The notes under the pieces: generated by a model
Databases searched by the model: none
The model's input: only the letters and a program-made list of their open reading frames with translations
Told to the model about the DNA's origin: nothing
Part shown: positions 1-64,000 of the stretch, in pieces
Layout: each line of letters starts with the position of its first letter
How positions within the stretch are numbered: the first letter of the stretch is position 1
NCBI RefSeq assembly: GCF_031456545.1
Contig: NZ_JAVDUV010000001.1
Span: 1,302,001 to 1,366,000, forward strand
DNA: 64,000 nucleotides
Direction of reading: 5' to 3'
Source: Agromyces sp. 3263
GTDB lineage: Bacteria; Actinomycetota; Actinomycetes; Actinomycetales; Microbacteriaceae
Position numbers and translations under genes: made by a program

Positions 1-747
1 TGGGGGCCGGCGATCGGGCGCATGGGCGAGCGCCTGGTCGCCGCGAACCAGCAGCGCGCCGCCGTCGACGCCCTGTTCGAGAAGGCCGAGGAGTGGCTCG
101 AAGCCCATCCCGAGTCCATCGGCGGCATCGTCTCCGGACGGATGCCGCGGTGGATGCCCGACTTCGTCGAGAAGTTCGTCGACGAGCGGGCGCACAAGGA
201 GGTGCTCGCGTTCGTGCGCGCGGTGCGGGAGGACCCGGCGCACCCGATGCGCGAGACGATCGACCGCTACCTCGCCGACCTCGCGAACGACCTGCAGCAC
301 GACCCGCTCATGATCGGCCGGCTCGAGCAGCTCAAGGTCGACCTCCTCGAGAGCCCGCGCGTGCGCGAGTTCGCGGGCGAGGTGTGGACGAGCGTCAAGG
401 ACACCCTCGAGACGGCGCTCGACGATCCCGACAGCGAGCTGCGGCAGGGGTTCCGGTCGGCGGTCGTCGAGGTCGGCATCCGGCTCTCGACCGATGCGGA
501 GCTGGCGGCGAAGGTCGACGAATGGGTGACGGATGCCGCGGCCTACGTGGTGCGCAACTACCGCCACGAGATCGCCGGGGTCATCACCGAGACCGTCGAG
601 CGGTGGGACCCGAAGGAGACCACTGAGAAGCTCGAGCTGCAGGTCGGTCGCGACCTGCAGTTCATCCGCATCAACGGCACGGTCGTGGGCGCGCTGGCGG
701 GGCTCGCGATCTACACGGTGGCCACCGGCATCCGCTCGCTCATGTGA
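1..747 (+). CDS. DUF445 family membrane protein, 5'-truncated
   Basis: The frame is open from the first base of the window, so the true start lies upstream and only about 248 C-terminal residues are visible. The visible part is a long charged, mostly helical region (repeated Glu/Arg/Asp blocks) ending in one hydrophobic helix close to the C-terminus ([15 protein letters not shown]) and the tail ATGIRSLM. This is the layout of the DUF445/YjiN family, which carries membrane helices at the ends and a long soluble coiled middle; the function is not known. The stop is 53 bp before pgm on the same strand. Family assignment rests on recall of the overall pattern, and the N-terminal helices cannot be checked here. 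Confidence 0.75.
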
Positions 748-800
748 CGCCGATGCGGCAAGGGGTGTCGGCGAGGGCCCTCCTTCGGCAGACTGGGCAG

Positions 801-2435
801 ATGCACGAGCGAGCGGGAACCCCGGCGACCGAATCCGACCTGATCGACGTCGAGGCCCTCGTGAGGGCCTACTACGAGCGGAAACCCGACGTCTCGATCG
901 CCGAGCAGCGGGTGGCGTTCGGCACCTCGGGCCACCGGGGCTCGGCGTTCAACACGGCATTCAATGAGGACCACATCCTCGCCATCACCCAGGCCATCGT
1001 CGAGTACCGCGCGTCGCAGGGCATCACGGGCCCGCTGTTCATCGGCGCCGACACGCACGCGCTGAGCGCACCCGCGCAGACCACCGCGCTCGACGTGCTC
1101 GTCGCCAACGGCGTGCGCGTGCTCGCCGACGAGTTCGACGACTACGTGCCTACCCCGGCGCTGTCGCACGCGATCCTGAAGTGGAACAACGACCCGGCGA
1201 AGCGCGCCGAGGGCGAGGCCGACGGCATCGTGATCACCCCGAGCCACAACCCGCCGCAGGACGGCGGCTTCAAGTACAACCCGCCGCACGGCGGCCCGGC
1301 CGACTCCGACGCCACCAACTGGATCGCGAACCGGGCGAACGAACTCATCGCCGGCGGCCTCGCCGAGGTGAACCAGGCGGAGCCGAGCGGCGTCGAGACC
1401 TACGACTTCCGCGGCAACTACGTCGACGACCTCGCGAACATCATCGACTTCGACGCCATCCGCGAGGCCGGCCTGCACATCGGCGCCGACCCGCTGGGCG
1501 GGGCATCCGTGCACTACTGGGCCGCCATCCGCGACCGGTACGAGCTCGACCTCACGGTCGTCAACGAGCGCGTGGACCCCAGGTGGGCGTTCATGACGCT
1601 CGACTGGGACGGCAAGATCCGCATGGACCCCTCGTCGCCGAGCGCCATGGCGTCGGTGCTCGAGCACGGCGGCAGCTTCGACATCCTCACGGGCAACGAC
1701 GCCGACGCCGACCGGCACGGCATCGTCACGCCCGACGGCGGCCTCATGAACCCCAACCACTACCTCGCGGTCGCGATCGAGTACCTCTTCGCGCACCGCC
1801 CGAACTGGCGGGCGGATGCCGCGATCGGCAAGACGCTCGTCTCGAGCTCGATGATCGACCGGGTCGCCGAGTCCCTCGGCCGACGCCTCTGGGAGGTGCC
1901 GGTCGGATTCAAGTGGTTCGTGCCCGGCCTCGTCGACGGCTCGGTGGGCTTCGGCGGCGAGGAGAGCGCCGGCGCCTCGTTCCTGCGGTTCGACGGCACG
2001 GTCTGGACGACCGACAAGGACGGCATCCTGCTGTGCCTGCTCGCGTCCGAGATCCGCGCCGTCACGGGCAAGTCGCCCTCGCAGCTGTACGCGGAGCTCG
2101 TCGAGCGGTTCGGCGACCCCGCCTACCAGCGCACGGATGCCGCGGCCTCCCCCGCCCAGAAGGCCGCCCTCGGCAAGCTCGACGGCGACGCGATCGCCGC
2201 CACCGAACTGGCGGGCGAGCCCATCACGGCGAAGCTCTCCCGCGCACCCGGCAACGACGCGGCGATCGGCGGCGTGAAGGTGGCGACGGCCGACGCCTGG
2301 TTCGCCGCACGGCCGAGCGGGACCGAGGACGTGTACAAGATCTACGCCGAGTCCTTCCGTGGGCCGGAGCACCTCGCGCTCGTGCAGGAGGAGGCGAAGC
2401 GCGTCGTCACGGAGGCGCTGACTTCCGCGGGCTGA
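801..2435 (+). CDS. pgm: Phosphoglucomutase (alpha-D-glucose specific)
   Basis: Interconverts glucose 1-phosphate and glucose 6-phosphate in the cytoplasm, linking glycogen breakdown with glycolysis. The 544-residue product matches the usual length of the E. coli-type Pgm and is collinear with it. Visible signatures are the N-terminal GTSGHRG, the phosphoserine loop [11 protein letters not shown] with catalytic Ser148, the metal loop GNDADADRH, the sugar-specificity motif [15 protein letters not shown] and the C-terminal phosphate site ARPSGTED. An in-frame ATG at 744 exists, but the start at 801 ([14 protein letters not shown]) aligns with the family N-terminus and has a CAGACT box ending 6 nt before it, which suggests a leaderless mRNA. 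It precedes the glgX-treY-treZ run on the same strand, a sensible partner for glycogen metabolism. Confidence 0.96.
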
Positions 2436-2585
2436 CCCCCTTCCGCAGGCCGCTGCCCGAGTGCAACCCCCCTTCGCGGGATTCGGGAGAACGCGGCCGA
2501 TGATGCGAGGATCGCCCATGCGCGGCATCCGCCCGCTGCTCGATCAGCGCCGACCCCGAGTCCCATCCGACCACGAGGAGCTGCG

Positions 2586-4844
<2,259 letters not shown>

Positions 4845-4898
4845 GCCCGCGTCGGCCGCCCGACCTCACGCCACCGAGCGACGACCGAAGGGACATCC

Positions 4899-7229
4899 GT
4901 GAAGGCACCCGTCTCGACCTACCGCATCCAGGTGCGCCCCTCGTTCGACCTCGACGCGGTGGCCGACGTGATCGGCTACCTGCACGAGCTCGGCGCCGAC
5001 TGGGTGTACCTCTCGCCCATCCTCGAGGCAGAGTCCGGCTCGGACCACGGGTACGACGTCGTCGACCACGCGCTCGTGGATCCCGCGCGGGGCGGGGCCG
5101 ACGGCCTCGAACGGGCGGCGGCCGCGGCGCGCACCCACGGCATGGGCGTGCTCGTCGACATCGTGCCGAACCACGTCGGCGTGGCGACTCCGTCGGCGAT
5201 GGCGTGGTGGTGGGACGTGCTCGCGAACGGACGGGACTCCGCGCACGCCGAGGCGTTCGACATCGACTGGGACTTCGGCGGCGGGCGCGTGCGCATCCCG
5301 GTGCTCGGCAGCGCCGACGACCTCGGCGCGCTGGAGCTGGTCGCGACGGATGGCGCGTTCGAGCTGCACTACTTCGACCACCGCTTCCCCGTGGCGGCGG
5401 GCACGGCGGCCGACGGCGACGATGCCGCGGCGGTGCACGCCCGCCAGCACTACGAGCTCGTCGACTGGCGCCGCGCCGACGCCGACCTCAACTACCGGCG
5501 CTTCTTCGCGGTGAACACGCTCGCCGCCATCCGGGTCGAGGTGCCGCGCGTGTTCGACGAGAGCCACGCCGAGATCGCGCGCTGGTTCGAGGCGGGCCTC
5601 GCCGACGGCCTGCGGGTCGACCACCCCGACGGGCTGCGGCATCCGGGCGCCTACCTGGACCGCCTCGCCGAGCTGACGGGCGGTGCCTACGTGCTCGTCG
5701 AGAAGATCCTCGAGGGCGACGAGCGGATGCCGCGGGGCTGGGCCACGGAGGGCACCACCGGGTACGACGCCCTCGGCGACATCGACCGCGTGCTCGTCGA
5801 TCCCGCGGGCGAGGCGCCGCTCACCGACCTCGACACCCGCCTGCGCGGCGGCGAGCCGGTGGACTGGGCCGAGCTCATCCACGACACGAAGCGAGCGGTG
5901 GCCGACGGCATCCTCCGCTCCGAGGTGCTGCGCCTCGACCGCGAGCTCGCGGCGGCCTCCCCCGCCGACGAGCACCTGCCCGAGGTCGCCGACGCCGTGG
6001 CCGAGCTGCTCGCCTGCTTCCCGGTCTATCGGTCGTACCTCCCCTTCGGCGAGGAGCACCTCCGCGAGGCCGCGGAGCTCGCGACCCGGCACCGGCCCGA
6101 CCTCGCCCCGGCGATCGAACGACTGCTGCGGATCCTCGCCGATCCGGAGCACCCGGCGGCGCAGCGCTTCCAGCAGACGAGCGGCATGGTCATGGCCAAG
6201 GGCGTGGAGGACACCGCGTTCTACCGGTACACCCGACTCACGAGCCTGACGGAGGTCGGCGGCGACCCGGCCGAGTTCGCGATCGACGTCGCCGACTTCC
6301 ATGCCCGCTCGGCTTCCCGGCACGAGCGGATGCCACGGTCGATGACCACCCTGTCGACGCACGACACGAAGCGCGGCGAGGATGTGCGCGCCCGCATCGA
6401 CGTGATCGCGGAGGTGCCCGAGGAGTGGTCGGCGGCGCTCGACGAGCTGCACGAGCTCGCCCCGCTCGACGACCGGCCGCTCGCGAACCTGCTCTGGCAG
6501 GCCGTCGTCGGCGCGTGGCCTGCGAGCCGGGAGCGCCTGCACGCCTACGCCGAGAAGGCCGCCCGGGAGGCGGGGAACTCGACGGGGTGGGCGGCGCCCG
6601 ATGCCGCCTTCGAGGAACGGATGCACGCCCTCGTCGATGCGGCCTTCGACGACGGTCGCGTGCGCGCGGTGGTCGATCGGCTGCTGGCGCGGCTCGAGCT
6701 GCCCGGCTGGTCGAACGGGCTGAGCGGGAAGCTGCTGCAGCTGACGGCACCCGGGGTGCCCGATGTGTACCAGGGCAGCGAGCTCTGGGAGCAGTCGCTC
6801 GTCGACCCCGACAACCGACGCCCGGTCGACTTCGATGCGCGACGACGCATGCTGGCCGAGCTCGACGGGGGCGCCCGGCCTCCGATCGACGCGTCGGGCG
6901 CCGCGAAGCTGCTCGTCACGAGCCGGGCGCTCCGTCTGCGACGCGACCGCCCCGAGCTCTTCGAGGACTATATGCCGCTCGCGGCATCGGGTACTGCGGC
7001 CGATCACCTGGTCGCCTTCGACCGCGGCGGCGCGATCGCGCTGGCCACCCGGCTGCCCCTCGCTCTCGCGGAGCGCGGCGGGTGGGGCGACACCGTCGTC
7101 GACGTCGGGAGCGCGCCGCTCACCGACGTGCTCACCGGACGCCACCACCAGGGCGGCGTGCTCCGGCTGGCCGAGGTGCTGCACGACTACCCGGTGGCAC
7201 TGCTCGTCGAAGAGGGAGGCCTCGCGTGA
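4899..7229 (+). CDS. treY: Malto-oligosyltrehalose synthase
   Basis: Isomerises the reducing-end alpha-1,4 bond of a maltodextrin to the alpha,alpha-1,1 bond of trehalose. The 776-residue protein is a GH13 enzyme: the N-terminus [15 protein letters not shown] is characteristic of TreY, region I is DIVPNHVG (87-94), the nucleophile is Asp241 in [10 protein letters not shown], the acid/base is Glu268 in VEKILEGDE, and [15 protein letters not shown] is the TreY fourth region. [10 protein letters not shown] near the C-terminus is also diagnostic. The stop TGA overlaps the GTG start of treZ (GTGA), so the two enzymes are probably translationally coupled, as befits enzymes acting in sequence. Confidence 0.96.
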
Positions 7230-9063
7230 CCGAGTTCCGCGTGTGGGCGCCACGGGCGACCCGGATGACCCTGCAGCTCGACGGGACGCGGCATCCGATG
7301 ACCGCCGAGGACGGCGGCTGGTGGACGGCCGCCGGCGACGGACGCGACTACGGCTACCTCATCGACGACGCCGACACCCCGCGGCCCGACCCCCGGTCGC
7401 GGCGCCAGCCCGACGGGGTGCACGGGCTCTCCCGCGTCTTCGACCCCGGCGCGCACGCGTGGCAGGACCGCGGCTGGACCGGGCGGCAGGTCGCCGGCGC
7501 AGTGATCTACGAGCTGCACGTCGGCACGTTCACGCCCCAGGGCACCCTCGACTCCGCGATCGAACGGCTCGACCATCTCGTCGAGCTCGGCGTGGACATG
7601 GTCGAGGTGCTGCCCGTCAACGCGTTCAACGGCACGCACAACTGGGGCTACGACGGCGTGCTCTGGTACGCGGTGCACGAGGCCTACGGCGGGCCTGCCG
7701 CCTACCAGCGGTTCGTCGACGCGTGCCACGCGCGCGGGCTCGCGGTCGTGCAGGACGTGGTCTACAACCACCTCGGCCCGAGCGGCAACTACCTGCCCGA
7801 GTTCGGCCCCTACCTGCACGACGCGCGCGCCAACACGTGGGGCGCCTCGATGAACCTCGACGGCGCACACTCCGGCGAGGTGCGCCGGTTCATCATCGAC
7901 AACGCGCTGATGTGGCTCCGCGACTTCCACGTCGACGGGCTGCGCCTCGACGCGGTGCACGCGCTCGTCGACCACGGCGCGGTGCACCTGCTCGAGGAGC
8001 TCGCCACCGAGGTCGACGCCCTGTCCGCGCATGTCGGCCGTCCGCTCACCCTCATCGCCGAGAGCGACCTCAACGACCCGAGGATGATCCGCCCCCGGGA
8101 GGCGCATGGCGCCGGCATCACCGCGCAGTGGAGCGACGACTTCCACCACGCCGTGCACGTCGCCGTGTCGGGCGAGACGGTCGGCTACTACGCCGACTTC
8201 GCGCCGCTCACCGCGCTCCGCGACGTGTTCGAGCGCGGGTTCTTCCACGCCGGCACCTGGTCGAGCTTCCGCGGCCGGGTGCACGGCCGGCCCATCGACC
8301 GCGAGCGCACGCCCGCCTGGCGACTCGTGGTGTTCGACCAGGACCACGACCAGGTCGGCAACCGGGCCGCGGGCGACCGGCTGGCGGCATCCGTCGACGA
8401 AGGCGGACTCGCGATCGCCGCCGCACTGACCCTGCTCTCGCCGTTCACGCCCATGCTGTTCATGGGCGAGGAGTGGGCGGCGTCGACGCCGTGGCAGTTC
8501 TTCACGTCGCATCCCGAGCCCGAGCTCGGCCGGGCCACCGCCGAGGGGCGCATCGCCGAGTTCGCGCGTATGGGCTGGGACCCGGCGGTCGTGCCCGACC
8601 CGCAGGACCCCGAGACGTTCCGGCGCTCGAAGCTCGACTGGGGCGAGCCGTATCCCGAGCCGGTGCCGCCGACGCGGCCGGAGTCCGGGGATTTCGGCTT
8701 CATCGGTGGCCTGCGTCAGCCCGACACGATCCACACGCGGATGCTGCGCTGGTACCGGCAGCTCATCGCGTTGCGTCGGCTCCGGCCCGAGGTCACCGAC
8801 CCGTCGATGCTCGCCACACGCGTCGAGATCGACGAGGAGGCGAGAACCGTGCTCGTGCACCGGGGCCTGCTCGTGATCGCGGTGAACCTCGCTCCCGCCG
8901 GCGCCGCGACGACCCTCGCCGGTCGGGTTCTCCTCCACTCGGGCTCCCTCGGCGGCGACCCGGTGCCGGCCGAGGCGGAGGCGTTGGTGCTGCCGGCGCG
9001 GTCCGTCGTCGTGGTCGACACGTCGGGGCAGGTGTCGACGCTCGACGGAATCGTCTCAGGCGG

Positions 9064-9082
<19 letters not shown>
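7226..9082 (+). CDS. treZ: Malto-oligosyltrehalose trehalohydrolase
   Basis: Cleaves trehalose from the end of the malto-oligosyltrehalose made by TreY. The GTG start overlaps the treY stop and gives [10 protein letters not shown], the expected CBM48-like N-terminus of TreZ; the protein is 618 residues. GH13 motifs are [17 protein letters not shown] (91-107), DVVYNHLG (177-184), nucleophile Asp242 in [10 protein letters not shown], acid Glu279 in LIAESDLND and [11 protein letters not shown] with the third catalytic Asp. [16 protein letters not shown] is typical of TreZ. The last 19 bp overlap the 3' end of the convergent amidase gene, so there is no room for a separate terminator. Confidence 0.96.
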
Positions 9083-10425
<1,343 letters not shown>

Positions 10426-10539
10426 GACAGCCCATCACGCGTTTTTGTGAGGATCCCTCTTGGACACTGGGAAAGCCGTGAGAGCGTGATCACACGGAGC
10501 GTTCGGTTTTCGTCGTCGCGAGGCCGCACACTCCGGTCC

Positions 10540-10764
10540 TCAACCGCCCCGGTGCAGGATCCCGAACGCCCAGACCGGGATCCCGTCGGCCCACTCGCTA
10601 CGTGCCGCCCGGCGCTCGTGGCGCGTTGCGCGCCGTTCCGCCCGCCACGCCGAGAATCGGCTCCGGAGTCCTGCCTGCGTCACGGGCTCGGTCCGCGGCG
10701 ACGCGACCGTCGGCGCGCGGCCGAACCGCTGGTCGTGCTCCCGTGTGTCAGTGATGCCCGACAT
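10540..10764 (-). CDS. Small Arg-rich protein, function unknown
   Basis: A 74-residue protein beginning MSGITDTREHDQRFG. The start at 10764 is supported by a perfect AAGGAGG ribosome-binding site 6 nt upstream, which is strong for this genome; the same frame is open further upstream but would run through the regulatory dyad. Residues 30-58 are rich in Arg/Ala/Glu and likely helical (SRFSAWRAERRATRHERRAA). No signal peptide, membrane helix or catalytic motif is visible and I do not recognise the family. It is divergent from the CGNR regulator across a 95-bp gap containing a dyad, so it may be controlled by that regulator. Confidence 0.7.
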   Translation of the reverse strand: MSGITDTREHDQRFGRAPTVASPRTEPVTQAGLRSRFSAWRAERRATRHERRAARSEWADGIPVWAFGILHRGG

Positions 10765-10781
10765 GGTGAACCTCCTTGGTG

Positions 10782-10810
10782 AACACCGGTGAAGTAGTTT
10801 CACCGGTGTT
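10782..10810. promoter_or_regulatory. Inverted-repeat operator between divergent genes
   Basis: Perfect 12-bp arms AACACCGGTGAA (10782-10793) and TTCACCGGTGTT (10799-10810) separated by 5 bp. Each arm also contains the 8-bp palindrome CACCGGTG. Further GGTGAA copies lie at 10765 and 10779. The position between a well-translated small gene and a zinc-finger regulator suggests an operator; the protein that binds it is inference. Confidence 0.7.
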
Positions 10811-10859
10811 TCTACCGTGCGCGCTTCCGTCACACCTGTCAAGGGGTTACGCTGGTGTA

Positions 10860-11456
10860 ATGGGTGCACTGACCGACTTGGCGTTCCAGAAGGAGGACGA
10901 GGTCATCCCGCCGTCACTGCGACTGGTGCGCGACTTCGTGAACACCGTCGAGTACCAGCTCGACGACGAGCGGCTGGGCGAGCCGGCCGACCTCGCAGCC
11001 TGGCTCGGCTCACGCGGCCTCCTCGACGAGGGTGCTCGCGTGACCGCCGACGACCTCGCCTTCGCGACGCAGCTGCGCGAGGGGCTTCGCGGCGTGCTCG
11101 AACTCCACGCCGGGCACGAGCCCGACCCCGCCGCCGTCGCTCGACTGAATGAGGCGCTCGCCCAGCTGCCGGTGCACGTGCAGTTCGTCGAGGCCGAGTC
11201 GTTCGAGCTCGAACCCGCCGGCGCCGACCCCGTCCGACGAGCGCTCGGCGGCCTGCTCGACGCCGTGCGCCGCTCGATCGACGACGGCACGTGGCCCAGG
11301 CTCAAGGCGTGCGCCCGCGACTCCTGCCGCTGGGCGTACTACGACCACTCGCGCAACCGGTCGAGCCGCTGGTGCACCATGGCCGGCTGCGGCAACGCGG
11401 TCAAGATGAAGAAGGCCTACGCGGCGCGGAAGGACCGCCGGCCCGACGACGTCTGA
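10860..11456 (+). CDS. CGNR zinc-finger / ABATE-domain regulator
   Basis: A 198-residue putative stress-type transcriptional regulator. The N-terminal ABATE-like part begins around LRLVRDFVNTVEYQLDDE and is helical. The C-terminal zinc finger has CARDSC and CTMAGCGN, i.e. two Cys-x4-Cys pairs, followed by a basic stretch (AVKMKKAYAARKDRR). The family's name-giving CGNR reads CGNA here, a substitution of the Arg. An upstream in-frame ATG at 10776 would begin inside the dyad; the start at 10860 is preferred because it gives the family N-terminus. The divergent small gene and the dyad suggest autoregulation. Confidence 0.85.
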   Translation: MGALTDLAFQKEDEVIPPSLRLVRDFVNTVEYQLDDERLGEPADLAAWLGSRGLLDEGARVTADDLAFATQLREGLRGVLELHAGHEPDPAAVARLNEALAQLPVHVQFVEAESFELEPAGADPVRRALGGLLDAVRRSIDDGTWPRLKACARDSCRWAYYDHSRNRSSRWCTMAGCGNAVKMKKAYAARKDRRPDDV

Positions 11457-11487
11457 GGCCCCCCGGGGCCCAGGGGCGGCGGCGCGA

Positions 11488-12867
11488 TCAGGCGGCGGCG
11501 CTGCGGGCGAGCACCCGCGCGCGCAGCCCCGCGATCGCCAGGGGCACAAGCACGAAGATCGCCACCACGTTCACGCCCGCGAATCCGCCCACGCCGAGCA
11601 CCACGCCCGACAGGGCAGCGGATGCCGCGGCGGCGATGTTCATCGACGCATCCGTGGCCCCCTGCAAGGGCACTCGCAGCGGCTCGTCGACGGAGGTCGT
11701 GAGCAGCGTGGACCCGCCGATCAGGCCGGCCGACCAGCCCAGGCCGAGCAGGCCGAGCGCGAACGGCATGAGCACGAGCAGGCTGTCGACGGGGGCGAGG
11801 ATGCCGATGACCGTCGCTGAGATGAGCAGCGCGGCGCCGAGCGCGATGACCCGTTCGGAGCCGATGCGGTCGGAGAGCCAGCCCATGAGCGGGCTCGCGC
11901 CGTACATGCCGAGGATGTGGATGCTGAGCACCACGCCGACGAGCGAGATCGACAGCCCGTGCTCGGTCATGTGCAGCGGCGTCATGACCATCACGCCGAC
12001 CATCACCGTGTGCGAGCACACGATCGCGAGGAAGGCGACGAGCGCCCTCGGGTTGCGGAGCGCCACCGTCAGCGCCGCCCACGCGCCGACCTTGGCCGGC
12101 GATGCGTCGGGCTGTACGCCCGGCGATGCGTCCGGCGATGCGTCCGGCGATGTGTCAAGCGATGCGTCAAGCGATGCGTCGAGTGCGACGGCCGGATCAC
12201 CGACGTCGGGCCGGGCACTCGGTTCGTCGGGCGCAGGCGCCGACGGATCCACCGCCAGGTGCCCGGCCCGGGGCGTGCGCAGCAGCGTGCCCACGAGCAG
12301 GGCCGACAGCGCGAACGCGACCGCCGAGAACACGAAGGGCCCCACGAGCGGGGGCAGCCCGAGCGCCTGGCCGAACTCGTCGCCCGACTCGGAGAGCAGC
12401 GGCCCGGCGACCGAGCCGATGGTCGTCGCCCACAGCACGAGCGACATGGAGCGCGCTTCGAACCCGGGCGCCGCCACCTCGGTCCCCGCGAAGCGGGCCT
12501 GCAGGCCCGCGGCGCTCGCGGCGCCGAACGCCGCGAGGCCGAGGAAGACGAGCACCGGCATCCCGCTCGTCGCCGCAGCGACCACGAGCACGGCGCCGCC
12601 GAATGCCAACGCGTACCCGGTCGCGAGTGCCACATGGCGGCCGGCGCGCACGGCCAGGCGCGCGAGCGGGATGGCGACGATCGCGGCACCGAGCACGCTC
12701 GACGACTGCGCGAGTCCGCCCATCGCCACGGTGTCGGTGAGGTCGGCGGTGAGGATCGCCGCAAGGGCCATGCCCGTCGCGACCCCGGCGCCGGCGAGGA
12801 GCTGGTTGACGATCAGCACCGTCAGCGCGAGGCCGCGTCGCGGCATCCGTTCGCCCTGACCGGTCAT
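11488..12867 (-). CDS. MFS transporter with repetitive central loop
   Basis: A 459-residue 12-helix-type major facilitator. The N-terminal half begins MPRRGLALTVLIVNQLLAG and the C-terminal half restarts at ALRNPRALVAFLAIV after a long cytoplasmic loop. That loop carries a 12-bp-period tandem repeat coding for Asp-Ala-Ser-Pro units. The pattern GWLSDRIGSERVIALG is the usual MFS A-motif (GxxxDRxGxR) in the second half. The substrate is not predictable. The start at 12867 lies 4 nt after the stop of the upstream carboxypeptidase gene on the same strand, so the two are probably co-transcribed and coupled. It converges on the CGNR gene. Confidence 0.85.
   Translation of the reverse strand: MTGQGERMPRRGLALTVLIVNQLLAGAGVATGMALAAILTADLTDTVAMGGLAQSSSVLGAAIVAIPLARLAVRAGRHVALATGYALAFGGAVLVVAAATSGMPVLVFLGLAAFGAASAAGLQARFAGTEVAAPGFEARSMSLVLWATTIGSVAGPLLSESGDEFGQALGLPPLVGPFVFSAVAFALSALLVGTLLRTPRAGHLAVDPSAPAPDEPSARPDVGDPAVALDASLDASLDTSPDASPDASPGVQPDASPAKVGAWAALTVALRNPRALVAFLAIVCSHTVMVGVMVMTPLHMTEHGLSISLVGVVLSIHILGMYGASPLMGWLSDRIGSERVIALGAALLISATVIGILAPVDSLLVLMPFALGLLGLGWSAGLIGGSTLLTTSVDEPLRVPLQGATDASMNIAAAASAALSGVVLGVGGFAGVNVVAIFVLVPLAIAGLRARVLARSAAA
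12101..12180. repeat. 12-bp period tandem repeat inside MFS gene
   Basis: The octamer GATGCGTC recurs at 12101, 12125, 12137, 12149 (as GATGTGTC), 12161 and 12173, always on a 12-bp period, with one degenerate unit at 12113. On the coding (minus) strand it gives a run of Asp-Ala-Ser-(Pro/Leu) units in the central cytoplasmic loop. Confidence 0.85.
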
Positions 12868-12871
12868 CGAC

Positions 12872-13684
12872 TCACTCGTAGTCGGGCGCGGCCGGAAGGC
12901 CGAAGAATTCCTCGAGGGTGGCGAAGCCGGTCTCGTGCATCTCGGTGGCGAGCTCGGTGCCGACGTAGCGGTAGTGCCACGGTTCGAACGAATAGCCGGT
13001 GATGTCGGTCTTGTCGGCCGGATAGCGCATGATGAACCCGAAGCGCCAGGCGTTGTCGCGCAGCCAGGCACCCTCGGCGGTGTCCGCGAAGCACTCGGAC
13101 AGTGAGCAGTCGCCCGAGGAGGCGCCGATGTCCATCGTCAGGCCGGTCTGGTGCTCGCTGAACCCGGGCCGCGCCGTGGTGAGGTCGTCGCCGTCGTAGA
13201 CCTCCTCCTGGGCGGAGTACGAGCGGTAGGCGCTGTTCGAGGCGAGCTCGAGGCCGGCTTCCCCGCGTGCCGCGTCGAACATCGCGACCACGGCGTCGGA
13301 TGCCTCCTGGCGCAGCTCGGGCTCCCAGGTGTGCTCCACCGGCACCGCGACGAGGTCATCGGGCTCGTAGTCCTGCGGGTTGAGCGGACGGAGCTTGTTG
13401 ACGACGACCCAGATGCTCGTCGGGTCGTCGATGGAGCGGGCGGCCTTGTCGAACGAGGCGACGGTGGCGGGTGCGGGAAGGGCTTCGGGGGCCGGGCGTG
13501 GCGTCTTCGTCGCCTCGTCGCCGGAACTGGTGGACGAACCGGCGACGGCCGGATCGGCGCCGCTGACGTACCCGACCACGAGCACGGCGATGGCGATCAG
13601 CACGACGCTCAGCGACAGCGCGATGACCATGCGCCGCCGCTCCCGCACGGCGTCGCTCGGTTCCCGGCGCTCGCTTCCAGACAC
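12872..13684 (-). CDS. VanY-type D-alanyl-D-alanine carboxypeptidase
   Basis: A 270-residue membrane-anchored M15 peptidase that trims the terminal D-Ala of peptidoglycan stem peptides. After a basic start, residues about 18-40 form an uncleaved or cleaved signal helix (VIALSLSVVLIAIAVLVVGYV). The zinc site is visible as SEHQTGLTMDIG (His and Asp ligands) and EPWHYRYVG (catalytic Glu and His ligand). NSAYRSYSAQEEVY is the conserved VanY block. The GTG start at 13684 is chosen because a TACACT box ends 9 nt before it, typical of a leaderless gene; a longer frame upstream would run into the cellobiose promoter. Downstream MFS starts 4 nt after its stop. Confidence 0.9.
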   Translation of the reverse strand: MSGSERREPSDAVRERRRMVIALSLSVVLIAIAVLVVGYVSGADPAVAGSSTSSGDEATKTPRPAPEALPAPATVASFDKAARSIDDPTSIWVVVNKLRPLNPQDYEPDDLVAVPVEHTWEPELRQEASDAVVAMFDAARGEAGLELASNSAYRSYSAQEEVYDGDDLTTARPGFSEHQTGLTMDIGASSGDCSLSECFADTAEGAWLRDNAWRFGFIMRYPADKTDITGYSFEPWHYRYVGTELATEMHETGFATLEEFFGLPAAPDYE

Positions 13685-13799
13685 CGTTCGAGTGTACGCG
13701 GCGTCGCGAAGGAGCCGCGTGTCGCGCCATCGCCGAGTCGCCTTGGCGCGCCGAGACGCCGCTCGCATTTGGTTACAGCTCAGTAACGAACGCACAGAA

Positions 13800-13813
13800 T
13801 GAGAGCGCTCTCT
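13800..13813. promoter_or_regulatory. CebR-type operator 1
   Basis: TGAGAGCGCTCTCT: a 12-bp perfect palindrome GAGAGCGCTCTC at 13801-13812, abutting the -35 box of the sugar-transport operon. A half-site CGCTCTCA lies between -35 and -10 (13829-13836). LacI-family cellobiose repressors of actinomycetes bind similar GAGCGCTC-core palindromes. Confidence 0.85.
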
Positions 13814-13842
13814 TGACAGCGATGATCGCGCTCTCATAGCAT
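13813..13842 (+). promoter_or_regulatory. Promoter of the cellobiose-type operon
   Basis: Consensus -35 TTGACA (13813-13818), 18-bp spacer, -10 TAGCAT (13837-13842). It is bracketed by the two palindromic operators, the second of which sits just downstream of the expected transcription start, so bound repressor would block initiation. Confidence 0.8.
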
Positions 13843-13853
13843 CGCCCTGCATC

Positions 13854-13869
13854 GTGAGAGCGCTCTCAC
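13854..13869. promoter_or_regulatory. CebR-type operator 2
   Basis: Perfect 16-bp palindrome GTGAGAGCGCTCTCAC downstream of the -10 box. The identical 16-mer occurs upstream of the GH6 cellulase gene at 29945-29960. Confidence 0.88.
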
Positions 13870-13934
13870 CTTGAGTCTGAGCGCGACCTCACGTGACCAT
13901 TCCGCAACCCCACCACGCACACAAGGGAGTGACC

Positions 13935-15206
13935 GTGAAGCTTTCACGACGCACCAAGGCGATCGCCGCCGTAGCCGGCGCCGCATCCATCGCCCTCCTC
14001 GCCTCGGGCTGTTCCCCGAGCTCGGACTCGGGCTCCAGCGACGGCCCGATCGAACTGAGCGTCGCGACGTTCAACGACTTCGGCTACACCGACGAGCTCC
14101 TCCAGGAGTACATGGACGAGAACCCGAACGTGAAGGTCGTGCAGAACAAGGCCGCGACGTCGAACGACGCGCGCGCCAACTACTTCCAGAAGCTCGGCAA
14201 GAAGGGCCTGGCCGACGTCGAGGCCATCGAGGTCGACTGGCTTCCCGAGGTCATGAAGTACTCCGACCTCCTCGCTGAGGTGCCCGCGGGCACCGCAGAC
14301 CGCTGGCTCGACTGGAAGGTCGACGCCGCAACCGACGCCGACGGCCGCCTCATCGGCTACGGCACCGACATCGGCCCCGAGGGCGTGTGCTACCGTTCCG
14401 ACCTGTTCGCCGCCGCCGGCCTCCCCACCGACCGCGAAGAGGTCGCCGCGCTGCTCGAGGGCGACTGGAACAAGTACTTCGAGGTCGGCGCGCAGTACAC
14501 CGCCGCCACCGGCAAGGCTTGGTTCGACTCGGCGGGCAGCACGTACCAGGGCATGATCAACCAGGTCGAGGCCGCCTACGAGGACCCCGACTCCGGTGAC
14601 ATCACCGCGACCGAGAACGCCGACGTCGAGGACATCTACAACGCGGTGCTCGACGCCAGCGCCACGCAGTCCGCGCACCTCGGCCAGTGGAGCGACGACT
14701 GGTTCGCCGGCGTCGGCAACGGCGCGTACGCGACCATGCTCTGCCCGGGCTGGATGCTCGGTGTCATCTCCGGCAACGCCGAGGGCGTCACCGGCTGGGA
14801 CGTCGCGAACGTCTTCCCGAGCGGCGGCGGCAACTGGGGCGGCTCGTACCTGACCGTTCCCGCCAACGGCGCTCACGTCGAAGAGGCGCAGAAGCTGGCC
14901 GACTGGCTGACCGCTCCCGAGCAGCAGATCAAGGCCTTCGTCAATGCCGGCACCTTCCCGAGCCAGAACGACGCCTACACCGATGAAGCGCTCACCGGCT
15001 TCGTGAACGAGTACTTCAACAACGCGCCGGTCGGCCAGATCTTCACGGATCGTGCCAAGGCCGTCTCGGTGGCGCCGTTCAAGGGCGAGTACTACTTCCA
15101 GATCAACGACGCCATGCAGAAGGCCCTGACCCGTGTCGAGGACGGCACGCAGGACAAGCAGGCGTCGTGGGACCAGTGGGTCTCCGAAGTCGAGGCGATC
15201 GGCTAG
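13935..15206 (+). CDS. cebE: Sugar-binding lipoprotein (cellobiose/cello-oligosaccharide type)
   Basis: A 423-residue extracellular solute-binding protein of the ABC-type sugar family. The GTG start follows AAGGGAG; it gives a signal peptide with lipobox LLASGC, so Cys26 is the predicted lipid-modified residue. The mature part contains the family fold (LSVATFNDFGYTDELLQEYMDENPNVKV, and the C-terminal DRAKAVSVAPFKGEYYFQINDAMQKAL block). Cellobiose or longer cello-oligosaccharides are inferred as ligand from the linked beta-glucosidase, the CebR-like repressor and the shared operator with a cellulase; the sequence alone does not prove this. It is the first gene of the operon and is separated from the permeases by a strong hairpin. 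Confidence 0.82.
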   Translation: MKLSRRTKAIAAVAGAASIALLASGCSPSSDSGSSDGPIELSVATFNDFGYTDELLQEYMDENPNVKVVQNKAATSNDARANYFQKLGKKGLADVEAIEVDWLPEVMKYSDLLAEVPAGTADRWLDWKVDAATDADGRLIGYGTDIGPEGVCYRSDLFAAAGLPTDREEVAALLEGDWNKYFEVGAQYTAATGKAWFDSAGSTYQGMINQVEAAYEDPDSGDITATENADVEDIYNAVLDASATQSAHLGQWSDDWFAGVGNGAYATMLCPGWMLGVISGNAEGVTGWDVANVFPSGGGNWGGSYLTVPANGAHVEEAQKLADWLTAPEQQIKAFVNAGTFPSQNDAYTDEALTGFVNEYFNNAPVGQIFTDRAKAVSVAPFKGEYYFQINDAMQKALTRVEDGTQDKQASWDQWVSEVEAIG

Positions 15207-15215
15207 TCGGCCCTT

Positions 15216-15247
15216 CGCGGGGGGCCGGGCGCGCCCGGCCCCCCGCG
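15216..15247 (+). terminator. Strong hairpin between binding protein and permeases
   Basis: A 32-bp perfect palindrome with 16-bp arms; the left arm is CGCGGGGGGCCGGGCG. No U-tract follows. In such operons an intergenic hairpin usually limits read-through or protects the 3' end so that the binding protein is made in excess over the permeases. Confidence 0.75.
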
Positions 15248-15285
15248 GACTCCCGTCCGCAGCATCCGGAAGCAGAGGAACGACC

Positions 15286-16389
15286 GTGACATCCACCGCC
15301 ACCGCGCCCCCGTCATCCACCGAACGACCGCAGCAGCCCGGCGGCGCACCGGCGCCGAGGGATCCGCGGCGCATCGCGTTCGGCCACCGCCTCAGCCGGT
15401 GGGACCTGAAGCTCTCGCCCTACCTCTACATCTCGCCGTTCTTCATCCTCTTCATCGTCGTCGGGCTGTTCCCGATCGCCTACACGGCGGTCATCTCCTT
15501 CATGGACTGGGACCTCGTCCGCAACTCGGGCACGTTCATCGGCTTCGACCAGTACGTCTACGTGCTGACGCAGCCGAAGTTCTGGATCGCCCTCCGCAAC
15601 ACCTTCAGCATCTTCCTGCTCTCGAGCATCCCCCAGCTGGTCGCCGCGATCTTCATCGCCGCCATGCTCGACCAGAACATCCGCGCCAAGACCTTCTGGC
15701 GCATGGGCGTGCTCGTCCCCTACGTGATGGCACCCGTCGCCGTCGCCCTCATCTTCAGCAACATGTTCGGCGACAAGTTCGGCCTCGTGAACTCGGTGCT
15801 GACCGACCTGGGCCTGCCGCCGGTCATGTGGCACAGCGACGCCTTCGCCAGTCACATCGCCATCGCGACCATGGTGAACTTCCGCTGGACCGGCTACAAC
15901 ACGCTCATCCTCCTCGCCGCGATGCAGGCCATCCCGCGCGACTACTACGAGGCGGCCGCCATCGACGGCGCCAGCAAGTTCCGGCAGTTCTTCGCCATCA
16001 CCGTGCCGAGCCTCCGGCCCACCCTCATCTTCGTGATCATCACGTCGACGATCGGCGGCCTGCAGATCTTCGACGAGCCGCGCATGTACGACCAGTACGG
16101 CACCGGCGGCGCCGACTCGCAGTGGCTCACCATCACGCTGTACCTCTACGACATCGGCTGGGGCCAGTGGAACTTCGGCCGGGCTGCGGCCCTCGCCTGG
16201 ATCCTCTTCCTCATCATCCTGGCCATCGGCGTCATCAACCTGCTCGTCACGCAGAAGGTGGTCCGAGACGAGGGCCGGCGGGATGCCGCGAGCGGGCGCC
16301 AGCGCCGCGCCGCCGCCCGCGCGGCCCGCCGCGACCTCGCCGCGCGCGCCACCGACTCCACCCTCGAGACCCCGGAGGCGGCACGATGA
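15286..16389 (+). CDS. cebF: ABC sugar permease 1
   Basis: A 367-residue membrane permease (MalF/CebF type). The GTG start follows AGAGGA. A roughly 45-residue cytoplasmic Pro/Ala-rich leader precedes the first membrane helix (LYISPFFILFIVVGLFPIAYT). The EAA loop for docking the ATPase is YYEAAAIDGASKFRQFFAITVPSL. The tail is Arg/Ala-rich. No ATPase gene is in the cluster, which is usual for this family in actinomycetes, where a shared MsiK-type ATPase encoded elsewhere energises several importers. Its stop overlaps the next permease start (ATGA). Confidence 0.87.
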   Translation: MTSTATAPPSSTERPQQPGGAPAPRDPRRIAFGHRLSRWDLKLSPYLYISPFFILFIVVGLFPIAYTAVISFMDWDLVRNSGTFIGFDQYVYVLTQPKFWIALRNTFSIFLLSSIPQLVAAIFIAAMLDQNIRAKTFWRMGVLVPYVMAPVAVALIFSNMFGDKFGLVNSVLTDLGLPPVMWHSDAFASHIAIATMVNFRWTGYNTLILLAAMQAIPRDYYEAAAIDGASKFRQFFAITVPSLRPTLIFVIITSTIGGLQIFDEPRMYDQYGTGGADSQWLTITLYLYDIGWGQWNFGRAAALAWILFLIILAIGVINLLVTQKVVRDEGRRDAASGRQRRAAARAARRDLAARATDSTLETPEAAR

Positions 16390-17294
16390 CCGTCATGAAC
16401 CCCGTTCCCCTCGCGATCGCCGAGGAGAACATCCCCAACGCCGGCAAGGCCGCCCGGCGCCGGCCCGTGCGCGGGTCGCGGCCCGGATGGTTCGTGTACA
16501 CGAGCCTCGTGATCGTGCTGGGCGCCGCATTGTTCCCCTTCTACTGGTCGTTCCTGATCGGCTCGGGGGATGCCTCGACCATCCGCGACCCGAACATGTC
16601 GTGGCTGCCCGGCGGCAACTTCATCGCGAACGCGATCTCGGTCGTCAACGATCCGGCGGTGAACTTCTGGAAGGCGCTGTGGAACTCCATCTACAGCTCA
16701 GCGCTCATCGCCCTCTCGGTGGTCTTCTTCTCGACGCTGGCCGGCTGGGCGTTCGCGAAGCTCCGCTTCCGCGGCGGCAAGTGGCTGCTCGTCTTCGTGG
16801 TCGCCACGATGGCGGTGCCCACCCAGCTTGGCGTCGTGCCGCTCTACATCCTCTTCGCCGACCTCGGCTGGACCGGCAACGTGGGTGCGATCATCATCCC
16901 GGCGCTCACCAGCGCGTTCGGCGTGTTCTGGATGACGCAGTATCTGCAGCAGGCCGTGCCCGACGAGCTCATCGAGGCCGCCCGGGTCGACGGCGCGAGC
17001 TCGTTCCGCACGTTCCTCACCGTGGGGCTGCCCGCCGCCCGCCCGGCCGCCGCGATGCTCGGCCTGTTCACGTTCGTCTCGGCCTGGAACAACTTCTTCT
17101 GGCCGTTCATCGTCCTCGACCGCAGCGACCCCACGCTGCCCGTCGCGCTCTCGCTCCTGCAGTCGAACTACTTCGTCGACTACTCGATCGTGCTCGCGGG
17201 CGTCCTGCTGTCCACCATCCCCCTCCTCATCCTCTTCGTCTTCGCGGGCAAGCAGCTCGTGAGCGGCATCATGGCGGGAGCCGTGAAGGGATGA
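16386..17294 (+). CDS. cebG: ABC sugar permease 2
   Basis: A 302-residue MalG/CebG-type permease beginning MTVMNPVPLAIAEENIP; the ATG overlaps the stop of permease 1. Six membrane helices are expected; the EAA loop reads ELIEAARVDGASSFRTFLTVGLP. The C-terminus ends QLVSGIMAGAVKG, typical of the family. Its stop overlaps the start of the beta-glucosidase (ATGA), so import and intracellular hydrolysis are translationally coupled. Confidence 0.88.
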   Translation: MTVMNPVPLAIAEENIPNAGKAARRRPVRGSRPGWFVYTSLVIVLGAALFPFYWSFLIGSGDASTIRDPNMSWLPGGNFIANAISVVNDPAVNFWKALWNSIYSSALIALSVVFFSTLAGWAFAKLRFRGGKWLLVFVVATMAVPTQLGVVPLYILFADLGWTGNVGAIIIPALTSAFGVFWMTQYLQQAVPDELIEAARVDGASSFRTFLTVGLPAARPAAAMLGLFTFVSAWNNFFWPFIVLDRSDPTLPVALSLLQSNYFVDYSIVLAGVLLSTIPLLILFVFAGKQLVSGIMAGAVKG

Positions 17295-18763
17295 CCATCG
17301 ACTTCGGAGCTGACACCACCACCATGACCGACACCCTCGCGAACCCCGCGCTGCTCACGCGCCCGTTCCCCTCCGACTTCCTGTTCGGCGCCGCGACGGC
17401 GGCCTTCCAGATCGAGGGCGCCGCCTTCGAGGGCGGACGCACCGCCTCCATCTGGGATGCCTTCTGCCGCGTGCCCGGCGCCGTCGTGAACGCCGACAAC
17501 GGCGATGTCGCCTGCGACCACTACCACCGGATGCCGCAGGACGTCGCCCTGATGAAGGAGCTCGGACTCCAGACCTACCGGTTCTCGACCTCGTGGTCGC
17601 GGGTACGGCCCGACGGCGGCCCGGTCAATCCAGAGGGCGTCGACTTCTACTCGCGGCTCGTCGACGAGCTGCTCGAGGCCGGGATCAAGCCGTGGCTCAC
17701 GCTCTACCACTGGGACCTGCCCCAGGCGCTCGAGGAGCGCGGCGGCTGGGCCAACCGCGACACCGCCTACCTGTTCCGCGACTACGCCCTCGACCTGCAC
17801 GAGGCGCTCGGCGACCGCGTCGGCGTGTGGACGACGCTCAACGAGCCGTGGTGCTCGTCGTTCCTCAGCTACACGGGCGGCGCACACGCACCGGGGCGCC
17901 AGGATGTCGCGGCCGGCCTCGCCGCCGGCCACCACCTGTTGCTCGCCCACGGGCTCGCCGTGCAGGCGCTGCGCCAGCGCGATCCCGAGCTCGAGCTCGG
18001 CATCACGCTGAACCTCACGGTCGCCAAGCCCGTCGACCCGACGCACCCCGGTGACGTGGACGCGGCCCGGCGTATCGACGGCCAGTTCAACCGGTTCTTC
18101 CTCGATCCGATCTTCCGCGGCCACTACGCCGGCGACCTGATGGCCGACGTCGGCCACCTCGGCCTCCGCGACGTCGTGCTCCCGGGCGACCTCGAGGTGA
18201 TCTCGACCCCGATCGACACGCTGGGCGTGAACTACTACCACGGCGAGTACGTGAGCGACCGCCCGGCCGAGCACCCGCTGCTGGCCCAGGCGCCCACCGA
18301 CCGGCCCACGCGGTCGCCCTTCCCCGCGGCCGACGGCGTGTTCAACCACCCGCAGAACCTCCCGCTGACCGCGATGGAGTGGGAGGTGCAGCCCGACGGC
18401 CTGCGCGAACTGCTCGTGCGCGTGCACCAGGACTACGCGGCATCCGCCGGCGTGCGCCTCTTCGTGACCGAGAACGGCGCCGCCTACGACGACGTCGTCG
18501 GCGACGACGGCGTGGTGCACGACGCGGAGCGCACCGAGTTCCTCGCTTCGCACCTCGCCGCCATCCTCGACGCCATCGATGAGGGCGTGCCCGTGCACGG
18601 GTACTTCTACTGGTCGCTCATGGACAACTTCGAGTGGGCGTGGGGCTACGACAAGCGCTTCGGCCTCGTGCGCGTCGACTACGACACGCAGCAGCGCACC
18701 GTGAAGGACAGCGGACGCACGTACGCCGGCGTCATCCGCGACCGCGCGCTGCCGTCGAGCTGA
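17291..18763 (+). CDS. bglC: GH1 beta-glucosidase
   Basis: A 490-residue cytoplasmic beta-glucosidase, with no signal peptide, that would split imported cellobiose to glucose. GH1 signatures: N-terminal FLFGAATAAFQIEGA, acid/base Glu185 in TLNEPWCSSF, nucleophile Glu394 in LFVTENGAAYDD, and SLMDNFEWAWGYDKRFGL near the C-terminus. The start at 17291 overlaps the permease stop and is preceded by GAAGG; a second in-frame ATG at 17324 is also possible and would remove 11 poorly conserved residues. It is the last gene of the operon before the repressor gene. Confidence 0.95.
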   Translation: MTIDFGADTTTMTDTLANPALLTRPFPSDFLFGAATAAFQIEGAAFEGGRTASIWDAFCRVPGAVVNADNGDVACDHYHRMPQDVALMKELGLQTYRFSTSWSRVRPDGGPVNPEGVDFYSRLVDELLEAGIKPWLTLYHWDLPQALEERGGWANRDTAYLFRDYALDLHEALGDRVGVWTTLNEPWCSSFLSYTGGAHAPGRQDVAAGLAAGHHLLLAHGLAVQALRQRDPELELGITLNLTVAKPVDPTHPGDVDAARRIDGQFNRFFLDPIFRGHYAGDLMADVGHLGLRDVVLPGDLEVISTPIDTLGVNYYHGEYVSDRPAEHPLLAQAPTDRPTRSPFPAADGVFNHPQNLPLTAMEWEVQPDGLRELLVRVHQDYAASAGVRLFVTENGAAYDDVVGDDGVVHDAERTEFLASHLAAILDAIDEGVPVHGYFYWSLMDNFEWAWGYDKRFGLVRVDYDTQQRTVKDSGRTYAGVIRDRALPSS

Positions 18764-18812
18764 CGGCCAGCCCCGCCCGCCATCACCCCGAGACGGAAAT
18801 AGACTGAACGCC

Positions 18813-19841
18813 ATGCAGCAGGGGGGAAGTGGGATCCGGACGCGACCCACCGCGCCGACGCTCGAAGCGGTCGCGCGGGAGGCGAATGTCTCGCGAGCCA
18901 CCGTGAGCCGGGTCGTCAACGGCTCCCCCAAGGTGAGCCCCGATGTGGTCACCGCCGTGAACGCGGCGATCGCCAAGCTCAACTACGTGCCGAACCGGGC
19001 CGCCAGGTCGCTGGCCAGCCGCACCTCGGGCGCGATCGCGTTGATCGTGCCCGAGGACACGGCCATGTTCTTCGGCGACCCCTACTTCGCCGCGATCGTG
19101 CAGGGCATCACCAGGCGACTCGACGACAGCGAGTACCTGCTCAACCTGCTCGTCGCCTCGACCGATCCCGGCCACAAGACCGTGCGGTACCTGCGCTCGG
19201 GCGTCGTCGACGGCGCGCTCGTGATCTCGCACCACGAGGGCGACGACCTGCAGCACGAGGCCGACATGCTGCTTCCCCTGGTGTACGGCGGCCGGCCGTC
19301 GCAGCCCGGCGACCACATCTTCGTCGACGTCGACAACGTCGAGGGCGGTGCCATCGGCACGCGGCACCTCGTCGACGTCGGACGCCGTCGCATCGGCACG
19401 ATCTCGGGCCCCCTCGACATGCCCGCCGGTGTCGACCGACTCGAGGGCTTCCGCCGCGCCATGGGCGAGGCCGACCTGCCCACCGACGCCGTCGAGACCG
19501 CCGACTTCACGGCGGCCGGCGCCGTCGCCGCCACCCGGCGACTGCTCGACCGGGTGCCCGACCTCGACGGCATCTTCGTCGCGAGCGACCTCATGGCCAC
19601 CGGCGCGCTGTCCGTGCTGCGCGAACGCGGACGATCGGTGCCCGGCGACATCGCCGTGGTGGGCTTCGACGACAGTCCCGCCGCGAGGTCGTCGGCGATC
19701 CCGCTGACCACGGTGCACCAGCCGTCCGAGCAGATGGGCTTCGAGATGGCCGACCTGCTGCTGCGGCATCTCTCGGGCGATGCCGACGTGCCTCGCCGCA
19801 ACATCATGCCCACGCACCTCGTGCGGCGCGCGTCGGCGTAG
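18813..19841 (+). CDS. cebR: LacI-family repressor, CebR/CelR-like
   Basis: A 342-residue repressor. The helix-turn-helix is TLEAVAREANVSRATVSRVV (about residues 16-35), with Arg-Ala...Arg at the recognition-helix positions, as in the actinobacterial cellobiose repressors I recall. The hinge is PNRAARSLASRTSGAIALIV, and the ligand domain carries GDIAVVGFDDSPAA. TAGACT ends 7 nt before the ATG, suggesting a leaderless mRNA made from its own promoter. It follows the beta-glucosidase by 49 bp. Predicted target: the GAGAGCGCTCTC palindromes at 13800, 13854 and 29945, which would place uptake and the GH6 cellulase under one repressor. Cellobiose as inducer is inferred. Confidence 0.88.
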   Translation: MQQGGSGIRTRPTAPTLEAVAREANVSRATVSRVVNGSPKVSPDVVTAVNAAIAKLNYVPNRAARSLASRTSGAIALIVPEDTAMFFGDPYFAAIVQGITRRLDDSEYLLNLLVASTDPGHKTVRYLRSGVVDGALVISHHEGDDLQHEADMLLPLVYGGRPSQPGDHIFVDVDNVEGGAIGTRHLVDVGRRRIGTISGPLDMPAGVDRLEGFRRAMGEADLPTDAVETADFTAAGAVAATRRLLDRVPDLDGIFVASDLMATGALSVLRERGRSVPGDIAVVGFDDSPAARSSAIPLTTVHQPSEQMGFEMADLLLRHLSGDADVPRRNIMPTHLVRRASA

Positions 19842-19868
19842 GGCCACCCGCCGGCACGCGGCATCCGC

Positions 19869-20759
19869 TCAGCCCGCCCTGCGGACCCCGTCCTGGAACT
19901 CGACGCCCGCGATCTCCGAGAACCGCGCGCGCATGATCGCGATGGCCTCGGGGTTCTCGTCGACGAGCACGAAGCGGCGTCCGAGCGTGGCCGCGACGGC
20001 GCCCGTGGTGCCCGAGCCGGCGAAGAAGTCGAGCACCCAGTCGCCCTCACGCGTCGAGGCCTGCACGATGCGGCGCAGGATGCCCTCGGGCTTCTGCGTC
20101 GGGTAGCCGGTCTTCTCGCGACCGGTCGGCGACACGATCGTGTGCCACCACACGTCGGTGGGCAGCTTGCCGAGCAGGGCCTTCTCGGGGGTGACGAGCC
20201 CGGGGGCCATGTAGGGCTCACGGTCGACCGCGGTCGAGTCGAACCAGTACCGGTCGGGATCCTTCACGTACACGAGGATCGTGTCGTGCTTCGTCGGCCA
20301 GCGCCGCTTCGCCTTGGCGCCGTAGTCGTAGGCCCACACGATCTCGTTGAGGAAGCACTCGCGGCCGAAGAGCGCGTCGAGCAGCACCTTCGCGTAGTGC
20401 GCCTCGCGGTAGTCGAGGTGCAGGTAGAGCGTGCCGTCGTCGGCGAGCACCCGCCACGCCTCCGCGAGCCGTGGCTCCAGGAACCCCCAGTAGTCCTCGA
20501 ACCGGTCGTCGTAGCGCAGCAGGTCGCCCCGCACCCGCCGGTACTGCTTGCCCGCGAACCCGGTGACGGTTCCGGATGCCGCGGGCTCGGCGGCATCCGT
20601 CGGCAGCACCCGCTCGTGCCGCATCGCCTGCCGGGCCTGCGCGCGCCCGGTGTTGAAGGGCGGGTCGAGGTAGACGAGCGTGAACGAGCCGTCTGGCAGG
20701 GTGGGCAGCACGTCGAGGTTGTCCGCGTGGATGATGCGGTCGGGCTCGTCGGCTGGCAC
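19869..20759 (-). CDS. Orphan N6-adenine/N4-cytosine DNA methyltransferase, beta type
   Basis: A 296-residue DNA methyltransferase. Motif IV is LDPPFNTG (31-38) near the N-terminus and motif I (AdoMet binding) is LDFFAGSGTTG (243-253) near the C-terminus, the motif order of the beta class. GYPTQKPEGILRRIV is the conserved block before motif I. DPPF favours N6-adenine methylation, but N4-cytosine is not excluded. The GTG start at 20759 has a CAGACT box 6 nt upstream, so it is probably leaderless; the much longer open frame upstream is antisense to the amidohydrolase. No restriction endonuclease is adjacent, so it appears to be a solitary, possibly epigenetic enzyme. Confidence 0.9.
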   Translation of the reverse strand: MPADEPDRIIHADNLDVLPTLPDGSFTLVYLDPPFNTGRAQARQAMRHERVLPTDAAEPAASGTVTGFAGKQYRRVRGDLLRYDDRFEDYWGFLEPRLAEAWRVLADDGTLYLHLDYREAHYAKVLLDALFGRECFLNEIVWAYDYGAKAKRRWPTKHDTILVYVKDPDRYWFDSTAVDREPYMAPGLVTPEKALLGKLPTDVWWHTIVSPTGREKTGYPTQKPEGILRRIVQASTREGDWVLDFFAGSGTTGAVAATLGRRFVLVDENPEAIAIMRARFSEIAGVEFQDGVRRAG

Positions 20760-20827
20760 GGGTCCAGTCTGCCCCAGCGGTGCGTGGTGCGCTCGGCGCA
20801 TGCGTGCCGTGGCGGAGGCGCGCCGCG

Positions 20828-22534
20828 TCAGTGCGCGTGCACGTGGGCGTCGTCCTGCCCGCCTCGCGCCGCGACGGGGTCGGCCGCCGCCTCGCCTCCT
20901 GCGGGTTCGGCGAGGGCGCCCGCCGAGTAGGCGATCTCCCCGCCCACGACGGTCAGCTCGGCGTGCGCGTCGAGGAGCGCCGCAGGATCGTGCTCGAGGC
21001 CGTAGAGGTCGGTCGACCACACGGCGAGGTCGGCGAGCATCCCCCGTGCGATCCGGCCGAGCGATGCCTCGGCGTGCCAGGCGCGGGCGCCATGCACCGT
21101 GTACGCCTCGAGCGACCGGTCGAGGCCGACGCGCTCCGCGTCCGTCCAGGCATCCGAACCGTCGAGCCCAGCGCGGGTCGCGGCGGAGTACATGCCCACG
21201 AGCGGATCCATCTCGCCGACCTGCCAGTCGCTCGAGAACGCGACGGTGGCCCCCGAGTCGAGGAGGCTCCGGAACCGCCAGGCACGATCCCAGCGCTCTT
21301 CTCCGACGTTCTCCATCCACGTGCCGGCGACGAGATCGGGCGAGCAGTGCCTGGGCTGCATCGCCGCGGTCACGCCGAGGGCGCGGAACCGCGGGAGGTC
21401 GTCGGGGTGCAGGCACTCGACGTGCACGATCCCGTGCCGCCGGTCGCGGGTTCCGTTCGCCCGGGCCGCGCCCTCGATCGCGTCGAGCGCGAGCCGGATG
21501 CCGGCGTCCCCCGTCGCGTGCGTGTGGGTCTGGAAGCCGAGCCGGTCGAGCTCGCGGATCACGGCGCCGAGTTCTCCGTCGGCGTAGCTCGGGCGCCCTC
21601 GCTGCCCCGGCCGGTTCGCGTAGTCCTCGAGCATCAGCGCCGTGTGCGGCTCGATCACGTCGTCGGCGTAGAGCTTGACCGGCCCGAGGCGCAGGCGGTC
21701 GCGCGCCGGCGTCGAGTCGACGGCGTTGCGGAGCTGCGCGCGGAACGCGGCATCCGCCCCCACCGGATGGAACAGCGCGGCGATCACGCGCGACGAGAGG
21801 ACCCCCTCGTCGAGCGCACGCTCGAACAGCGGCAGCTCGGCGAGCGGCACCTGCGGCTCGACCACGGTGGTGATGCCGAGCGACGTCGCCATGCGCATGC
21901 TCGACACCAGCTTGCGGTAGCGGCGCTCGGGCGAGTACATCGGGATGTCGCGCTGCAGCTCCGCGAGCCCGGCCTGCGTCATGGCGCTGGTGTAGAAGTC
22001 GGTGACCCAGCCCGTCGGCTCACCGCTGACCGGGTGCCGCTCGGGGCGACCCCAGGCGATGTCGCCGCCGTCGGCGATGCCGAGCACCCGGAGGGCCACC
22101 CGGTTCAGCCACACCGAGTGCTGGTCGTAGGTCGTCACGAAGACCGGACGGTCGGTGAGCCCGTCGAGGTCGGCGGCCTCGGGGCGGCGATCCTCGACGA
22201 TGGAGTAGACGGCGTTCTCGGCGCACACCCAGTCGAGGTCGGGGCGCCGGGCGGCGAAGTCGGCGATGCGGCGTCGCACCTCGCCGAGGTCGTGCGCGCC
22301 CTCCAGCGTGACCGCGTCCTCGTCGAAGCCGAGCAGGAGGTGGTTGTGGCTGTCGATGATGCCGGGGGTCACCAGCCGGCCGGTGGCGTCGATCGTGCGG
22401 CGGGCGGTCGGGGCATCCGCCGCGCTGCCGACATAGCCGATGCGGTCGCCGGTGACGCCGACGGCCTCGGCCCACGGGGCGGCGGGGTCGAACGTGCGCA
22501 CTCGGGCGCCGGTGATGAGCAGGTCGACGGTCAT
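20828..22534 (-). CDS. Amidohydrolase, YtcJ / N-substituted formamide deformylase type
   Basis: A 568-residue metal-dependent hydrolase. The start begins TVDLLITGARVRTFDPAAPW. Metal ligands are visible as SHNHLLLG (HxH) and THTHATGD, and FSSDWQVGEMDPLVG carries the conserved catalytic Asp. KLYADDVIEPHT is the usual beta-strand region of this subfamily. The natural substrate is not predictable, but the family hydrolyses N-acyl or N-formyl amines. Its ATG overlaps the stop of the upstream amino-acid permease (ATGA), so import and hydrolysis of one compound are likely; a TetR repressor divergent from the permease probably controls both. The product is Asp/His-rich at its C-terminus. Confidence 0.88.
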   Translation of the reverse strand: MTVDLLITGARVRTFDPAAPWAEAVGVTGDRIGYVGSAADAPTARRTIDATGRLVTPGIIDSHNHLLLGFDEDAVTLEGAHDLGEVRRRIADFAARRPDLDWVCAENAVYSIVEDRRPEAADLDGLTDRPVFVTTYDQHSVWLNRVALRVLGIADGGDIAWGRPERHPVSGEPTGWVTDFYTSAMTQAGLAELQRDIPMYSPERRYRKLVSSMRMATSLGITTVVEPQVPLAELPLFERALDEGVLSSRVIAALFHPVGADAAFRAQLRNAVDSTPARDRLRLGPVKLYADDVIEPHTALMLEDYANRPGQRGRPSYADGELGAVIRELDRLGFQTHTHATGDAGIRLALDAIEGAARANGTRDRRHGIVHVECLHPDDLPRFRALGVTAAMQPRHCSPDLVAGTWMENVGEERWDRAWRFRSLLDSGATVAFSSDWQVGEMDPLVGMYSAATRAGLDGSDAWTDAERVGLDRSLEAYTVHGARAWHAEASLGRIARGMLADLAVWSTDLYGLEHDPAALLDAHAELTVVGGEIAYSAGALAEPAGGEAAADPVAARGGQDDAHVHAH

Positions 22535-23973
22535 GCTGCGGGTCCGTCCGTCTCGTCGCCCTCGGGGCCGACCAGGTGCAGGAGACCGGGGTGCGCGCGC
22601 AGGTACAGGGCGTAGTAGAGGAAGCCGGCGGCCACGATGGCGAACGCGATGCCGAGGCTCAGCCACTGCGCCGGGTCGAGGATGCCGATGACGAAGATGG
22701 TCGCGATCGCGACGACGGCGAGCAGCGGCGGCACCGGCCAGAGCGGCATCCGGTAGGTGCCCGGCGCGGCAGCGGCGCTCCCGCGGCGAACCGCCAGCGC
22801 GGCGACGGCGATGAATCCGTAGCTGAACGCGAGGGTCGACCCGGTGGCGTTGAGCAGCACGTCGAACGGGATGAAGCAGGCGGCGAGCGCGAGCACTCCC
22901 ATCACCACGGTGGCGACGACCGGCATCCGCGTCGCGTCCGAGACGCGGGCGAGCGGCGCGGCGATGCGCTCGGGCATGGCCCCGTCGCGGGCCGCGGCGA
23001 AGAGCAGGCGGCCCGACTGCAGGGCGATCGCGATGATCGCGTTGATGATCGCCAGGGCGATGGCGATGAGCACCGCGACGGTGACGCCGTCGCCGGCGCG
23101 CTCCGCCAGGAAGGACTCCACCGGCAGCGCGGCGCCGAAGAGCTCCTCGAGCGAGGAGGCTCCGAGCAGCACGGCCGTGAGCGGCACGAGCTCGGCGACG
23201 ACGGTGATGATCGCACTCCAGAGCACGGCCCGCGCGATCGCGCGCTTCGCGTTCTTCGTCTCCTCGGCGAAGTAGACCGCGCCGCCGTAGCCGTTGTACG
23301 AGAAGATGCCCTGCGTCACCGCGAGCACGAGGCCGGCGACGCCGAGCGGGGCGAGGCCGCCCGTGGCGACGTCGAGCGCCTGCGGATCGAGCAGGTCGGT
23401 GAGTGGGCGCTCGACGTGCACGAGACCGAGTACCGCGAGCAGGGCGAGGGCGGCGAGCTCGAGGAACAGGAACGCGCCGGTGACCCAGGCGTTCGTGCGG
23501 ATGTTGAAGCAGGCCGTCACGGTGGCCAGCACGATCACGACCAGGGCGGTCACGAGCGGGTCGAGCCCCGCGATGGCGACGCCCAGGTAGTCGGCGACGC
23601 CGAGCGCGAAGATCGCGACGATGAGCGGCAGCGAGACGAGGCCGATGAAGAACACGGCGGATCCGGCCGCCGGCCCGAGCACGCGGCTCACCAGCGAGTA
23701 GTCGCCGCCCGCGATCGGATGACGCGACGCGAGCTCGGCGTAGCAGAACGCGATGAGGAGGCTGATCACTCCCGCGAGGGCGAAACCCCAGAAGACGCCG
23801 GTGCCGTAGCCGGCGAGCGCGGCACCGCCGAGGATGAACACGCTCGACGCGGGCGAGATGCCCGACAGGGTGATGAGGACGTTGCCGCCCACCCCGAGCG
23901 AGCGCGAGAGCTCGCCGCCGTGGGTGGTCATGGCGGCCGTGTCGAGGGTCGGAGTCGGGTTGTTGGCAGGCAT
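22531..23973 (-). CDS. APC-family amino acid/amine permease
   Basis: A 480-residue permease with about 12 membrane helices. The first helix region (GGNVLITLSGISPASSVFIL) carries the glycine-rich unwound substrate site of the APC fold. The start at 23973 (MPANNPTPTLDTAAM) is chosen over an in-frame ATG at 24054 because the longer form would have the TetR operator inside its coding region. Its stop overlaps the start of the amidohydrolase. The substrate is probably the amide or amine that the downstream enzyme hydrolyses, by context only. Confidence 0.88.
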   Translation of the reverse strand: MPANNPTPTLDTAAMTTHGGELSRSLGVGGNVLITLSGISPASSVFILGGAALAGYGTGVFWGFALAGVISLLIAFCYAELASRHPIAGGDYSLVSRVLGPAAGSAVFFIGLVSLPLIVAIFALGVADYLGVAIAGLDPLVTALVVIVLATVTACFNIRTNAWVTGAFLFLELAALALLAVLGLVHVERPLTDLLDPQALDVATGGLAPLGVAGLVLAVTQGIFSYNGYGGAVYFAEETKNAKRAIARAVLWSAIITVVAELVPLTAVLLGASSLEELFGAALPVESFLAERAGDGVTVAVLIAIALAIINAIIAIALQSGRLLFAAARDGAMPERIAAPLARVSDATRMPVVATVVMGVLALAACFIPFDVLLNATGSTLAFSYGFIAVAALAVRRGSAAAAPGTYRMPLWPVPPLLAVVAIATIFVIGILDPAQWLSLGIAFAIVAAGFLYYALYLRAHPGLLHLVGPEGDETDGPAA

Positions 23974-24010
23974 GTGGTGGTCGCTCTCGGTCGTGGTCCG
24001 ATGCTGCTCG

Positions 24011-24040
24011 GAATTCTTCGACATCAGTGTCGAAGAATTC
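24011..24040. promoter_or_regulatory. TetR operator, 13-bp perfect arms
   Basis: GAATTCTTCGACA (24011-24023) and TGTCGAAGAATTC (24028-24040) form a perfect inverted repeat with a 4-bp centre. It lies between the divergent permease and TetR genes, and is AT-richer than its surroundings. It is very likely the operator of the adjacent regulator, controlling both directions. Confidence 0.88.
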
Positions 24041-24077
24041 CAGAAGTGTGACATGGGGGTCGAGTAGTGTCAAGGAC

Positions 24078-24686
24078 ATGGCACGGCCGCGCAGACAGGA
24101 AGCGAGACGCGCCGCACTCATCGAGGCCACGTACGCGGCCGGCCGCCAGCACGGGCTGCGGTCGCTGTCGCTGACGGATGTCGCCGAGCAGGCCGGTCTC
24201 AGCCGCGGCGCGGTGCTGTACTACTACGAAGACCTCGACGCCCTGCTCGTCGAGGCGCATGGCGCCGGCGTCGAGCGGTTCTGCGACCAGCGCGACGCCA
24301 CCGTCGCCGCACTCGACGACCCGCGCGACCAGCTCGGTGCGGCGATCGACGCCGGGCTCCCGAGCGGACCCGACGACGCGCTCATGAGCCTGCTCTACGA
24401 GTTCGACGTGCTCGCCGGCAACTCCGAGCTGCACGATGAGCTGGTGCAGAAGCTGTACCTGCGCCAGGTGGAGACCTACACGCGCATTTTCGCCGCCGGT
24501 CGCGCGGCCGGCGTCTTCTCACCCCGGCTGCCAGACGACCAGCTGGCGATGACGTTCGTGGCCCTCGAAGACGCCTACGGCCTGCACATCGTGGGCGGCA
24601 ACGCGCTCATGACGGTGCCGAAGGCGGCTGCGGCGATGCGCGCGGTCGCCGAGCAGCTCGGGTGTCCGACCTCGTCGGCGTCCTGA
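24078..24686 (+). CDS. TetR-family repressor
   Basis: A 202-residue regulator. The N-terminal helix-turn-helix reads SLSLTDVAEQAGLSRGAVLYYY (about 31-52), followed by the usual EDLDALLVEA helix. The C-terminal ligand-binding domain is all-helical. The start at 24078 has TAGTGT 7 nt upstream, which suggests a leaderless mRNA. It is divergent from the permease/amidohydrolase pair across a 30-bp dyad; the ligand may be the permease substrate. Confidence 0.93.
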   Translation: MARPRRQEARRAALIEATYAAGRQHGLRSLSLTDVAEQAGLSRGAVLYYYEDLDALLVEAHGAGVERFCDQRDATVAALDDPRDQLGAAIDAGLPSGPDDALMSLLYEFDVLAGNSELHDELVQKLYLRQVETYTRIFAAGRAAGVFSPRLPDDQLAMTFVALEDAYGLHIVGGNALMTVPKAAAAMRAVAEQLGCPTSSAS

Positions 24687-24708
24687 GGCGTGGCCCGAGC
24701 GGCGCGGT

Positions 24709-25110
24709 TCAGGCGACGGGGCCGAGCACGGCCCTGGCGTCGCCCAGCACCTCCGCGTGGCGGGTGCGCGCGAGGAAGCTGCGGACGGTATCGCGGCTGC
24801 GCGTGAGGCACGCGATCTTCGACTCGAGCGTCTCGAGCTCCTGCGCGAGATCCTCCGCGAGGTTGCGGGTGCAGGTGCGCGCAAGCTCCTCGCCCTGCAC
24901 GCCCTCCATGTTGAGCATGGTCTTGATCAGCCGAGTGGGCAGGCCGGAGGAGATGAGCCCTCGCACCAGCTCGACCTGCGCGACGGCCGACTCGGGGTAG
25001 TCGCGATACCCGTTGGCCTGCCGGTCGGATCGGAGCAGGTCCTGCTCCTCGTAGTACCGGAGCATGCGGGTCGGCACCTGCGTGCGCTGCGACAGTTCGC
25101 CGATTCTCAT
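24709..25110 (-). CDS. MerR-family transcriptional regulator
   Basis: A 133-residue regulator. The N-terminal winged helix reads MRIGELSQRTQVPTRMLRYY, then EEQDLLRSDRQANGYRDYPE, then a long dimerisation helix (about 80-115). No Cys-rich metal loop is visible (one Cys in TCTRN, one in ACLTRSR), so an organic ligand is more likely than a metal. It converges on TetR and is divergent from an MFS pump; the 55-bp gap holds a promoter with the stretched spacer that MerR proteins remodel. Confidence 0.93.
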   Translation of the reverse strand: MRIGELSQRTQVPTRMLRYYEEQDLLRSDRQANGYRDYPESAVAQVELVRGLISSGLPTRLIKTMLNMEGVQGEELARTCTRNLAEDLAQELETLESKIACLTRSRDTVRSFLARTRHAEVLGDARAVLGPVA

Positions 25111-25127
25111 GGGATGCTCCAGACCGC

Positions 25128-25159
25128 TTGACCTTCACATAGATGTCAAAGTCTAGCCT
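25128..25159 (+). promoter_or_regulatory. MerR-type promoter with 20-bp spacer
   Basis: -35 TTGACC (25128-25133) and -10 TAGCCT (25154-25159) are 20 bp apart, longer than the optimum 17. Between them is the imperfect dyad GACCTTCACAT / ATGTCAAAGTC (25130-25140 and 25143-25153). TAGCCT ends 6 nt before the MFS start codon, so the mRNA is probably leaderless. Confidence 0.8.
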
Positions 25160-25165
25160 CGCGGT

Positions 25166-26389
25166 ATGACGGAAACCACCACCCTCCAGCCGGCCGTCGC
25201 GTCGCGTCAGCGCACGCCGTGGTTCGCGCTCCTCACCCTCGCGTTCGCCGTGTTCGCGACCGTCACCGTCGAGATGGTCCCCGCCGGACTGCTCCCCGCC
25301 ATGAGTGCCGACTTCGGCGTCTCGCCGTCGTCGATCGGGCTGCTCGTGTCGCTCTGGGCGGTCACGATCATCGTGGCGAGCCTGCCGATCGTGCGGCTCA
25401 CCGCGCGCGTCGATCGCCGCACCCTCATCGTCGGCGCGCTCGCGGTGATGGCGGTGGCCAACGCCCTCACGGCGATCGCGCCGGGGTACGAGTTCGCACT
25501 CGCGTCGCGAGTCATCGCGGCGATGGCGCACGGTGCGTTCTGGTCGGTCGTCATGGTCTACGCCACGTCGCTCGTGCCGGCGAGCGCGGCGGGGCGCACC
25601 GTCGCGATCGTGAGCGCCGGCGCCTCGGGCGCCACCGTCGCGGGCATCCCGCTGGGAACGGTCGTGGGACAGGTGGCCGACTGGCGGCTCGTGTTCGGCG
25701 CACTCGCGCTGGCACTCGCACTGATCGCCGTGGTGATCCGCCTGCGGCTTCCGTCGTCGCCGGGGGCAGCCCCGAGCCCTGCGGATGGCGCAGGGTCAGC
25801 CGGAGCGGTCCGAGGCCGTCGGCGGGTCGACCGCTCGATCCGCCCGGTGCTGGCGGCGGCCGTCGCCTGCACGCTCACGGCGGCGGCGAGCTTCACGCTC
25901 TTCACGTACATCTCGCCCTACCTCACGGAGGTCGCCGGCCTTCCCGAAGCGTGGGTCGGGCCGCTGCTGCTCGGGTTCGGCGTGGCGGGGATCGGCGGGC
26001 TCGTCGCCGCCGCGCTCACGGCCGACCGCTGGCCCGTCGCCTCGCTCGCCACCATGACCGTGCTGTTCGCGGTCGCGTTGGCCGTCCTCGGCCTCGCGCC
26101 GCAGAGCCCCCCGGCCGTCATCGCCGGACTCCTGGTGTGGGGCCTCGCGATCGGCGGGCTGCCCGCCATGCTGCAGTCGCGCCTGCTCGGCGTCGCCTCA
26201 CCCGCGCTGCGCGGCACGGCGAGCGCGCTCATGGTCGTCTTCTTCAACGGCGGCATCGCCCTCGGCGCGACGCTCGGCGGCCTCTTCGACGACGGGTCGA
26301 ACCTCGTGCTCGCGGCGTTCGCCGCAGCGGGACTCGGCGCCCTCGCCATCGTCGCCGTGGTGGCGTCTCGGGCGCTCGCGGGGCGCTGA
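25166..26389 (+). CDS. MFS (DHA1-type) drug or metabolite efflux pump
   Basis: A 407-residue, 12-helix transporter of the arabinose-efflux/multidrug type. The first helix includes TVEMVPAGLLPAMSADFGVS, a typical DHA1 beginning with acidic residue in the helix, and the A-motif region reads IVRLTARVDRRTLIVGAL. The central loop (about 200-220) is basic. There is no ribosome-binding site; the -10 box is 6 nt from ATG. The divergent MerR regulator very likely activates it when the exported compound is present. Confidence 0.87.
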   Translation: MTETTTLQPAVASRQRTPWFALLTLAFAVFATVTVEMVPAGLLPAMSADFGVSPSSIGLLVSLWAVTIIVASLPIVRLTARVDRRTLIVGALAVMAVANALTAIAPGYEFALASRVIAAMAHGAFWSVVMVYATSLVPASAAGRTVAIVSAGASGATVAGIPLGTVVGQVADWRLVFGALALALALIAVVIRLRLPSSPGAAPSPADGAGSAGAVRGRRRVDRSIRPVLAAAVACTLTAAASFTLFTYISPYLTEVAGLPEAWVGPLLLGFGVAGIGGLVAAALTADRWPVASLATMTVLFAVALAVLGLAPQSPPAVIAGLLVWGLAIGGLPAMLQSRLLGVASPALRGTASALMVVFFNGGIALGATLGGLFDDGSNLVLAAFAAAGLGALAIVAVVASRALAGR

Positions 26390-26424
26390 CGCTCGCGGGG
26401 CGCTGACGCTCGCGGGGCGCTGAG
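26374..26424. repeat. Three 17-bp tandem repeats over an MFS stop codon
   Basis: Units GCTCGCGGGGCGCTGAC at 26374, 26391 and 26408 (the last with one change). The first unit contains the final codons and the TGA of the MFS gene, so duplications of the 3' end produced the array. Confidence 0.9.
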
Positions 26425-26458
26425 CCGCTCGAGCTCAGCAGGTCAGTCCGTCAGGCGG

Positions 26459-26779
26459 TCAGCCCCGGTCGATGTCGAGCCGGATGCGGCCTCGGAACCG
26501 GTCTGGGTCGTCGTCGTCGGCATCCGCCGCCGCGAACGCGATGCCCTGGTCGCCGTCGCCGGGCACCGGGGCCGGCGCGGGCAGGCGGCTCTGGCGGTCG
26601 AGCTCGACCTGGGCTTCGTGCTTGCGTGGGGCGAAGACCTCGTCGCCGATCATCATGACGCCGCCGCCCCCACCGCCGCGACGGGTCTTGTCGGACAGGT
26701 CGATCCAGCCGCGCCGCACCGCGAGCCACACGAAGCCCACGACGAGCACGGCGATGCCGAGCCAGATCCACCAATCCAC
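26459..26779 (-). CDS. Small single-helix membrane protein, function unknown
   Basis: A 106-residue protein. The first 20 residues form a Trp-rich membrane helix (WIWLGIAVLVVGFVWLAV), followed by RRGWIDLSDKTRR, a run of six Gly, and an acidic C-terminus with four consecutive Asp. The GTG start at 26779 has a TAGACT box 6 nt upstream, a good sign of a leaderless gene. I do not recognise the family; N-out/C-in topology follows from the basic residues after the helix. Confidence 0.6.
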   Translation of the reverse strand: MDWWIWLGIAVLVVGFVWLAVRRGWIDLSDKTRRGGGGGGVMMIGDEVFAPRKHEAQVELDRQSRLPAPAPVPGDGDQGIAFAAADADDDDPDRFRGRIRLDIDRG

Positions 26780-26852
26780 CCGGAGAGTCTACCCGGCGAC
26801 GATGAGCCTTCCTCGCGCCCGCCCACAGCCCGCGTCCGCGGCATCCGCTCGC

Positions 26853-27902
26853 TCAGGGCACGCGATAGAGCCACTCGCGGGTCGCGAACTTCGACTCGAC
26901 GAGTGCCTCGGCCTCGGCGAGCTCGTCGGCAGAGACCGTGCCGGGCGTCGCGCCGTAGAGGCCGACGAAGGTCTGCTTCAGGCTCTCGATGATCGCGGCG
27001 CGGCTGAGCCCGGTCTGCGACCGCAGCGGGTCGACGCGCTTGGCGGCCGAGGCGATGCCCTTGTCGCTGATCTTCTCGCGACCGATGCGCAGCACCTCGA
27101 GCATCTTGGCGTTGTCGAGGTCGTACGACATGGTCACGTGGTGCAGCACACCGCCCGAGCCGAGTCGCTTCTGCGCGGCGCCGCCGATCTTGCCGAGCGG
27201 GCTCGCGATGTCGTTGAGCGGCTGGTACGTCGCCTCGATGCCGATGGCGCGCAGGCCCTGCAGCACCCAGTCGTCGAGGTAGGCGTACGAGTCGGCGAAG
27301 CTCATGCCCTGCACGAGCTCCGACGGCACGTAGAGCGAGTAGGTGACGACGTTGCCGCGCTCCATCATCATCGCGCCGCCGCCCGAGATGCGTCGCACGA
27401 TGTCGAAGCCGTACTTCTCGGCGCCCTCGGGATCGACCTCGTTCTTCACCGACTGGAAGCTGCCGATGACCACGGCCGACTCGTCCCACTCCCAGAACCG
27501 CAGCGTGGGCTTGCGGCGCCCCTCGCCGACCCGGGTGGCGAGCACCTCGTCGAGGGCGAGGTGCAGGCGCGGCGGCACGGCCTCGTCGTGCACGATCTCC
27601 CACTCGTAGTTCGACCAGGTCGTGGCATCCGTCAGCGCCCGTCGCACGGCCACGGCGACCGCCTCGGCCGAGAATCCGAGCATGACCGCGCCGTCGCGAA
27701 GGCCGGCCGTGACGGCCGCGGCGATCTGCCTGGCGTCGGATGCCGCGGGCAGGCCGTCGAGCGCCGCGTCGATGTCGGCCAGCGCCTCGTCGGGCTCGAG
27801 GAAGAAGTCACCTGCGACCCGCGGACTGCGGATGACGCCGTCGACCACGTCGAAGTCGACGACCACGAGCTTGCCACCGGGAACCTTGTACTCACCGTGC
27901 AT
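26853..27902 (-). CDS. Lipoate-protein ligase A-like protein with permuted domains
   Basis: A 349-residue protein. Residues 1-95 (MHGEYKVPGGKLVVVDF onward) look like the small LplA C-terminal/LplB accessory domain, placed here in front of the catalytic domain. Residues about 97-349 form the biotin/lipoate ligase fold: RRISGGG (170-176) is the adenylate-binding signature and Lys238 in GKIGG is the expected catalytic lysine. The reaction would be attachment of lipoate to the E2/GcvH subunits; other lipoyl-related acyl transfers are possible. The ATG at 27902 begins the conserved HGEYKVPGGK block. It is divergent from the phosphatase gene. Confidence 0.85.
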   Translation of the reverse strand: MHGEYKVPGGKLVVVDFDVVDGVIRSPRVAGDFFLEPDEALADIDAALDGLPAASDARQIAAAVTAGLRDGAVMLGFSAEAVAVAVRRALTDATTWSNYEWEIVHDEAVPPRLHLALDEVLATRVGEGRRKPTLRFWEWDESAVVIGSFQSVKNEVDPEGAEKYGFDIVRRISGGGAMMMERGNVVTYSLYVPSELVQGMSFADSYAYLDDWVLQGLRAIGIEATYQPLNDIASPLGKIGGAAQKRLGSGGVLHHVTMSYDLDNAKMLEVLRIGREKISDKGIASAAKRVDPLRSQTGLSRAAIIESLKQTFVGLYGATPGTVSADELAEAEALVESKFATREWLYRVP

Positions 27903-27965
27903 GGGCTCCAGCCTAGGGTCGGGCGCCACCGCCTACGATCGGAACAGGAAATGGGTGGTGCTCGG

Positions 27966-28607
27966 ATGACGACGTTCTTCCTCGCGCGGCATGGCGAGAC
28001 GGTCTGGCACGCGGAGCATCGGTACGCCGGCAATTCGAACGTCGGGCTCACGCAGCGCGGTCTCGGACAGGCCGCCGCACTCGGCGCCTGGGCCGCCGAG
28101 GCGCAGCTCGACGCGATCGTGGCCTCGCCGCTCGACCGTGCCCGTCGGTCGGCCGCGCCCGCGGTGGAGACGACCGGCCTCGAGCTCCGCATCGACGAAC
28201 GCCTCGTCGAGATCGACTTCGGGGCGGCCGAAGGGCTCACTCCCGACGAGATCGCCGAGCGGTTCCCCGAAGAGTGGAGGGCCTTCATGGAGGCGCCGGC
28301 GAGCAACCCGCTGCCAGACGGCGAACGTGGTCGTGACGGCATCGCGCGGGCCCTCCCCGTGCTCGACGACCTGGTGGCGGAGTTCCCCGACGGGCGGGTG
28401 CTCATCGTCGGTCACGCGACGCTGATCCGCCTGCTGTTCTCCGAGCTGGCGGGCATGGATCCCGACGGATATCGCGACCTGCTCCCCGTGCTCGGCAACT
28501 GCCACCTGACGACGATCGAATACCCGTGGGCGACCGAGTCGCGCGCGATGCACCACCCGCGCATCCGCTTGCTCGGGTTCGACGTGCCACCGTGGCGGGC
28601 GGCCTGA
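27966..28607 (+). CDS. Histidine phosphatase family protein
   Basis: A 213-residue branch-1 histidine phosphatase (phosphoglycerate-mutase-like). Motifs: phosphohistidine loop LARHGETVWH, Glu in VEIDFGAAEG, and second His in IVGHATLIRLL. The substrate (phosphosugar, nucleotide or protein) cannot be told. An ATG at 27951 (MGGARM) is a rival start, since AGGA directly precedes it and TACGAT lies 11 nt before it; 27966 gives the conserved N-terminus. Confidence 0.88.
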   Translation: MTTFFLARHGETVWHAEHRYAGNSNVGLTQRGLGQAAALGAWAAEAQLDAIVASPLDRARRSAAPAVETTGLELRIDERLVEIDFGAAEGLTPDEIAERFPEEWRAFMEAPASNPLPDGERGRDGIARALPVLDDLVAEFPDGRVLIVGHATLIRLLFSELAGMDPDGYRDLLPVLGNCHLTTIEYPWATESRAMHHPRIRLLGFDVPPWRAA

Positions 28608-28619
28608 CGGCGCGACGAT

Positions 28620-28648
28620 GCGGCCGGGCCCGGCAAGGACCCGGCCGC
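28620..28648. terminator. Bidirectional hairpin between convergent genes
   Basis: GCGGCCGGG (28620-28628) pairs with CCCGGCCGC (28640-28648), 11-nt loop. It lies between the ends of the phosphatase and the GH6 cellulase. There is no U-tract, as usual in high-GC genomes. Confidence 0.7.
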
Positions 28649-28659
28649 TGCTCGTCTCG

Positions 28660-29895
28660 CTAGGGCGTCACCGCCGGCACCGCGTTGGCGATCAGCTCGT
28701 CGGCCATCTCGGGGAACCACTGCCCGGCGGCCGGGTCGAGCATGCCGCGCTCGGGGTCCTCGGGACCGGGCGTGCCGCGGAGGCACTGGCCGTCGGACTC
28801 GCCGGGCACCTTCACCCACAGGTAGGCGTCGATGAGCTCGTCGCCCGTGTCGGTGGTGGGCCGCAGGCCGAGCCCGCGGTCGGGCGGGTTGCACCACACC
28901 TGCGGGTCGGGGTAGACGGTCGTGGGCGTCCAGGGTCCGACGCCGTTGCGGCTGGTGTCGACGACGAAGTGCGCCTGGCTGGCGGGGTCGCGGACGACGC
29001 CCGTGTCGGCGTACGCCTGGTCGTACGCGGCATCCGTCAGTCCCCAGCTGGAGAAGTCGGCCGGGTTCGCCGGGTAGTACTGGCTGGCGCACCACTCGGG
29101 CTGCCACCACGAGTTCACCGACAGGTTGATGCAGTCCGAGATCCACGTGCCGAACTTCTGCTGGCGCTCGGTCGTCTCGTAATTGGAGACGTTGAGGAAG
29201 AACCCGTCGGCGCGCTCGACGCCGGCCTTGATGAGCCGGTCGCTGATGTCGCCGACCCCGAGCCACGCGGAGTGCGTGCCGTCGAGGTAGACGGCGGTGT
29301 TCGGCAGCGCGGCGAAGGCGTCGACCGCGTGGTTCAGCATCGCGAAGCGGTCGGATGCCGCGGTGGCCGCGTCGGCCTCGGGAGGCTGGCACCACTCCTG
29401 CTGGCCGTTGACCGTCGTGTACCAGGGGATGATGCCGAGGCCGTCGGGCTCGAGGATCACCACGGCGTCCTTGTTGCCGATGCCCTTGGCGAAGCCGTCG
29501 ATCCACGCGGTGTACTCCGCCGCCGACGTCGCGCCTCCCGCCGAGTACTGGGCGCAATCGCGGAACGGCAGGTTGTAGGCCACGAGCACGGGTACCTGCT
29601 TGGCGGCGTGCGCCGCGGCGACGACGCGCTTCACGTCGCGCTTGGCCTCGTTCGGCGTGCCGCCGTTGATCCACGTCGCGCTCGGGAACGAGCCGAGCAG
29701 GAGCGCGTCGGCGCGGGCGTCGCCGCTGAGCGAGGCGGCGGCCTCGAGCGTGGTGCTCGAGGGGTTGGTCCAGAGCTCGGCGCCGGGCCACAGCACGTCG
29801 TTCGCGGCCTGCGCGGGCGTCGCGGCCAGCAGTGTCAGGGCGAGGGCGGCGGCAGCGCCGAGCGCCGTGCGTCTCGCAAGGGATGGAAGCTGCAT
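28660..29895 (-). CDS. Secreted GH6 cellulase (endoglucanase or cellobiohydrolase)
   Basis: A 411-residue secreted enzyme hydrolysing beta-1,4-glucan by inversion. Signal peptide at 1-30 ends TPAQA. GH6 signatures: LVAYNLPFRDCAQYSAGG (104-121) with the catalytic Asp in FRDC, and VVILEPDGLG (145-154) with the acid Asp in EPDGLG. The rest follows the family (WINGG, HFVVDTSRNG, WCNPPDRGLG, YLWVKVPGESDG). There is no carbohydrate-binding module or dockerin. It is preceded by GGAGGA and, 50 nt upstream, by a perfect CebR-type operator, so it should be induced together with the sugar-uptake operon at 13935. Confidence 0.93.
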   Translation of the reverse strand: MQLPSLARRTALGAAAALALTLLAATPAQAANDVLWPGAELWTNPSSTTLEAAASLSGDARADALLLGSFPSATWINGGTPNEAKRDVKRVVAAAHAAKQVPVLVAYNLPFRDCAQYSAGGATSAAEYTAWIDGFAKGIGNKDAVVILEPDGLGIIPWYTTVNGQQEWCQPPEADAATAASDRFAMLNHAVDAFAALPNTAVYLDGTHSAWLGVGDISDRLIKAGVERADGFFLNVSNYETTERQQKFGTWISDCINLSVNSWWQPEWCASQYYPANPADFSSWGLTDAAYDQAYADTGVVRDPASQAHFVVDTSRNGVGPWTPTTVYPDPQVWCNPPDRGLGLRPTTDTGDELIDAYLWVKVPGESDGQCLRGTPGPEDPERGMLDPAAGQWFPEMADELIANAVPAVTP

Positions 29896-29944
29896 CGGTT
29901 CCTCCGGTGGTCGGCGTCGACCGTGATCGACGGCGGTGTCGAGT

Positions 29945-29960
29945 GTGAGAGCGCTCTCAC
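29945..29960. promoter_or_regulatory. CebR-type operator upstream of GH6 cellulase
   Basis: The 16-bp palindrome GTGAGAGCGCTCTCAC, identical to the operator at 13854-13869. It lies between the predicted promoter and the ribosome-binding site. Confidence 0.88.
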
Positions 29961-29976
29961 GAGCGATCCGAGTACC

Positions 29977-30005
29977 AGACTTCTCCTCACGCAGGCCCCT
30001 GTCAA
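29977..30005 (-). promoter_or_regulatory. Predicted promoter of GH6 cellulase
   Basis: On the minus strand, -35 TTGACA (30005-30000) is consensus; the best -10 at 17-bp spacing is the weak AAGTCT (29982-29977). The operator lies downstream of it. Confidence 0.45.
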
Positions 30006-30059
30006 GGGGTGCGCCATCCCGCGTTGGATCGTGCCCGGGCGGATGCCGCGTGCGCGCCG

Positions 30060-30908
30060 TCAGTCGACGGCGAACCGCTCGTCGAGCCAGCGAATGAGGT
30101 CGGCGCGAACCTCCTCGCGGTTCGTCTCGTTGAAGACCTCGTGCCGGGCGCCCTCGTACACGATGAGCGTCGCGTCGACGAGATGCGCTCGCCGGAGGTA
30201 GTCCTTCAACAGCGCCCGCGCGCTCCGCTCCCCTGCCACGGGGTCATCGGAGCCGATGAGGATGAGCAGCGGCAGTTCGGATGGAATGCGCTTCGACGGG
30301 CGAGTGATGAGCGAGAACGACTGCGGCCAGCCGAACAGCTGCTGGAGCGTCCGGTCCGTCGTGTGCGGATCCGCCACCCACGCCTCGGCCACGGCTGGGT
30401 CGCGGCTGAGCCACTCGACGTTGGTGCCGCCGGGGCGCGCGAAGCGCTTGTTGAGGTTCCCGATGTTCGTGTAGCCGAGCTGCAGCCACGCCGTTCCGGT
30501 GAGGACCACGGCGTCATAGCGGTCGGGATTCCGGTTGACGACGTGCTGCGTCATGAACGAGCCCCAGGAGTGCCCGAGGATGACCAGCGGGAGGTCGGGG
30601 CCTTCGGCTTCACGGATGACCTCGCCGAAGCGTTCGACGCCGGCGATCGCCGCGCGCATGCCGCCCGGTCCGGGGCGGCCGAGACGGGTGAGGTCGCCGG
30701 CGTGCTGGTCGACGCCGGTCTGGCCGTGTCCGCGATGGTCGTCGGCCCACACGGAGTAGCCCGCGGCGTTCAGGGCTTCGATGAGCTCGCGGTAGCGGCC
30801 GATGTGCTCGCCGATGCCGTGCGCGAGCTGCACCACCGCCGTCGGCTCCGGCACCCGCCAGTTCTCGTAGTGGATGCGGATCCCGTGCGCGTCGGTGAAC
30901 GTGGGCAT
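30060..30908 (-). CDS. Alpha/beta hydrolase, monoacylglycerol lipase type
   Basis: A 282-residue cytoplasmic serine hydrolase. The nucleophile elbow is ILGHSWGSFM, the oxyanion region VVQLAHGIGEHIGRY, and the likely catalytic Asp and His lie in LILIGSDDPVAGE and EGARHEVFNE. The order matches the Serine aminopeptidase S33/monoglyceride lipase group. Start 30908 has CACAAT ending 9 nt upstream, consistent with a leaderless mRNA. It is divergent from the GH31 gene, and a role in the same metabolism is not shown. Confidence 0.87.
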   Translation of the reverse strand: MPTFTDAHGIRIHYENWRVPEPTAVVQLAHGIGEHIGRYRELIEALNAAGYSVWADDHRGHGQTGVDQHAGDLTRLGRPGPGGMRAAIAGVERFGEVIREAEGPDLPLVILGHSWGSFMTQHVVNRNPDRYDAVVLTGTAWLQLGYTNIGNLNKRFARPGGTNVEWLSRDPAVAEAWVADPHTTDRTLQQLFGWPQSFSLITRPSKRIPSELPLLILIGSDDPVAGERSARALLKDYLRRAHLVDATLIVYEGARHEVFNETNREEVRADLIRWLDERFAVD

Positions 30909-31064
30909 GCGGCCATTGTGGCAGTCGCGCAGACCCTGACCGCCCACCCTCACCGGTGACCTCGCCCGCACCGGAGCCACGACGGCGCGACGGACCGCGC
31001 GGGGGCCCTCGACCGGCGACACGCCGTCCCCACGCGAAAACGTCATCGAAATCCGCTGAATCCC

Positions 31065-31096
31065 TTGACCAGGGTGAAACTGAACTGATCTTATAT
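31065..31096 (+). promoter_or_regulatory. Predicted promoter of GH31 glycosidase
   Basis: -35 TTGACC (31065-31070) with an AT-rich -10 region, best fit TCTTAT at 31089-31094 (18-bp spacer) or TTATAT at 31091-31096 (20 bp). The following 60 bp are unusually AT-rich for this genome. No palindromic operator was seen. Confidence 0.5.
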
Positions 31097-31152
31097 GAGC
31101 GTTCCTGCGCCCTACAAATCACTATCAATCATTCTGGTGAAAGCGAGCAACG

Positions 31153-34100
31153 ATGATCCTCCACCGAACACCACATCCCGGAGGGCGCCGCAGAACGGCG
31201 CTCGCCGGCGTCTGCGCCCTCGTCGGCGCCGGCCTCCTCGCGACCGCCGGCGTCTCGCCCGCCCTGGCCGCGACACACGTGGCGACGGATGCCGCGACGA
31301 ACGCCACCACCGCCACGGGCAGCGCCGCCGCCGCGGCATCCGGAACCGCCTCAGCCGCGGCGACGGCGGCGGCCACGACGCCGATCAGCCCCAAGGCCGT
31401 CACCCCCGAGGTGCCGGTGGACCCCGCGGGCACCTCCCTCGGCGCCGTGTCGGCGGTCGAGCAGGACGGCGCGAGCGTCACCCTCACCGCCGAGCACGGC
31501 GCGATGCGCATCACGTTCCTCGACGACCGCACGTTCCGCCTCGAGGCGGACCCGAGCGGCGGATTCACCGACCCGGCGAACACCCCGCAGGGCGACCCTG
31601 CCCGCACCGCAGACATCGTCGTCGGCCACGACAGCTTCGACGGCGCCGACGTGACGGTCACCGGATCCGCGACCGATGGTGGCCCGATCACGATCGCCAC
31701 CGCCGACGTCACGGTCTCGATCGACCGGGCCACGGGGCAGTCCTCGGCCGCCCGCGCCGACGGCACGGTCATCTGGTCGGAGTCCGCGCCGATCACCTTC
31801 GGCGCCGCGTCGGCGACGCAGCACCTCGCGACGGTCGACGGCGAGCAGTTCATCGGCGGCGGCATGCAGAACGGCCGGTCGGTGCACACGGGCGCGACGA
31901 TCAACATCGCGCGCAACTTCGACTGGGACGACGACGGCTACCCGAACGCGGTGCCGTACTACATGTCGTCCAACGGCTACGGCGTGCTCCGCAACACCTT
32001 CGCGCGCGGCACCTACGACTTCGCGGCGCACACCACGACGCACGAGGAGCGCCGCTTCGACGCGTACTACTTCGTGGGCGACTACAAGGCGTCGCTCGAG
32101 TCGTACACGCAGCTCACCGGCCGCCCCCTGCTGCCGCCGGTGTACGCGCTCGAGTACGGCGACGCCGACTGCTACAACCGGTCGAACCCCGGCTACAGCT
32201 CATCGGGCTACGGCGACCCGCAGAACACCAAGCAGCGCACCCCGCAGGCCCTGAACATCGCGAAGCAGTTCGTCGAGCAGGACATGCCCGCCGGCTGGAT
32301 GCTCGTGAACGACGGGTACGGATGCGAGTACCAGCAGCTGCCCGAGACGGTCGACTCGATCGAGGACCAGACCGACCTCAAGGTGGGCCTCTGGACCCAG
32401 CGCTCGCTCACCAACCAGGAGTTCGAGGTGGGCGAGGCGGGCGTCCGCCTGCGCAAGCTCGACGTCGCCTGGGTCGGGTCGGGCTACCGCCAGGCGCTGA
32501 CCGGCTGCGAGGCCGCCCATGACGGCATCGAGCAGTACTCCGATGCGCGCGGCACCGCCCTGATGGTCGAGGGCTGGGCCGGCGCCCAGCGCTGCGGCAT
32601 GCAGTGGACGGGCGACCACAGCGGCAACCTCGACGCGGTGCGCTGGCAGGTCTCGGCGCTCACCGGCGCCGGCAACTCGGGTCTGGCGTTCACGACCGGT
32701 GACGTCGACGGCATCTTCGGCGGCTCGGCCGAGAGCTACGTGCGCGACCTGCAGTGGAAGGCGTTCGCGCCCGCGCTCTACTCGATGAGCGGCTGGGCCC
32801 AGACCGACAAGCGCCCGTGGCTGTACGGCGACGAGGCGACCACGATCAACCGGGATTACCTGCAGCTCCGGCAGCGGCTGATGCCCTACATCTACTCGCT
32901 CGCCGAGGAGTCCCACCGCACGGGCGTGCCCATGATGCGATCGGTCGCGCTCGAGTACCCGAGCGACCCCGGCGCCTACAGCGTCGAGGCGAACAACGAG
33001 TTCCTGCTCGGCGACGACTACCTCGTCGCGCCCGTCTTCACCGACACCGACGTGCGCAACGGCATCTACCTGCCCGCCGGCGACCAGTGGGTCGACTACT
33101 GGACCGGTGCGCTGCACGAGGGCGGCACCGTGCTCAACGGGCACCCGGCCCCGCTCGACAAGCTGCCGATCTTCGTGCGCGCCGGCGCCGTGATCCCCCA
33201 GGGCGTCGTGGCGCGCAACGCGTCGCTCGTGCCCGAGGACGCGCCCATCACGGTCGTGGCCTACCCGCAGGGCGAGTCGGAGTTCTCGCTCTACGAGGAC
33301 GACGAGGTGACCCGCGCCTATGCCGACGGCGAGTCGAGCACGCAGCGGTTCGCGGTCGACGCACCGAAGGCCGGCAAGACCGGCACCGTGAAGATCGAGC
33401 TCGGGAAGCGCGACGGCGACTACGACGGCAAGGCCGACGCGCGGCCCTACCTGGTCGAGGCCCACACCGGCTCCGAGCCCAAGGTCGTCAAGCTCGGCAG
33501 CACCACCCTCCCCCGCGTCGACGACGCGGCCGCCCTCGACGACGGCCCCGGCTGGACGTACGAGGCCGACCGGGCCGGCGGCGTGGTCCTCATCTCGACG
33601 GGAGCGATCGCCTCCGACGCATCCGCTCGCCTCACCCTCACCGCCACGAGCGGCGTGGGCGGTCAGGAAGCGGATGCCGCCGCGGCATCCGTCGCCGTCG
33701 AGCTCGCCGATCGGGTGTTCCAGGGGGAGCAGACCACCGTGACGGCGACGTTCCGCAACACCGGCACGAAGGCGAAGGACGACGTGGTGCTCACGCCCAC
33801 GGCGCCCGAGGGCTGGACGCTCATCTCGGCGACCGGCGACCACGCGGGCACCGTGAAGAAGGGCGGCGAGGCCACGGCCGAGTTCACCTTCGAGGTGACG
33901 GATGCCGCGGCCGCCGACCTGCAGACGGTCACCGTCACGGCGGCGTACACGTCGCAGCGGCAGCCGCGCACGGTGTCGGGAGCGAACCAGCTCTACGTCG
34001 CCTACGGATCGCTCGCGGGCGCGTTCAACGCCGTGTCGATCACCGACCTCGCCACGGCGAAGGCCGGCAACTTCGACGGCGGTGGCGCCTCCTTCTCGGC

Positions 34101-35052
34101 GGCGGCGCTGGCGGCGGCGGGCGCGACGCCCGGCGGCACGGTCACGGTGGGCACGGGCGACGCGGCGATCGCGTACACGTGGCCCGAGCCGGTCGGCACG
34201 CCGAACTCGGTGGCGCCCGCGGGCCAGACCATCGCGGTGGGCGGGCACGGCACGCACCTCGCGATCCTCGCGTCCGCGGCATCCGGCGGCGGAGTGAACC
34301 CCGAGCTGACCCTCACCTATACCGACGGCACGGTCTCGAAGCAGAACGTGTTCTTCCCGAACTGGCTGCCCCAGGCATCCGGGCTCGGCGGGGCGACGGT
34401 CGCGGTGAAGTCGCTCGGGCGCAACAGCGCGACGAACCCGAACGTGTACGAGTACCCGACGTACGGCTACCAGGTGTACTCGAACCTCGTGCGCCTCAAC
34501 CCGTCGAAGGAGCTCGCGTCGATCGTGCTGCCGAACGAGAGCCGGCTGAAGATCTTCGACTGGCAGGTCGTCGACCAGCCGCTGCCGCCGGCACCGACCG
34601 CGTCGGCGTGGGCGTCGGAGCTCAACTGGCTCAGCGCGACGAACGGCTGGGGGGTCATCGGCAGGAACGTGGCGAACAAGGATGCCGCGAACTCGCCCGA
34701 CCTGCCGCTGAAGATCAACTACACCGACCCCGCCACCGGGCAGTCGCCGGTCTACGCCAAGGGCCTGGGCGTGCACGCGCAGTCGAAGATCACGTACTAC
34801 GTGGGCGGCGAGTGCTCGGCGTTCACGGCGCAGGTCGGCCTCGAGGCCGGCTTCGGCGGCAACGTCATCTTCAAGGTCGACGCCGACGGGGCCAACCGTT
34901 ACCAGTCGCGCACGTTCACGCCCGGGTTCGCGCCCGAGTCGGTGAACGTCGACCTGACCGGCGTGCAGTACGTCGACCTCATCGTCGAGGCGCCCGGCAG
35001 CATCAACGGCGCCCACGGCGTGTGGGGCGACGCGAGGTTCAGCTGCGACTGA
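31153..35052 (+). CDS. Large secreted GH31 glycosidase with NEW3 and NPCBM domains
   Basis: A 1299-residue secreted enzyme. Signal peptide at 1-40, then an Ala/Thr-rich linker (40-85), the GH31 N-terminal beta-sandwich (about 100-320) and barrel (320-680). The expected nucleophile is Asp437 in KLDVAWVGSGY and acid/base Asp488 in QWTGDHSGN; both fit the family positions, and GWAGAQRCG and GDVDGIFGG are the neighbouring conserved blocks. The canonical WxDMNE nucleophile motif is replaced. A NEW3-like Ig domain (about 855-940) and a C-terminal NPCBM carbohydrate-binding domain (about 1157-1299) follow. Alpha-glucan or alpha-xyloside substrates are possible; isomalto- or dextran-like glucans are a guess. 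No sugar importer adjoins it. Confidence 0.9.
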   Translation: MILHRTPHPGGRRRTALAGVCALVGAGLLATAGVSPALAATHVATDAATNATTATGSAAAAASGTASAAATAAATTPISPKAVTPEVPVDPAGTSLGAVSAVEQDGASVTLTAEHGAMRITFLDDRTFRLEADPSGGFTDPANTPQGDPARTADIVVGHDSFDGADVTVTGSATDGGPITIATADVTVSIDRATGQSSAARADGTVIWSESAPITFGAASATQHLATVDGEQFIGGGMQNGRSVHTGATINIARNFDWDDDGYPNAVPYYMSSNGYGVLRNTFARGTYDFAAHTTTHEERRFDAYYFVGDYKASLESYTQLTGRPLLPPVYALEYGDADCYNRSNPGYSSSGYGDPQNTKQRTPQALNIAKQFVEQDMPAGWMLVNDGYGCEYQQLPETVDSIEDQTDLKVGLWTQRSLTNQEFEVGEAGVRLRKLDVAWVGSGYRQALTGCEAAHDGIEQYSDARGTALMVEGWAGAQRCGMQWTGDHSGNLDAVRWQVSALTGAGNSGLAFTTGDVDGIFGGSAESYVRDLQWKAFAPALYSMSGWAQTDKRPWLYGDEATTINRDYLQLRQRLMPYIYSLAEESHRTGVPMMRSVALEYPSDPGAYSVEANNEFLLGDDYLVAPVFTDTDVRNGIYLPAGDQWVDYWTGALHEGGTVLNGHPAPLDKLPIFVRAGAVIPQGVVARNASLVPEDAPITVVAYPQGESEFSLYEDDEVTRAYADGESSTQRFAVDAPKAGKTGTVKIELGKRDGDYDGKADARPYLVEAHTGSEPKVVKLGSTTLPRVDDAAALDDGPGWTYEADRAGGVVLISTGAIASDASARLTLTATSGVGGQEADAAAASVAVELADRVFQGEQTTVTATFRNTGTKAKDDVVLTPTAPEGWTLISATGDHAGTVKKGGEATAEFTFEVTDAAAADLQTVTVTAAYTSQRQPRTVSGANQLYVAYGSLAGAFNAVSITDLATAKAGNFDGGGASFSAAALAAAGATPGGTVTVGTGDAAIAYTWPEPVGTPNSVAPAGQTIAVGGHGTHLAILASAASGGGVNPELTLTYTDGTVSKQNVFFPNWLPQASGLGGATVAVKSLGRNSATNPNVYEYPTYGYQVYSNLVRLNPSKELASIVLPNESRLKIFDWQVVDQPLPPAPTASAWASELNWLSATNGWGVIGRNVANKDAANSPDLPLKINYTDPATGQSPVYAKGLGVHAQSKITYYVGGECSAFTAQVGLEAGFGGNVIFKVDADGANRYQSRTFTPGFAPESVNVDLTGVQYVDLIVEAPGSINGAHGVWGDARFSCD

Positions 35053-35073
35053 GCGGATGCCGCGTCGCGCGAC

Positions 35074-35113
35074 CCGAGGGCCCGTTCCGCCATCCGGCGG
35101 GGCGGGCCCTCGG
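35074..35113. terminator. Bidirectional hairpin between convergent genes
   Basis: CCGAGGGCCCG (35074-35084) and CGGGCCCTCGG (35103-35113) form an 11-bp perfect stem with an 18-nt loop, between the ends of the GH31 and transglutaminase genes. Confidence 0.75.
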
Positions 35114-35146
35114 CCTCGGCCGTGGCCGGGCCGCGTTCCTCGACGC

Positions 35147-35992
35147 TCATGCGACCCGGGTCACCTCGACGCTGACGAACAGCTCGGACGCGCCCGGACC
35201 GGCGTACACGCCGCGCAACGGCGGCACGTCGCTGTAGTCACGGCCGCGGCCGACCAGCACGTGGAGCTCGCCGACCTCGGCGAGGTTCGTCGGATCGTAG
35301 CCGCGCCACTCCCCCGCGAACCACTCGACCCAGGCGTGGGACTCGCCGATCACCGTCTCGCCGACGGCGGCGCCGGCATCCGGATGCAGGTAACCCGACA
35401 CGTATCGCGCGGGAATGCCGACCGACCGCAGCGCGCCGAGCGCGACGTGCGCGATGTCCTGGCAGACGCCCTTGCGCTCGCCCCACGCCTCGGCGGCGGT
35501 CGAGTGCACGCCGGTCACGCCCCGCATGTACTCCATCGCCGAGCCGACGGCGCGACAGATCTCGAGCGCGGTCTCGCCGACGGGCGCCCCCTCGGCGGCG
35601 ATGTCGGCGGCGAGCGCGGCGACCTCGTCGGGCGGCACGGTGGACGCCGACGTGGTGGACGCCTCGACGAGGCCGACCGTCGACGTGGACGCCGCCCGCA
35701 ACTCGTCCCACTCGAGCTCGCTGCCGGGCACGGGCGACGGGCGCACCTCCACGAGGCTCGTCGCCGTCACGGAGAGTTCGCGATGCGGCGTGAGCACCTC
35801 GAACGTCGACACCCGCGTGCCCCAGTAGTCGAGGTAGGAGTGCTGCGTCGCGCCGGGCCGGATGTCGAGCCCGGCCTGCAGCACGAACTGCTCGCCGCCC
35901 GAGTGGGGCAGCATGCGCGCCTCGTTGTACGACGCCGTGGCGGGCTCCTCGTAGGAGAACCCCGTGCGGTGCACGATGCGGATGCGGCTCAC
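35147..35992 (-). CDS. Transglutaminase-like cysteine protease
   Basis: A 281-residue protein with an N-terminal bacterial transglutaminase-associated beta domain (IRIVHRTGFSYEEPATASYN) and a papain-like core. The catalytic triad is visible: Cys177 in RKGVCQDIAH, His219 in GESHAWVEW, Asp233 in GYDPTN. The GTG start at 35992 overlaps the stop of the alpha-E gene upstream. The three-gene set with alpha-E and permuted ATP-grasp proteins recurs in many bacteria and is thought to make or modify a peptide tag; the function is unproven. Confidence 0.9.
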   Translation of the reverse strand: MSRIRIVHRTGFSYEEPATASYNEARMLPHSGGEQFVLQAGLDIRPGATQHSYLDYWGTRVSTFEVLTPHRELSVTATSLVEVRPSPVPGSELEWDELRAASTSTVGLVEASTTSASTVPPDEVAALAADIAAEGAPVGETALEICRAVGSAMEYMRGVTGVHSTAAEAWGERKGVCQDIAHVALGALRSVGIPARYVSGYLHPDAGAAVGETVIGESHAWVEWFAGEWRGYDPTNLAEVGELHVLVGRGRDYSDVPPLRGVYAGPGASELFVSVEVTRVA

Positions 35993-36924
35993 GAGACCTC
36001 CCCGATCCAGACCGGCGCGACGCTCGCCGGGAAGTAGCGCTGCCGGATGGCCTCGCTCGCCGAGGACGTGACGGCCTGCACGTGCTCCATGTGCCCCGAC
36101 AGGTCGGTGAGGAGATCGGCGATCGGGCGGTACTCGAGCTCGGAGCGGATCTGCCCGAGCAGCCGCCGCGACGGGTCCGTGACGCCGACGCGTCCCGCCC
36201 GCGGGTCGATCTCGCGCAGCGACTCCTCGGCGCGGATGACGCTCGAGATGATCGACCTCGGGAACAGCCGGTCGAGCAGCAGGAACTCCGCCGCCGACTG
36301 GCTCGACGGCACGCCGCGGTAGCTGCGCAGGTAGGCCTCGTAGCCGCCGCAGCTTCGCAGGATCGTCGTCCAGCTCGGCCCGCTCGCCTCGGTCAGCGAT
36401 CGCGTCGCGAGCAGCCGGGCCGTCATGTCCGCGCGCTCGATCGCCCGGCCGAGCGAGAAGAAGTGCCACGCCTCGTCGCGGCTCGTCGCCGAGTCCACGA
36501 CGCCGATGGCGAGCGCCGAGCGGTCGCGCACCCAGCGGAAGAACTCGTGCGTCTTGTCGGAGGCGACGCGTCGCGGCATCCGTGCGTTCGTCTGGTTCAG
36601 GGCCTCCCACAGCTCGGTCGAGACGATCTCGCGGGCGCGGCGGGCGTTCTCCCGGGCCGAGGCGATCGAGTGCGCGATCGACGCCGGGTGCGTGCGGTCG
36701 ACCGCGAGCAGCATGATGACGTCGTCGCGGCCGAGCGCCACGTCGGGGTCGGCCTCGCTGCCCATGACCGAGAGCAGCGAGCGGCACGCCGTGTCCTCGT
36801 CGATCCAGGGGTCCTCGAGCAGCAGCTGCAGGTGCACGTCGAGGATGCGCGCCGTGCCGTCGCTGCGCTCGATGTAGCGGCCGATCCAGAACAGGGACTC
36901 GGCGATGCGGCTCAGCATGGGCAT
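35989..36924 (-). CDS. Alpha-E domain protein (DUF403)
   Basis: A 311-residue all-helical protein beginning MPMLSRIAESLFWIGRYIER, the standard alpha-E opening with the conserved ARG-rich helix and the WDE(A)WHFFSLGRAIERADMTARLL block. Its start overlaps the 3' end of the ATP-grasp gene by 13 bp, and its stop overlaps the start of the transglutaminase (GTGA), so the three are translationally coupled. The biochemical role is unknown. Confidence 0.92.
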   Translation of the reverse strand: MPMLSRIAESLFWIGRYIERSDGTARILDVHLQLLLEDPWIDEDTACRSLLSVMGSEADPDVALGRDDVIMLLAVDRTHPASIAHSIASARENARRAREIVSTELWEALNQTNARMPRRVASDKTHEFFRWVRDRSALAIGVVDSATSRDEAWHFFSLGRAIERADMTARLLATRSLTEASGPSWTTILRSCGGYEAYLRSYRGVPSSQSAAEFLLLDRLFPRSIISSVIRAEESLREIDPRAGRVGVTDPSRRLLGQIRSELEYRPIADLLTDLSGHMEHVQAVTSSASEAIRQRYFPASVAPVWIGEVS

Positions 36925-38693
36925 GACCGGGCTCCTCCGTCGGGCAGCGGATGCCGCGGCATCCGTCTCGCCTGCTGCTGCTGTTGCTGCTGTTGGCGGA
37001 TCGGGGCGTCCTCGTCCTGCGGTGACGCGGTGGGCGGATGCCGCGTGGGCTCGCTCGTCGCCGACCCGGGGCCACCGGTCGACCCTCCGGACCCGGTGGT
37101 CGCGCCGTTCGGCGTCGCGCCGTTGCGCTCCGCGACGTTCGGACGCGCGGCCTGGTCCGCGACGAGCGTGCCGACCCGCGCATCCGCCCGCGCCGCGACG
37201 GGGGCCGCGATCGGACCGGTGAGCAGGCCGCCGCCGAGCACCCACGTGTCCTTGGAGCCGCCGCCCTGGCTCGAGTTCACGACGAGCTGCCCCTCGGGCA
37301 GGGCCACCCGGGTGAGTCCGCCGGGGAGCACCCACACGTCGTTCCCGTCGTTGACCGCGAAGGGGCGGAGGTCGGCGTGGCGCGGACGCATGCCGTCCTC
37401 GACGAGCGTGGGGATGGTCGACAGCTGCACGACGGGCTGCGCGATCCAACCGCGGGGGTCGGCCACGAGCCGGGAGCGCAGCTGGGCGAGCTCGTCGCGC
37501 GAGGCATCCGGACCGACGACGAGGCCCTTGCCGCCCGACCCGTCGACGGGCTTCACGACGAGCTCGTCGAGGCGGTCGAGCACCTCGGCGAGCGCGTCGG
37601 GCTCCTCGAGCCGCCACGTGTCGACGTTCGGCAGGATGGGCTCCTCGCCGAGGAAGTAGCGGATGAGGTCGGGCACGTACGTGTAGACGAGCTTGTCGTC
37701 GGCGACGCCGTTGCCGACGGCGTTCGCGATGGTCACGTGGCCCAGCCGCGCGGCGAGCATGAGCCCGGGCGCGCCCAGCACGGAGTCGGGCCGGAACTGC
37801 TGCGGGTCGAGGAACTCGTCATCGACGCGGCGGTAGATCACGTCGACGCGCGTCGGGCCGGCGGTCGTGCGCATCCACACCCGGCCGCCCGAGCAGAAGA
37901 GGTCACGGCCCTCGACGAGTTCGACGCCCATGAGCCGCGCGAGCAGCGTGTGCTCGTAGTACGCGGAGTTGTAGACGCCGGGGGTGAGCACCACGACGGT
38001 CGGATCGTCGACGCCCTCGGGCGCGCTCGCCCGCAGCGCCTGCAGCAGCTTGTTCGGGTAGTCGCCGACCGGGCGCACCCGCATCGACGTGAAGAGCTCG
38101 GGCAGGGTCTGCGCCATGACGCGGCGGTTCGAGATGACGTAACTCACCCCGCTCGGCACGCGCACGTTGTCCTCCAGCACCCGCCAGGCGCCCTGCTCGT
38201 CGCGGATCACGTCGATGCCGGCCACCTGGATGCGCACGCCGTTCGCGCTCACGATGCCGGCGGCCTGGCGGTGGTAGTGGGTGGAGGAGGTGACGAGCGC
38301 GGCGGGGATGACGCCGTCGCGCACGGCGTGCTGCGGTCCGTAGACGTCGGCGAGGAACCGCTCGAGCGCTCGCACGCGCTGCGCGACGCCCGCCTCGACG
38401 AGGCTCCAGTCGGAGGCCGCGATGACGCGCGGCACCGCATCGAGCGGGAACGGCCGCTCCTCCCCCGCGAAGTCGAAGGTGACGCCCTGCGCGAGGTAGG
38501 AGCTGGCGAGGGCGTCGGTGCGGCCGCGCAACTCGTCCTGCGACATGCGGGCGAGGGCCGGGTAGAGCTCGCGGTACGGCTCGCGCACGGCCGTGCCGCC
38601 GTCGGCGGGGAACATCTCGTCCCATGGCCGGCCGGCGCGCCGCGCCGCGACATCCGACCGCGTCGTCGTGTACCCGTCGAAGAGCGTTCCCAT
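36912..38693 (-). CDS. Circularly permuted ATP-grasp protein (DUF404/DUF407)
   Basis: A 593-residue ATP-grasp ligase-like protein. Blocks seen: MGTLFDGYTTTRSD start, RVLEDNVRVPSGVSYVI, VVVLTPGVYNSAYYEH, VVKPVDGSGGKGLVVGP (the nucleotide Lys/Gly loop) and the end LVVNSSQGGGSKDTWV, where the family core finishes. About 120 extra C-terminal residues are low complexity (Pro, Gly, Ala, a run of eight Gln) and unusual. It probably forms an amide bond with an unknown acceptor. An in-frame ATG at 38795 exists but 38693 gives the family start. It is divergent from MarR. Confidence 0.9.
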   Translation of the reverse strand: MGTLFDGYTTTRSDVAARRAGRPWDEMFPADGGTAVREPYRELYPALARMSQDELRGRTDALASSYLAQGVTFDFAGEERPFPLDAVPRVIAASDWSLVEAGVAQRVRALERFLADVYGPQHAVRDGVIPAALVTSSTHYHRQAAGIVSANGVRIQVAGIDVIRDEQGAWRVLEDNVRVPSGVSYVISNRRVMAQTLPELFTSMRVRPVGDYPNKLLQALRASAPEGVDDPTVVVLTPGVYNSAYYEHTLLARLMGVELVEGRDLFCSGGRVWMRTTAGPTRVDVIYRRVDDEFLDPQQFRPDSVLGAPGLMLAARLGHVTIANAVGNGVADDKLVYTYVPDLIRYFLGEEPILPNVDTWRLEEPDALAEVLDRLDELVVKPVDGSGGKGLVVGPDASRDELAQLRSRLVADPRGWIAQPVVQLSTIPTLVEDGMRPRHADLRPFAVNDGNDVWVLPGGLTRVALPEGQLVVNSSQGGGSKDTWVLGGGLLTGPIAAPVAARADARVGTLVADQAARPNVAERNGATPNGATTGSGGSTGGPGSATSEPTRHPPTASPQDEDAPIRQQQQQQQQARRMPRHPLPDGGARSCPC

Positions 38694-38788
38694 CACCGAA
38701 GGGTGCCAGCAGTCGGTTACCGGGGTGTTTCCGCCGTGCGTCGAGCCCGCGGCATCCGGAGCCCCTGATCGGCTCACCGTCATTTTAC

Positions 38789-38812
38789 TTAGCAAGACTA
38801 ATGAGCTAAACT
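38789..38812. promoter_or_regulatory. Probable MarR operator and promoter
   Basis: TTAGC (38789-38793) and GCTAA (38805-38809) form an inverted repeat in an AT-rich 35-bp stretch between the divergent MarR and ATP-grasp genes. TAAACT (38807-38812) ends 8 nt before the MarR ATG and would be its -10 box, so repression by occlusion is likely. Confidence 0.6.
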
Positions 38813-38820
38813 AAATAGCC

Positions 38821-39243
38821 ATGGCATCGATCGCGGAGCAGAGCACCGAGCTGCGCATGGCGACCTTCCGGCTCGCCCGCAGGCTCCGTGCGCACAAGGC
38901 CGACCAGGCCATGTCCGACGCCCAGTTCGCGGTACTCGGGCTGCTCTTCCGGCACGGTCCGAGCACGCTCACCGAGCTCGCCGAGCAGGAGCGCGTGTCG
39001 GCTCCCTCGATGAACCGCACCGTGAACTGCCTCGAGGAGAGCGGCTACCTCACGCGCGTCGCCGACGACATCGACCGACGCAAGGTCAACATCGCCCTCA
39101 CCGAGTCGGGCCGCGAGGTCGTGAAGGCCACCACCTCGAAGCGCGATGCCTGGCTCACCACCCGCCTGCGCGAGCTCTCCAAGGAGGATCGCGCCGTCCT
39201 GGCCCGTGCCGCAGAACTGATGGGAGGCTTCATCACCCAGTGA
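38821..39243 (+). CDS. MarR-family transcriptional regulator
   Basis: A 140-residue winged-helix regulator. The DNA-binding helices are LTELAEQERVSAPSMNRTVN and the wing is TRVADDIDRRKVNIALTESG, both typical. No ribosome-binding site; a TAAACT box 8 nt upstream suggests a leaderless mRNA. The stop overlaps the GTG of the MFS gene, so regulator and exporter are coupled; the exporter's substrate is probably the ligand. Confidence 0.93.
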   Translation: MASIAEQSTELRMATFRLARRLRAHKADQAMSDAQFAVLGLLFRHGPSTLTELAEQERVSAPSMNRTVNCLEESGYLTRVADDIDRRKVNIALTESGREVVKATTSKRDAWLTTRLRELSKEDRAVLARAAELMGGFITQ

Positions 39244-40745
39244 GTGCCATGTTCCGCTCCCTCGCCGTGCGTGATTACCGCATCTGGTTCATCGGCGCCC
39301 TCGTCTCCAACATCGGAGCGTGGATGCAGGCCACCGCCCAGAACTGGGTCGTGCTCACCGAACTCACCGCGAACGACGCCCTCGCCGTGGGCATCACCAT
39401 GGCCCTGCAGTTCGCGCCCCAGCTCCTCCTCGTGCCCGTCACCGGACTCATCGCCGACCGGTTCGACCGCCGCAAGATCCTCATGGTCACCCAGAGCTGC
39501 CTCATGGTGCTCGGCCTCGCGCTCGGGCTGCTGCTCATCCTCGGCCACGCCCAGCTCTGGCACCTCTACGGCTTCGCCCTCGCGCTCGGCATCGTGAACG
39601 CCGTCGACACGCCCGCGCGCCAGACCTTCGTCGCCGACCTCGTCTCGGGCTCGAACATGTCGAACGCCGTCGCCCTGAACTCGGCGTCGTTCAACGCGGC
39701 GCGCATGATCGGGCCGGCCCTCGCCGGCTTCCTCATCGTGCTCGTCGGCTCCGGCTGGGTGTTCGTGATCAACGCGATCACCTTCGTGGCGGTGCTCGTC
39801 GCGCTCGTGATGCTGCGCAACATGGTCGTGAAGCGGATGCCGCGGGCCGGCCGCTCGGGCCAGTTCGTCGCCGGGTTCCGGTACGTGGCCAAGCGGCCCG
39901 ACCTGCTCATCGTGTTCGTGATCGTCTTCCTCATCGGCGCGTTCGGCATGAACTTCCCGATCTTCTCGTCGACGATGGCGGTCGAGTTCGGACGCGGCGC
40001 GGGAGAGTACGGGGTGCTCAACTCGATCCTCGCGATCGGCTCGCTGACCGGTGCCCTGCTCGCAGCCCGGCGCGAGCGCGCCCGCATGCGGGTGATCATC
40101 CTCGCCGCGGCGTTCTTCGGCGCGGCCGTGCTCATCTCGGCGTTCATGCCGACGTACTGGATGTTCGCCGCGTCGACGATCCTCATCGGCTTCGGCGCGG
40201 TGTCGCTGCTCACCACGGCCAACGGCTACGTGCAGACGACGACGGCCCCCGAGCTGCGGGGCCGCGTGATGGCGCTGTACATGGCGATCCTCGCCGGCGG
40301 CACGCCGATCGGCGCCCCCATCGTGGGCGCCGTCGCCGACAGCTGGGGTCCGCGCTGGGCGCTCGGCGTTGCGGCGGTGGCGGCGGGCGTCGCCGCGCTC
40401 ATCGGCGTCGGCTGGCTCGTCGTCGCGCGCGGCATGCACCTGGCGCGCCATCCGCACGCCCGCTGGCGTCCCGTGCTGCGATTCGCGGATGCCCCCACGG
40501 CGGCGATCGCGGTCGTGCCCACGCGTGCGATCCCGGTGGTGCCCGACGACCGGCTCGTGCCGCCCGTGTCGAACGACCGCCTCGTGCCGGCGGACTTCTC
40601 GGAGGAGGTCGCCCTCACCTCGCCGATCCCGTTGCCGCGGCATCCGCACCCGCATCCCCATCCGCGCGCCGAGCGCGAGGGTGCGTCGGCACGTCAGCCC
40701 TCGAGTCGCCCGTCGGGCGTGCACCCCACGCCGGCCACCGACTGA
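39240..40745 (+). CDS. MFS exporter (EntS/MFS_3 type) with His-Pro tail
   Basis: A 501-residue 12-helix transporter. The opening FRSLAVRDYRIWFIGALVSNIGAWMQ is the hallmark of the MFS_3/EntS group of exporters. The GTG start overlaps the MarR stop (GTGA). After the last helix (about residue 405) a cytoplasmic tail of about 95 residues follows, containing the alternating RHPHPHPHP run, which could bind a metal ion. Export substrate is unknown; a siderophore or drug is usual in this family. Confidence 0.87.
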   Translation: MSAMFRSLAVRDYRIWFIGALVSNIGAWMQATAQNWVVLTELTANDALAVGITMALQFAPQLLLVPVTGLIADRFDRRKILMVTQSCLMVLGLALGLLLILGHAQLWHLYGFALALGIVNAVDTPARQTFVADLVSGSNMSNAVALNSASFNAARMIGPALAGFLIVLVGSGWVFVINAITFVAVLVALVMLRNMVVKRMPRAGRSGQFVAGFRYVAKRPDLLIVFVIVFLIGAFGMNFPIFSSTMAVEFGRGAGEYGVLNSILAIGSLTGALLAARRERARMRVIILAAAFFGAAVLISAFMPTYWMFAASTILIGFGAVSLLTTANGYVQTTTAPELRGRVMALYMAILAGGTPIGAPIVGAVADSWGPRWALGVAAVAAGVAALIGVGWLVVARGMHLARHPHARWRPVLRFADAPTAAIAVVPTRAIPVVPDDRLVPPVSNDRLVPADFSEEVALTSPIPLPRHPHPHPHPRAEREGASARQPSSRPSGVHPTPATD

Positions 40746-40797
40746 GCGGCGACCGTCGCGAGCCCGACCGGGCCCCGGCGCATCACGCGTCGGCCAC

Positions 40798-40870
40798 GAT
40801 TCAGGCGAACCCGCGCGGCTCAGGACGCGTTCGGCGATTCCAGCCTGAGCGGCGGCCGTCGGCCTGAATC
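40798..40870. terminator. Nested inverted repeats between convergent genes
   Basis: Outer arms GATTCAGGC (40798-40806) and GCCTGAATC (40862-40870); inner arms GCTCAGG (40818-40824) and CCTGAGC (40844-40850). The structure lies between the ends of the MFS and LacI genes and may serve both as terminator. No other function is visible in this 160-bp gap. Confidence 0.5.
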
Positions 40871-40905
40871 CCGACCGTGCCTGCTCGCACCGACAGGCGA
40901 GCCGG

Positions 40906-41913
40906 TCAGCCCCGCGTCGACGCGCGCACCACGAGCTCGGGCTGGAACACGACCTGCTCGCGCTCGACGTCGGCCCCGGCGGCGGCCTCCTTGAGCAGCA
41001 GGTCGACCGCCGTGTAGCCGATGAGCGACGCCGGCTGGCGGATGGACGAGAGCGGCACCACCGCGGCCGACGCGAAGTCGATGTCGTCGTAGCCGATGAG
41101 GGCGATCTCGTCGGGCACCCGGATGCTGCCCTGCATCATCAGCGCCTGGAGCACGCCCATCGCGAGCAGGTCGTTCGCGGCGAAGATCGCGTCGGGCCGG
41201 TCGGCGGCCGGTCGTTCCCGGATCGCCTCGCCGGCGGCCCGGCCCGCCAGCACCGTGAGGGAGTCGGTCTCGACGACCTCGAGCGACATGCCCTCCGTGG
41301 CCTCCACGGCGCGGCGCGCACCCGCGAGCCGGTCGGCGGCCTGCTGGATGCCGAGCGGCCCGCCGACGAAGGCGACCCGGCGGCGCCCGACGTCGGCGAG
41401 GTGCCGTACGGCGAGCTCGCCGCCCACGACGTCGTCGACCGCGACCGACGAGAAGCTGCGGTCGGCGGCCTCACGGTCGACGAGCACGACGGGCGTGCCG
41501 CGCTCGCGCACCCGCGCGAGCCGCGGAAGGTCGTCGCTGAGCGGCGAGATGAGCACGCCGTGCACCCGCTGCTCCTCGAACAGGTCGAGGTAGGCGCCCT
41601 CGCGGTCGCGGTTCTCGTCGCTGTTGCCGAGCAGGATCGTCATGCCGTCCTCGGCCGCGCGATCCTCCGCGCCGCGGGCGACATCCGTGAAGAAGGGATT
41701 GCGCACGTCGAGCACGACGAGGCCGATCGAGCGGCTCCGGCCGGCGCGCAGCTGGCGGGCGGCGTCGTTGCGCACGAAGCCCAGTTCGGCGATCGCGGCC
41801 ATGACGCGCTCCACCGTGGCGGGCGCGACCTTGTCGGGCCGGTTCAGCACGTTCGACACCGTGCCCACCGACACGGATGCCGCGGCCGCCACCTCGCGCA
41901 CGCTCACCGACAT
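40906..41913 (-). CDS. LacI-family repressor, rhamnose locus, copy 1
   Basis: A 335-residue repressor. The helix-turn-helix reads VSVREVAAAASVSVGTVSNV with VG...N in the recognition helix, and the hinge is RNDAARQLRAGRSRSIGLVV. The start at 41913 has a GGGGAGG ribosome-binding site. Its paralogue at 42114-43145 has the same recognition helix, so both should read the same operator; the palindrome TGAATCGATTCA lies 88 bp upstream of this gene. An in-frame upstream ATG at 41961 is less likely. Its ligand is probably rhamnose or a related sugar, by context. Confidence 0.87.
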   Translation of the reverse strand: MSVSVREVAAAASVSVGTVSNVLNRPDKVAPATVERVMAAIAELGFVRNDAARQLRAGRSRSIGLVVLDVRNPFFTDVARGAEDRAAEDGMTILLGNSDENRDREGAYLDLFEEQRVHGVLISPLSDDLPRLARVRERGTPVVLVDREAADRSFSSVAVDDVVGGELAVRHLADVGRRRVAFVGGPLGIQQAADRLAGARRAVEATEGMSLEVVETDSLTVLAGRAAGEAIRERPAADRPDAIFAANDLLAMGVLQALMMQGSIRVPDEIALIGYDDIDFASAAVVPLSSIRQPASLIGYTAVDLLLKEAAAGADVEREQVVFQPELVVRASTRG

Positions 41914-42000
41914 CTGCTGACCTCCCCTTCGAGCCGCCCCGCTCCCGTGCGGCATCCACATGATGGCAGACCGTACCGGCCGTCAGGATCCATTCTCCCC

Positions 42001-42012
42001 TGAATCGATTCA
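42001..42012. promoter_or_regulatory. Rhamnose-type LacI operator
   Basis: Perfect palindrome TGAATCGATTCA, identical to that at 43235-43246. It lies upstream of LacI copy 1 and just downstream of the stop of copy 2. Confidence 0.8.
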
Positions 42013-42040
42013 TGGGCGTCGGTCGCCGCGCCACGCGGCC

Positions 42041-42120
42041 CGACCCGGCGCCGTCAGGCCCGACCCGGCGCCGTCAGGCCCGACCCGGCGCTATCAGGCC
42101 CGACCCGGCGCCCTCAGGCC
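42041..42120. repeat. Four 20-bp tandem repeats between the LacI genes
   Basis: Units beginning CGACCCGGCG at 42041, 42061, 42081 and 42101, each 20 bp and ending TCAGGCC; they differ only at positions 11-13 of the unit. The last unit contains the stop codon of LacI copy 2. Not a CRISPR: there are no spacers. Confidence 0.9.
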
Positions 42121-43145
42121 CGGCGCCGCTCCGCCACCGGGTCGGTCGAGCGACGCACCACGAGCTCGGGCAGGAACACCGTCTGCCTTGGGATCAGCTC
42201 GCGGTCGGCCGTCTCCTCCAGCAGGATGCGCAGTGCCGTGCGGCCGATCATGCCGCTCGGCTGGCGCATCGACGAGAGCGGCACCGCCGCGGCGGCGGCG
42301 AACGAGATGTCGTCGAACCCGATGATCGCGATCTCGTCGGGCACGAGCATCCGTCCGCCCACGACGAGGGACTGCAGCAGGCCCAGGGCGATGAGGTCGT
42401 TCGCGGCGAACAGCGCATCGGGCCACTCGCCGCGCGGTCGCGACACGATGCGGGCGCCCGCCGCGACGCCCTCGTCGACCGTCATGGCGCCGGTCGCGAC
42501 GACCTCGACCTCGACGGGCACGGCGGCGTTCTCGGCCGCGACGCGGGCGCCCGCCAGCCGGTCGTTGACCTGGCGGATGTCGAAGGGCCCGCCGACGAAC
42601 GCGATGCGGCGCCGCCCGGTGTCGATGAGGTGCTCGACGGCCATGCGCCCACCCGCGACGCTGTCGACCGACACCGAGCTGAACCGGCTGCTGCCGCCGA
42701 ACCGGTCGACGAGCACGGCCGGGATGCCGCGGGCGCGCAGCCGCTCGAGACGCGGCTGGATGTCGCCGTAGGGCGAGATGAGCACGCCGCGCACCTGCTG
42801 CTCCTCGAAGAGGTCGAGGTAGAGCCGTTCGCGCGCGACGTCCTCGTCGGTGTTGCCGTAGAGCACGGCGATGTTGTGCCGGGACGCCTCGTCCTCGGCG
42901 CCGCGCACCACGTCGTTGAAGAACGGGTTCTGGCCGTTGAGCACGACGAAGCCCACGGTGGTGCTCACGCCGGCCCGGAGCTTGCGGGCGGCGTCGTTGC
43001 GCACATACCCGAGCTCCTCGATGGCGCGGCTCACCCGAGCGATCGACTCGGCCGAGACCTCGTCGGGACGGTTCAGCACGTTCGAGACGGTGCCGACCGA
43101 GACGCCGGCATGCTGCGCCACATCACGGATGCTCGCGGCTGGCAT
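42114..43145 (-). CDS. LacI-family repressor, rhamnose locus, copy 2
   Basis: A 343-residue repressor. The helix-turn-helix reads IRDVAQHAGVSVGTVSNVLN (about residues 6-25), then NRPDEVSAESIARV. The ligand domain matches copy 1 closely (SVSVDSVAGGRMAVEHLIDTG; the GNTDED region parallels GNSDEN). It is divergent from the rhamnose ABC operon, with a 133-bp gap holding promoter and operators, so it is the more likely direct repressor of that operon. Confidence 0.9.
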   Translation of the reverse strand: MPAASIRDVAQHAGVSVGTVSNVLNRPDEVSAESIARVSRAIEELGYVRNDAARKLRAGVSTTVGFVVLNGQNPFFNDVVRGAEDEASRHNIAVLYGNTDEDVARERLYLDLFEEQQVRGVLISPYGDIQPRLERLRARGIPAVLVDRFGGSSRFSSVSVDSVAGGRMAVEHLIDTGRRRIAFVGGPFDIRQVNDRLAGARVAAENAAVPVEVEVVATGAMTVDEGVAAGARIVSRPRGEWPDALFAANDLIALGLLQSLVVGGRMLVPDEIAIIGFDDISFAAAAAVPLSSMRQPSGMIGRTALRILLEETADRELIPRQTVFLPELVVRRSTDPVAERRRA

Positions 43146-43189
43146 TCGCGCTCCTCGTCATCGATGGTCGGCGTCAGGATGTCCCGGGC

Positions 43190-43246
43190 TTGACCGTTCA
43201 CCGGGACGTCCCTACAGTAGTCCTGAATCGGTCCTGAATCGATTCA
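43190..43246 (+). promoter_or_regulatory. Rhamnose ABC operon promoter with LacI operators
   Basis: -35 TTGACC (43190-43195), 17-bp spacer, -10 TACAGT (43213-43218). Just downstream is the perfect operator TGAATCGATTCA (43235-43246), and an 11-bp direct repeat places a second TGAATCG half-site at 43224; a further GATTCA is at 43252. Repressor would block the start region. Confidence 0.8.
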
Positions 43247-43278
43247 TATCAGATTCACCTCAACGAGGAGGACCGCAC

Positions 43279-44802
43279 GTGACCGACACGCCGCCGTCAG
43301 CCGCACCGCCCATGCTCGAGCTGTCACGGGTCGTCAAGTCGTTCGGCGCGGTCGTCGCACTGCGCTCGGGAAGCCTGCGCCTCGAGGCCGGCTCGATCCA
43401 CGCGCTCGTCGGCGAGAACGGCGCCGGCAAGTCGACGCTCGTGAAGATCATCGCCGGGCTCTACCGCCGCGACGCGGGTGACTTCCGCCTGAACGGCGAG
43501 GAGGTCGACTTCACCTCCACCGCGCAGTCGAAGGCCGCGGGGATCGCCGTGATCTACCAGGAGCCCACGCTCTTCCCCGACCTCTCGGTCACCGAGAACG
43601 TGTTCATGGGCCGTCAGCCCGTGGGCCGGTTCGGACGCATCGATCGCAAGGCGATGCGCCACGAGGTCGAGGCGCTCTTCCAGCGCCTCGCCGTTCGGAT
43701 CGACCCCGACCGTCCGGCCGAGGGACTCTCCATCGCCGACCAGCAGGTCATCGAGATCGCCAAGGCCGTCTCGCTCGACGCCCGTGTGCTCATCATGGAC
43801 GAGCCGACCGCCGCCCTCTCCGGCGTCGAGGTCGACCGCCTCTTCGCCATCGCCCGGAGCCTCCGCGACGAGGGTCGTGCGCTCCTGTTCATCTCGCACC
43901 GCTTCGACGAGGTGTTCGACCTCTGCGACACGGTCACCGTCATGCGCGACGGCGCCTACATCAGCACCACGCCGATCGACGAGACCACGCCCGACGAGCT
44001 CGTGCGCCAGATGGTCGGCCGCGACGTCACCGAGCTGTTCCCCAAGCAGGAGACGGTCATCGGCGACGCGCTGCTCGAGGTCGATGGCCTGTCGAGCGCC
44101 GGCGTCTTCCACGACATCTCGTTCACCGTGCGCTCGGGCGAGATCGTGGGCCTCGCAGGCCTCGTCGGCGCCGGCCGCAGCGAGGTCGCGCGCGCGGTCT
44201 TCGGCGTCGACGGCTACGACGCGGGCACCGTACGGCTCGCCGGGGCATCCGTGCCCAAGCGGGACCCGGCGGGCGCCATGCGACGGGGTATCGCGCTGGT
44301 GCCCGAAGACCGGCGCAAGCAGGGACTCGTGCTCGAGTCATCCGTCGCCCGCAATCTCACGCTCGCCATCCGCACCCAGCTCGCGAAGGCCGGCCTCATC
44401 ACGTCGGGGGTCGAGAACCGCGCGGCGAAGGTCTGGGCGAGCCGGCTCGAGGTGAAGACGACCGCCATGAGCACCATCGCCGCGACCCTCTCGGGCGGCA
44501 ACCAGCAGAAGGTCGTGCTCGGCAAGTGGCTCGCCACCGAGCCGCAGGTGCTCATCATCGACGAGCCGACCCGCGGCATCGACGTCGGCACCAAGGCCGA
44601 GGTGCACCGCCTGCTCTCCGAGCTCGCGGGGCGCGGCATCGGCATCCTCATGATCTCGTCCGAGCTGCCCGAGGTGCTCGGCATGGCCGACCGCGTGCTG
44701 GTCATGCGCGAGGGCCGCATCACGGCAGAGCTCGAGCGAGCGGATGCCACGTCCGAGAACGTCATGTTCGCCGCAACCCACGCGACCGGAGCCCACTCGT
44801 GA
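43279..44802 (+). CDS. rhaT: Sugar ABC transporter ATPase, double-domain (rhamnose)
   Basis: A 507-residue RbsA/RhaT-type ATPase with two nucleotide-binding domains. First half: Walker A GENGAGKST, signature SIADQQVIEIAKA, Walker B VLIMDEPTAAL. Second half: degenerate Walker A (GLVGAGRSEVAR), LSGGNQQKVVLGKWL and LIIDEPTRGIDVGTK, the usual asymmetry of this family. The GTG start follows a strong GAGGAGG site. Its stop overlaps the next permease start, so the ATPase and both permeases are coupled. Rhamnose as substrate follows from the enzymes downstream. Confidence 0.9.
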   Translation: MTDTPPSAAPPMLELSRVVKSFGAVVALRSGSLRLEAGSIHALVGENGAGKSTLVKIIAGLYRRDAGDFRLNGEEVDFTSTAQSKAAGIAVIYQEPTLFPDLSVTENVFMGRQPVGRFGRIDRKAMRHEVEALFQRLAVRIDPDRPAEGLSIADQQVIEIAKAVSLDARVLIMDEPTAALSGVEVDRLFAIARSLRDEGRALLFISHRFDEVFDLCDTVTVMRDGAYISTTPIDETTPDELVRQMVGRDVTELFPKQETVIGDALLEVDGLSSAGVFHDISFTVRSGEIVGLAGLVGAGRSEVARAVFGVDGYDAGTVRLAGASVPKRDPAGAMRRGIALVPEDRRKQGLVLESSVARNLTLAIRTQLAKAGLITSGVENRAAKVWASRLEVKTTAMSTIAATLSGGNQQKVVLGKWLATEPQVLIIDEPTRGIDVGTKAEVHRLLSELAGRGIGILMISSELPEVLGMADRVLVMREGRITAELERADATSENVMFAATHATGAHS

Positions 44803-45824
44803 CCGCCCCGACCATCGAGAAGTCCGACGTCACCAAGCGACTGCGGGCGGTGGGAGCCGCGCGCGAGTTCGGCATCCTCATCGCCCTGCTGCTCGTCATC
44901 CTCGCCGCCACCGTCGCGAACCCGAACTTCCTGTTCAGCTCCGACGGCTGGCGCGACCTGCTGCTCACCCCCTCGATCCTCGTGCTGCTGGCCGTGGGGC
45001 AGGCGATCGTCATCATCACCCGCAACGTCGACCTCTCGGTCGGCTCGGTGCTCGGCCTCTCGGCCTATCTCACCGGCCGGCTGTTCATCGACCTGCAGGG
45101 CATCCCGATCGTCGCGGTGTTCCTCATCGTGATCGTCTTCGGCGGCCTGCTGGGCCTCGTGAACGGTGCGCTCGTCGCCTTCGCGAAGGTGCCCTCGCTC
45201 GTGATCACCCTGGGCACGCTCTACGCCTACCGCGGCATCAACGTGCTGTGGACGGGCAGCGACCGCGTGAACGCCTCCGACCTGCCGAGGGAGTTCCTGG
45301 CCCTCGGCACTGGGCAGATCCTGTTCATCCCGATCCTCACGATCATCGCCCTGGTGGTGCTCGTCGTCGCCGGGTGGGTCATGAAGAACACCCGGGCCGG
45401 GCGCGAGTTCTACGCGATCGGCTCCGACCCGGCTGCCGCGGAGCTGTACGGCCTGCGGGTCACCCGGCGCCTGCTCACCGCGTTCGTGCTCTCGGGCGCG
45501 CTCGCCGGCCTGGGCGGCGTGCTCTACGCCGCGCGATACGGCACGATCAGCTCGCAGGCCGGCTCGGGCTGGGAACTCGACGCGGTCGGCGCGGCCGTGA
45601 TCGGCGGCGTCGCGATCTTCGGCGGCAGCGGCACCGTCTGGGGTGCGGCGCTCGGCGCGGTGCTGCTCCTCACGATCAACCGCGCGCTGCCCATCCTGGG
45701 CATCCCCGACTTCTGGCAGCGGGCCGTCGTGGGCGTGCTGATCATCGGCGCCATCGTGCTCGACCGCGTGCTCGCGATCCGGCAGAAACGCAAGCTCCTC
45801 GAGGCGAGGGAGGACGAGTCATGA
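44799..45824 (+). CDS. rhaP: Sugar ABC permease 1 (rhamnose)
   Basis: A 341-residue RbsC-type permease with about 8-10 membrane helices. Characteristic blocks: VIITRNVDLSVGSVLGLSAY, VNGALVAFAKVPSLVITLGT, YAIGSDPAAAELYGLRV and AVGAAVIGGVAIFGGSGTVWG. The GTG overlaps the ATPase stop, and its own stop overlaps the second permease start. Confidence 0.9.
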   Translation: MTAPTIEKSDVTKRLRAVGAAREFGILIALLLVILAATVANPNFLFSSDGWRDLLLTPSILVLLAVGQAIVIITRNVDLSVGSVLGLSAYLTGRLFIDLQGIPIVAVFLIVIVFGGLLGLVNGALVAFAKVPSLVITLGTLYAYRGINVLWTGSDRVNASDLPREFLALGTGQILFIPILTIIALVVLVVAGWVMKNTRAGREFYAIGSDPAAAELYGLRVTRRLLTAFVLSGALAGLGGVLYAARYGTISSQAGSGWELDAVGAAVIGGVAIFGGSGTVWGAALGAVLLLTINRALPILGIPDFWQRAVVGVLIIGAIVLDRVLAIRQKRKLLEAREDES

Positions 45825-46876
45825 CCGCGACCGCCACCGGCACCACGGCCACGCGCACCTACCGCGACTACGACAAGCCCCTGTGGCAGCGCGTGCTGCT
45901 CACCCGCGAGATGGCGATCATCGCACTGCTCGCCATCGTGGCCGTCGTCGCCTCGGTCGCCGTGCGCGGCTTCGGCCAGCCCATCACGCTGACCTACCTG
46001 CTGCTCGACGTCATGCCGATCCTGCTCATCGCGCTGCCGATGACCCTCATCATCATCACGGGCGAGATCGACCTGTCGGTGGCGAGCATCGTGGGCCTCG
46101 CAAGCGTGCTGACCGGCGTGCTCACCCGGGCCGGCGTGCCCTTCGAGATGGCGGCGATCGCCGCGATCGTCGTCGGCGCGCTGGGCGGAGCGCTCAACGG
46201 GTTCCTCGTGACCGTCGTCGGCCTGCCGTCGCTCGCCGTGACCATCGGCACGCTCGCGCTCTACCGCGGGCTCGCGATCGGCCTCCTCGGCACGACGGCC
46301 GTCACCGACTTCCCCGACTTCTGGAGGGACCTGGCGCAGGCGCGCGTGGGCAACACGAACATCCCGGTCGTGCTGTTCCTGTTCCTCGTGCTGCTCGTCG
46401 TGTTCACGGTACTGCTGCACTTCACGCCGTTCGGCCGCGGCATCTACGCGATCGGCCTTGCGAGCGAGGCGGCGCGGTTCTCCGGCGTGCGCGTCGAGCG
46501 CACGAAGCTCATCCTGTTCGTGCTCTCGGGCACCGTGTCGGCGCTCGCCGGCATCTTCTACACGCTCCGCTACGGCAACGCCCGCGGCGACAACGCCACG
46601 GGCCTGGAGCTGCAGGTCATCGCGGCGGTACTCCTCGGCGGCGTCTCGATCTTCGGCGGCCGCGGCGCGATCCACGGCGTCATCGCCGGCGTGCTGCTCA
46701 TCGGCGTGCTCGCGAGCGCACTGCGGCTCGCGAACGTCACGTCCGATGTCATCAACATCATCACCGGAGTGCTGCTCGTGCTCTCGGTGGTGGCTTCGAG
46801 CTTCCTGGCCTGGCTGCGCAAGCGCCGGAGGGCACCAGGGGGAACACCGCGCGTCGAGGCCTCCACAGCAGGGTGA
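45821..46876 (+). CDS. rhaQ: Sugar ABC permease 2 (rhamnose)
   Basis: A 351-residue RbsC-type permease, paralogue of the preceding one. Blocks: IIITGEIDLSVASIVGLASV, LNGFLVTVVGLPSLAVTIGT, YAIGLASEAARFSGVRV, LQVIAAVLLGGVSIFGGRG. A cytoplasmic leader of about 25 residues begins MTATATGTTATRTYRDYD. The ATG overlaps the stop of permease 1. A 64-bp gap to the binding protein gene follows. Confidence 0.9.
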   Translation: MTATATGTTATRTYRDYDKPLWQRVLLTREMAIIALLAIVAVVASVAVRGFGQPITLTYLLLDVMPILLIALPMTLIIITGEIDLSVASIVGLASVLTGVLTRAGVPFEMAAIAAIVVGALGGALNGFLVTVVGLPSLAVTIGTLALYRGLAIGLLGTTAVTDFPDFWRDLAQARVGNTNIPVVLFLFLVLLVVFTVLLHFTPFGRGIYAIGLASEAARFSGVRVERTKLILFVLSGTVSALAGIFYTLRYGNARGDNATGLELQVIAAVLLGGVSIFGGRGAIHGVIAGVLLIGVLASALRLANVTSDVINIITGVLLVLSVVASSFLAWLRKRRRAPGGTPRVEASTAG

Positions 46877-46940
46877 CCGGGCCGCGCGACCCGTCGATGC
46901 GATCACACATCGACCTCATCCGATGAAGGGAAGAACAACG

Positions 46941-47978
46941 ATGTTTCAGAAGAAGCACCGCGCCGGTGCACTCGCGGCGCTGGCGGTGAGTGTCGCGCTC
47001 CTCGCGACCGGCTGCGCCGTCGACTCCGGTTCCGGCAGCAGCGAGGGCAGTGGCGGGGGCGACGGGGATCTCTCCATCACCTTCGTGCCCAAGAACCTCG
47101 GCAACCCGTACTTCGACACCTCGTCGGCCGGCGCGAAGGAGGCCATCGACGAGTTCGGCGGCACCTTCGCCGAGGTCGGTCCCGCCGAGGCGACGCCCGA
47201 CGCGCAGGTCAGCTACATCAACACGCTGACCCAGCAGGGCGTGGGCGCGATGGCGGTGTCGGCCAACGACCCCGAGGCGATCTGCGACGCGCTGAACGAG
47301 GCCCGCGACGCGGGCGTCAAGGTGGTCACGTTCGACTCCGACACGAACCCCGACTGCCGGGACCTGTTCATCAACCAGGCCACTGCAGACGGCATCGCCA
47401 AGGTCGAGGTCGACCTCATCGCCGACCAGATCGGCGGCTCCGGCGAGATCGCGATCCTCTCGGCATCCGCCAACGCGACGAACCAGAACGCGTGGATCGA
47501 GACCATGAAGGAGTACCTCGCGAGCGACTACCCCGACATCACGCTCGTCGACACGGTCTACGGCGACGACGACGACCAGACGTCGTTCGACAAGACCGCG
47601 GCGCTGCTGCAGACGCACCCGAACCTGAAGGGCATCATCTCGCCCACCACGGTCGGCATCGCCGCGGCCGCGCGCTACCTCTCCACCTCGGAGTACAAGG
47701 GCAAGGTCGCGCTGACCGGGCTGGGCACGCCGAACCAGATGCGCGAGTACGTCGAGGACGGCACCGTCACCTCGTTCGCGCTCTGGAACCCGGCCGACCT
47801 CGGCTACCTCACCGCGTACGCGGCGAAGGCGCTCATCGAGGGCGACATCACGGGTGAGGAAGGCGACTCGTTCAAGGCCGGCAAGCTCGGTGACTTCGAG
47901 GTCGGCGCCGACGGCGTCGTGCTCCTCGGCGACCCGTTCGTGTTCGATGCCGACAACATCGGCGACTTCGACTTCTAG
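46941..47978 (+). CDS. rhaS: Rhamnose-binding lipoprotein
   Basis: A 345-residue periplasmic-binding-type lipoprotein of the ribose/rhamnose class. Signal peptide ends in the lipobox LLATGC, Cys25 lipidated, followed by a Gly/Ser linker. The mature domain has LSITFVPKNLGNPYFDTSSA and SANDPEAICDALNEARDAGV, the typical ligand-binding opening. The ATG at 46941 has GAAGGGA about 10 nt upstream and fits better than an ATG at 46923. It is followed by a strong hairpin. Confidence 0.9.
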   Translation: MFQKKHRAGALAALAVSVALLATGCAVDSGSGSSEGSGGGDGDLSITFVPKNLGNPYFDTSSAGAKEAIDEFGGTFAEVGPAEATPDAQVSYINTLTQQGVGAMAVSANDPEAICDALNEARDAGVKVVTFDSDTNPDCRDLFINQATADGIAKVEVDLIADQIGGSGEIAILSASANATNQNAWIETMKEYLASDYPDITLVDTVYGDDDDQTSFDKTAALLQTHPNLKGIISPTTVGIAAAARYLSTSEYKGKVALTGLGTPNQMREYVEDGTVTSFALWNPADLGYLTAYAAKALIEGDITGEEGDSFKAGKLGDFEVGADGVVLLGDPFVFDADNIGDFDF

Positions 47979-47992
47979 GAGTCGCGGATGAC

Positions 47993-48028
47993 GGGCCCGG
48001 CCGGGCGCACTCGCGCGCGGCCGGGCCC
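47993..48028 (+). terminator. Hairpin after the rhamnose importer operon
   Basis: GGGCCCGGCCG (47993-48003) and CGGCCGGGCCC (48018-48028), 11-bp perfect stem, 14-nt loop. It separates the importer from the catabolic genes, which have their own operator. Confidence 0.75.
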
Positions 48029-48117
48029 TGCACGTCTTCCGCAGCGAGGCCGTTCTCCCTACGCTGGGGAGGAAAGCGTATTCCGGGTTGCGGCCTCCGC
48101 GATCCTGCCGTAGGCTT

Positions 48118-48129
48118 TGAAACGATTCA
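48118..48129. promoter_or_regulatory. Rhamnose-type LacI operator before catabolic genes
   Basis: TGAAACGATTCA, one mismatch from the palindrome TGAATCGATTCA seen upstream of the importer and of LacI copy 1. It lies 20 bp before the mutarotase start. Confidence 0.7.
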
Positions 48130-48149
48130 TCACAGGACGGAGCAGCTCG

Positions 48150-48647
48150 ATGGTGAGCACACACGGCACGCCGCGCGGCACCGAACGCGTGTGCTTCCAG
48201 CTGCAGGTCGACCCGGCCCGCCTCGACGAGTACGCCGAACGGCACGCGGCCGTCTGGCCCGAGATGCTCCACGCCATCGAGGCGTCCGGGCGCCGCAACT
48301 ACTCGCTGTTCCTGCGCTCCGACGGCCTGCTGATCGGCTACTACGAGACCGACGACGACGACGCCTCGCAGGCCGCGCTCGAGCAGGACCCTCGCACCGC
48401 CGCGTGGGAGGCCGAGATGGCCGGGTTCTTCGTCGCCCTCGACGGCGCGCGTCCCGACCAGGGCGCCCCGCGCCTCGCCGAGGTGTTCCACCTCGAAGAC
48501 CAGCTCGCCGCGCTCGACCACGGCACGGCATCCGCCGGCCCCGAAGCCACCACCGCCGCAGCCGACGCCGGCCACGCGGCATCCGACCAGGCCCTCGCGG
48601 GCGCCCCGACCACGAACGACCTCCGCACAGAAAGCAGCGACTCGTGA
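48150..48647 (+). CDS. rhaM: L-rhamnose mutarotase
   Basis: A 165-residue protein that interconverts alpha and beta anomers of L-rhamnose before isomerisation. The core (residues about 12-110) matches the family: RVCFQLQVDPARLDEYAERH with the catalytic His near AAVWPEM, GRRNYSLFLRSDGLLIGYYE, then EVFHLEDQ. Beyond residue 112 a 50-residue Ala/Thr/Asp-rich tail is extra to the usual size. GGAG lies 8-9 nt upstream of the ATG. Its stop overlaps the GTG start of the isomerase. Confidence 0.9.
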   Translation: MVSTHGTPRGTERVCFQLQVDPARLDEYAERHAAVWPEMLHAIEASGRRNYSLFLRSDGLLIGYYETDDDDASQAALEQDPRTAAWEAEMAGFFVALDGARPDQGAPRLAEVFHLEDQLAALDHGTASAGPEATTAAADAGHAASDQALAGAPTTNDLRTESSDS

Positions 48648-49810
48648 GCAACATTCCCAGCACCGTCCTCGACCAGCTCGAGCTGCAGTCGATCGAGCTC
48701 CCCTCATGGGCGTTCGGCAACTCGGGCACCCGCTTCAAGGTGTTCGCCACGCCGGGCACGCCCCGCGACCCCTACGAGAAGATCGCGGATGCCGCGCAGG
48801 TGCACGCGTACACGGCACTCGCTCCCACCGTGGCGCTGCACATCCCGTGGGACAAGGTCGACTCCTACGACGACCTGCGCAAGCACGCCGAAGACCACGG
48901 CGTCGCGCTCGGCACGATCAACTCGAACACCTTCCAGGACGACGACTACAAGTTCGGCGCCCTCACGCACGAGGACTCGGCCGTACGGCAGAAGGCGATC
49001 GACCACCACTTCGAGTGCATCGACATCATGCACGAGACGGGCAGCCGCGACCTCAAGATCTGGCTCGCCGAGGGCTCGAACTACCCGGGCCAGGCCGACC
49101 TGCGGGGCCGCCAGGACCGCCTGCACGAGTCGCTCGCGACGATCTACGACCGCCTCGGCGACGAGGACCGCCTCGTGCTCGAGTACAAGTTCTTCGAGCC
49201 GGCGTTCTACCACACCGACGTTCCCGACTGGGGCACGAGCTACGCCCAGGTCGCCGCGCTCGGCGACAAGGCCATGGTCTGCCTCGACACCGGCCACCAC
49301 GCCCCCGGCACGAACATCGAGTTCATCGTCATGCAGCTGCTGCGCCTCGGCAAGCTCGGCTCGTTCGACTTCAACTCGCGCTTCTACGCCGACGACGACC
49401 TCATCGTGGGCGCCGCCGACCCGTTCCAGCTGTTCCGCATCATCTTCGAGGTCATCCGCGGCGGCGGCTTCAACCACCCCGACGTGGCGTTCATGCTCGA
49501 CCAGTGCCACAACGTCGAGGACAAGATCCCCGGCCAGATCCGCAGCGTGCTCAACGTGCAGGAGATGACGGCGCGGGCGCTGCTCGTCGACACCGACGCG
49601 CTGCGCGCGGCCCAGGTGTCGGGCGACGTGCTCGAGGCGAACCGCATCTTCATGGACGCGTTCTACACCGACGTGCGCCCCGCCCTCGCCGAGTGGCGCG
49701 AGTCGCGCGGGCTGCCCGCCGACCCGATGGCGGCGTTCGCGGCATCCGGCTACCTGCAGCGCATCGCGGCCGACCGCGTCGGCGGCGTGCAGGCGGGCTG
49801 GGGCGCCTGA
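48644..49810 (+). CDS. rhaI: L-rhamnose isomerase
   Basis: A 388-residue isomerase of the Pseudomonas stutzeri/actinobacterial RhaI type (a xylose-isomerase-like TIM barrel), distinct from E. coli RhaA. Metal and substrate blocks: DLKIWLAEGSNYPGQADL (Lys/Glu), LVLEYKFFEPAFYHTD (Glu), MVCLDTGHHAPGTNIEF (Asp, His) and LGSFDFNSRFYADDDLI (Asp). The GTG at 48644 overlaps the mutarotase stop. It converts L-rhamnose to L-rhamnulose, the substrate of the kinase encoded downstream. Confidence 0.92.
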   Translation: MSNIPSTVLDQLELQSIELPSWAFGNSGTRFKVFATPGTPRDPYEKIADAAQVHAYTALAPTVALHIPWDKVDSYDDLRKHAEDHGVALGTINSNTFQDDDYKFGALTHEDSAVRQKAIDHHFECIDIMHETGSRDLKIWLAEGSNYPGQADLRGRQDRLHESLATIYDRLGDEDRLVLEYKFFEPAFYHTDVPDWGTSYAQVAALGDKAMVCLDTGHHAPGTNIEFIVMQLLRLGKLGSFDFNSRFYADDDLIVGAADPFQLFRIIFEVIRGGGFNHPDVAFMLDQCHNVEDKIPGQIRSVLNVQEMTARALLVDTDALRAAQVSGDVLEANRIFMDAFYTDVRPALAEWRESRGLPADPMAAFAASGYLQRIAADRVGGVQAGWGA

Positions 49811-49818
49811 GCCGCACC

Positions 49819-49873
49819 GAGAGCGCGCAGATGGTGGGTCCGGCCGACTGCAACCCACCGAATTCGCGCTCTC
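49819..49873 (+). terminator. Two-tier stem-loop after rhamnose isomerase
   Basis: Outer arms GAGAGCGCG (49819-49827) and CGCGCTCTC (49865-49873) with an inner GGTGGGT / ACCCACC stem. There is no U-tract; it may attenuate between the isomerase and the rest of the operon. The outer arms recall half of the CebR-type operator, which I take as coincidence. Confidence 0.5.
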
Positions 49874-49924
49874 GACAGCCCGAAGCCGACGAGCAGGCGA
49901 ACGAGAACCGAGGGGAGTGAGCGG

Positions 49925-50851
49925 ATGACGCAGCAGGAGCCGTACGGTGCGGCGGGCGGGCTCGTGCGGGTGTACCCGGCGAGCAGCGGCGCGGCGAGCG
50001 CCGGCGCGGCGAGCGCCGACGCGGACTCGGTGACGGATGCCACGGCACGGCGCCGCACGCCCGCGCTCGTGTGGGCGCACGGAGGTGGGTTCGTCGCGGG
50101 CGACCTCGACATGCCCGAGGCCGACTGGGTTGCGCGTGCGCTCGCCGAACGCGGCATCACCGTCGTCTCGATCGACTATCGCCTCGTCGGCGACGGCTCG
50201 GGGCGCTTCCCGGCCGGCTCCGACGACGTGCTCGCGGCGTGGCGCTGGACCCTCGCCCACGCCGACGAACTCGGCGTCGACCCCGGTCGGGTCGCGTTCG
50301 GCGGAGCGAGCGCGGGCGCCAACCTCGTGACCGGCGCCGTGCTGCGGTTGCTCGGCCACGCGCCTGCCACCGACGCAGCACCGCTGCCCGCGGGCGTGTT
50401 CCTCGCCTATCCGACGCTGCTCGACGTGCAGCCGGCCCCGGATGCCGCGCTGCGGGCGCTGCTCGACGCGAACCCCGACGCCGACCGCTTCGGCCCAGAC
50501 GCCGTCCGCGAGATGTACGAGCAGTACCTCGGCGGACCCACCCGCGACGCCCCGCTCACCGCCGTGCCCGGCCGGGCCGCGGCATCCGACCTCGCGGGCT
50601 TCCCGCCCGTGATCATGGTGAACGGCGAGGCCGACGAGCTCCGCGTCTCGGGCGAGGTGTTCGCCACGACGCTCCGCGCGGCCGGCGCGACCATCGACGT
50701 CGTGACCGAACCGGGCACCGAGCACGGCCACCTGAACCGACCAGACCAGCCCGCGGCATCCGCCTCGATCGAGCGCGTCGTGCGCTGGATCGCCTGGCTC
50801 GCGGCGCACCACCAGACCACCCTCCGCATCACCGAAGGAATCACCCCATGA
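49925..50851 (+). CDS. Alpha/beta hydrolase, HSL/esterase type
   Basis: A 308-residue esterase-like protein with the oxyanion motif HGGGFVAGD (about 44-52), nucleophile elbow GGASAGANL, Asp in MVNGEADELR and His in GTEHGHLNR, the expected triad order of the hormone-sensitive-lipase family. It is preceded by GAGGGGAG and overlaps the aldolase gene (ATGA), so it belongs to the rhamnose operon. A role in removing acetyl or other acyl groups from rhamnose-containing compounds is a guess from context only. Confidence 0.86.
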   Translation: MTQQEPYGAAGGLVRVYPASSGAASAGAASADADSVTDATARRRTPALVWAHGGGFVAGDLDMPEADWVARALAERGITVVSIDYRLVGDGSGRFPAGSDDVLAAWRWTLAHADELGVDPGRVAFGGASAGANLVTGAVLRLLGHAPATDAAPLPAGVFLAYPTLLDVQPAPDAALRALLDANPDADRFGPDAVREMYEQYLGGPTRDAPLTAVPGRAAASDLAGFPPVIMVNGEADELRVSGEVFATTLRAAGATIDVVTEPGTEHGHLNRPDQPAASASIERVVRWIAWLAAHHQTTLRITEGITP

Positions 50852-52884
50852 CGAACCAGGCAGCTGCCGACCTCATCGCGCGGTCGAACCGCCTCGGCGC
50901 CGACCCGAAGAACACGAACTACGCCGGCGGCAACACGTCGGCGAAGGGCACCGAGACCGACCCGGTCACCGGTGATCCTGTCGAGCTCATGTGGGTGAAG
51001 GGCTCGGGCGGCGACCTCGGCACCCTCACCGAGCAGGGCCTCGCGGTGCTGCGCCTCGACCGGCTCCGCGCCCTCGTCGACGTCTATCCCGGCGTCGACC
51101 GAGAGGACGAGATGGTCGCCGCGTTCGACTACACGCTGCACGGCAAGGGCGGCGCGGCGCCGTCGATCGACACGGCCATGCACGGCCTCGTCGACGCGGC
51201 CCACGTCGACCACCTGCACCCCGACTCGGGCATCGCGATCGCGACGGCCGCCGACGGCGAGGCGCTCACGTCGAAGATCTTCGGCGACAAGGTCGTCTGG
51301 GTGCCGTGGCGGCGCCCCGGCTTCCAGCTCGGCCTCGACATCGCCGAGATCAAGGCGGCGAACCCGCAGGCGATCGGCTGCATCCTCGGCGGCCACGGCA
51401 TCACGGCGTGGGGCGACACGTCGGAGGAGTCCGAGCGCAACTCGCTCTGGATCATCGACACGGCCGCGGCGTACATCGCCGAGCACGGGAAGGCCGATCC
51501 GTTCGGCGCCGAGCTCGAGGGGTACGGGCCGCTCGAGCCCGCCGAGCGTCGCGCGAAGGCCGCGGCGCTGGCCGCGACCATCCGCGGGCTGGCCTCCCAC
51601 GACCGACCGATGGTCGGCCACTTCACGGATGCCCCCGAGGTGCTCGACTTCCTCGCCCGCAGCGAGCACCCGCGCCTCGCCACGCTCGGCACGAGCTGCC
51701 CCGACCACTTCCTGCGCACCAAGGTGAAGCCGATGGTGCTCGATCTTCCGGCCGACGCCGACGTCGAGGCATCCGTCGCCCGCCTGAAGGAGCTGCACGA
51801 GGCCTACCGCGCCGACTACCAGGCGTACTACGACGCCCACGCGACCCCCGAGTCGCCCGCGATCCGCGGCGCCGACCCGCTCATCGTGCTCATCCCGGGC
51901 GTCGGCATGTTCTCGTACGGCGCGAACAAGCAGACCGCGCGGGTGGCCGGCGAGTTCTACATCAACGCCATCAACGTGATACGCGGCGCCGAGGCGCTCT
52001 CGACCTACTCCCCCATCTCCGATGCCGAGAAGTTCCGCATCGAGTACTGGGCGCTCGAGGAGGCAAAGCTCCAGCGCATGCCGAAGCCGAAGCAGCACGC
52101 CACCCGCATCGCACTCGTCACCGGCGCGGCATCCGGCATCGGCAAGGCCATCGCGACCCGCCTCGCCACCGAGGGCGCGTGTGTCGTCATCGCCGACCTC
52201 GACCTCGAGAAGGCGCAGGCGGCCGCCGCCGAGCTGGGCAACACGGATGTCGCGATCGGCGTGCAGGCGAACGTGACGGATGCCGCGGCCGTGCAGCGCG
52301 CGATCGACGACGCGGTGCTCGCCTTCGGCGGCCTCGACCTCGTGGTGAACAACGCGGGCCTGTCGCTGTCGAAGCCGCTCCTCGAGACCACCGAGGCGGA
52401 CTGGGACCTGCAGCACGACGTCATGGCCAAGGGCTCGTTCCTCGTGTCGAAGGCCGCCGCGCGCGTGCTCATCGACCAGGGGCTCGGCGGCGACATCATC
52501 TACATCTCCTCGAAGAACTCGGTGTTCGCCGGGCCGAACAACATCGCCTACTCGGCGACGAAGGCCGACCAGGCGCACCAGGTGCGGCTCCTCGCCGTCG
52601 AGCTCGGCGAGTACGGCATCAAGGTGAACGGCATCAACCCCGACGGCGTCGTGCGCGGCTCGGGCATCTTCGCGAGCGGCTGGGGCGCGAACCGCGCCAA
52701 GACGTACGGCATCGAGGAGGAGGACCTCGGCAAGTTCTACGCCCAGCGCACGATTCTCAAGCGCGAGGTGCTGCCCGACCACGTCGCGAACGCGGTCATC
52801 GTGCTGACCGGGCCGGAGCTCTCGCACACGACCGGCCTGCACATCCCGGTCGACGCGGGTGTCGCCGCGGCCTTCCTGCGATGA
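50848..52884 (+). CDS. rhaEW: Fused rhamnulose-1-phosphate aldolase / lactaldehyde dehydrogenase
   Basis: A 678-residue bifunctional enzyme. Residues 1 to about 400 form a class II aldolase (metal region HVDHLHPDSGIA, GGHGITAWGD) that splits L-rhamnulose 1-phosphate into dihydroxyacetone phosphate and L-lactaldehyde. Residues about 418-678 are a short-chain dehydrogenase with TGAASGIG (425-432), NNAG and Tyr568-x3-Lys572, which would oxidise lactaldehyde to lactate. This fusion (RhaEW) is known in rhamnose pathways of several phyla. ATG overlaps the esterase stop; the kinase start overlaps its own stop. Confidence 0.93.
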   Translation: MTNQAAADLIARSNRLGADPKNTNYAGGNTSAKGTETDPVTGDPVELMWVKGSGGDLGTLTEQGLAVLRLDRLRALVDVYPGVDREDEMVAAFDYTLHGKGGAAPSIDTAMHGLVDAAHVDHLHPDSGIAIATAADGEALTSKIFGDKVVWVPWRRPGFQLGLDIAEIKAANPQAIGCILGGHGITAWGDTSEESERNSLWIIDTAAAYIAEHGKADPFGAELEGYGPLEPAERRAKAAALAATIRGLASHDRPMVGHFTDAPEVLDFLARSEHPRLATLGTSCPDHFLRTKVKPMVLDLPADADVEASVARLKELHEAYRADYQAYYDAHATPESPAIRGADPLIVLIPGVGMFSYGANKQTARVAGEFYINAINVIRGAEALSTYSPISDAEKFRIEYWALEEAKLQRMPKPKQHATRIALVTGAASGIGKAIATRLATEGACVVIADLDLEKAQAAAAELGNTDVAIGVQANVTDAAAVQRAIDDAVLAFGGLDLVVNNAGLSLSKPLLETTEADWDLQHDVMAKGSFLVSKAAARVLIDQGLGGDIIYISSKNSVFAGPNNIAYSATKADQAHQVRLLAVELGEYGIKVNGINPDGVVRGSGIFASGWGANRAKTYGIEEEDLGKFYAQRTILKREVLPDHVANAVIVLTGPELSHTTGLHIPVDAGVAAAFLR

Positions 52885-54341
52885 CGAGCACGGGCGCGGG
52901 CACCGTCGCCGCGGTCGATCTCGGGGCGACGAGCGGACGCGTCATCCTCGGCCGCGTCGACGGCCGCGCCGGCACGCTCGAGCTCGACCACGTCGCCCGG
53001 TTCCCGAACGGCCCGGTGCGCCTCGCGTCGGGCCTGCACTGGGACTTCACGGGCCTCTACCGCGACCTCACCGACGGCTTGGCCGAGGCGTTCCGGCGCG
53101 ACCCGGCGGTGGCATCGGTCGGCGTCGACTCGTGGGCCGTCGACTACGGGCTGCTTCGCGGCGACCGCCTGCTCGGCGAGCCGTTCCACTACCGCGACCT
53201 GCGCAACGACCGCGGCGTCGAGGCCGTGCACCGCGTCGTGCCGTTCGAGGAGCTCTACCGCCGCAACGGCCTGCAGTTCCTGCCGTTCAACACGGTGTAC
53301 CAGCTCGCGGTGGAACGGGACGCGGCGGGCGACGGCGACCGACGAGGCTGGCTCGACCTGGCCGACTCGCTCCTGCTGGTGCCCGACCTCATCGGGTTCC
53401 AGCTCACCGGCGCGCGGCTGTCCGAGCGCACCAACGCCTCCACCACGGGGCTGCTCGGCGTCGAGACCGGCGAGTGGGACGACGAGCTCATCGAGCGGCT
53501 CGGGCTCCCGGCATCCGTCTTCGCCCCGCTCATCAGCCCCGGCGAGTCCTTCGGTGCGCTGCGCCCCGCGGTCGCGACCGAGCTCGGCGCCCCTGCCGGG
53601 CTCGAGGTCGTCGCCGTCGGCTCGCACGACACCGCCTCGGCCGTCGTCGCGGTGCCGATGCGCGCCGAGTCCGCCGCGTACATCTCGTGCGGCACGTGGG
53701 GGCTCGTGGGCGTCGAGCTCGAGCATCCGGTGACGACGGATGCCGCGCGCGCGGCGAACTTCACGAACGAGGGCGGCGTCGACGGACGGGTCCGGTTCCT
53801 GCACAACGTCATGGGCCTGTGGCTGCTGAGCGAGTCGGTGCGCTGGTGGGAGCGGGACGGGGAGCGCATCGACCTGCCCGGACTGCTCGCGGCCGCGGCA
53901 TCCGTCACTGCGCCCGTCGCCGTGTTCGACGCCGACGACCCGCGGTTCCTCGCGCCCGGAGACCTGCCCGGCCGCATCGCCGAGTGGTGCGCCGAGCAGG
54001 GCGTCGCGGCACCGCAGAGCCGGGCGGAGTTCGCCCGGTCGATCATCGAGAGCCTCGCCGAGGCCTTCGCCGGCGCCGTCCGCACGGCGTCGATCCTGTC
54101 GGGCGTCGACGTCGAGACGATCCACGTGGTGGGCGGCGGCGCGCTCAACGAGTTGCTCTGTCAGCGCACCGCCGACCGAGCCGGCCTCCCCGTGCTCGCC
54201 GGCCCCGTCGAGGCCACCGCGATCGGCAACGTGCTCGTGCAGGCGCGGGCGCAGGGCTTCGCGAGCGGCGACCTGGAGGCGCTGCGCGCCATCGTGGCCA
54301 CGGCATTCCAGCCGAAGCGGTACGAGCCCGTCGCCCGCTGA
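52881..54341 (+). CDS. rhaB: Rhamnulokinase
   Basis: A 486-residue FGGY-family kinase that phosphorylates L-rhamnulose at C1. The N-terminal VAAVDLGATSGRVILG is the ATP/phosphate site, GVDSWAVDYGLL (86-97 approx.) carries the catalytic Asp region, and CGTWGLVGVELE, VHVVGGGALNELLCQ and EATAIGNVLVQA are conserved rhamnulokinase blocks. It is the last gene of the rhamnose operon, ATG overlapping the aldolase stop. Confidence 0.94.
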   Translation: MTSTGAGTVAAVDLGATSGRVILGRVDGRAGTLELDHVARFPNGPVRLASGLHWDFTGLYRDLTDGLAEAFRRDPAVASVGVDSWAVDYGLLRGDRLLGEPFHYRDLRNDRGVEAVHRVVPFEELYRRNGLQFLPFNTVYQLAVERDAAGDGDRRGWLDLADSLLLVPDLIGFQLTGARLSERTNASTTGLLGVETGEWDDELIERLGLPASVFAPLISPGESFGALRPAVATELGAPAGLEVVAVGSHDTASAVVAVPMRAESAAYISCGTWGLVGVELEHPVTTDAARAANFTNEGGVDGRVRFLHNVMGLWLLSESVRWWERDGERIDLPGLLAAAASVTAPVAVFDADDPRFLAPGDLPGRIAEWCAEQGVAAPQSRAEFARSIIESLAEAFAGAVRTASILSGVDVETIHVVGGGALNELLCQRTADRAGLPVLAGPVEATAIGNVLVQARAQGFASGDLEALRAIVATAFQPKRYEPVAR

Positions 54342-54390
54342 GGTCCGGCGACGACGCGGAGTGGAGGCGACGGTGGCGTCGGAGGCGGAC

Positions 54391-54933
54391 TCAGTGCGCG
54401 TGCGCGAGCTGCTGGAGGCCGATCACGGCCAGTCCCAGCCCCACGAGCATCGCCAGCGCGAGCACCTGCTTCCACCACTCCAGGTGCGTACGACGCACCG
54501 CGAGGAAGCCGATGAGCGCGAGGGTGACGATGTAGACGATGCTCGCGGCGCGGAGGGCGCCCGCCAGTTCGAAGACGCCGAGCCAGGCCAGAGCCAGCAG
54601 GATCAGCGGCACGCCGGCCGAGGCGAGCGCCTCGCCGGCGACCCGCGCCATCCGCCCGAGCTCGGCCGGGCTCGGGAAGGCCGCGTGCACCGCGAGATGC
54701 GACACGATGTCGGCGACGAAGCCGGCCACGGTGATGCCGACGATGCCCACGAGCAGCGCGAGCGTCGCCTGCCGGGCCGTGAGGTGCTCGACGTTCCCTG
54801 CCTGCACGAGCACGATCGCGAGGCCGGTGAAGGTGGCGTAGACGCGCTCCTTCAGCGCCTCGGCGCGTTCCTCGACGGGCCGGCCGGCGAATCGGTCGCG
54901 TGGTCCCCGCTGCGCTCGACCGTCATGCTCCAT
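54391..54933 (-). CDS. Integral membrane protein, function unknown
   Basis: A 180-residue protein with about four membrane helices (FTGLAIVLVQAG; LALLVGIVGITVAGFVADIV; LILLALAWLGVFELAGAL; IVYIVTLALIGFLAV; VLALAMLVGLGLAVIGL). The N-terminus is charged (MEHDGRAQRGPRDRF). Start 54933 has TAGCCT 7 nt upstream, suggesting a leaderless mRNA. I do not recognise the family. It converges on the kinase and is divergent from the dehydrogenase gene. Confidence 0.75.
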   Translation of the reverse strand: MEHDGRAQRGPRDRFAGRPVEERAEALKERVYATFTGLAIVLVQAGNVEHLTARQATLALLVGIVGITVAGFVADIVSHLAVHAAFPSPAELGRMARVAGEALASAGVPLILLALAWLGVFELAGALRAASIVYIVTLALIGFLAVRRTHLEWWKQVLALAMLVGLGLAVIGLQQLAHAH

Positions 54934-54977
54934 GCGCGGGAGGCTACCAGCCGCGCGGGCTCTGGAAGGATCGATGC

Positions 54978-55928
54978 ATGACCGAATCGCCCCGGCTCCT
55001 CGTGACCGTGCCCGGCGCGACCCTGCGTCGCGCGCTCGAGCGGACTCCCGGCGGGGTGCCCGACGGCGTCGAGGTGCTGCAGTGGGACCTCGAGGGGCCG
55101 CCGCCCGTGGCATCCGGCCGTCGCATCGACCTCGTCGTGCCGCCGTACATGGGCGCGGCCGCCCGGCTCGGAGCGCTCGACGGCGTCGACGTGGGCCTCG
55201 TGCAGTCGCAGTCGATCGGCTACGACGACATCGCCGACGCGCTGCCGCCGGGCCACGTCTTCGCGAACGCGGCGACCGTGCACGAGACGTCCACGGCCGA
55301 GCTCACCCTGGCGCTGGTGCTCGCGGCGCAGCGCGGGATCCCCGACTTCGTCCGCGCCGCATCCGAGGGCCGGTGGGCGCCCGCCCGGCACGAGAGCCTC
55401 GCGGACCGGCGCGTGCTGCTCATCGGCTACGGCGGCGTCGGCCGCGCGATCGAGGAACGGCTCGCCCCCTTCGAGGTCGAGGTGACTCGGGTCGCCAGCC
55501 GCGCCCGCGACGACGAGCGCGGGCGCATCCACGGCATCGACGAGCTGCCGCAGCTCCTGCCCGACGCCGAGATCGTGATCGTCGGCGTGCCCCTCAGCGA
55601 TGCCACGACCGGGCTCGTCGACGCGGACTTCCTCGCGGCCCTGCCCGACGGCGCCCTCGTGGTGAACATCGCCCGCGGCAAGGTCGCCGACACCGACGCG
55701 CTCCTCGCCGAGGCCGGCACCGGCCGGCTCCGGTTCGCCCTCGACGTCACCGACCCCGAGCCGCTGCCGCAGGGGCATCCGCTCTTCGCGTTGCCGAACG
55801 TGCTGATCTCCCCGCACGTCGGGGGCGCGTCGACCGCGATGATGCCCCGCATGGCGCGGCTCCTCAAGCGCCAGATCGAGCGGATGTTGCGCGGCGAGGC
55901 GCCCGAGAACGTCGTGCTGCGCAGCTGA
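54978..55928 (+). CDS. D-isomer-specific 2-hydroxyacid dehydrogenase
   Basis: A 316-residue NAD(P)-dependent reductase of 2-keto acids to D-2-hydroxy acids. Rossmann motif GYGGVGRAIEER (about 145-156); catalytic Arg in VNIARGKVAD, Glu in DVTDPEPLP and His in ISPHVGGAS. GGAAGGA precedes the ATG at 54978 by 7 nt. The substrate is not resolvable; the neighbours (serine hydrolase, membrane protein) give no help. Confidence 0.92.
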   Translation: MTESPRLLVTVPGATLRRALERTPGGVPDGVEVLQWDLEGPPPVASGRRIDLVVPPYMGAAARLGALDGVDVGLVQSQSIGYDDIADALPPGHVFANAATVHETSTAELTLALVLAAQRGIPDFVRAASEGRWAPARHESLADRRVLLIGYGGVGRAIEERLAPFEVEVTRVASRARDDERGRIHGIDELPQLLPDAEIVIVGVPLSDATTGLVDADFLAALPDGALVVNIARGKVADTDALLAEAGTGRLRFALDVTDPEPLPQGHPLFALPNVLISPHVGGASTAMMPRMARLLKRQIERMLRGEAPENVVLRS

Positions 55929-55993
55929 CGCGCAGACGACGACCTGCACGCCGACGCCTGATCCCCGTTCCCCAGCCCTACCGAGAGGACCCC

Positions 55994-56968
55994 ATGCCGA
56001 GCTTCGACCACGCCTTCGACTGGACCCGCCGCCACGTCGACGACGGTCCCATGCCCAGCGCCGTGCTCGGCATCGCCACCGCCGACGGCATCGTCGCCCT
56101 CGACGCGTTCGGCGGGGCATCCGTCGACGACCACTACGCCCTCTTCTCGATCACCAAGCCGCTCGTCGGGCTGGCCGCGCTGCGCCTCATCGAGGAGGGG
56201 CGGATGACACCCGACACCCCGCTCACGACGGCGGTGCCCGAGTTCGGCGACGGACGCGACGACATCGTGCGCCTGCGGCACCTCGTGAGCCACACCTCGG
56301 GCATCGTAGAGCCCGACTTGCAGACGCCCGCGGGCCTGCGCCCGTCGCTGCTCGCACCGGGTCGCGACTTCGCGGCCGGCACCGCGTCGCGGTACTCCAC
56401 GATCGCCTTCGAGGGCATCGCCGCGCTCATCGAGCACGCGGGAGGCGCCTCCTGGGAGCAGGCGGTCGACGCCGTCGCCGCCCGGGCCGGTGCGAGCGGG
56501 TTCACGACGGATGCCGCGGCGAGCCCGCACGAGGTCGTCGACGCGGCTGCGCAGGGCCTCGACTACCCCGCATTCGCCGCACTCCGGCATCCGGGAGCCG
56601 GTCTGCTGGGCCGGGCGAAGGACCTGCTCGCCATCGGCAGCGCACTGCTGCGCAACGACGGGTCGCTCGTGTCGAAGGCGGGCTACGACGCCATGCTGCG
56701 CCCGCTCACGGCCGGGCTCCCGAAGCTCGAGCCGTACCCCGAGTCGCGCGGCCAGGACTGGGGCTTCACGTGGAACCTGCGGCACTCGGCGGCGGGGCTG
56801 CTCGCCGCCGACACGTTCAGCCACGGCGCCTGGGCGGGCAGCGAGTTCGCCGTCACGCCGTCGCGCGGGGTGTGCTTCGTGCTGCTCACGAGCGTGGGCG
56901 GCGGCATCGGCCGGTTCGGCGTGAACATCGACGAGCTGCACAACGCGGTCGCCGCGGCCGTCGACTGA
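55994..56968 (+). CDS. Beta-lactamase-family serine hydrolase
   Basis: A 324-residue protein of the class C beta-lactamase/DD-peptidase fold. Ser52-x2-Lys55 (FSITKPLV) is the nucleophile motif, Tyr134 in RYSTIAFEG the second, and HGAWAGSEFAV near the C-terminus the KTG-like HxG site. No signal peptide, so it is probably cytoplasmic and more likely an esterase or amidase than a penicillin-binding protein. GAGAGGA precedes the ATG by 6-7 nt. It is close to the end of the metabolic region and on the same strand as the dehydrogenase. Confidence 0.88.
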   Translation: MPSFDHAFDWTRRHVDDGPMPSAVLGIATADGIVALDAFGGASVDDHYALFSITKPLVGLAALRLIEEGRMTPDTPLTTAVPEFGDGRDDIVRLRHLVSHTSGIVEPDLQTPAGLRPSLLAPGRDFAAGTASRYSTIAFEGIAALIEHAGGASWEQAVDAVAARAGASGFTTDAAASPHEVVDAAAQGLDYPAFAALRHPGAGLLGRAKDLLAIGSALLRNDGSLVSKAGYDAMLRPLTAGLPKLEPYPESRGQDWGFTWNLRHSAAGLLAADTFSHGAWAGSEFAVTPSRGVCFVLLTSVGGGIGRFGVNIDELHNAVAAAVD

Positions 56969-56988
56969 GACGCCCCCGCGCTGGCCGG

Positions 56989-57016
56989 TTCAGACAGGCG
57001 GGCTCGGGAGTAGCCT
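56989..57016 (+). promoter_or_regulatory. Possible promoter of the CHAT cluster
   Basis: TTCAGA (56989-56994), 16-bp spacer, TAGCCT (57011-57016), about 117 bp before the first CHAT start. TAGCCT recurs as a -10 box elsewhere in this window. The rest of the 165-bp gap shows no operator. Confidence 0.4.
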
Positions 57017-57133
57017 GTGCAGTGACCGAACGTCTGCGAGGCGTTCTCCGTCCCGACGTTCCGGACGCTCCCGCAGCGCGAGATCAGCGGTGCCACTGTC
57101 GACGTGCCCACGCCGGCGCACCAGAATGCACGC

Positions 57134-58867
57134 ATGGACGCGGTGATGGAGTTGGAGATCGGGCCGGGTCCCGACCCGGGCTCGTTCGTGGTGCGCGTGC
57201 TCCAGTCGGTCGGCGGCGGGGAGCCGAGTGAGACCTTCAGGCTCGATCTCGACGACCTGTTGCGCCGCCGGCCCGAGCTCGAGGCGAATGTCCTGCTGTC
57301 CTCGATCGCCGCACGCCGGGTGATGTCGGACTCCGAGGCCTCCATCCAGGAGGTGGGACGGCGACTGTTCGAGTCCGCGTTCACCGGGAGTGTCGCGAGC
57401 GCCTACCGCACGAGCATGGCCGTCGCGGCCGAGCGCGGTGACAGCGTGCAGATCGCCCTGCGGCTCACCGCCCCTGGACTGGCCGCCCTGCCGTGGGAGG
57501 CACTGTACGACCCGGAGACCGAGCGATACCTCTGTCGCAAGGATCCGCTCGTCCGCAACGTGCCGGCTCCCGCTTCCCCGCGGCTCCAGATCACGGCCCC
57601 GCTGCGGGTGCTCGGCATGATCGCGTCACCGCGCGGGCTGCCGACACTCGACGTCGAGCTCGAGCGCGATCGCCTCGAGGAAGCCCTGAAACCGCATATC
57701 GACGACCGGCGGGTCGAGCTGCACTGGCTGGAGGACGTGTCGTGGGAGGGGCTCCATGGGAAGCTTCTCGAGCGTGAGTGGCACGTGCTGCACTTCATCG
57801 GCCACGGGACCTACGACACCGACACCGACGAGGGGGTGCTGGCGTTCGTCGGACCGGGTGGGCGCGCCGACTACGTCACCGCGTCGGCCCTCGCCGACCT
57901 GCTCGACGAGGCCGAGCCCACGCCACGCCTCGTGGTCCTGAACTCCTGCCAGTCGGGGGCGGCCGGGGCGACGGACCTGTTCTCGGGCACTGCCGCGGCG
58001 CTCGCGCACAGCGGCATCCGCGCGGTCGCCGCGATGCAGTTCTCGATCAGCGACGCGGCCGCGCTCGCGTTCGCCCGCGGGTTCTATGCGGCGCTCACCA
58101 ACGGGCGGGGCATCGACGAGGCCGTGCGGAGCGGTCGCATCGGCATCCTCGGCCTCGGGCGGGGCACGCTCGAGTGGGTCACGCCGGTGCTGTACCTGCG
58201 CGGCGACGCTCGCCTGTTCGACATGGTGCCGCTGAAGTGGGATCCGAAACCGAAGCCGCCGCTGCCCGGGCACCGACGCCGCGAGAACTGGGTGCCGGTC
58301 CCCGGACAGGGAGCAGCGGACCCGCAGAGCGCGCCGCAGTCTGGGCCGACGCCGACGCGATCCTCGAAGCGGGTGTGGTGGTGGGTGATCGCGGCGGTGA
58401 TCGCCGCACTCGTCATCACGGCCGCCGTCGTGATCGCCATGCGCCCGGAGCTGATCGGCATCGGCGGGGGCGACGACCCAGGCGGCTCGGGCGATGGCGG
58501 CTCGGCGAGCACCGCAGAGCTCGTCGTGCCGCTCAACGGAGATTGGGTCGAGGCCGGGCTCTACTGCCTCCTGGGCGACGAGTTCGTGATCGAGGTGACC
58601 GGGCGGGGCTGGCTCGACGCTGCGCAGGAATCGGAGATCGGGCCCGACGGCCTGACGAACGGCGAGCACCCCGAGGAGCGCGTGCTGGCCGACGCGAACA
58701 CGGGATCGGTCATCGGCCGGCTCGACACCACCCCCGAGATCTTCCCGGTCGGAACGGGCACGACCTACGTGTGTCCGGCACAGGGGGACCTGCAGCTCGG
58801 CATCAACGACACCGATCTCGCGGACAACAGCGGCGAGTTCGGGGCATCCGTCACGCTCAACCAATAG
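57134..58867 (+). CDS. CHAT protease - membrane helix - LecA-like lectin domain, copy 1
   Basis: A 577-residue protein. Residues 1-365 form an N-terminal region and a CHAT (caspase HetF-associated with TPRs) peptidase domain: LPWEALYDPE opening, His224 in HFIGHG and Cys272 in NSCQSG as the expected dyad. A Pro-rich basic linker (370-413), one membrane helix (414-436) and an ectodomain (about 462-577) follow; positive residues before the helix predict N-in/C-out. The ectodomain resembles Pseudomonas LecA/PA-IL: GPDGLTNGEHPEE, then GINDTDLADNSGEF, with Cys478 and Cys547. The start at 57134 is chosen because MELEIGPG is shared by all three paralogues; no clear ribosome-binding site. 20 bp before the Trypco1-like gene, so likely an operon. 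Substrate unknown. Confidence 0.85.
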   Translation: MDAVMELEIGPGPDPGSFVVRVLQSVGGGEPSETFRLDLDDLLRRRPELEANVLLSSIAARRVMSDSEASIQEVGRRLFESAFTGSVASAYRTSMAVAAERGDSVQIALRLTAPGLAALPWEALYDPETERYLCRKDPLVRNVPAPASPRLQITAPLRVLGMIASPRGLPTLDVELERDRLEEALKPHIDDRRVELHWLEDVSWEGLHGKLLEREWHVLHFIGHGTYDTDTDEGVLAFVGPGGRADYVTASALADLLDEAEPTPRLVVLNSCQSGAAGATDLFSGTAAALAHSGIRAVAAMQFSISDAAALAFARGFYAALTNGRGIDEAVRSGRIGILGLGRGTLEWVTPVLYLRGDARLFDMVPLKWDPKPKPPLPGHRRRENWVPVPGQGAADPQSAPQSGPTPTRSSKRVWWWVIAAVIAALVITAAVVIAMRPELIGIGGGDDPGGSGDGGSASTAELVVPLNGDWVEAGLYCLLGDEFVIEVTGRGWLDAAQESEIGPDGLTNGEHPEERVLADANTGSVIGRLDTTPEIFPVGTGTTYVCPAQGDLQLGINDTDLADNSGEFGASVTLNQ

Positions 58868-58887
58868 CCAGACATCCGGAGGCGGCC

Positions 58888-59277
58888 ATGCAGCGCATCG
58901 CGATCTTCACGACCGACGACGGCGGCGAGGTCGCCATCCAGGTCGCCGACGAGACCCCGCCGGGGCAGACCGAGGGCGCCGCCGGGGCCTCGCAGGACGT
59001 GACGTTCCGGGGGATCCCTGAGGGAAGGATGTCCAGCCGCGGCATCCCGGACCGCCTCGTCGAGCGCACGCAGCAGAGCCTCGACGAGGTGCTCGCCCGC
59101 GCCCGACCCGCGGTCACCTCGCTGGTGCGGCAGATGCGGGGGCAGGAAGACGCCCCCGATGAACTCGAGGTGGAGTTCGGCATCCAGGTCAGCCTCGAGG
59201 TGGGCGCCTACGTCGCCGCGGCGAGCTCCGCTGCGAACTTCCGCGTGACGATGCGGTGGCGCTCCCGTGAGCCGTGA
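58888..59277 (+). CDS. Trypco1-like (CU044_2847) small protein
   Basis: A 129-residue protein. The C-terminal block LEVEFGIQVSLEVGAYVAA plus NFRVTMRW is the signature I associate with the trypsin-co-occurring domain 1 family, often encoded beside proteases and NTPases of actinobacterial conflict-type systems. The N-terminus reads MQRIAIFTTDDGGEVAIQVAD; a helix of about 25 residues precedes the signature. The GGAGG ribosome-binding site is 7 nt upstream. Embedded between two CHAT genes with 20- and 84-bp gaps, it may be a partner or regulator of those proteases; this is inference from context. Confidence 0.75.
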   Translation: MQRIAIFTTDDGGEVAIQVADETPPGQTEGAAGASQDVTFRGIPEGRMSSRGIPDRLVERTQQSLDEVLARARPAVTSLVRQMRGQEDAPDELEVEFGIQVSLEVGAYVAAASSAANFRVTMRWRSREP

Positions 59278-59361
59278 TGCCGCGCCATCCGGAATCGCAC
59301 CGAGCCGGCCGCCAGTGCCTGCACGGTTGCCGTCGCGGCACTGTGCGACGAGGATTCGCGC

Positions 59362-61320
59362 ATGGACACGGTGATGGAGTTGGAGATCGGGCCCGGCCCT
59401 GAGCCAGGCTCCTACGTGGTGCGGGTGCTGCAGTCGGTGGGCGGCGGTCAGCCGACCCAGGCGATGACCCTCGACCTCGCCCCGCTCGTCGACCAGCGAC
59501 CCCTGCTCGAGGCCAGCGTGCTCTCGTCTTCGGTCTCCGCGCGACGGGTGATGTCGGACACCGAGACGACGGTGCAGGAGGTCGGCCGCAGCCTGTTCGA
59601 CGCGGCCTTCCACGGCGACGTGCTCGCCGCCTATCGCACGAGCCTCGCGGTCGCCTCGGAACGCGGAACCAGCGTGCAGATCGCGTTGCGCCTGACGGCG
59701 CCCGAACTTTCGTCGCTGCCGTGGGAGACGCTCTTCGACGCCGACACGGGCGCCTACCTCTGCCGCAAGGAACCGCTCGTGCGGCGCGTGCCGGCCGCGT
59801 TCACGCCGCCCGTGCTCGCCATCGAGCCCCCCATGCGGATCCTCGGCATGATCGCGTCGCCGCGCGGGCTCCCGGCGCTCGACGTGGGCGGCGAGCGCGA
59901 GCGTCTCGAGGAGGCACTGCGCCCGCATCTCGACTCGGGCCGCGTGGAGCTCGAATGGCTCGACGACGTGTCGTGGGACGGCGTGCACGCCAAGCTCCTC
60001 GAGAAGGAATGGCACGTCCTGCACTTCATCGGCCACGGCTCGTACGACGCCGAGACCGACGAGGGCGTGCTCGCGTTCGTCGGCCGCGACGGCCGCGCCG
60101 ACGAGGTGACGGCGTCGAGCCTCGCCGACCTGCTCGACGAGGCGGAGCCCACGCCGCGGCTCGTCATGCTCAACTCGTGCCAGTCCGCGGCATCCGGCAC
60201 CACCGATCTCTTCTCGGGCACCGCAGCGGCCCTCGCGCACAGCGGCATCCGCGCGGTCGCGGCGATGCAGTTCTCGATCAGCGACGTGGCCGCCATCGCG
60301 TTCGCGCGCGGCTTCTACACGGCGCTCTCGTACGGACGCGGCATCGACGAGGCCGTGCGCAGCGGACGCATCGGCATCCTCGGCATCGGCCGCGGCACGC
60401 TCGAGTGGGTGACCCCCGTGCTCTACCTGCGCGGCGAGGACACGCGGCTGTTCGACGTGGCGCCGATGCCTGAGCCGGCGGCGGCGAAGCCCGCGTCGGC
60501 CACGCCATCACGGTCGGCGACTCCCGGTCCCGCGATCCCGGCGGCCTCTCCCGCAGCGCCGGCCGCACCGGCCGCATTCTCCGCACCCGCCACCCCGGCG
60601 ACGCCGGTCGTCATGGCGCAGGCCCTTCCGGTGACGGATGCCACGCCCGCCGCCCCGGCCGCGAGCTTCACGTCCCCGGCGGCCACGAGCGTGCCGCCGA
60701 CCTCGCCACCGCCGCCGGGGCGCACGCCCGGGACGCCGACGACTCCCCCGACGTCCCCGCCTTCCCCGACTCCTCCCGAGCGGAGGCGAGGCAGCGCGAA
60801 GCCGTGGCTGATCGTCGGAGCGATCGCGGTGGTCGCCATCGGCGCAGCCATCGGGGGCTACGGGCTCCTCCGCCCCGATGACGGCGGTACGACGGATAAC
60901 GCCGACGACCAGTCCGTCGTCGACGACGGCTTCGTCGACGACGAGCCCGGCGAGCCGCTGACGGTCGACCTCAACGTGCCGATGTACGCCGACTGGACCG
61001 ACACCGGCCTCTGGTGCGAGCCCGGTGAGGTGTTCGAGATCACGGTGACGGGCACGGCGTGGCACGACGCGAGCGCCGAGTCCCTCGTCGGCCCCGACGG
61101 CCTCACGGGTGGCGAGGTGCCCGAGGCACGGGTGTACGCCGACGCGAACACCGCCTCGGTGATCGGCGGATTCGACACCATCCCCGAGATGTTCGCGGTC
61201 GGGTCGGGCACCACCTACACCTGCCATGCCGGCGGCCAGCTCTACCTCGGCATCAACGACACCAACCTCGACGGCAACAGCGGCGAGTTCCAGGCGACCG
61301 TCACCCTCTGGGAGGGCTGA
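59362..61320 (+). CDS. CHAT protease - membrane helix - LecA-like lectin domain, copy 2
   Basis: A 652-residue paralogue of the first. CHAT domain about 1-366 with His225 in HFIGHG and Cys273 in NSCQSA. The linker (368-478) is about 110 residues of Pro/Ala/Thr/Ser, much longer than in the other copies; it ends in ERRRGSAK before the membrane helix (481-502). The ectodomain (about 535-652) carries GPDGLTGGEVPEA and GINDTNLDGNSGEF; the LecA-equivalent His in GEHP is Val here. The conserved Cys pair is Cys552 and Cys621. GAGGA lies 8-9 nt upstream of the ATG. Confidence 0.86.
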   Translation: MDTVMELEIGPGPEPGSYVVRVLQSVGGGQPTQAMTLDLAPLVDQRPLLEASVLSSSVSARRVMSDTETTVQEVGRSLFDAAFHGDVLAAYRTSLAVASERGTSVQIALRLTAPELSSLPWETLFDADTGAYLCRKEPLVRRVPAAFTPPVLAIEPPMRILGMIASPRGLPALDVGGERERLEEALRPHLDSGRVELEWLDDVSWDGVHAKLLEKEWHVLHFIGHGSYDAETDEGVLAFVGRDGRADEVTASSLADLLDEAEPTPRLVMLNSCQSAASGTTDLFSGTAAALAHSGIRAVAAMQFSISDVAAIAFARGFYTALSYGRGIDEAVRSGRIGILGIGRGTLEWVTPVLYLRGEDTRLFDVAPMPEPAAAKPASATPSRSATPGPAIPAASPAAPAAPAAFSAPATPATPVVMAQALPVTDATPAAPAASFTSPAATSVPPTSPPPPGRTPGTPTTPPTSPPSPTPPERRRGSAKPWLIVGAIAVVAIGAAIGGYGLLRPDDGGTTDNADDQSVVDDGFVDDEPGEPLTVDLNVPMYADWTDTGLWCEPGEVFEITVTGTAWHDASAESLVGPDGLTGGEVPEARVYADANTASVIGGFDTIPEMFAVGSGTTYTCHAGGQLYLGINDTNLDGNSGEFQATVTLWEG

Positions 61321-61375
61321 CCGGGGTGGTCGCTCCCGGAAGCATCCACAACCCCGCACCGTCGAGGTGAGTTCC

Positions 61376-63016
61376 ATGGACACGGCGATGGAACTGGAGA
61401 TCGGGCCGGGACCGGAGCCCGGCACCTACGTCGTTCGCGTCCTCCGGTCCGTCGGCGGTGGCGAGCCGGTCGAGACGATCACGCTCGACGTCGACGAGCT
61501 CGTCTCGCAGCGGCCGCACGTCGAGGCGAGCATCCTGTCGTCCTCCGTCTCGAGCCGCCGCATCATGTCCGACACGGAGGCCGAGGTCCAGGCCGTGGGC
61601 ATCCGACTGTTCGAGACCACGTTCACCGGCGACGTCCGCACCGCGTACCGGACGAGCGCTGCCGTGGCCGCCGAGCGGGGCACGGGCGTGCAGCTCGTCC
61701 TGCGGCTGGACGCGCCGGGCCTGGCCGCGCTGCCGTGGGAGGCGCTGTTCGATTCGGAGACGCAGGCGTACCTCTGCCTCAAGGAACCGCTGGTGCGTCA
61801 TGTGCCCGCGTCGTTCTCGCCGCCCGCGTTGACGGTCACCCCGCCGCTCAAGGTCCTCGGGATGATCTCGTCGCCGGCCGGCCTGCCCGCGCTCGACGTC
61901 GAAGCGGAGCGCGTCCGGCTCGAGGAGGCGCTCCGCCCGCACCTCGACGCGGGGCGGGTGGAGCTGCGCTGGCTCGACGACGTCAGCTGGACGGGGGTGC
62001 ACGACAAGCTCCTCGAAGACGAATGGCACGTGCTGCACTTCATCGGGCACGGCGGATACGACACCGAGACCGACGAGGGCGTGCTCGCGTTCGTCGGACG
62101 CAATGGTCGCGCGGACTACATCCCCGCCTCGAGGCTCGCCGACCTCCTCGACGAGGCCGAGCCGACACCGCGACTGGTCGTGCTGAACTCGTGCCAGTCC
62201 GGGGCATCCGGCACCATCGACCTCTTCTCCGGCACGGCGGCGGCGCTCGCGCACAGCGGCATCCACGCGGTCGCCGCGATGCAGTACTCGATCAGCGATG
62301 ACGCCGCGATCGCGTTCGCGCGTGGCTTCTACAAGGCGCTCGCGCACGGACGCGGCATCGACGAGGCTGTCCGCAGCGGGCGCATCGGCATCCTCGGCCT
62401 GAGTCGCGGCACGCTGGAATGGATCACGCCCGTGCTGTACCTGCGCGGTGAGGACACCCGACTCTTCGACATCGCGCCGTCGCCCGAAGTTCAGGTCGCG
62501 CCCGCCCGGCCGATGCGCTGGAATGCATGGCTCGTCGCGGCGACGATCGGGATCGTCGCGATCGGGGGCGGCGGCGTCGCCGCCGCACTGCTGCTGCGGC
62601 CCGACAACGGCGCGCCTCCAGATGGCAACGGCGGAGGCAACGGCGGCCAGCCCGTGATGACAGAAGTCACGGTCGAGGTCGACCAGCCCTGGACGGACAC
62701 GGGCATCTCGTGCGAGGCCGGCGATACGTTCAACATCCGGGCGAGCGGGCAGGCCTGGTTCGAGACGGAGAACACGAACTCGGGACCCGACGGGATGCTC
62801 TCGGGCGAGCACTCCGACTCGGCAGTCACCCTCTCGGTGCACCCATTGGCGCTCATCGGCAGCCTCGACACGGTGGACGAACTCTTCTCCGTGGGGTTGG
62901 CGACCACCTACGAGTGCCCGGTTGGCGGTCGGCTCTGGCTCGGCGTGAACGACAACACGCCCGAGGGCAACACGGGGAACTTCGCGGCGGCCGTCACGCA
63001 CCGACCGTCGGGGTGA
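61376..63016 (+). CDS. CHAT protease - membrane helix - LecA-like lectin domain, copy 3
   Basis: A 546-residue paralogue with the shortest linker. CHAT domain about 1-366 with His225 in HFIGHG and Cys273 in NSCQSG. The helix (385-407) follows after about 18 linker residues; a Gly/Asn-rich spacer leads to the ectodomain (about 428-546) with GPDGMLSGEHSDS and GVNDNTPEGNTGNF. Cys446 and Cys514 are the conserved pair. The ATG has GAGGTGA at the right spacing and lies 55 bp after copy 2. The ectodomain differs most in this copy, perhaps reflecting another ligand. Confidence 0.86.
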   Translation: MDTAMELEIGPGPEPGTYVVRVLRSVGGGEPVETITLDVDELVSQRPHVEASILSSSVSSRRIMSDTEAEVQAVGIRLFETTFTGDVRTAYRTSAAVAAERGTGVQLVLRLDAPGLAALPWEALFDSETQAYLCLKEPLVRHVPASFSPPALTVTPPLKVLGMISSPAGLPALDVEAERVRLEEALRPHLDAGRVELRWLDDVSWTGVHDKLLEDEWHVLHFIGHGGYDTETDEGVLAFVGRNGRADYIPASRLADLLDEAEPTPRLVVLNSCQSGASGTIDLFSGTAAALAHSGIHAVAAMQYSISDDAAIAFARGFYKALAHGRGIDEAVRSGRIGILGLSRGTLEWITPVLYLRGEDTRLFDIAPSPEVQVAPARPMRWNAWLVAATIGIVAIGGGGVAAALLLRPDNGAPPDGNGGGNGGQPVMTEVTVEVDQPWTDTGISCEAGDTFNIRASGQAWFETENTNSGPDGMLSGEHSDSAVTLSVHPLALIGSLDTVDELFSVGLATTYECPVGGRLWLGVNDNTPEGNTGNFAAAVTHRPSG

Positions 63017-63092
63017 CGCAGCCCGCGTGCGAGACCCCGGTCGGCGCGCAGGGCTAGCATCGGGAGCACGCACTCATCGACGGAAGGTCGAC

Positions 63093-64000
63093 ATGCCCAC
63101 CTCCGCAGAGCCCCGCGTGGCCCTCTACTTCGACTTCGACAACATCGTCATCTCGCGCTACGACCAGGTGCACGGCGAAGGCGCCTACCGCAAGGACACC
63201 TCGCGCGGGCGTGCGGTCAACCCGGGCACGCAGACCGCCGAACGCCTCGTCACGGCCACCGTCGACATCGACGCGGTGCTCGACTTCGCGGCGACGTTCG
63301 GCACCATCGCCATCGCCCGCGCCTACGCCGACTGGTCGACCCCCGTGAACGCGAGCTACCGCGGGCAGCTCATCGACCGTGCCGTCGACCTGGTGCAGCT
63401 GTTCCCCCTCTCGGCGACGAAGAACGGTGCCGACATCCGCCTCGCCGTCGACGCCGTCGAGGACATGTTCCGCATCGACGACCTCTCGCACATCGTCATC
63501 GTCGCGGGCGACTCCGACTACGTGGCGCTCGCGCAGAAGGCCAAGCGCCTCGGCCGCTACGTCGTCGGCATCGGCGTGGCCGGCGGCACGAGCCGGGCGC
63601 TCACCGCGTCGTGCGACGAGTACGCCGACTACGACGCCCTCCTGACCACGGATGCCGCGGTCGAGGAGGACGAGGAGGTCGCCGTCGCGGCACCGGCAGG
63701 CCGGGCGGCGGCGGCAGCAGCGCCGTCGGCCGCGGAGCCGGCCGCGGCAGCCGCGACCGCTCCGGCGGCATCCGCTCCCGAGGCCCCCAAGGCGCGTCGC
63801 GCCACCCGCGGCGGCGGCAGGGCCAAGGCGACGGATGCCGCGGCGCCCGCGCCTGCGGCCGACGCAGAGACCCCGACCGACGCCGACCTCGCGACCGCGG
63901 CCCCCGCGGGGCGTTCGGGCGGCGCCCCCGCCGTGCACTTCTCCGACGGCACGCAGCCCGAGCCGACGTCGGGAACCCGCAACCCCGGCCGCCTCATCCT
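63093..64000 (+). CDS. NYN-domain (PIN-like nuclease) protein, 3'-truncated
   Basis: The frame is open from the ATG at 63093 to the window end (302 codons visible). Residues about 8-190 form a NYN/LabA-type PIN-like domain: VALYFDFDNIVIS with the acidic residues, KNGADIRLAVDAVED and IVIVAGDSDYVALAQKAKRLGRYVVGIG. All conserved Asp positions expected for a metal-dependent nuclease are present. The tail (about 195-302) is Ala/Pro/Glu-rich; an OST-HTH/LOTUS domain could follow beyond the window. GGAAGG precedes the ATG and TAGCAT (63055-63060) may be its own -10 box, so it need not belong to the CHAT operon. Confidence 0.87.
   Translation, partial: MPTSAEPRVALYFDFDNIVISRYDQVHGEGAYRKDTSRGRAVNPGTQTAERLVTATVDIDAVLDFAATFGTIAIARAYADWSTPVNASYRGQLIDRAVDLVQLFPLSATKNGADIRLAVDAVEDMFRIDDLSHIVIVAGDSDYVALAQKAKRLGRYVVGIGVAGGTSRALTASCDEYADYDALLTTDAAVEEDEEVAVAAPAGRAAAAAAPSAAEPAAAAATAPAASAPEAPKARRATRGGGRAKATDAAAPAPAADAETPTDADLATAAPAGRSGGAPAVHFSDGTQPEPTSGTRNPGRLI

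Follow-up and report, generated by a model that had tools for sequence, protein, structure and literature searches.

Proteins combining a constant N-terminal caspase domain with a variable C-terminus, and accompanied by a small partner gene, have been described as System 4 (Kaur et al. 2020; PMC7159879). According to the excerpted description, this system is actinobacterial, its C-terminus sometimes comprises a membrane helix and an outside domain, and its partner, EACC1, contains a conserved membrane helix and is encoded 5'. HetF, as far as the excerpted account goes, combines CHAT with a single membrane segment and a TPR, and is located at midcell (PMC8406250). Trypco1 appears together with trypsin in the VMAP/MoxR-vWA ternary systems (excerpts of PMC7159879), and it is termed an adapter domain in the excerpted part of PMC10907252, in which Trypco1/2 adapters lie beside caspase-like effectors in other bacteria. 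The domain has so far been named only for its company.

The window, which is the whole stretch of 64,000 nucleotides analysed here from Agromyces sp. 3263, contains three tandem membrane CHAT paralogues with a Trypco1 gene between copies 1 and 2, as an earlier note on this DNA had observed:

54978..55928, + strand: flanking 2-hydroxyacid dehydrogenase gene; conserved backbone of the site, outside the system
55994..56968, + strand: flanking gene for a beta-lactamase-fold serine hydrolase; belongs to the conserved site backbone, outside the system
57134..58867, + strand: copy 1, with CHAT (residues 1-366), linker, membrane helix (residues 412-436) and predicted LecA-fold ectodomain (residues 459-577)
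57803..57805, + strand: codon of the predicted catalytic His224 of copy 1 (HFIGHG); identical residue in 73/73 aligned sequences
57947..57949, + strand: codon of the predicted catalytic Cys272 of copy 1 (NSCQS); identical residue in 73/73 aligned sequences
58367..58441, + strand: membrane helix of copy 1, residues 412-436 in the model; hydropathy peak from residue 418, basic residues on the CHAT side
58508..58864, + strand: ectodomain of copy 1, predicted LecA/PA-IL fold with invariant Cys478 and Cys547; block-wise pLDDT of 94-98 from residue 461 onward
58888..59277, + strand: Trypco1 protein (PF19493), 129 aa; 82.7 bits, and 60.5 bits for NCBIfam NF041216
59008..59013, + strand: R41-G42 (VTFRG) in the Trypco1 linker, a candidate site for cleavage or docking; segment pLDDT <50
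59038..59043, + strand: second RG of the Trypco1 linker, R51-G52; at least two RG in 69/129 scored sequences
59362..61320, + strand: copy 2, with CHAT, long Pro/Ala linker, membrane helix from residue 483 and LecA-like ectodomain (residues ~531-652)
61376..63016, + strand: copy 3, with CHAT, membrane helix from residue 389 and LecA-like ectodomain (residues ~426-546)
63093..64000, + strand: flanking NYN-domain gene continuing past the window end; also present at empty sites, probably outside the system

The Pfam CHAT profile (PF12770) matched all three copies at 107.5-109.1 bits (cut-off 24). The His/Cys dyad is retained by all of them and by 75 of 79 rows of relatives, so the loss in most homologues that the earlier note had considered was not seen. 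The caspase-like fold is present in the predicted model of copy 1, and the three proteins are putative peptidases. HetF was the top-scoring NCBIfam match (59-64 bits, below the equivalog cut-off of 1200), and the EACC1-type caspase model, whose cut-off is 140, scored 18-24 bits. PADLOC yielded only partial matches for the three copies (SAVED_CHAT at 68-74 bits, BovA and chat models) and none for the Trypco1 protein. Unlike SAVED-CHAT (8tl0), the copies bear a membrane helix and an ectodomain in place of SAVED, a domain absent from all three among Pfam matches at E<1. Neither a Cas gene nor a TPR was detected in these genes by the Pfam scan, in contrast to Craspase (Csx29/TPR-CHAT with Csx30). 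DdvA (8rw5, 8rot), a transmembrane anti-sigma factor according to its title, also differs from the copies.

A single membrane helix follows the CHAT domain. Because basic residues flank it on the CHAT side and the invariant cysteine pair lies beyond it, the CHAT domain is probably cytosolic and the ectodomain extracellular, to judge from the sequence. In the predicted model, the C-terminal domain of copy 1 shares its fold with the lectins LecA/PA-IL and PllA (1.5-1.8 Å), from which it differs in being joined to a protease via a membrane helix and in its varying sugar-contact residues. The sequence match to LecA has an E-value of 0.0014 and an identity of about 25%, and the Pfam PA-IL profile gave no match at E<1 in any of the three copies. 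The equivalent of LecA Asp100 is kept in 72 of 73 aligned sequences, and that of Asn108, which we take to be a calcium ligand, in all 73. The Asn107 equivalent is G in 37 of them, D in 33 and N in 3; those of His50 and Gln53 are variable, Thr104 lacks a counterpart in the shorter sugar loop, and two sugar-contact equivalents rank among the most variable positions. Galactose binding is therefore not implied, given the shortened loop and the G/D/N at position 107.

The combination of a constant caspase domain and a variable C-terminus is found in this family too, and the membrane helix and outside domain of the copies resemble those of some System 4 proteins. The partner, however, is Trypco1, encoded 3' of copy 1, and directly 5' of copy 1 there is no EACC1 gene but that of the beta-lactamase-fold hydrolase; the excerpted System 4 description (PMC7159879) makes no mention of a LecA-like ectodomain. 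With HetF the copies share the CHAT domain and the single membrane segment, the LecA-fold ectodomain standing where HetF, as excerpted, has a TPR. The VMAP systems have Trypco1 in common with this locus, with trypsin as the protease in the excerpts instead of CHAT; here the Trypco1 gene has CHAT genes on either side and no trypsin-like peptidase as neighbour, and in the scanned flanks no VMAP gene directly adjoins the cassette. Among the open-licence papers listed, judged by title and opening of the abstract, we found neither membrane CHAT proteases with PA-IL-like ectodomains nor Trypco1 as a CHAT partner in actinobacteria. The earlier statement that no described system has this architecture is thus too broad as to the principle, which the excerpts show already published (System 4, PMC7159879; HetF, PMC8406250), and holds for the exact combination within the papers listed.

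Within the genus, strong CHAT matches are patchy, occurring in 9 of 60 genomes, with differing copy numbers and, in one genome, decayed pieces. The cassette lies at a fixed chromosomal site among metabolic neighbours, and the neighbourhood is conserved in related genomes. The five flanking genes scanned in the window are metabolic or NYN, and the ten scanned at the same site in sister species are all metabolic or regulatory, with no defence gene among them. CHAT changes slowly, the linker and ectodomain fast, the latter also among close relatives, and CHAT types and ectodomain types occur in mixed pairings. Positive selection is unproven, because in every comparison made both CHAT and the ectodomain have a dN/dS of less than 1. 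Values of 1 or more are confined to two linker stretches: one gives 1.01 when copy 1 is compared with copy 2, and the other, 18 codons long and lying at a contig end, gives 2.19. Some soil actinobacteria host small clusters of membrane CHAT proteins, often with an adjoining partner gene, in what looks like a receptor set.

The best reading of the locus is a surface-sensing array, with carbohydrate binding, protease control and a defence role all putative. The earlier note had interpreted it in this way, and its anatomy, together with the neighbourhood, dyad and fold, was borne out, its claim of novelty only in part. We tentatively favour, a little short of calling it probable, a family of receptors that cross the membrane once, whose protease inside the cell is held constant while the sensor outside it diversifies; they would be switched by ligand and signal via a cut in Trypco1. 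An outside ligand (glycan or envelope polymer) would cluster or rearrange the receptor, and the activated CHAT would cleave the neighbouring Trypco1 after the Arg of the linker x-R-G, parting the N-terminal strands from the C-terminal alpha-beta part, which would relay the signal or a death/dormancy response. Through the tandem copies, several ligand specificities would be served by one common Trypco1.

The Trypco1 protein passed its profile clearly (82.7 bits versus a cut-off of 24.6), and RG occurs within the linker in 128 of 129 scored sequences, the x-R-G motif being conserved although the surrounding low-confidence linker is variable. The metabolic neighbours of the site, the dN/dS values and the altered sugar loop speak against the receptor reading as a whole, and several observations count against the proposed cut. 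RG is also found in 8 of 36 Trypco1 away from strong CHAT, and its enrichment mostly tracks Trypco1 relatedness. Trypco1 is at most two genes away in only 18 of 50 loci of sufficient length, has other partners elsewhere, including one VMAP/MoxR-vWA-type protein (in L115), and is missing beside strong CHAT in two of the nine genus genomes (G032 and G055). Furthermore, the cut in Csx30 falls at residues 427-429, which lie beyond the interdomain linker, and no residue is essential for it, so that Arg specificity and a linker cut are not a CHAT rule.

The preserved x-R-G, and the name of adapter domain given to Trypco1 in the excerpts of PMC10907252, would also suit an uncut Trypco1 acting as pseudosubstrate inhibitor or adaptor, whose linker blocks the CHAT active site until the ectodomain is engaged. 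The present data fit cutting and blocking alike, but in the two genomes with strong CHAT and no Trypco1 the protease would lack its inhibitor, and we regard blocking as unlikely. We similarly doubt a HetF-like envelope or division sensor, in which the ectodomain would recognise wall polysaccharide of the cell itself, CHAT would control growth or division, and defence would play no part: the top NCBIfam score of HetF (59-64 bits, cut-off 1200), its single membrane segment and midcell location (PMC8406250, as excerpted) and the fixed site with metabolic neighbours agree with it, whereas the presence in just 9 of 60 genomes, the variable copy number with decayed pieces in one genome and the rapid ectodomain divergence between close relatives do not. 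Abortive-infection defence, with the ectodomain sensing phage adsorption or depolymerase action, is distinctly improbable: the patchy occurrence, tandem copies, fast-evolving outside domain and partial SAVED_CHAT match (68-74 bits) are set against ten non-defence genes at the site in sister species and PADLOC matches that are partial for the copies and nil for Trypco1.

At its fullest, the receptor reading would make the locus a bacterial counterpart of pattern-recognition or death receptors, an outcome we consider rather improbable: a tandem transmembrane caspase-like array, with lectin-fold ectodomains that keep the calcium core, diversify the sugar-reading positions and are swapped between protease backbones, and one shared Trypco1, cut at x-R-G, as (pseudo)substrate of Arg-reading proteases. 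Several hosts bear culture-collection numbers and the strains are therefore obtainable, and two questions become testable, the role of Trypco1 and the targets of CHAT outside CRISPR and SAVED systems. If the receptor reading is true, bacteria would possess a direct route from an outside ligand to an inside caspase-like protease, the receptor part of which is diversifying.

The four genes stand where the earlier note had placed them, and Pfam identifies each far over its cut-off, three as CHAT and one as Trypco1 (PF19493, 129 aa):

57134-58867, + strand, copy 1, CHAT
58888-59277, + strand, Trypco1
59362-61320, + strand, copy 2, CHAT
61376-63016, + strand, copy 3, CHAT

The intergenic gaps are 20, 84 and 55 bases, so that a single transcript for the cluster is plausible. 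The genome (4.07 Mb, 3 contigs) contains five CHAT matches in total: the three in the window, a fourth at C1:2009168 and a fifth, weaker, at C2:1089202. The region of C1 around 2008-2010 kb (locus L007, 8577-10697) encodes another CHAT protein. Its 706 residues include one membrane helix and match the LecA-like ectodomain profile twice; no Trypco1 adjoins it, and both A. ramosus (L038) and A. humi (L037) have close relatives of it.

The catalytic dyad, His224 and Cys272, is identical in 73 of 73 aligned sequences. Both residues are kept in 75 of 79 rows from fetched loci, shorter readings of one gene having been merged. Of the four exceptions, L039 has Tyr and the distant L020 has Ser in place of His, L082 is a fragment, and the last is a split piece of L061. 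Asp307, which comes directly behind the strand downstream of the active Cys region, is likewise identical in 73/73. Of 28 diverse CHAT domains, at least 90% have Asp at this place, as does the aligned SAVED-CHAT, and our guess is that this residue reads Arg.

Among 60 genomes of the genus, 15 carry a match (E ≤ 0.001) and nine a strong one (over 500 bits). Matches were found in at least 16 of 299 genomes across the family (up to four candidates scored in each) and in at least 28 of 248 across the order (up to eight), both counts being lower bounds and the matches mostly weak. A contig search gave 62 loci, mainly from actinobacteria, including Agromyces, Microbacterium, Humibacillus, Terrabacter, Mycobacterium, Nocardia and Streptomyces, with a few in other phyla.

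The chromosomal site is occupied in seven other strong-CHAT genomes (L098, L102, L104, L106-L109) by one to four CHAT copies, surrounded, where present, by the genes for the 2-hydroxyacid dehydrogenase, the hydrolase and NYN. The window's own genome, G031, G037 and G045 carry further family members away from the site. The hydrolase gene is present but a strong CHAT match absent in 34 genomes, 15 of which were read: in four (L083, L086, L088, L091) the hydrolase is called directly beside NYN with nothing between, and the remaining 11 have other genes at the site or no NYN within the stretch. The ten genes scanned from the site in sister species are metabolic or regulatory. Six species (L085, L087, L089, L094, L104, L107) share at the site a regulator of IclR type (258 aa) and a protein of the DJ-1/PfpI family (196-199 aa), 82-95% identical to the L085 pair, from whose scan the family names are taken; L092 has the regulator without the DJ-1/PfpI protein. 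In L104 (Agromyces sp. Soil535), remains of an additional, decayed CHAT copy are spread over several frames (7293-8743, reverse strand) behind an intact CHAT-Trypco1 pair and point to gain and loss of copies.

In a tree of 50 CHAT domains, window copies 1, 2 and 3 fall into three groups with support of 86/93, 88/94 and 100/100, the first two below the threshold of 95 that is customary for this type of bootstrap. Since each copy groups with those of other species, the three are probably older than these species. Mean pairwise identity over 73 sequences is 79% for CHAT, 31% for the linker and helix and 48% for the ectodomain. By simple counting estimates that ignore recombination, dN/dS against the A. 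ramosus counterparts is, for CHAT and ectodomain respectively, 0.20 and 0.32 (copy 1), 0.16 and 0.88 (copy 2) and 0.09 and 0.67 (copy 3), with 0.24 for the adjoining hydrolase and 0.33 for Trypco1; against the close A. humi, with few ectodomain changes, it is 0.08 and 0.34 (copy 1) and 0.12 and 0.24 (copy 3). Ectodomain identity ranges from 48 to 97% in the 28 pairs whose CHAT domains share 95% or more. Copy 3 shares 96% of CHAT and 55% of the ectodomain with the related protein P0070, and 92% and 95%, respectively, with P0083. The alignments therefore indicate partly separate histories for CHAT and ectodomain.

In 68 ectodomain sequences under 95% identical, 12 LecA ligand-site equivalents chosen beforehand are somewhat more variable than the rest (mean entropy 1.95 vs 1.63). 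The Asp100 and Asn108 equivalents, the latter presumably calcium-binding in LecA, are almost fixed. The Gln53 equivalent is the most variable of 119 positions and that of His50 the third, both within the 12-site set; picked after the ranking was seen, they are a lead and not a test. In LecA, as described in PMC9321714 and PMC12684298, His50 and Gln53 contact galactose O6, and the other contacts are Asn107, which also binds calcium, Thr104 and Asp100. Galactose binding is not predicted here, because the loop holding Thr104 is shorter and G, D or N stands at the Asn107 position. Relatives outside the LecA-like group end in WD40 (L043), NHL or lactonase/YNCE-type propellers (L040, L047, L048), a weak TPR (L060), several hydrophobic helices (L049, L050, L059) or a C-terminus without a match (L031, L036, L056), which fits a constant CHAT effector with interchangeable putative sensors.

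The 60 genus genomes contain 11 Trypco1 copies in ten genomes. For ten of these copies a CHAT match of the window's family is no more than 240 bases away: a strong one for seven, and for three (G018, G023 and one in G037) a weaker one with about 40% identity. The copy of G044 has no CHAT-family match nearby. Among the 248 order genomes, six of 16 copies (13 genomes) adjoin a match of the window query, one of them weak (G494). Trypco1 lies within two genes of CHAT at 21 of the 60 loci L021-L080, and at 18 of the 50 with at least two genes on each side (17/32 for CHAT of at least 400 bits vs 0/13 below 300 bits). It is absent in two strong-CHAT genomes, G032 and G055. Away from CHAT its partners include VMAP-C with trypsin (L115) and NACHT with a phosphoesterase (L116), and in L121 the partner is a trypsin fused to CHAT. 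The L115 protein (6463-8682), directly behind Trypco1, carries trypsin and EAD2 domains and is a component of published type. The L121 frame (5619-10157), also directly behind Trypco1, is open over 1512 codons, with trypsin-like, CHAT peptidase and ATPase domains in the first 1000 residues, the part scanned.

Trypco1 proteins of the window's type have, between the N-terminal strands and the helix, a linker of variable length and low model confidence (below 50 at residues 21-53 and 55-62 of the window's protein). An Arg-Gly is kept in it, preceded for the most part by hydrophobic residues or Thr (VTFRG, VVTRG, PVMRG). From 141 sequences (116 homologues and 25 from loci, including near-copies and the window's own), 129 were scored, 12 lacking the anchor or N-terminus, and RG is in the linker of 128. 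By context, in a fixed window and with one row (L154) dropped, RG occurs in 27 of 29 proteins beside the CHAT family vs 8 of 36 elsewhere (Fisher p 7e-9); both misses are effects of the scripted window (VVTRG in L047_08 and TVRG in L060_06 lie elsewhere in the linker), and one of the eight (L119) falls in a strand. In a tree built on the remainder of the domain, three label changes suffice for the CHAT-associated proteins. The p value overstates the association, because shared descent accounts for much of it; what stays after this is an RG conserved in a linker where little else is. An Arg at the same place (LVARD, LVSRG) occurs in Trypco1 of L129, L130 and L132-L135, without the CHAT family nearby, and hints that the linker Arg may be older than the CHAT pairing.

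In the mechanism that we propose, an outside ligand would activate CHAT, which would cut Trypco1, and a biological outcome would follow. Among published principles, System 4 of Kaur et al. (PMC7159879) comes closest; the window's system differs from it in EACC1, the partner gene of the caspase there, and in caspase type. We file it as a CHAT-Trypco1 type with a LecA-fold, fast-evolving ectodomain, a variant on a published principle.
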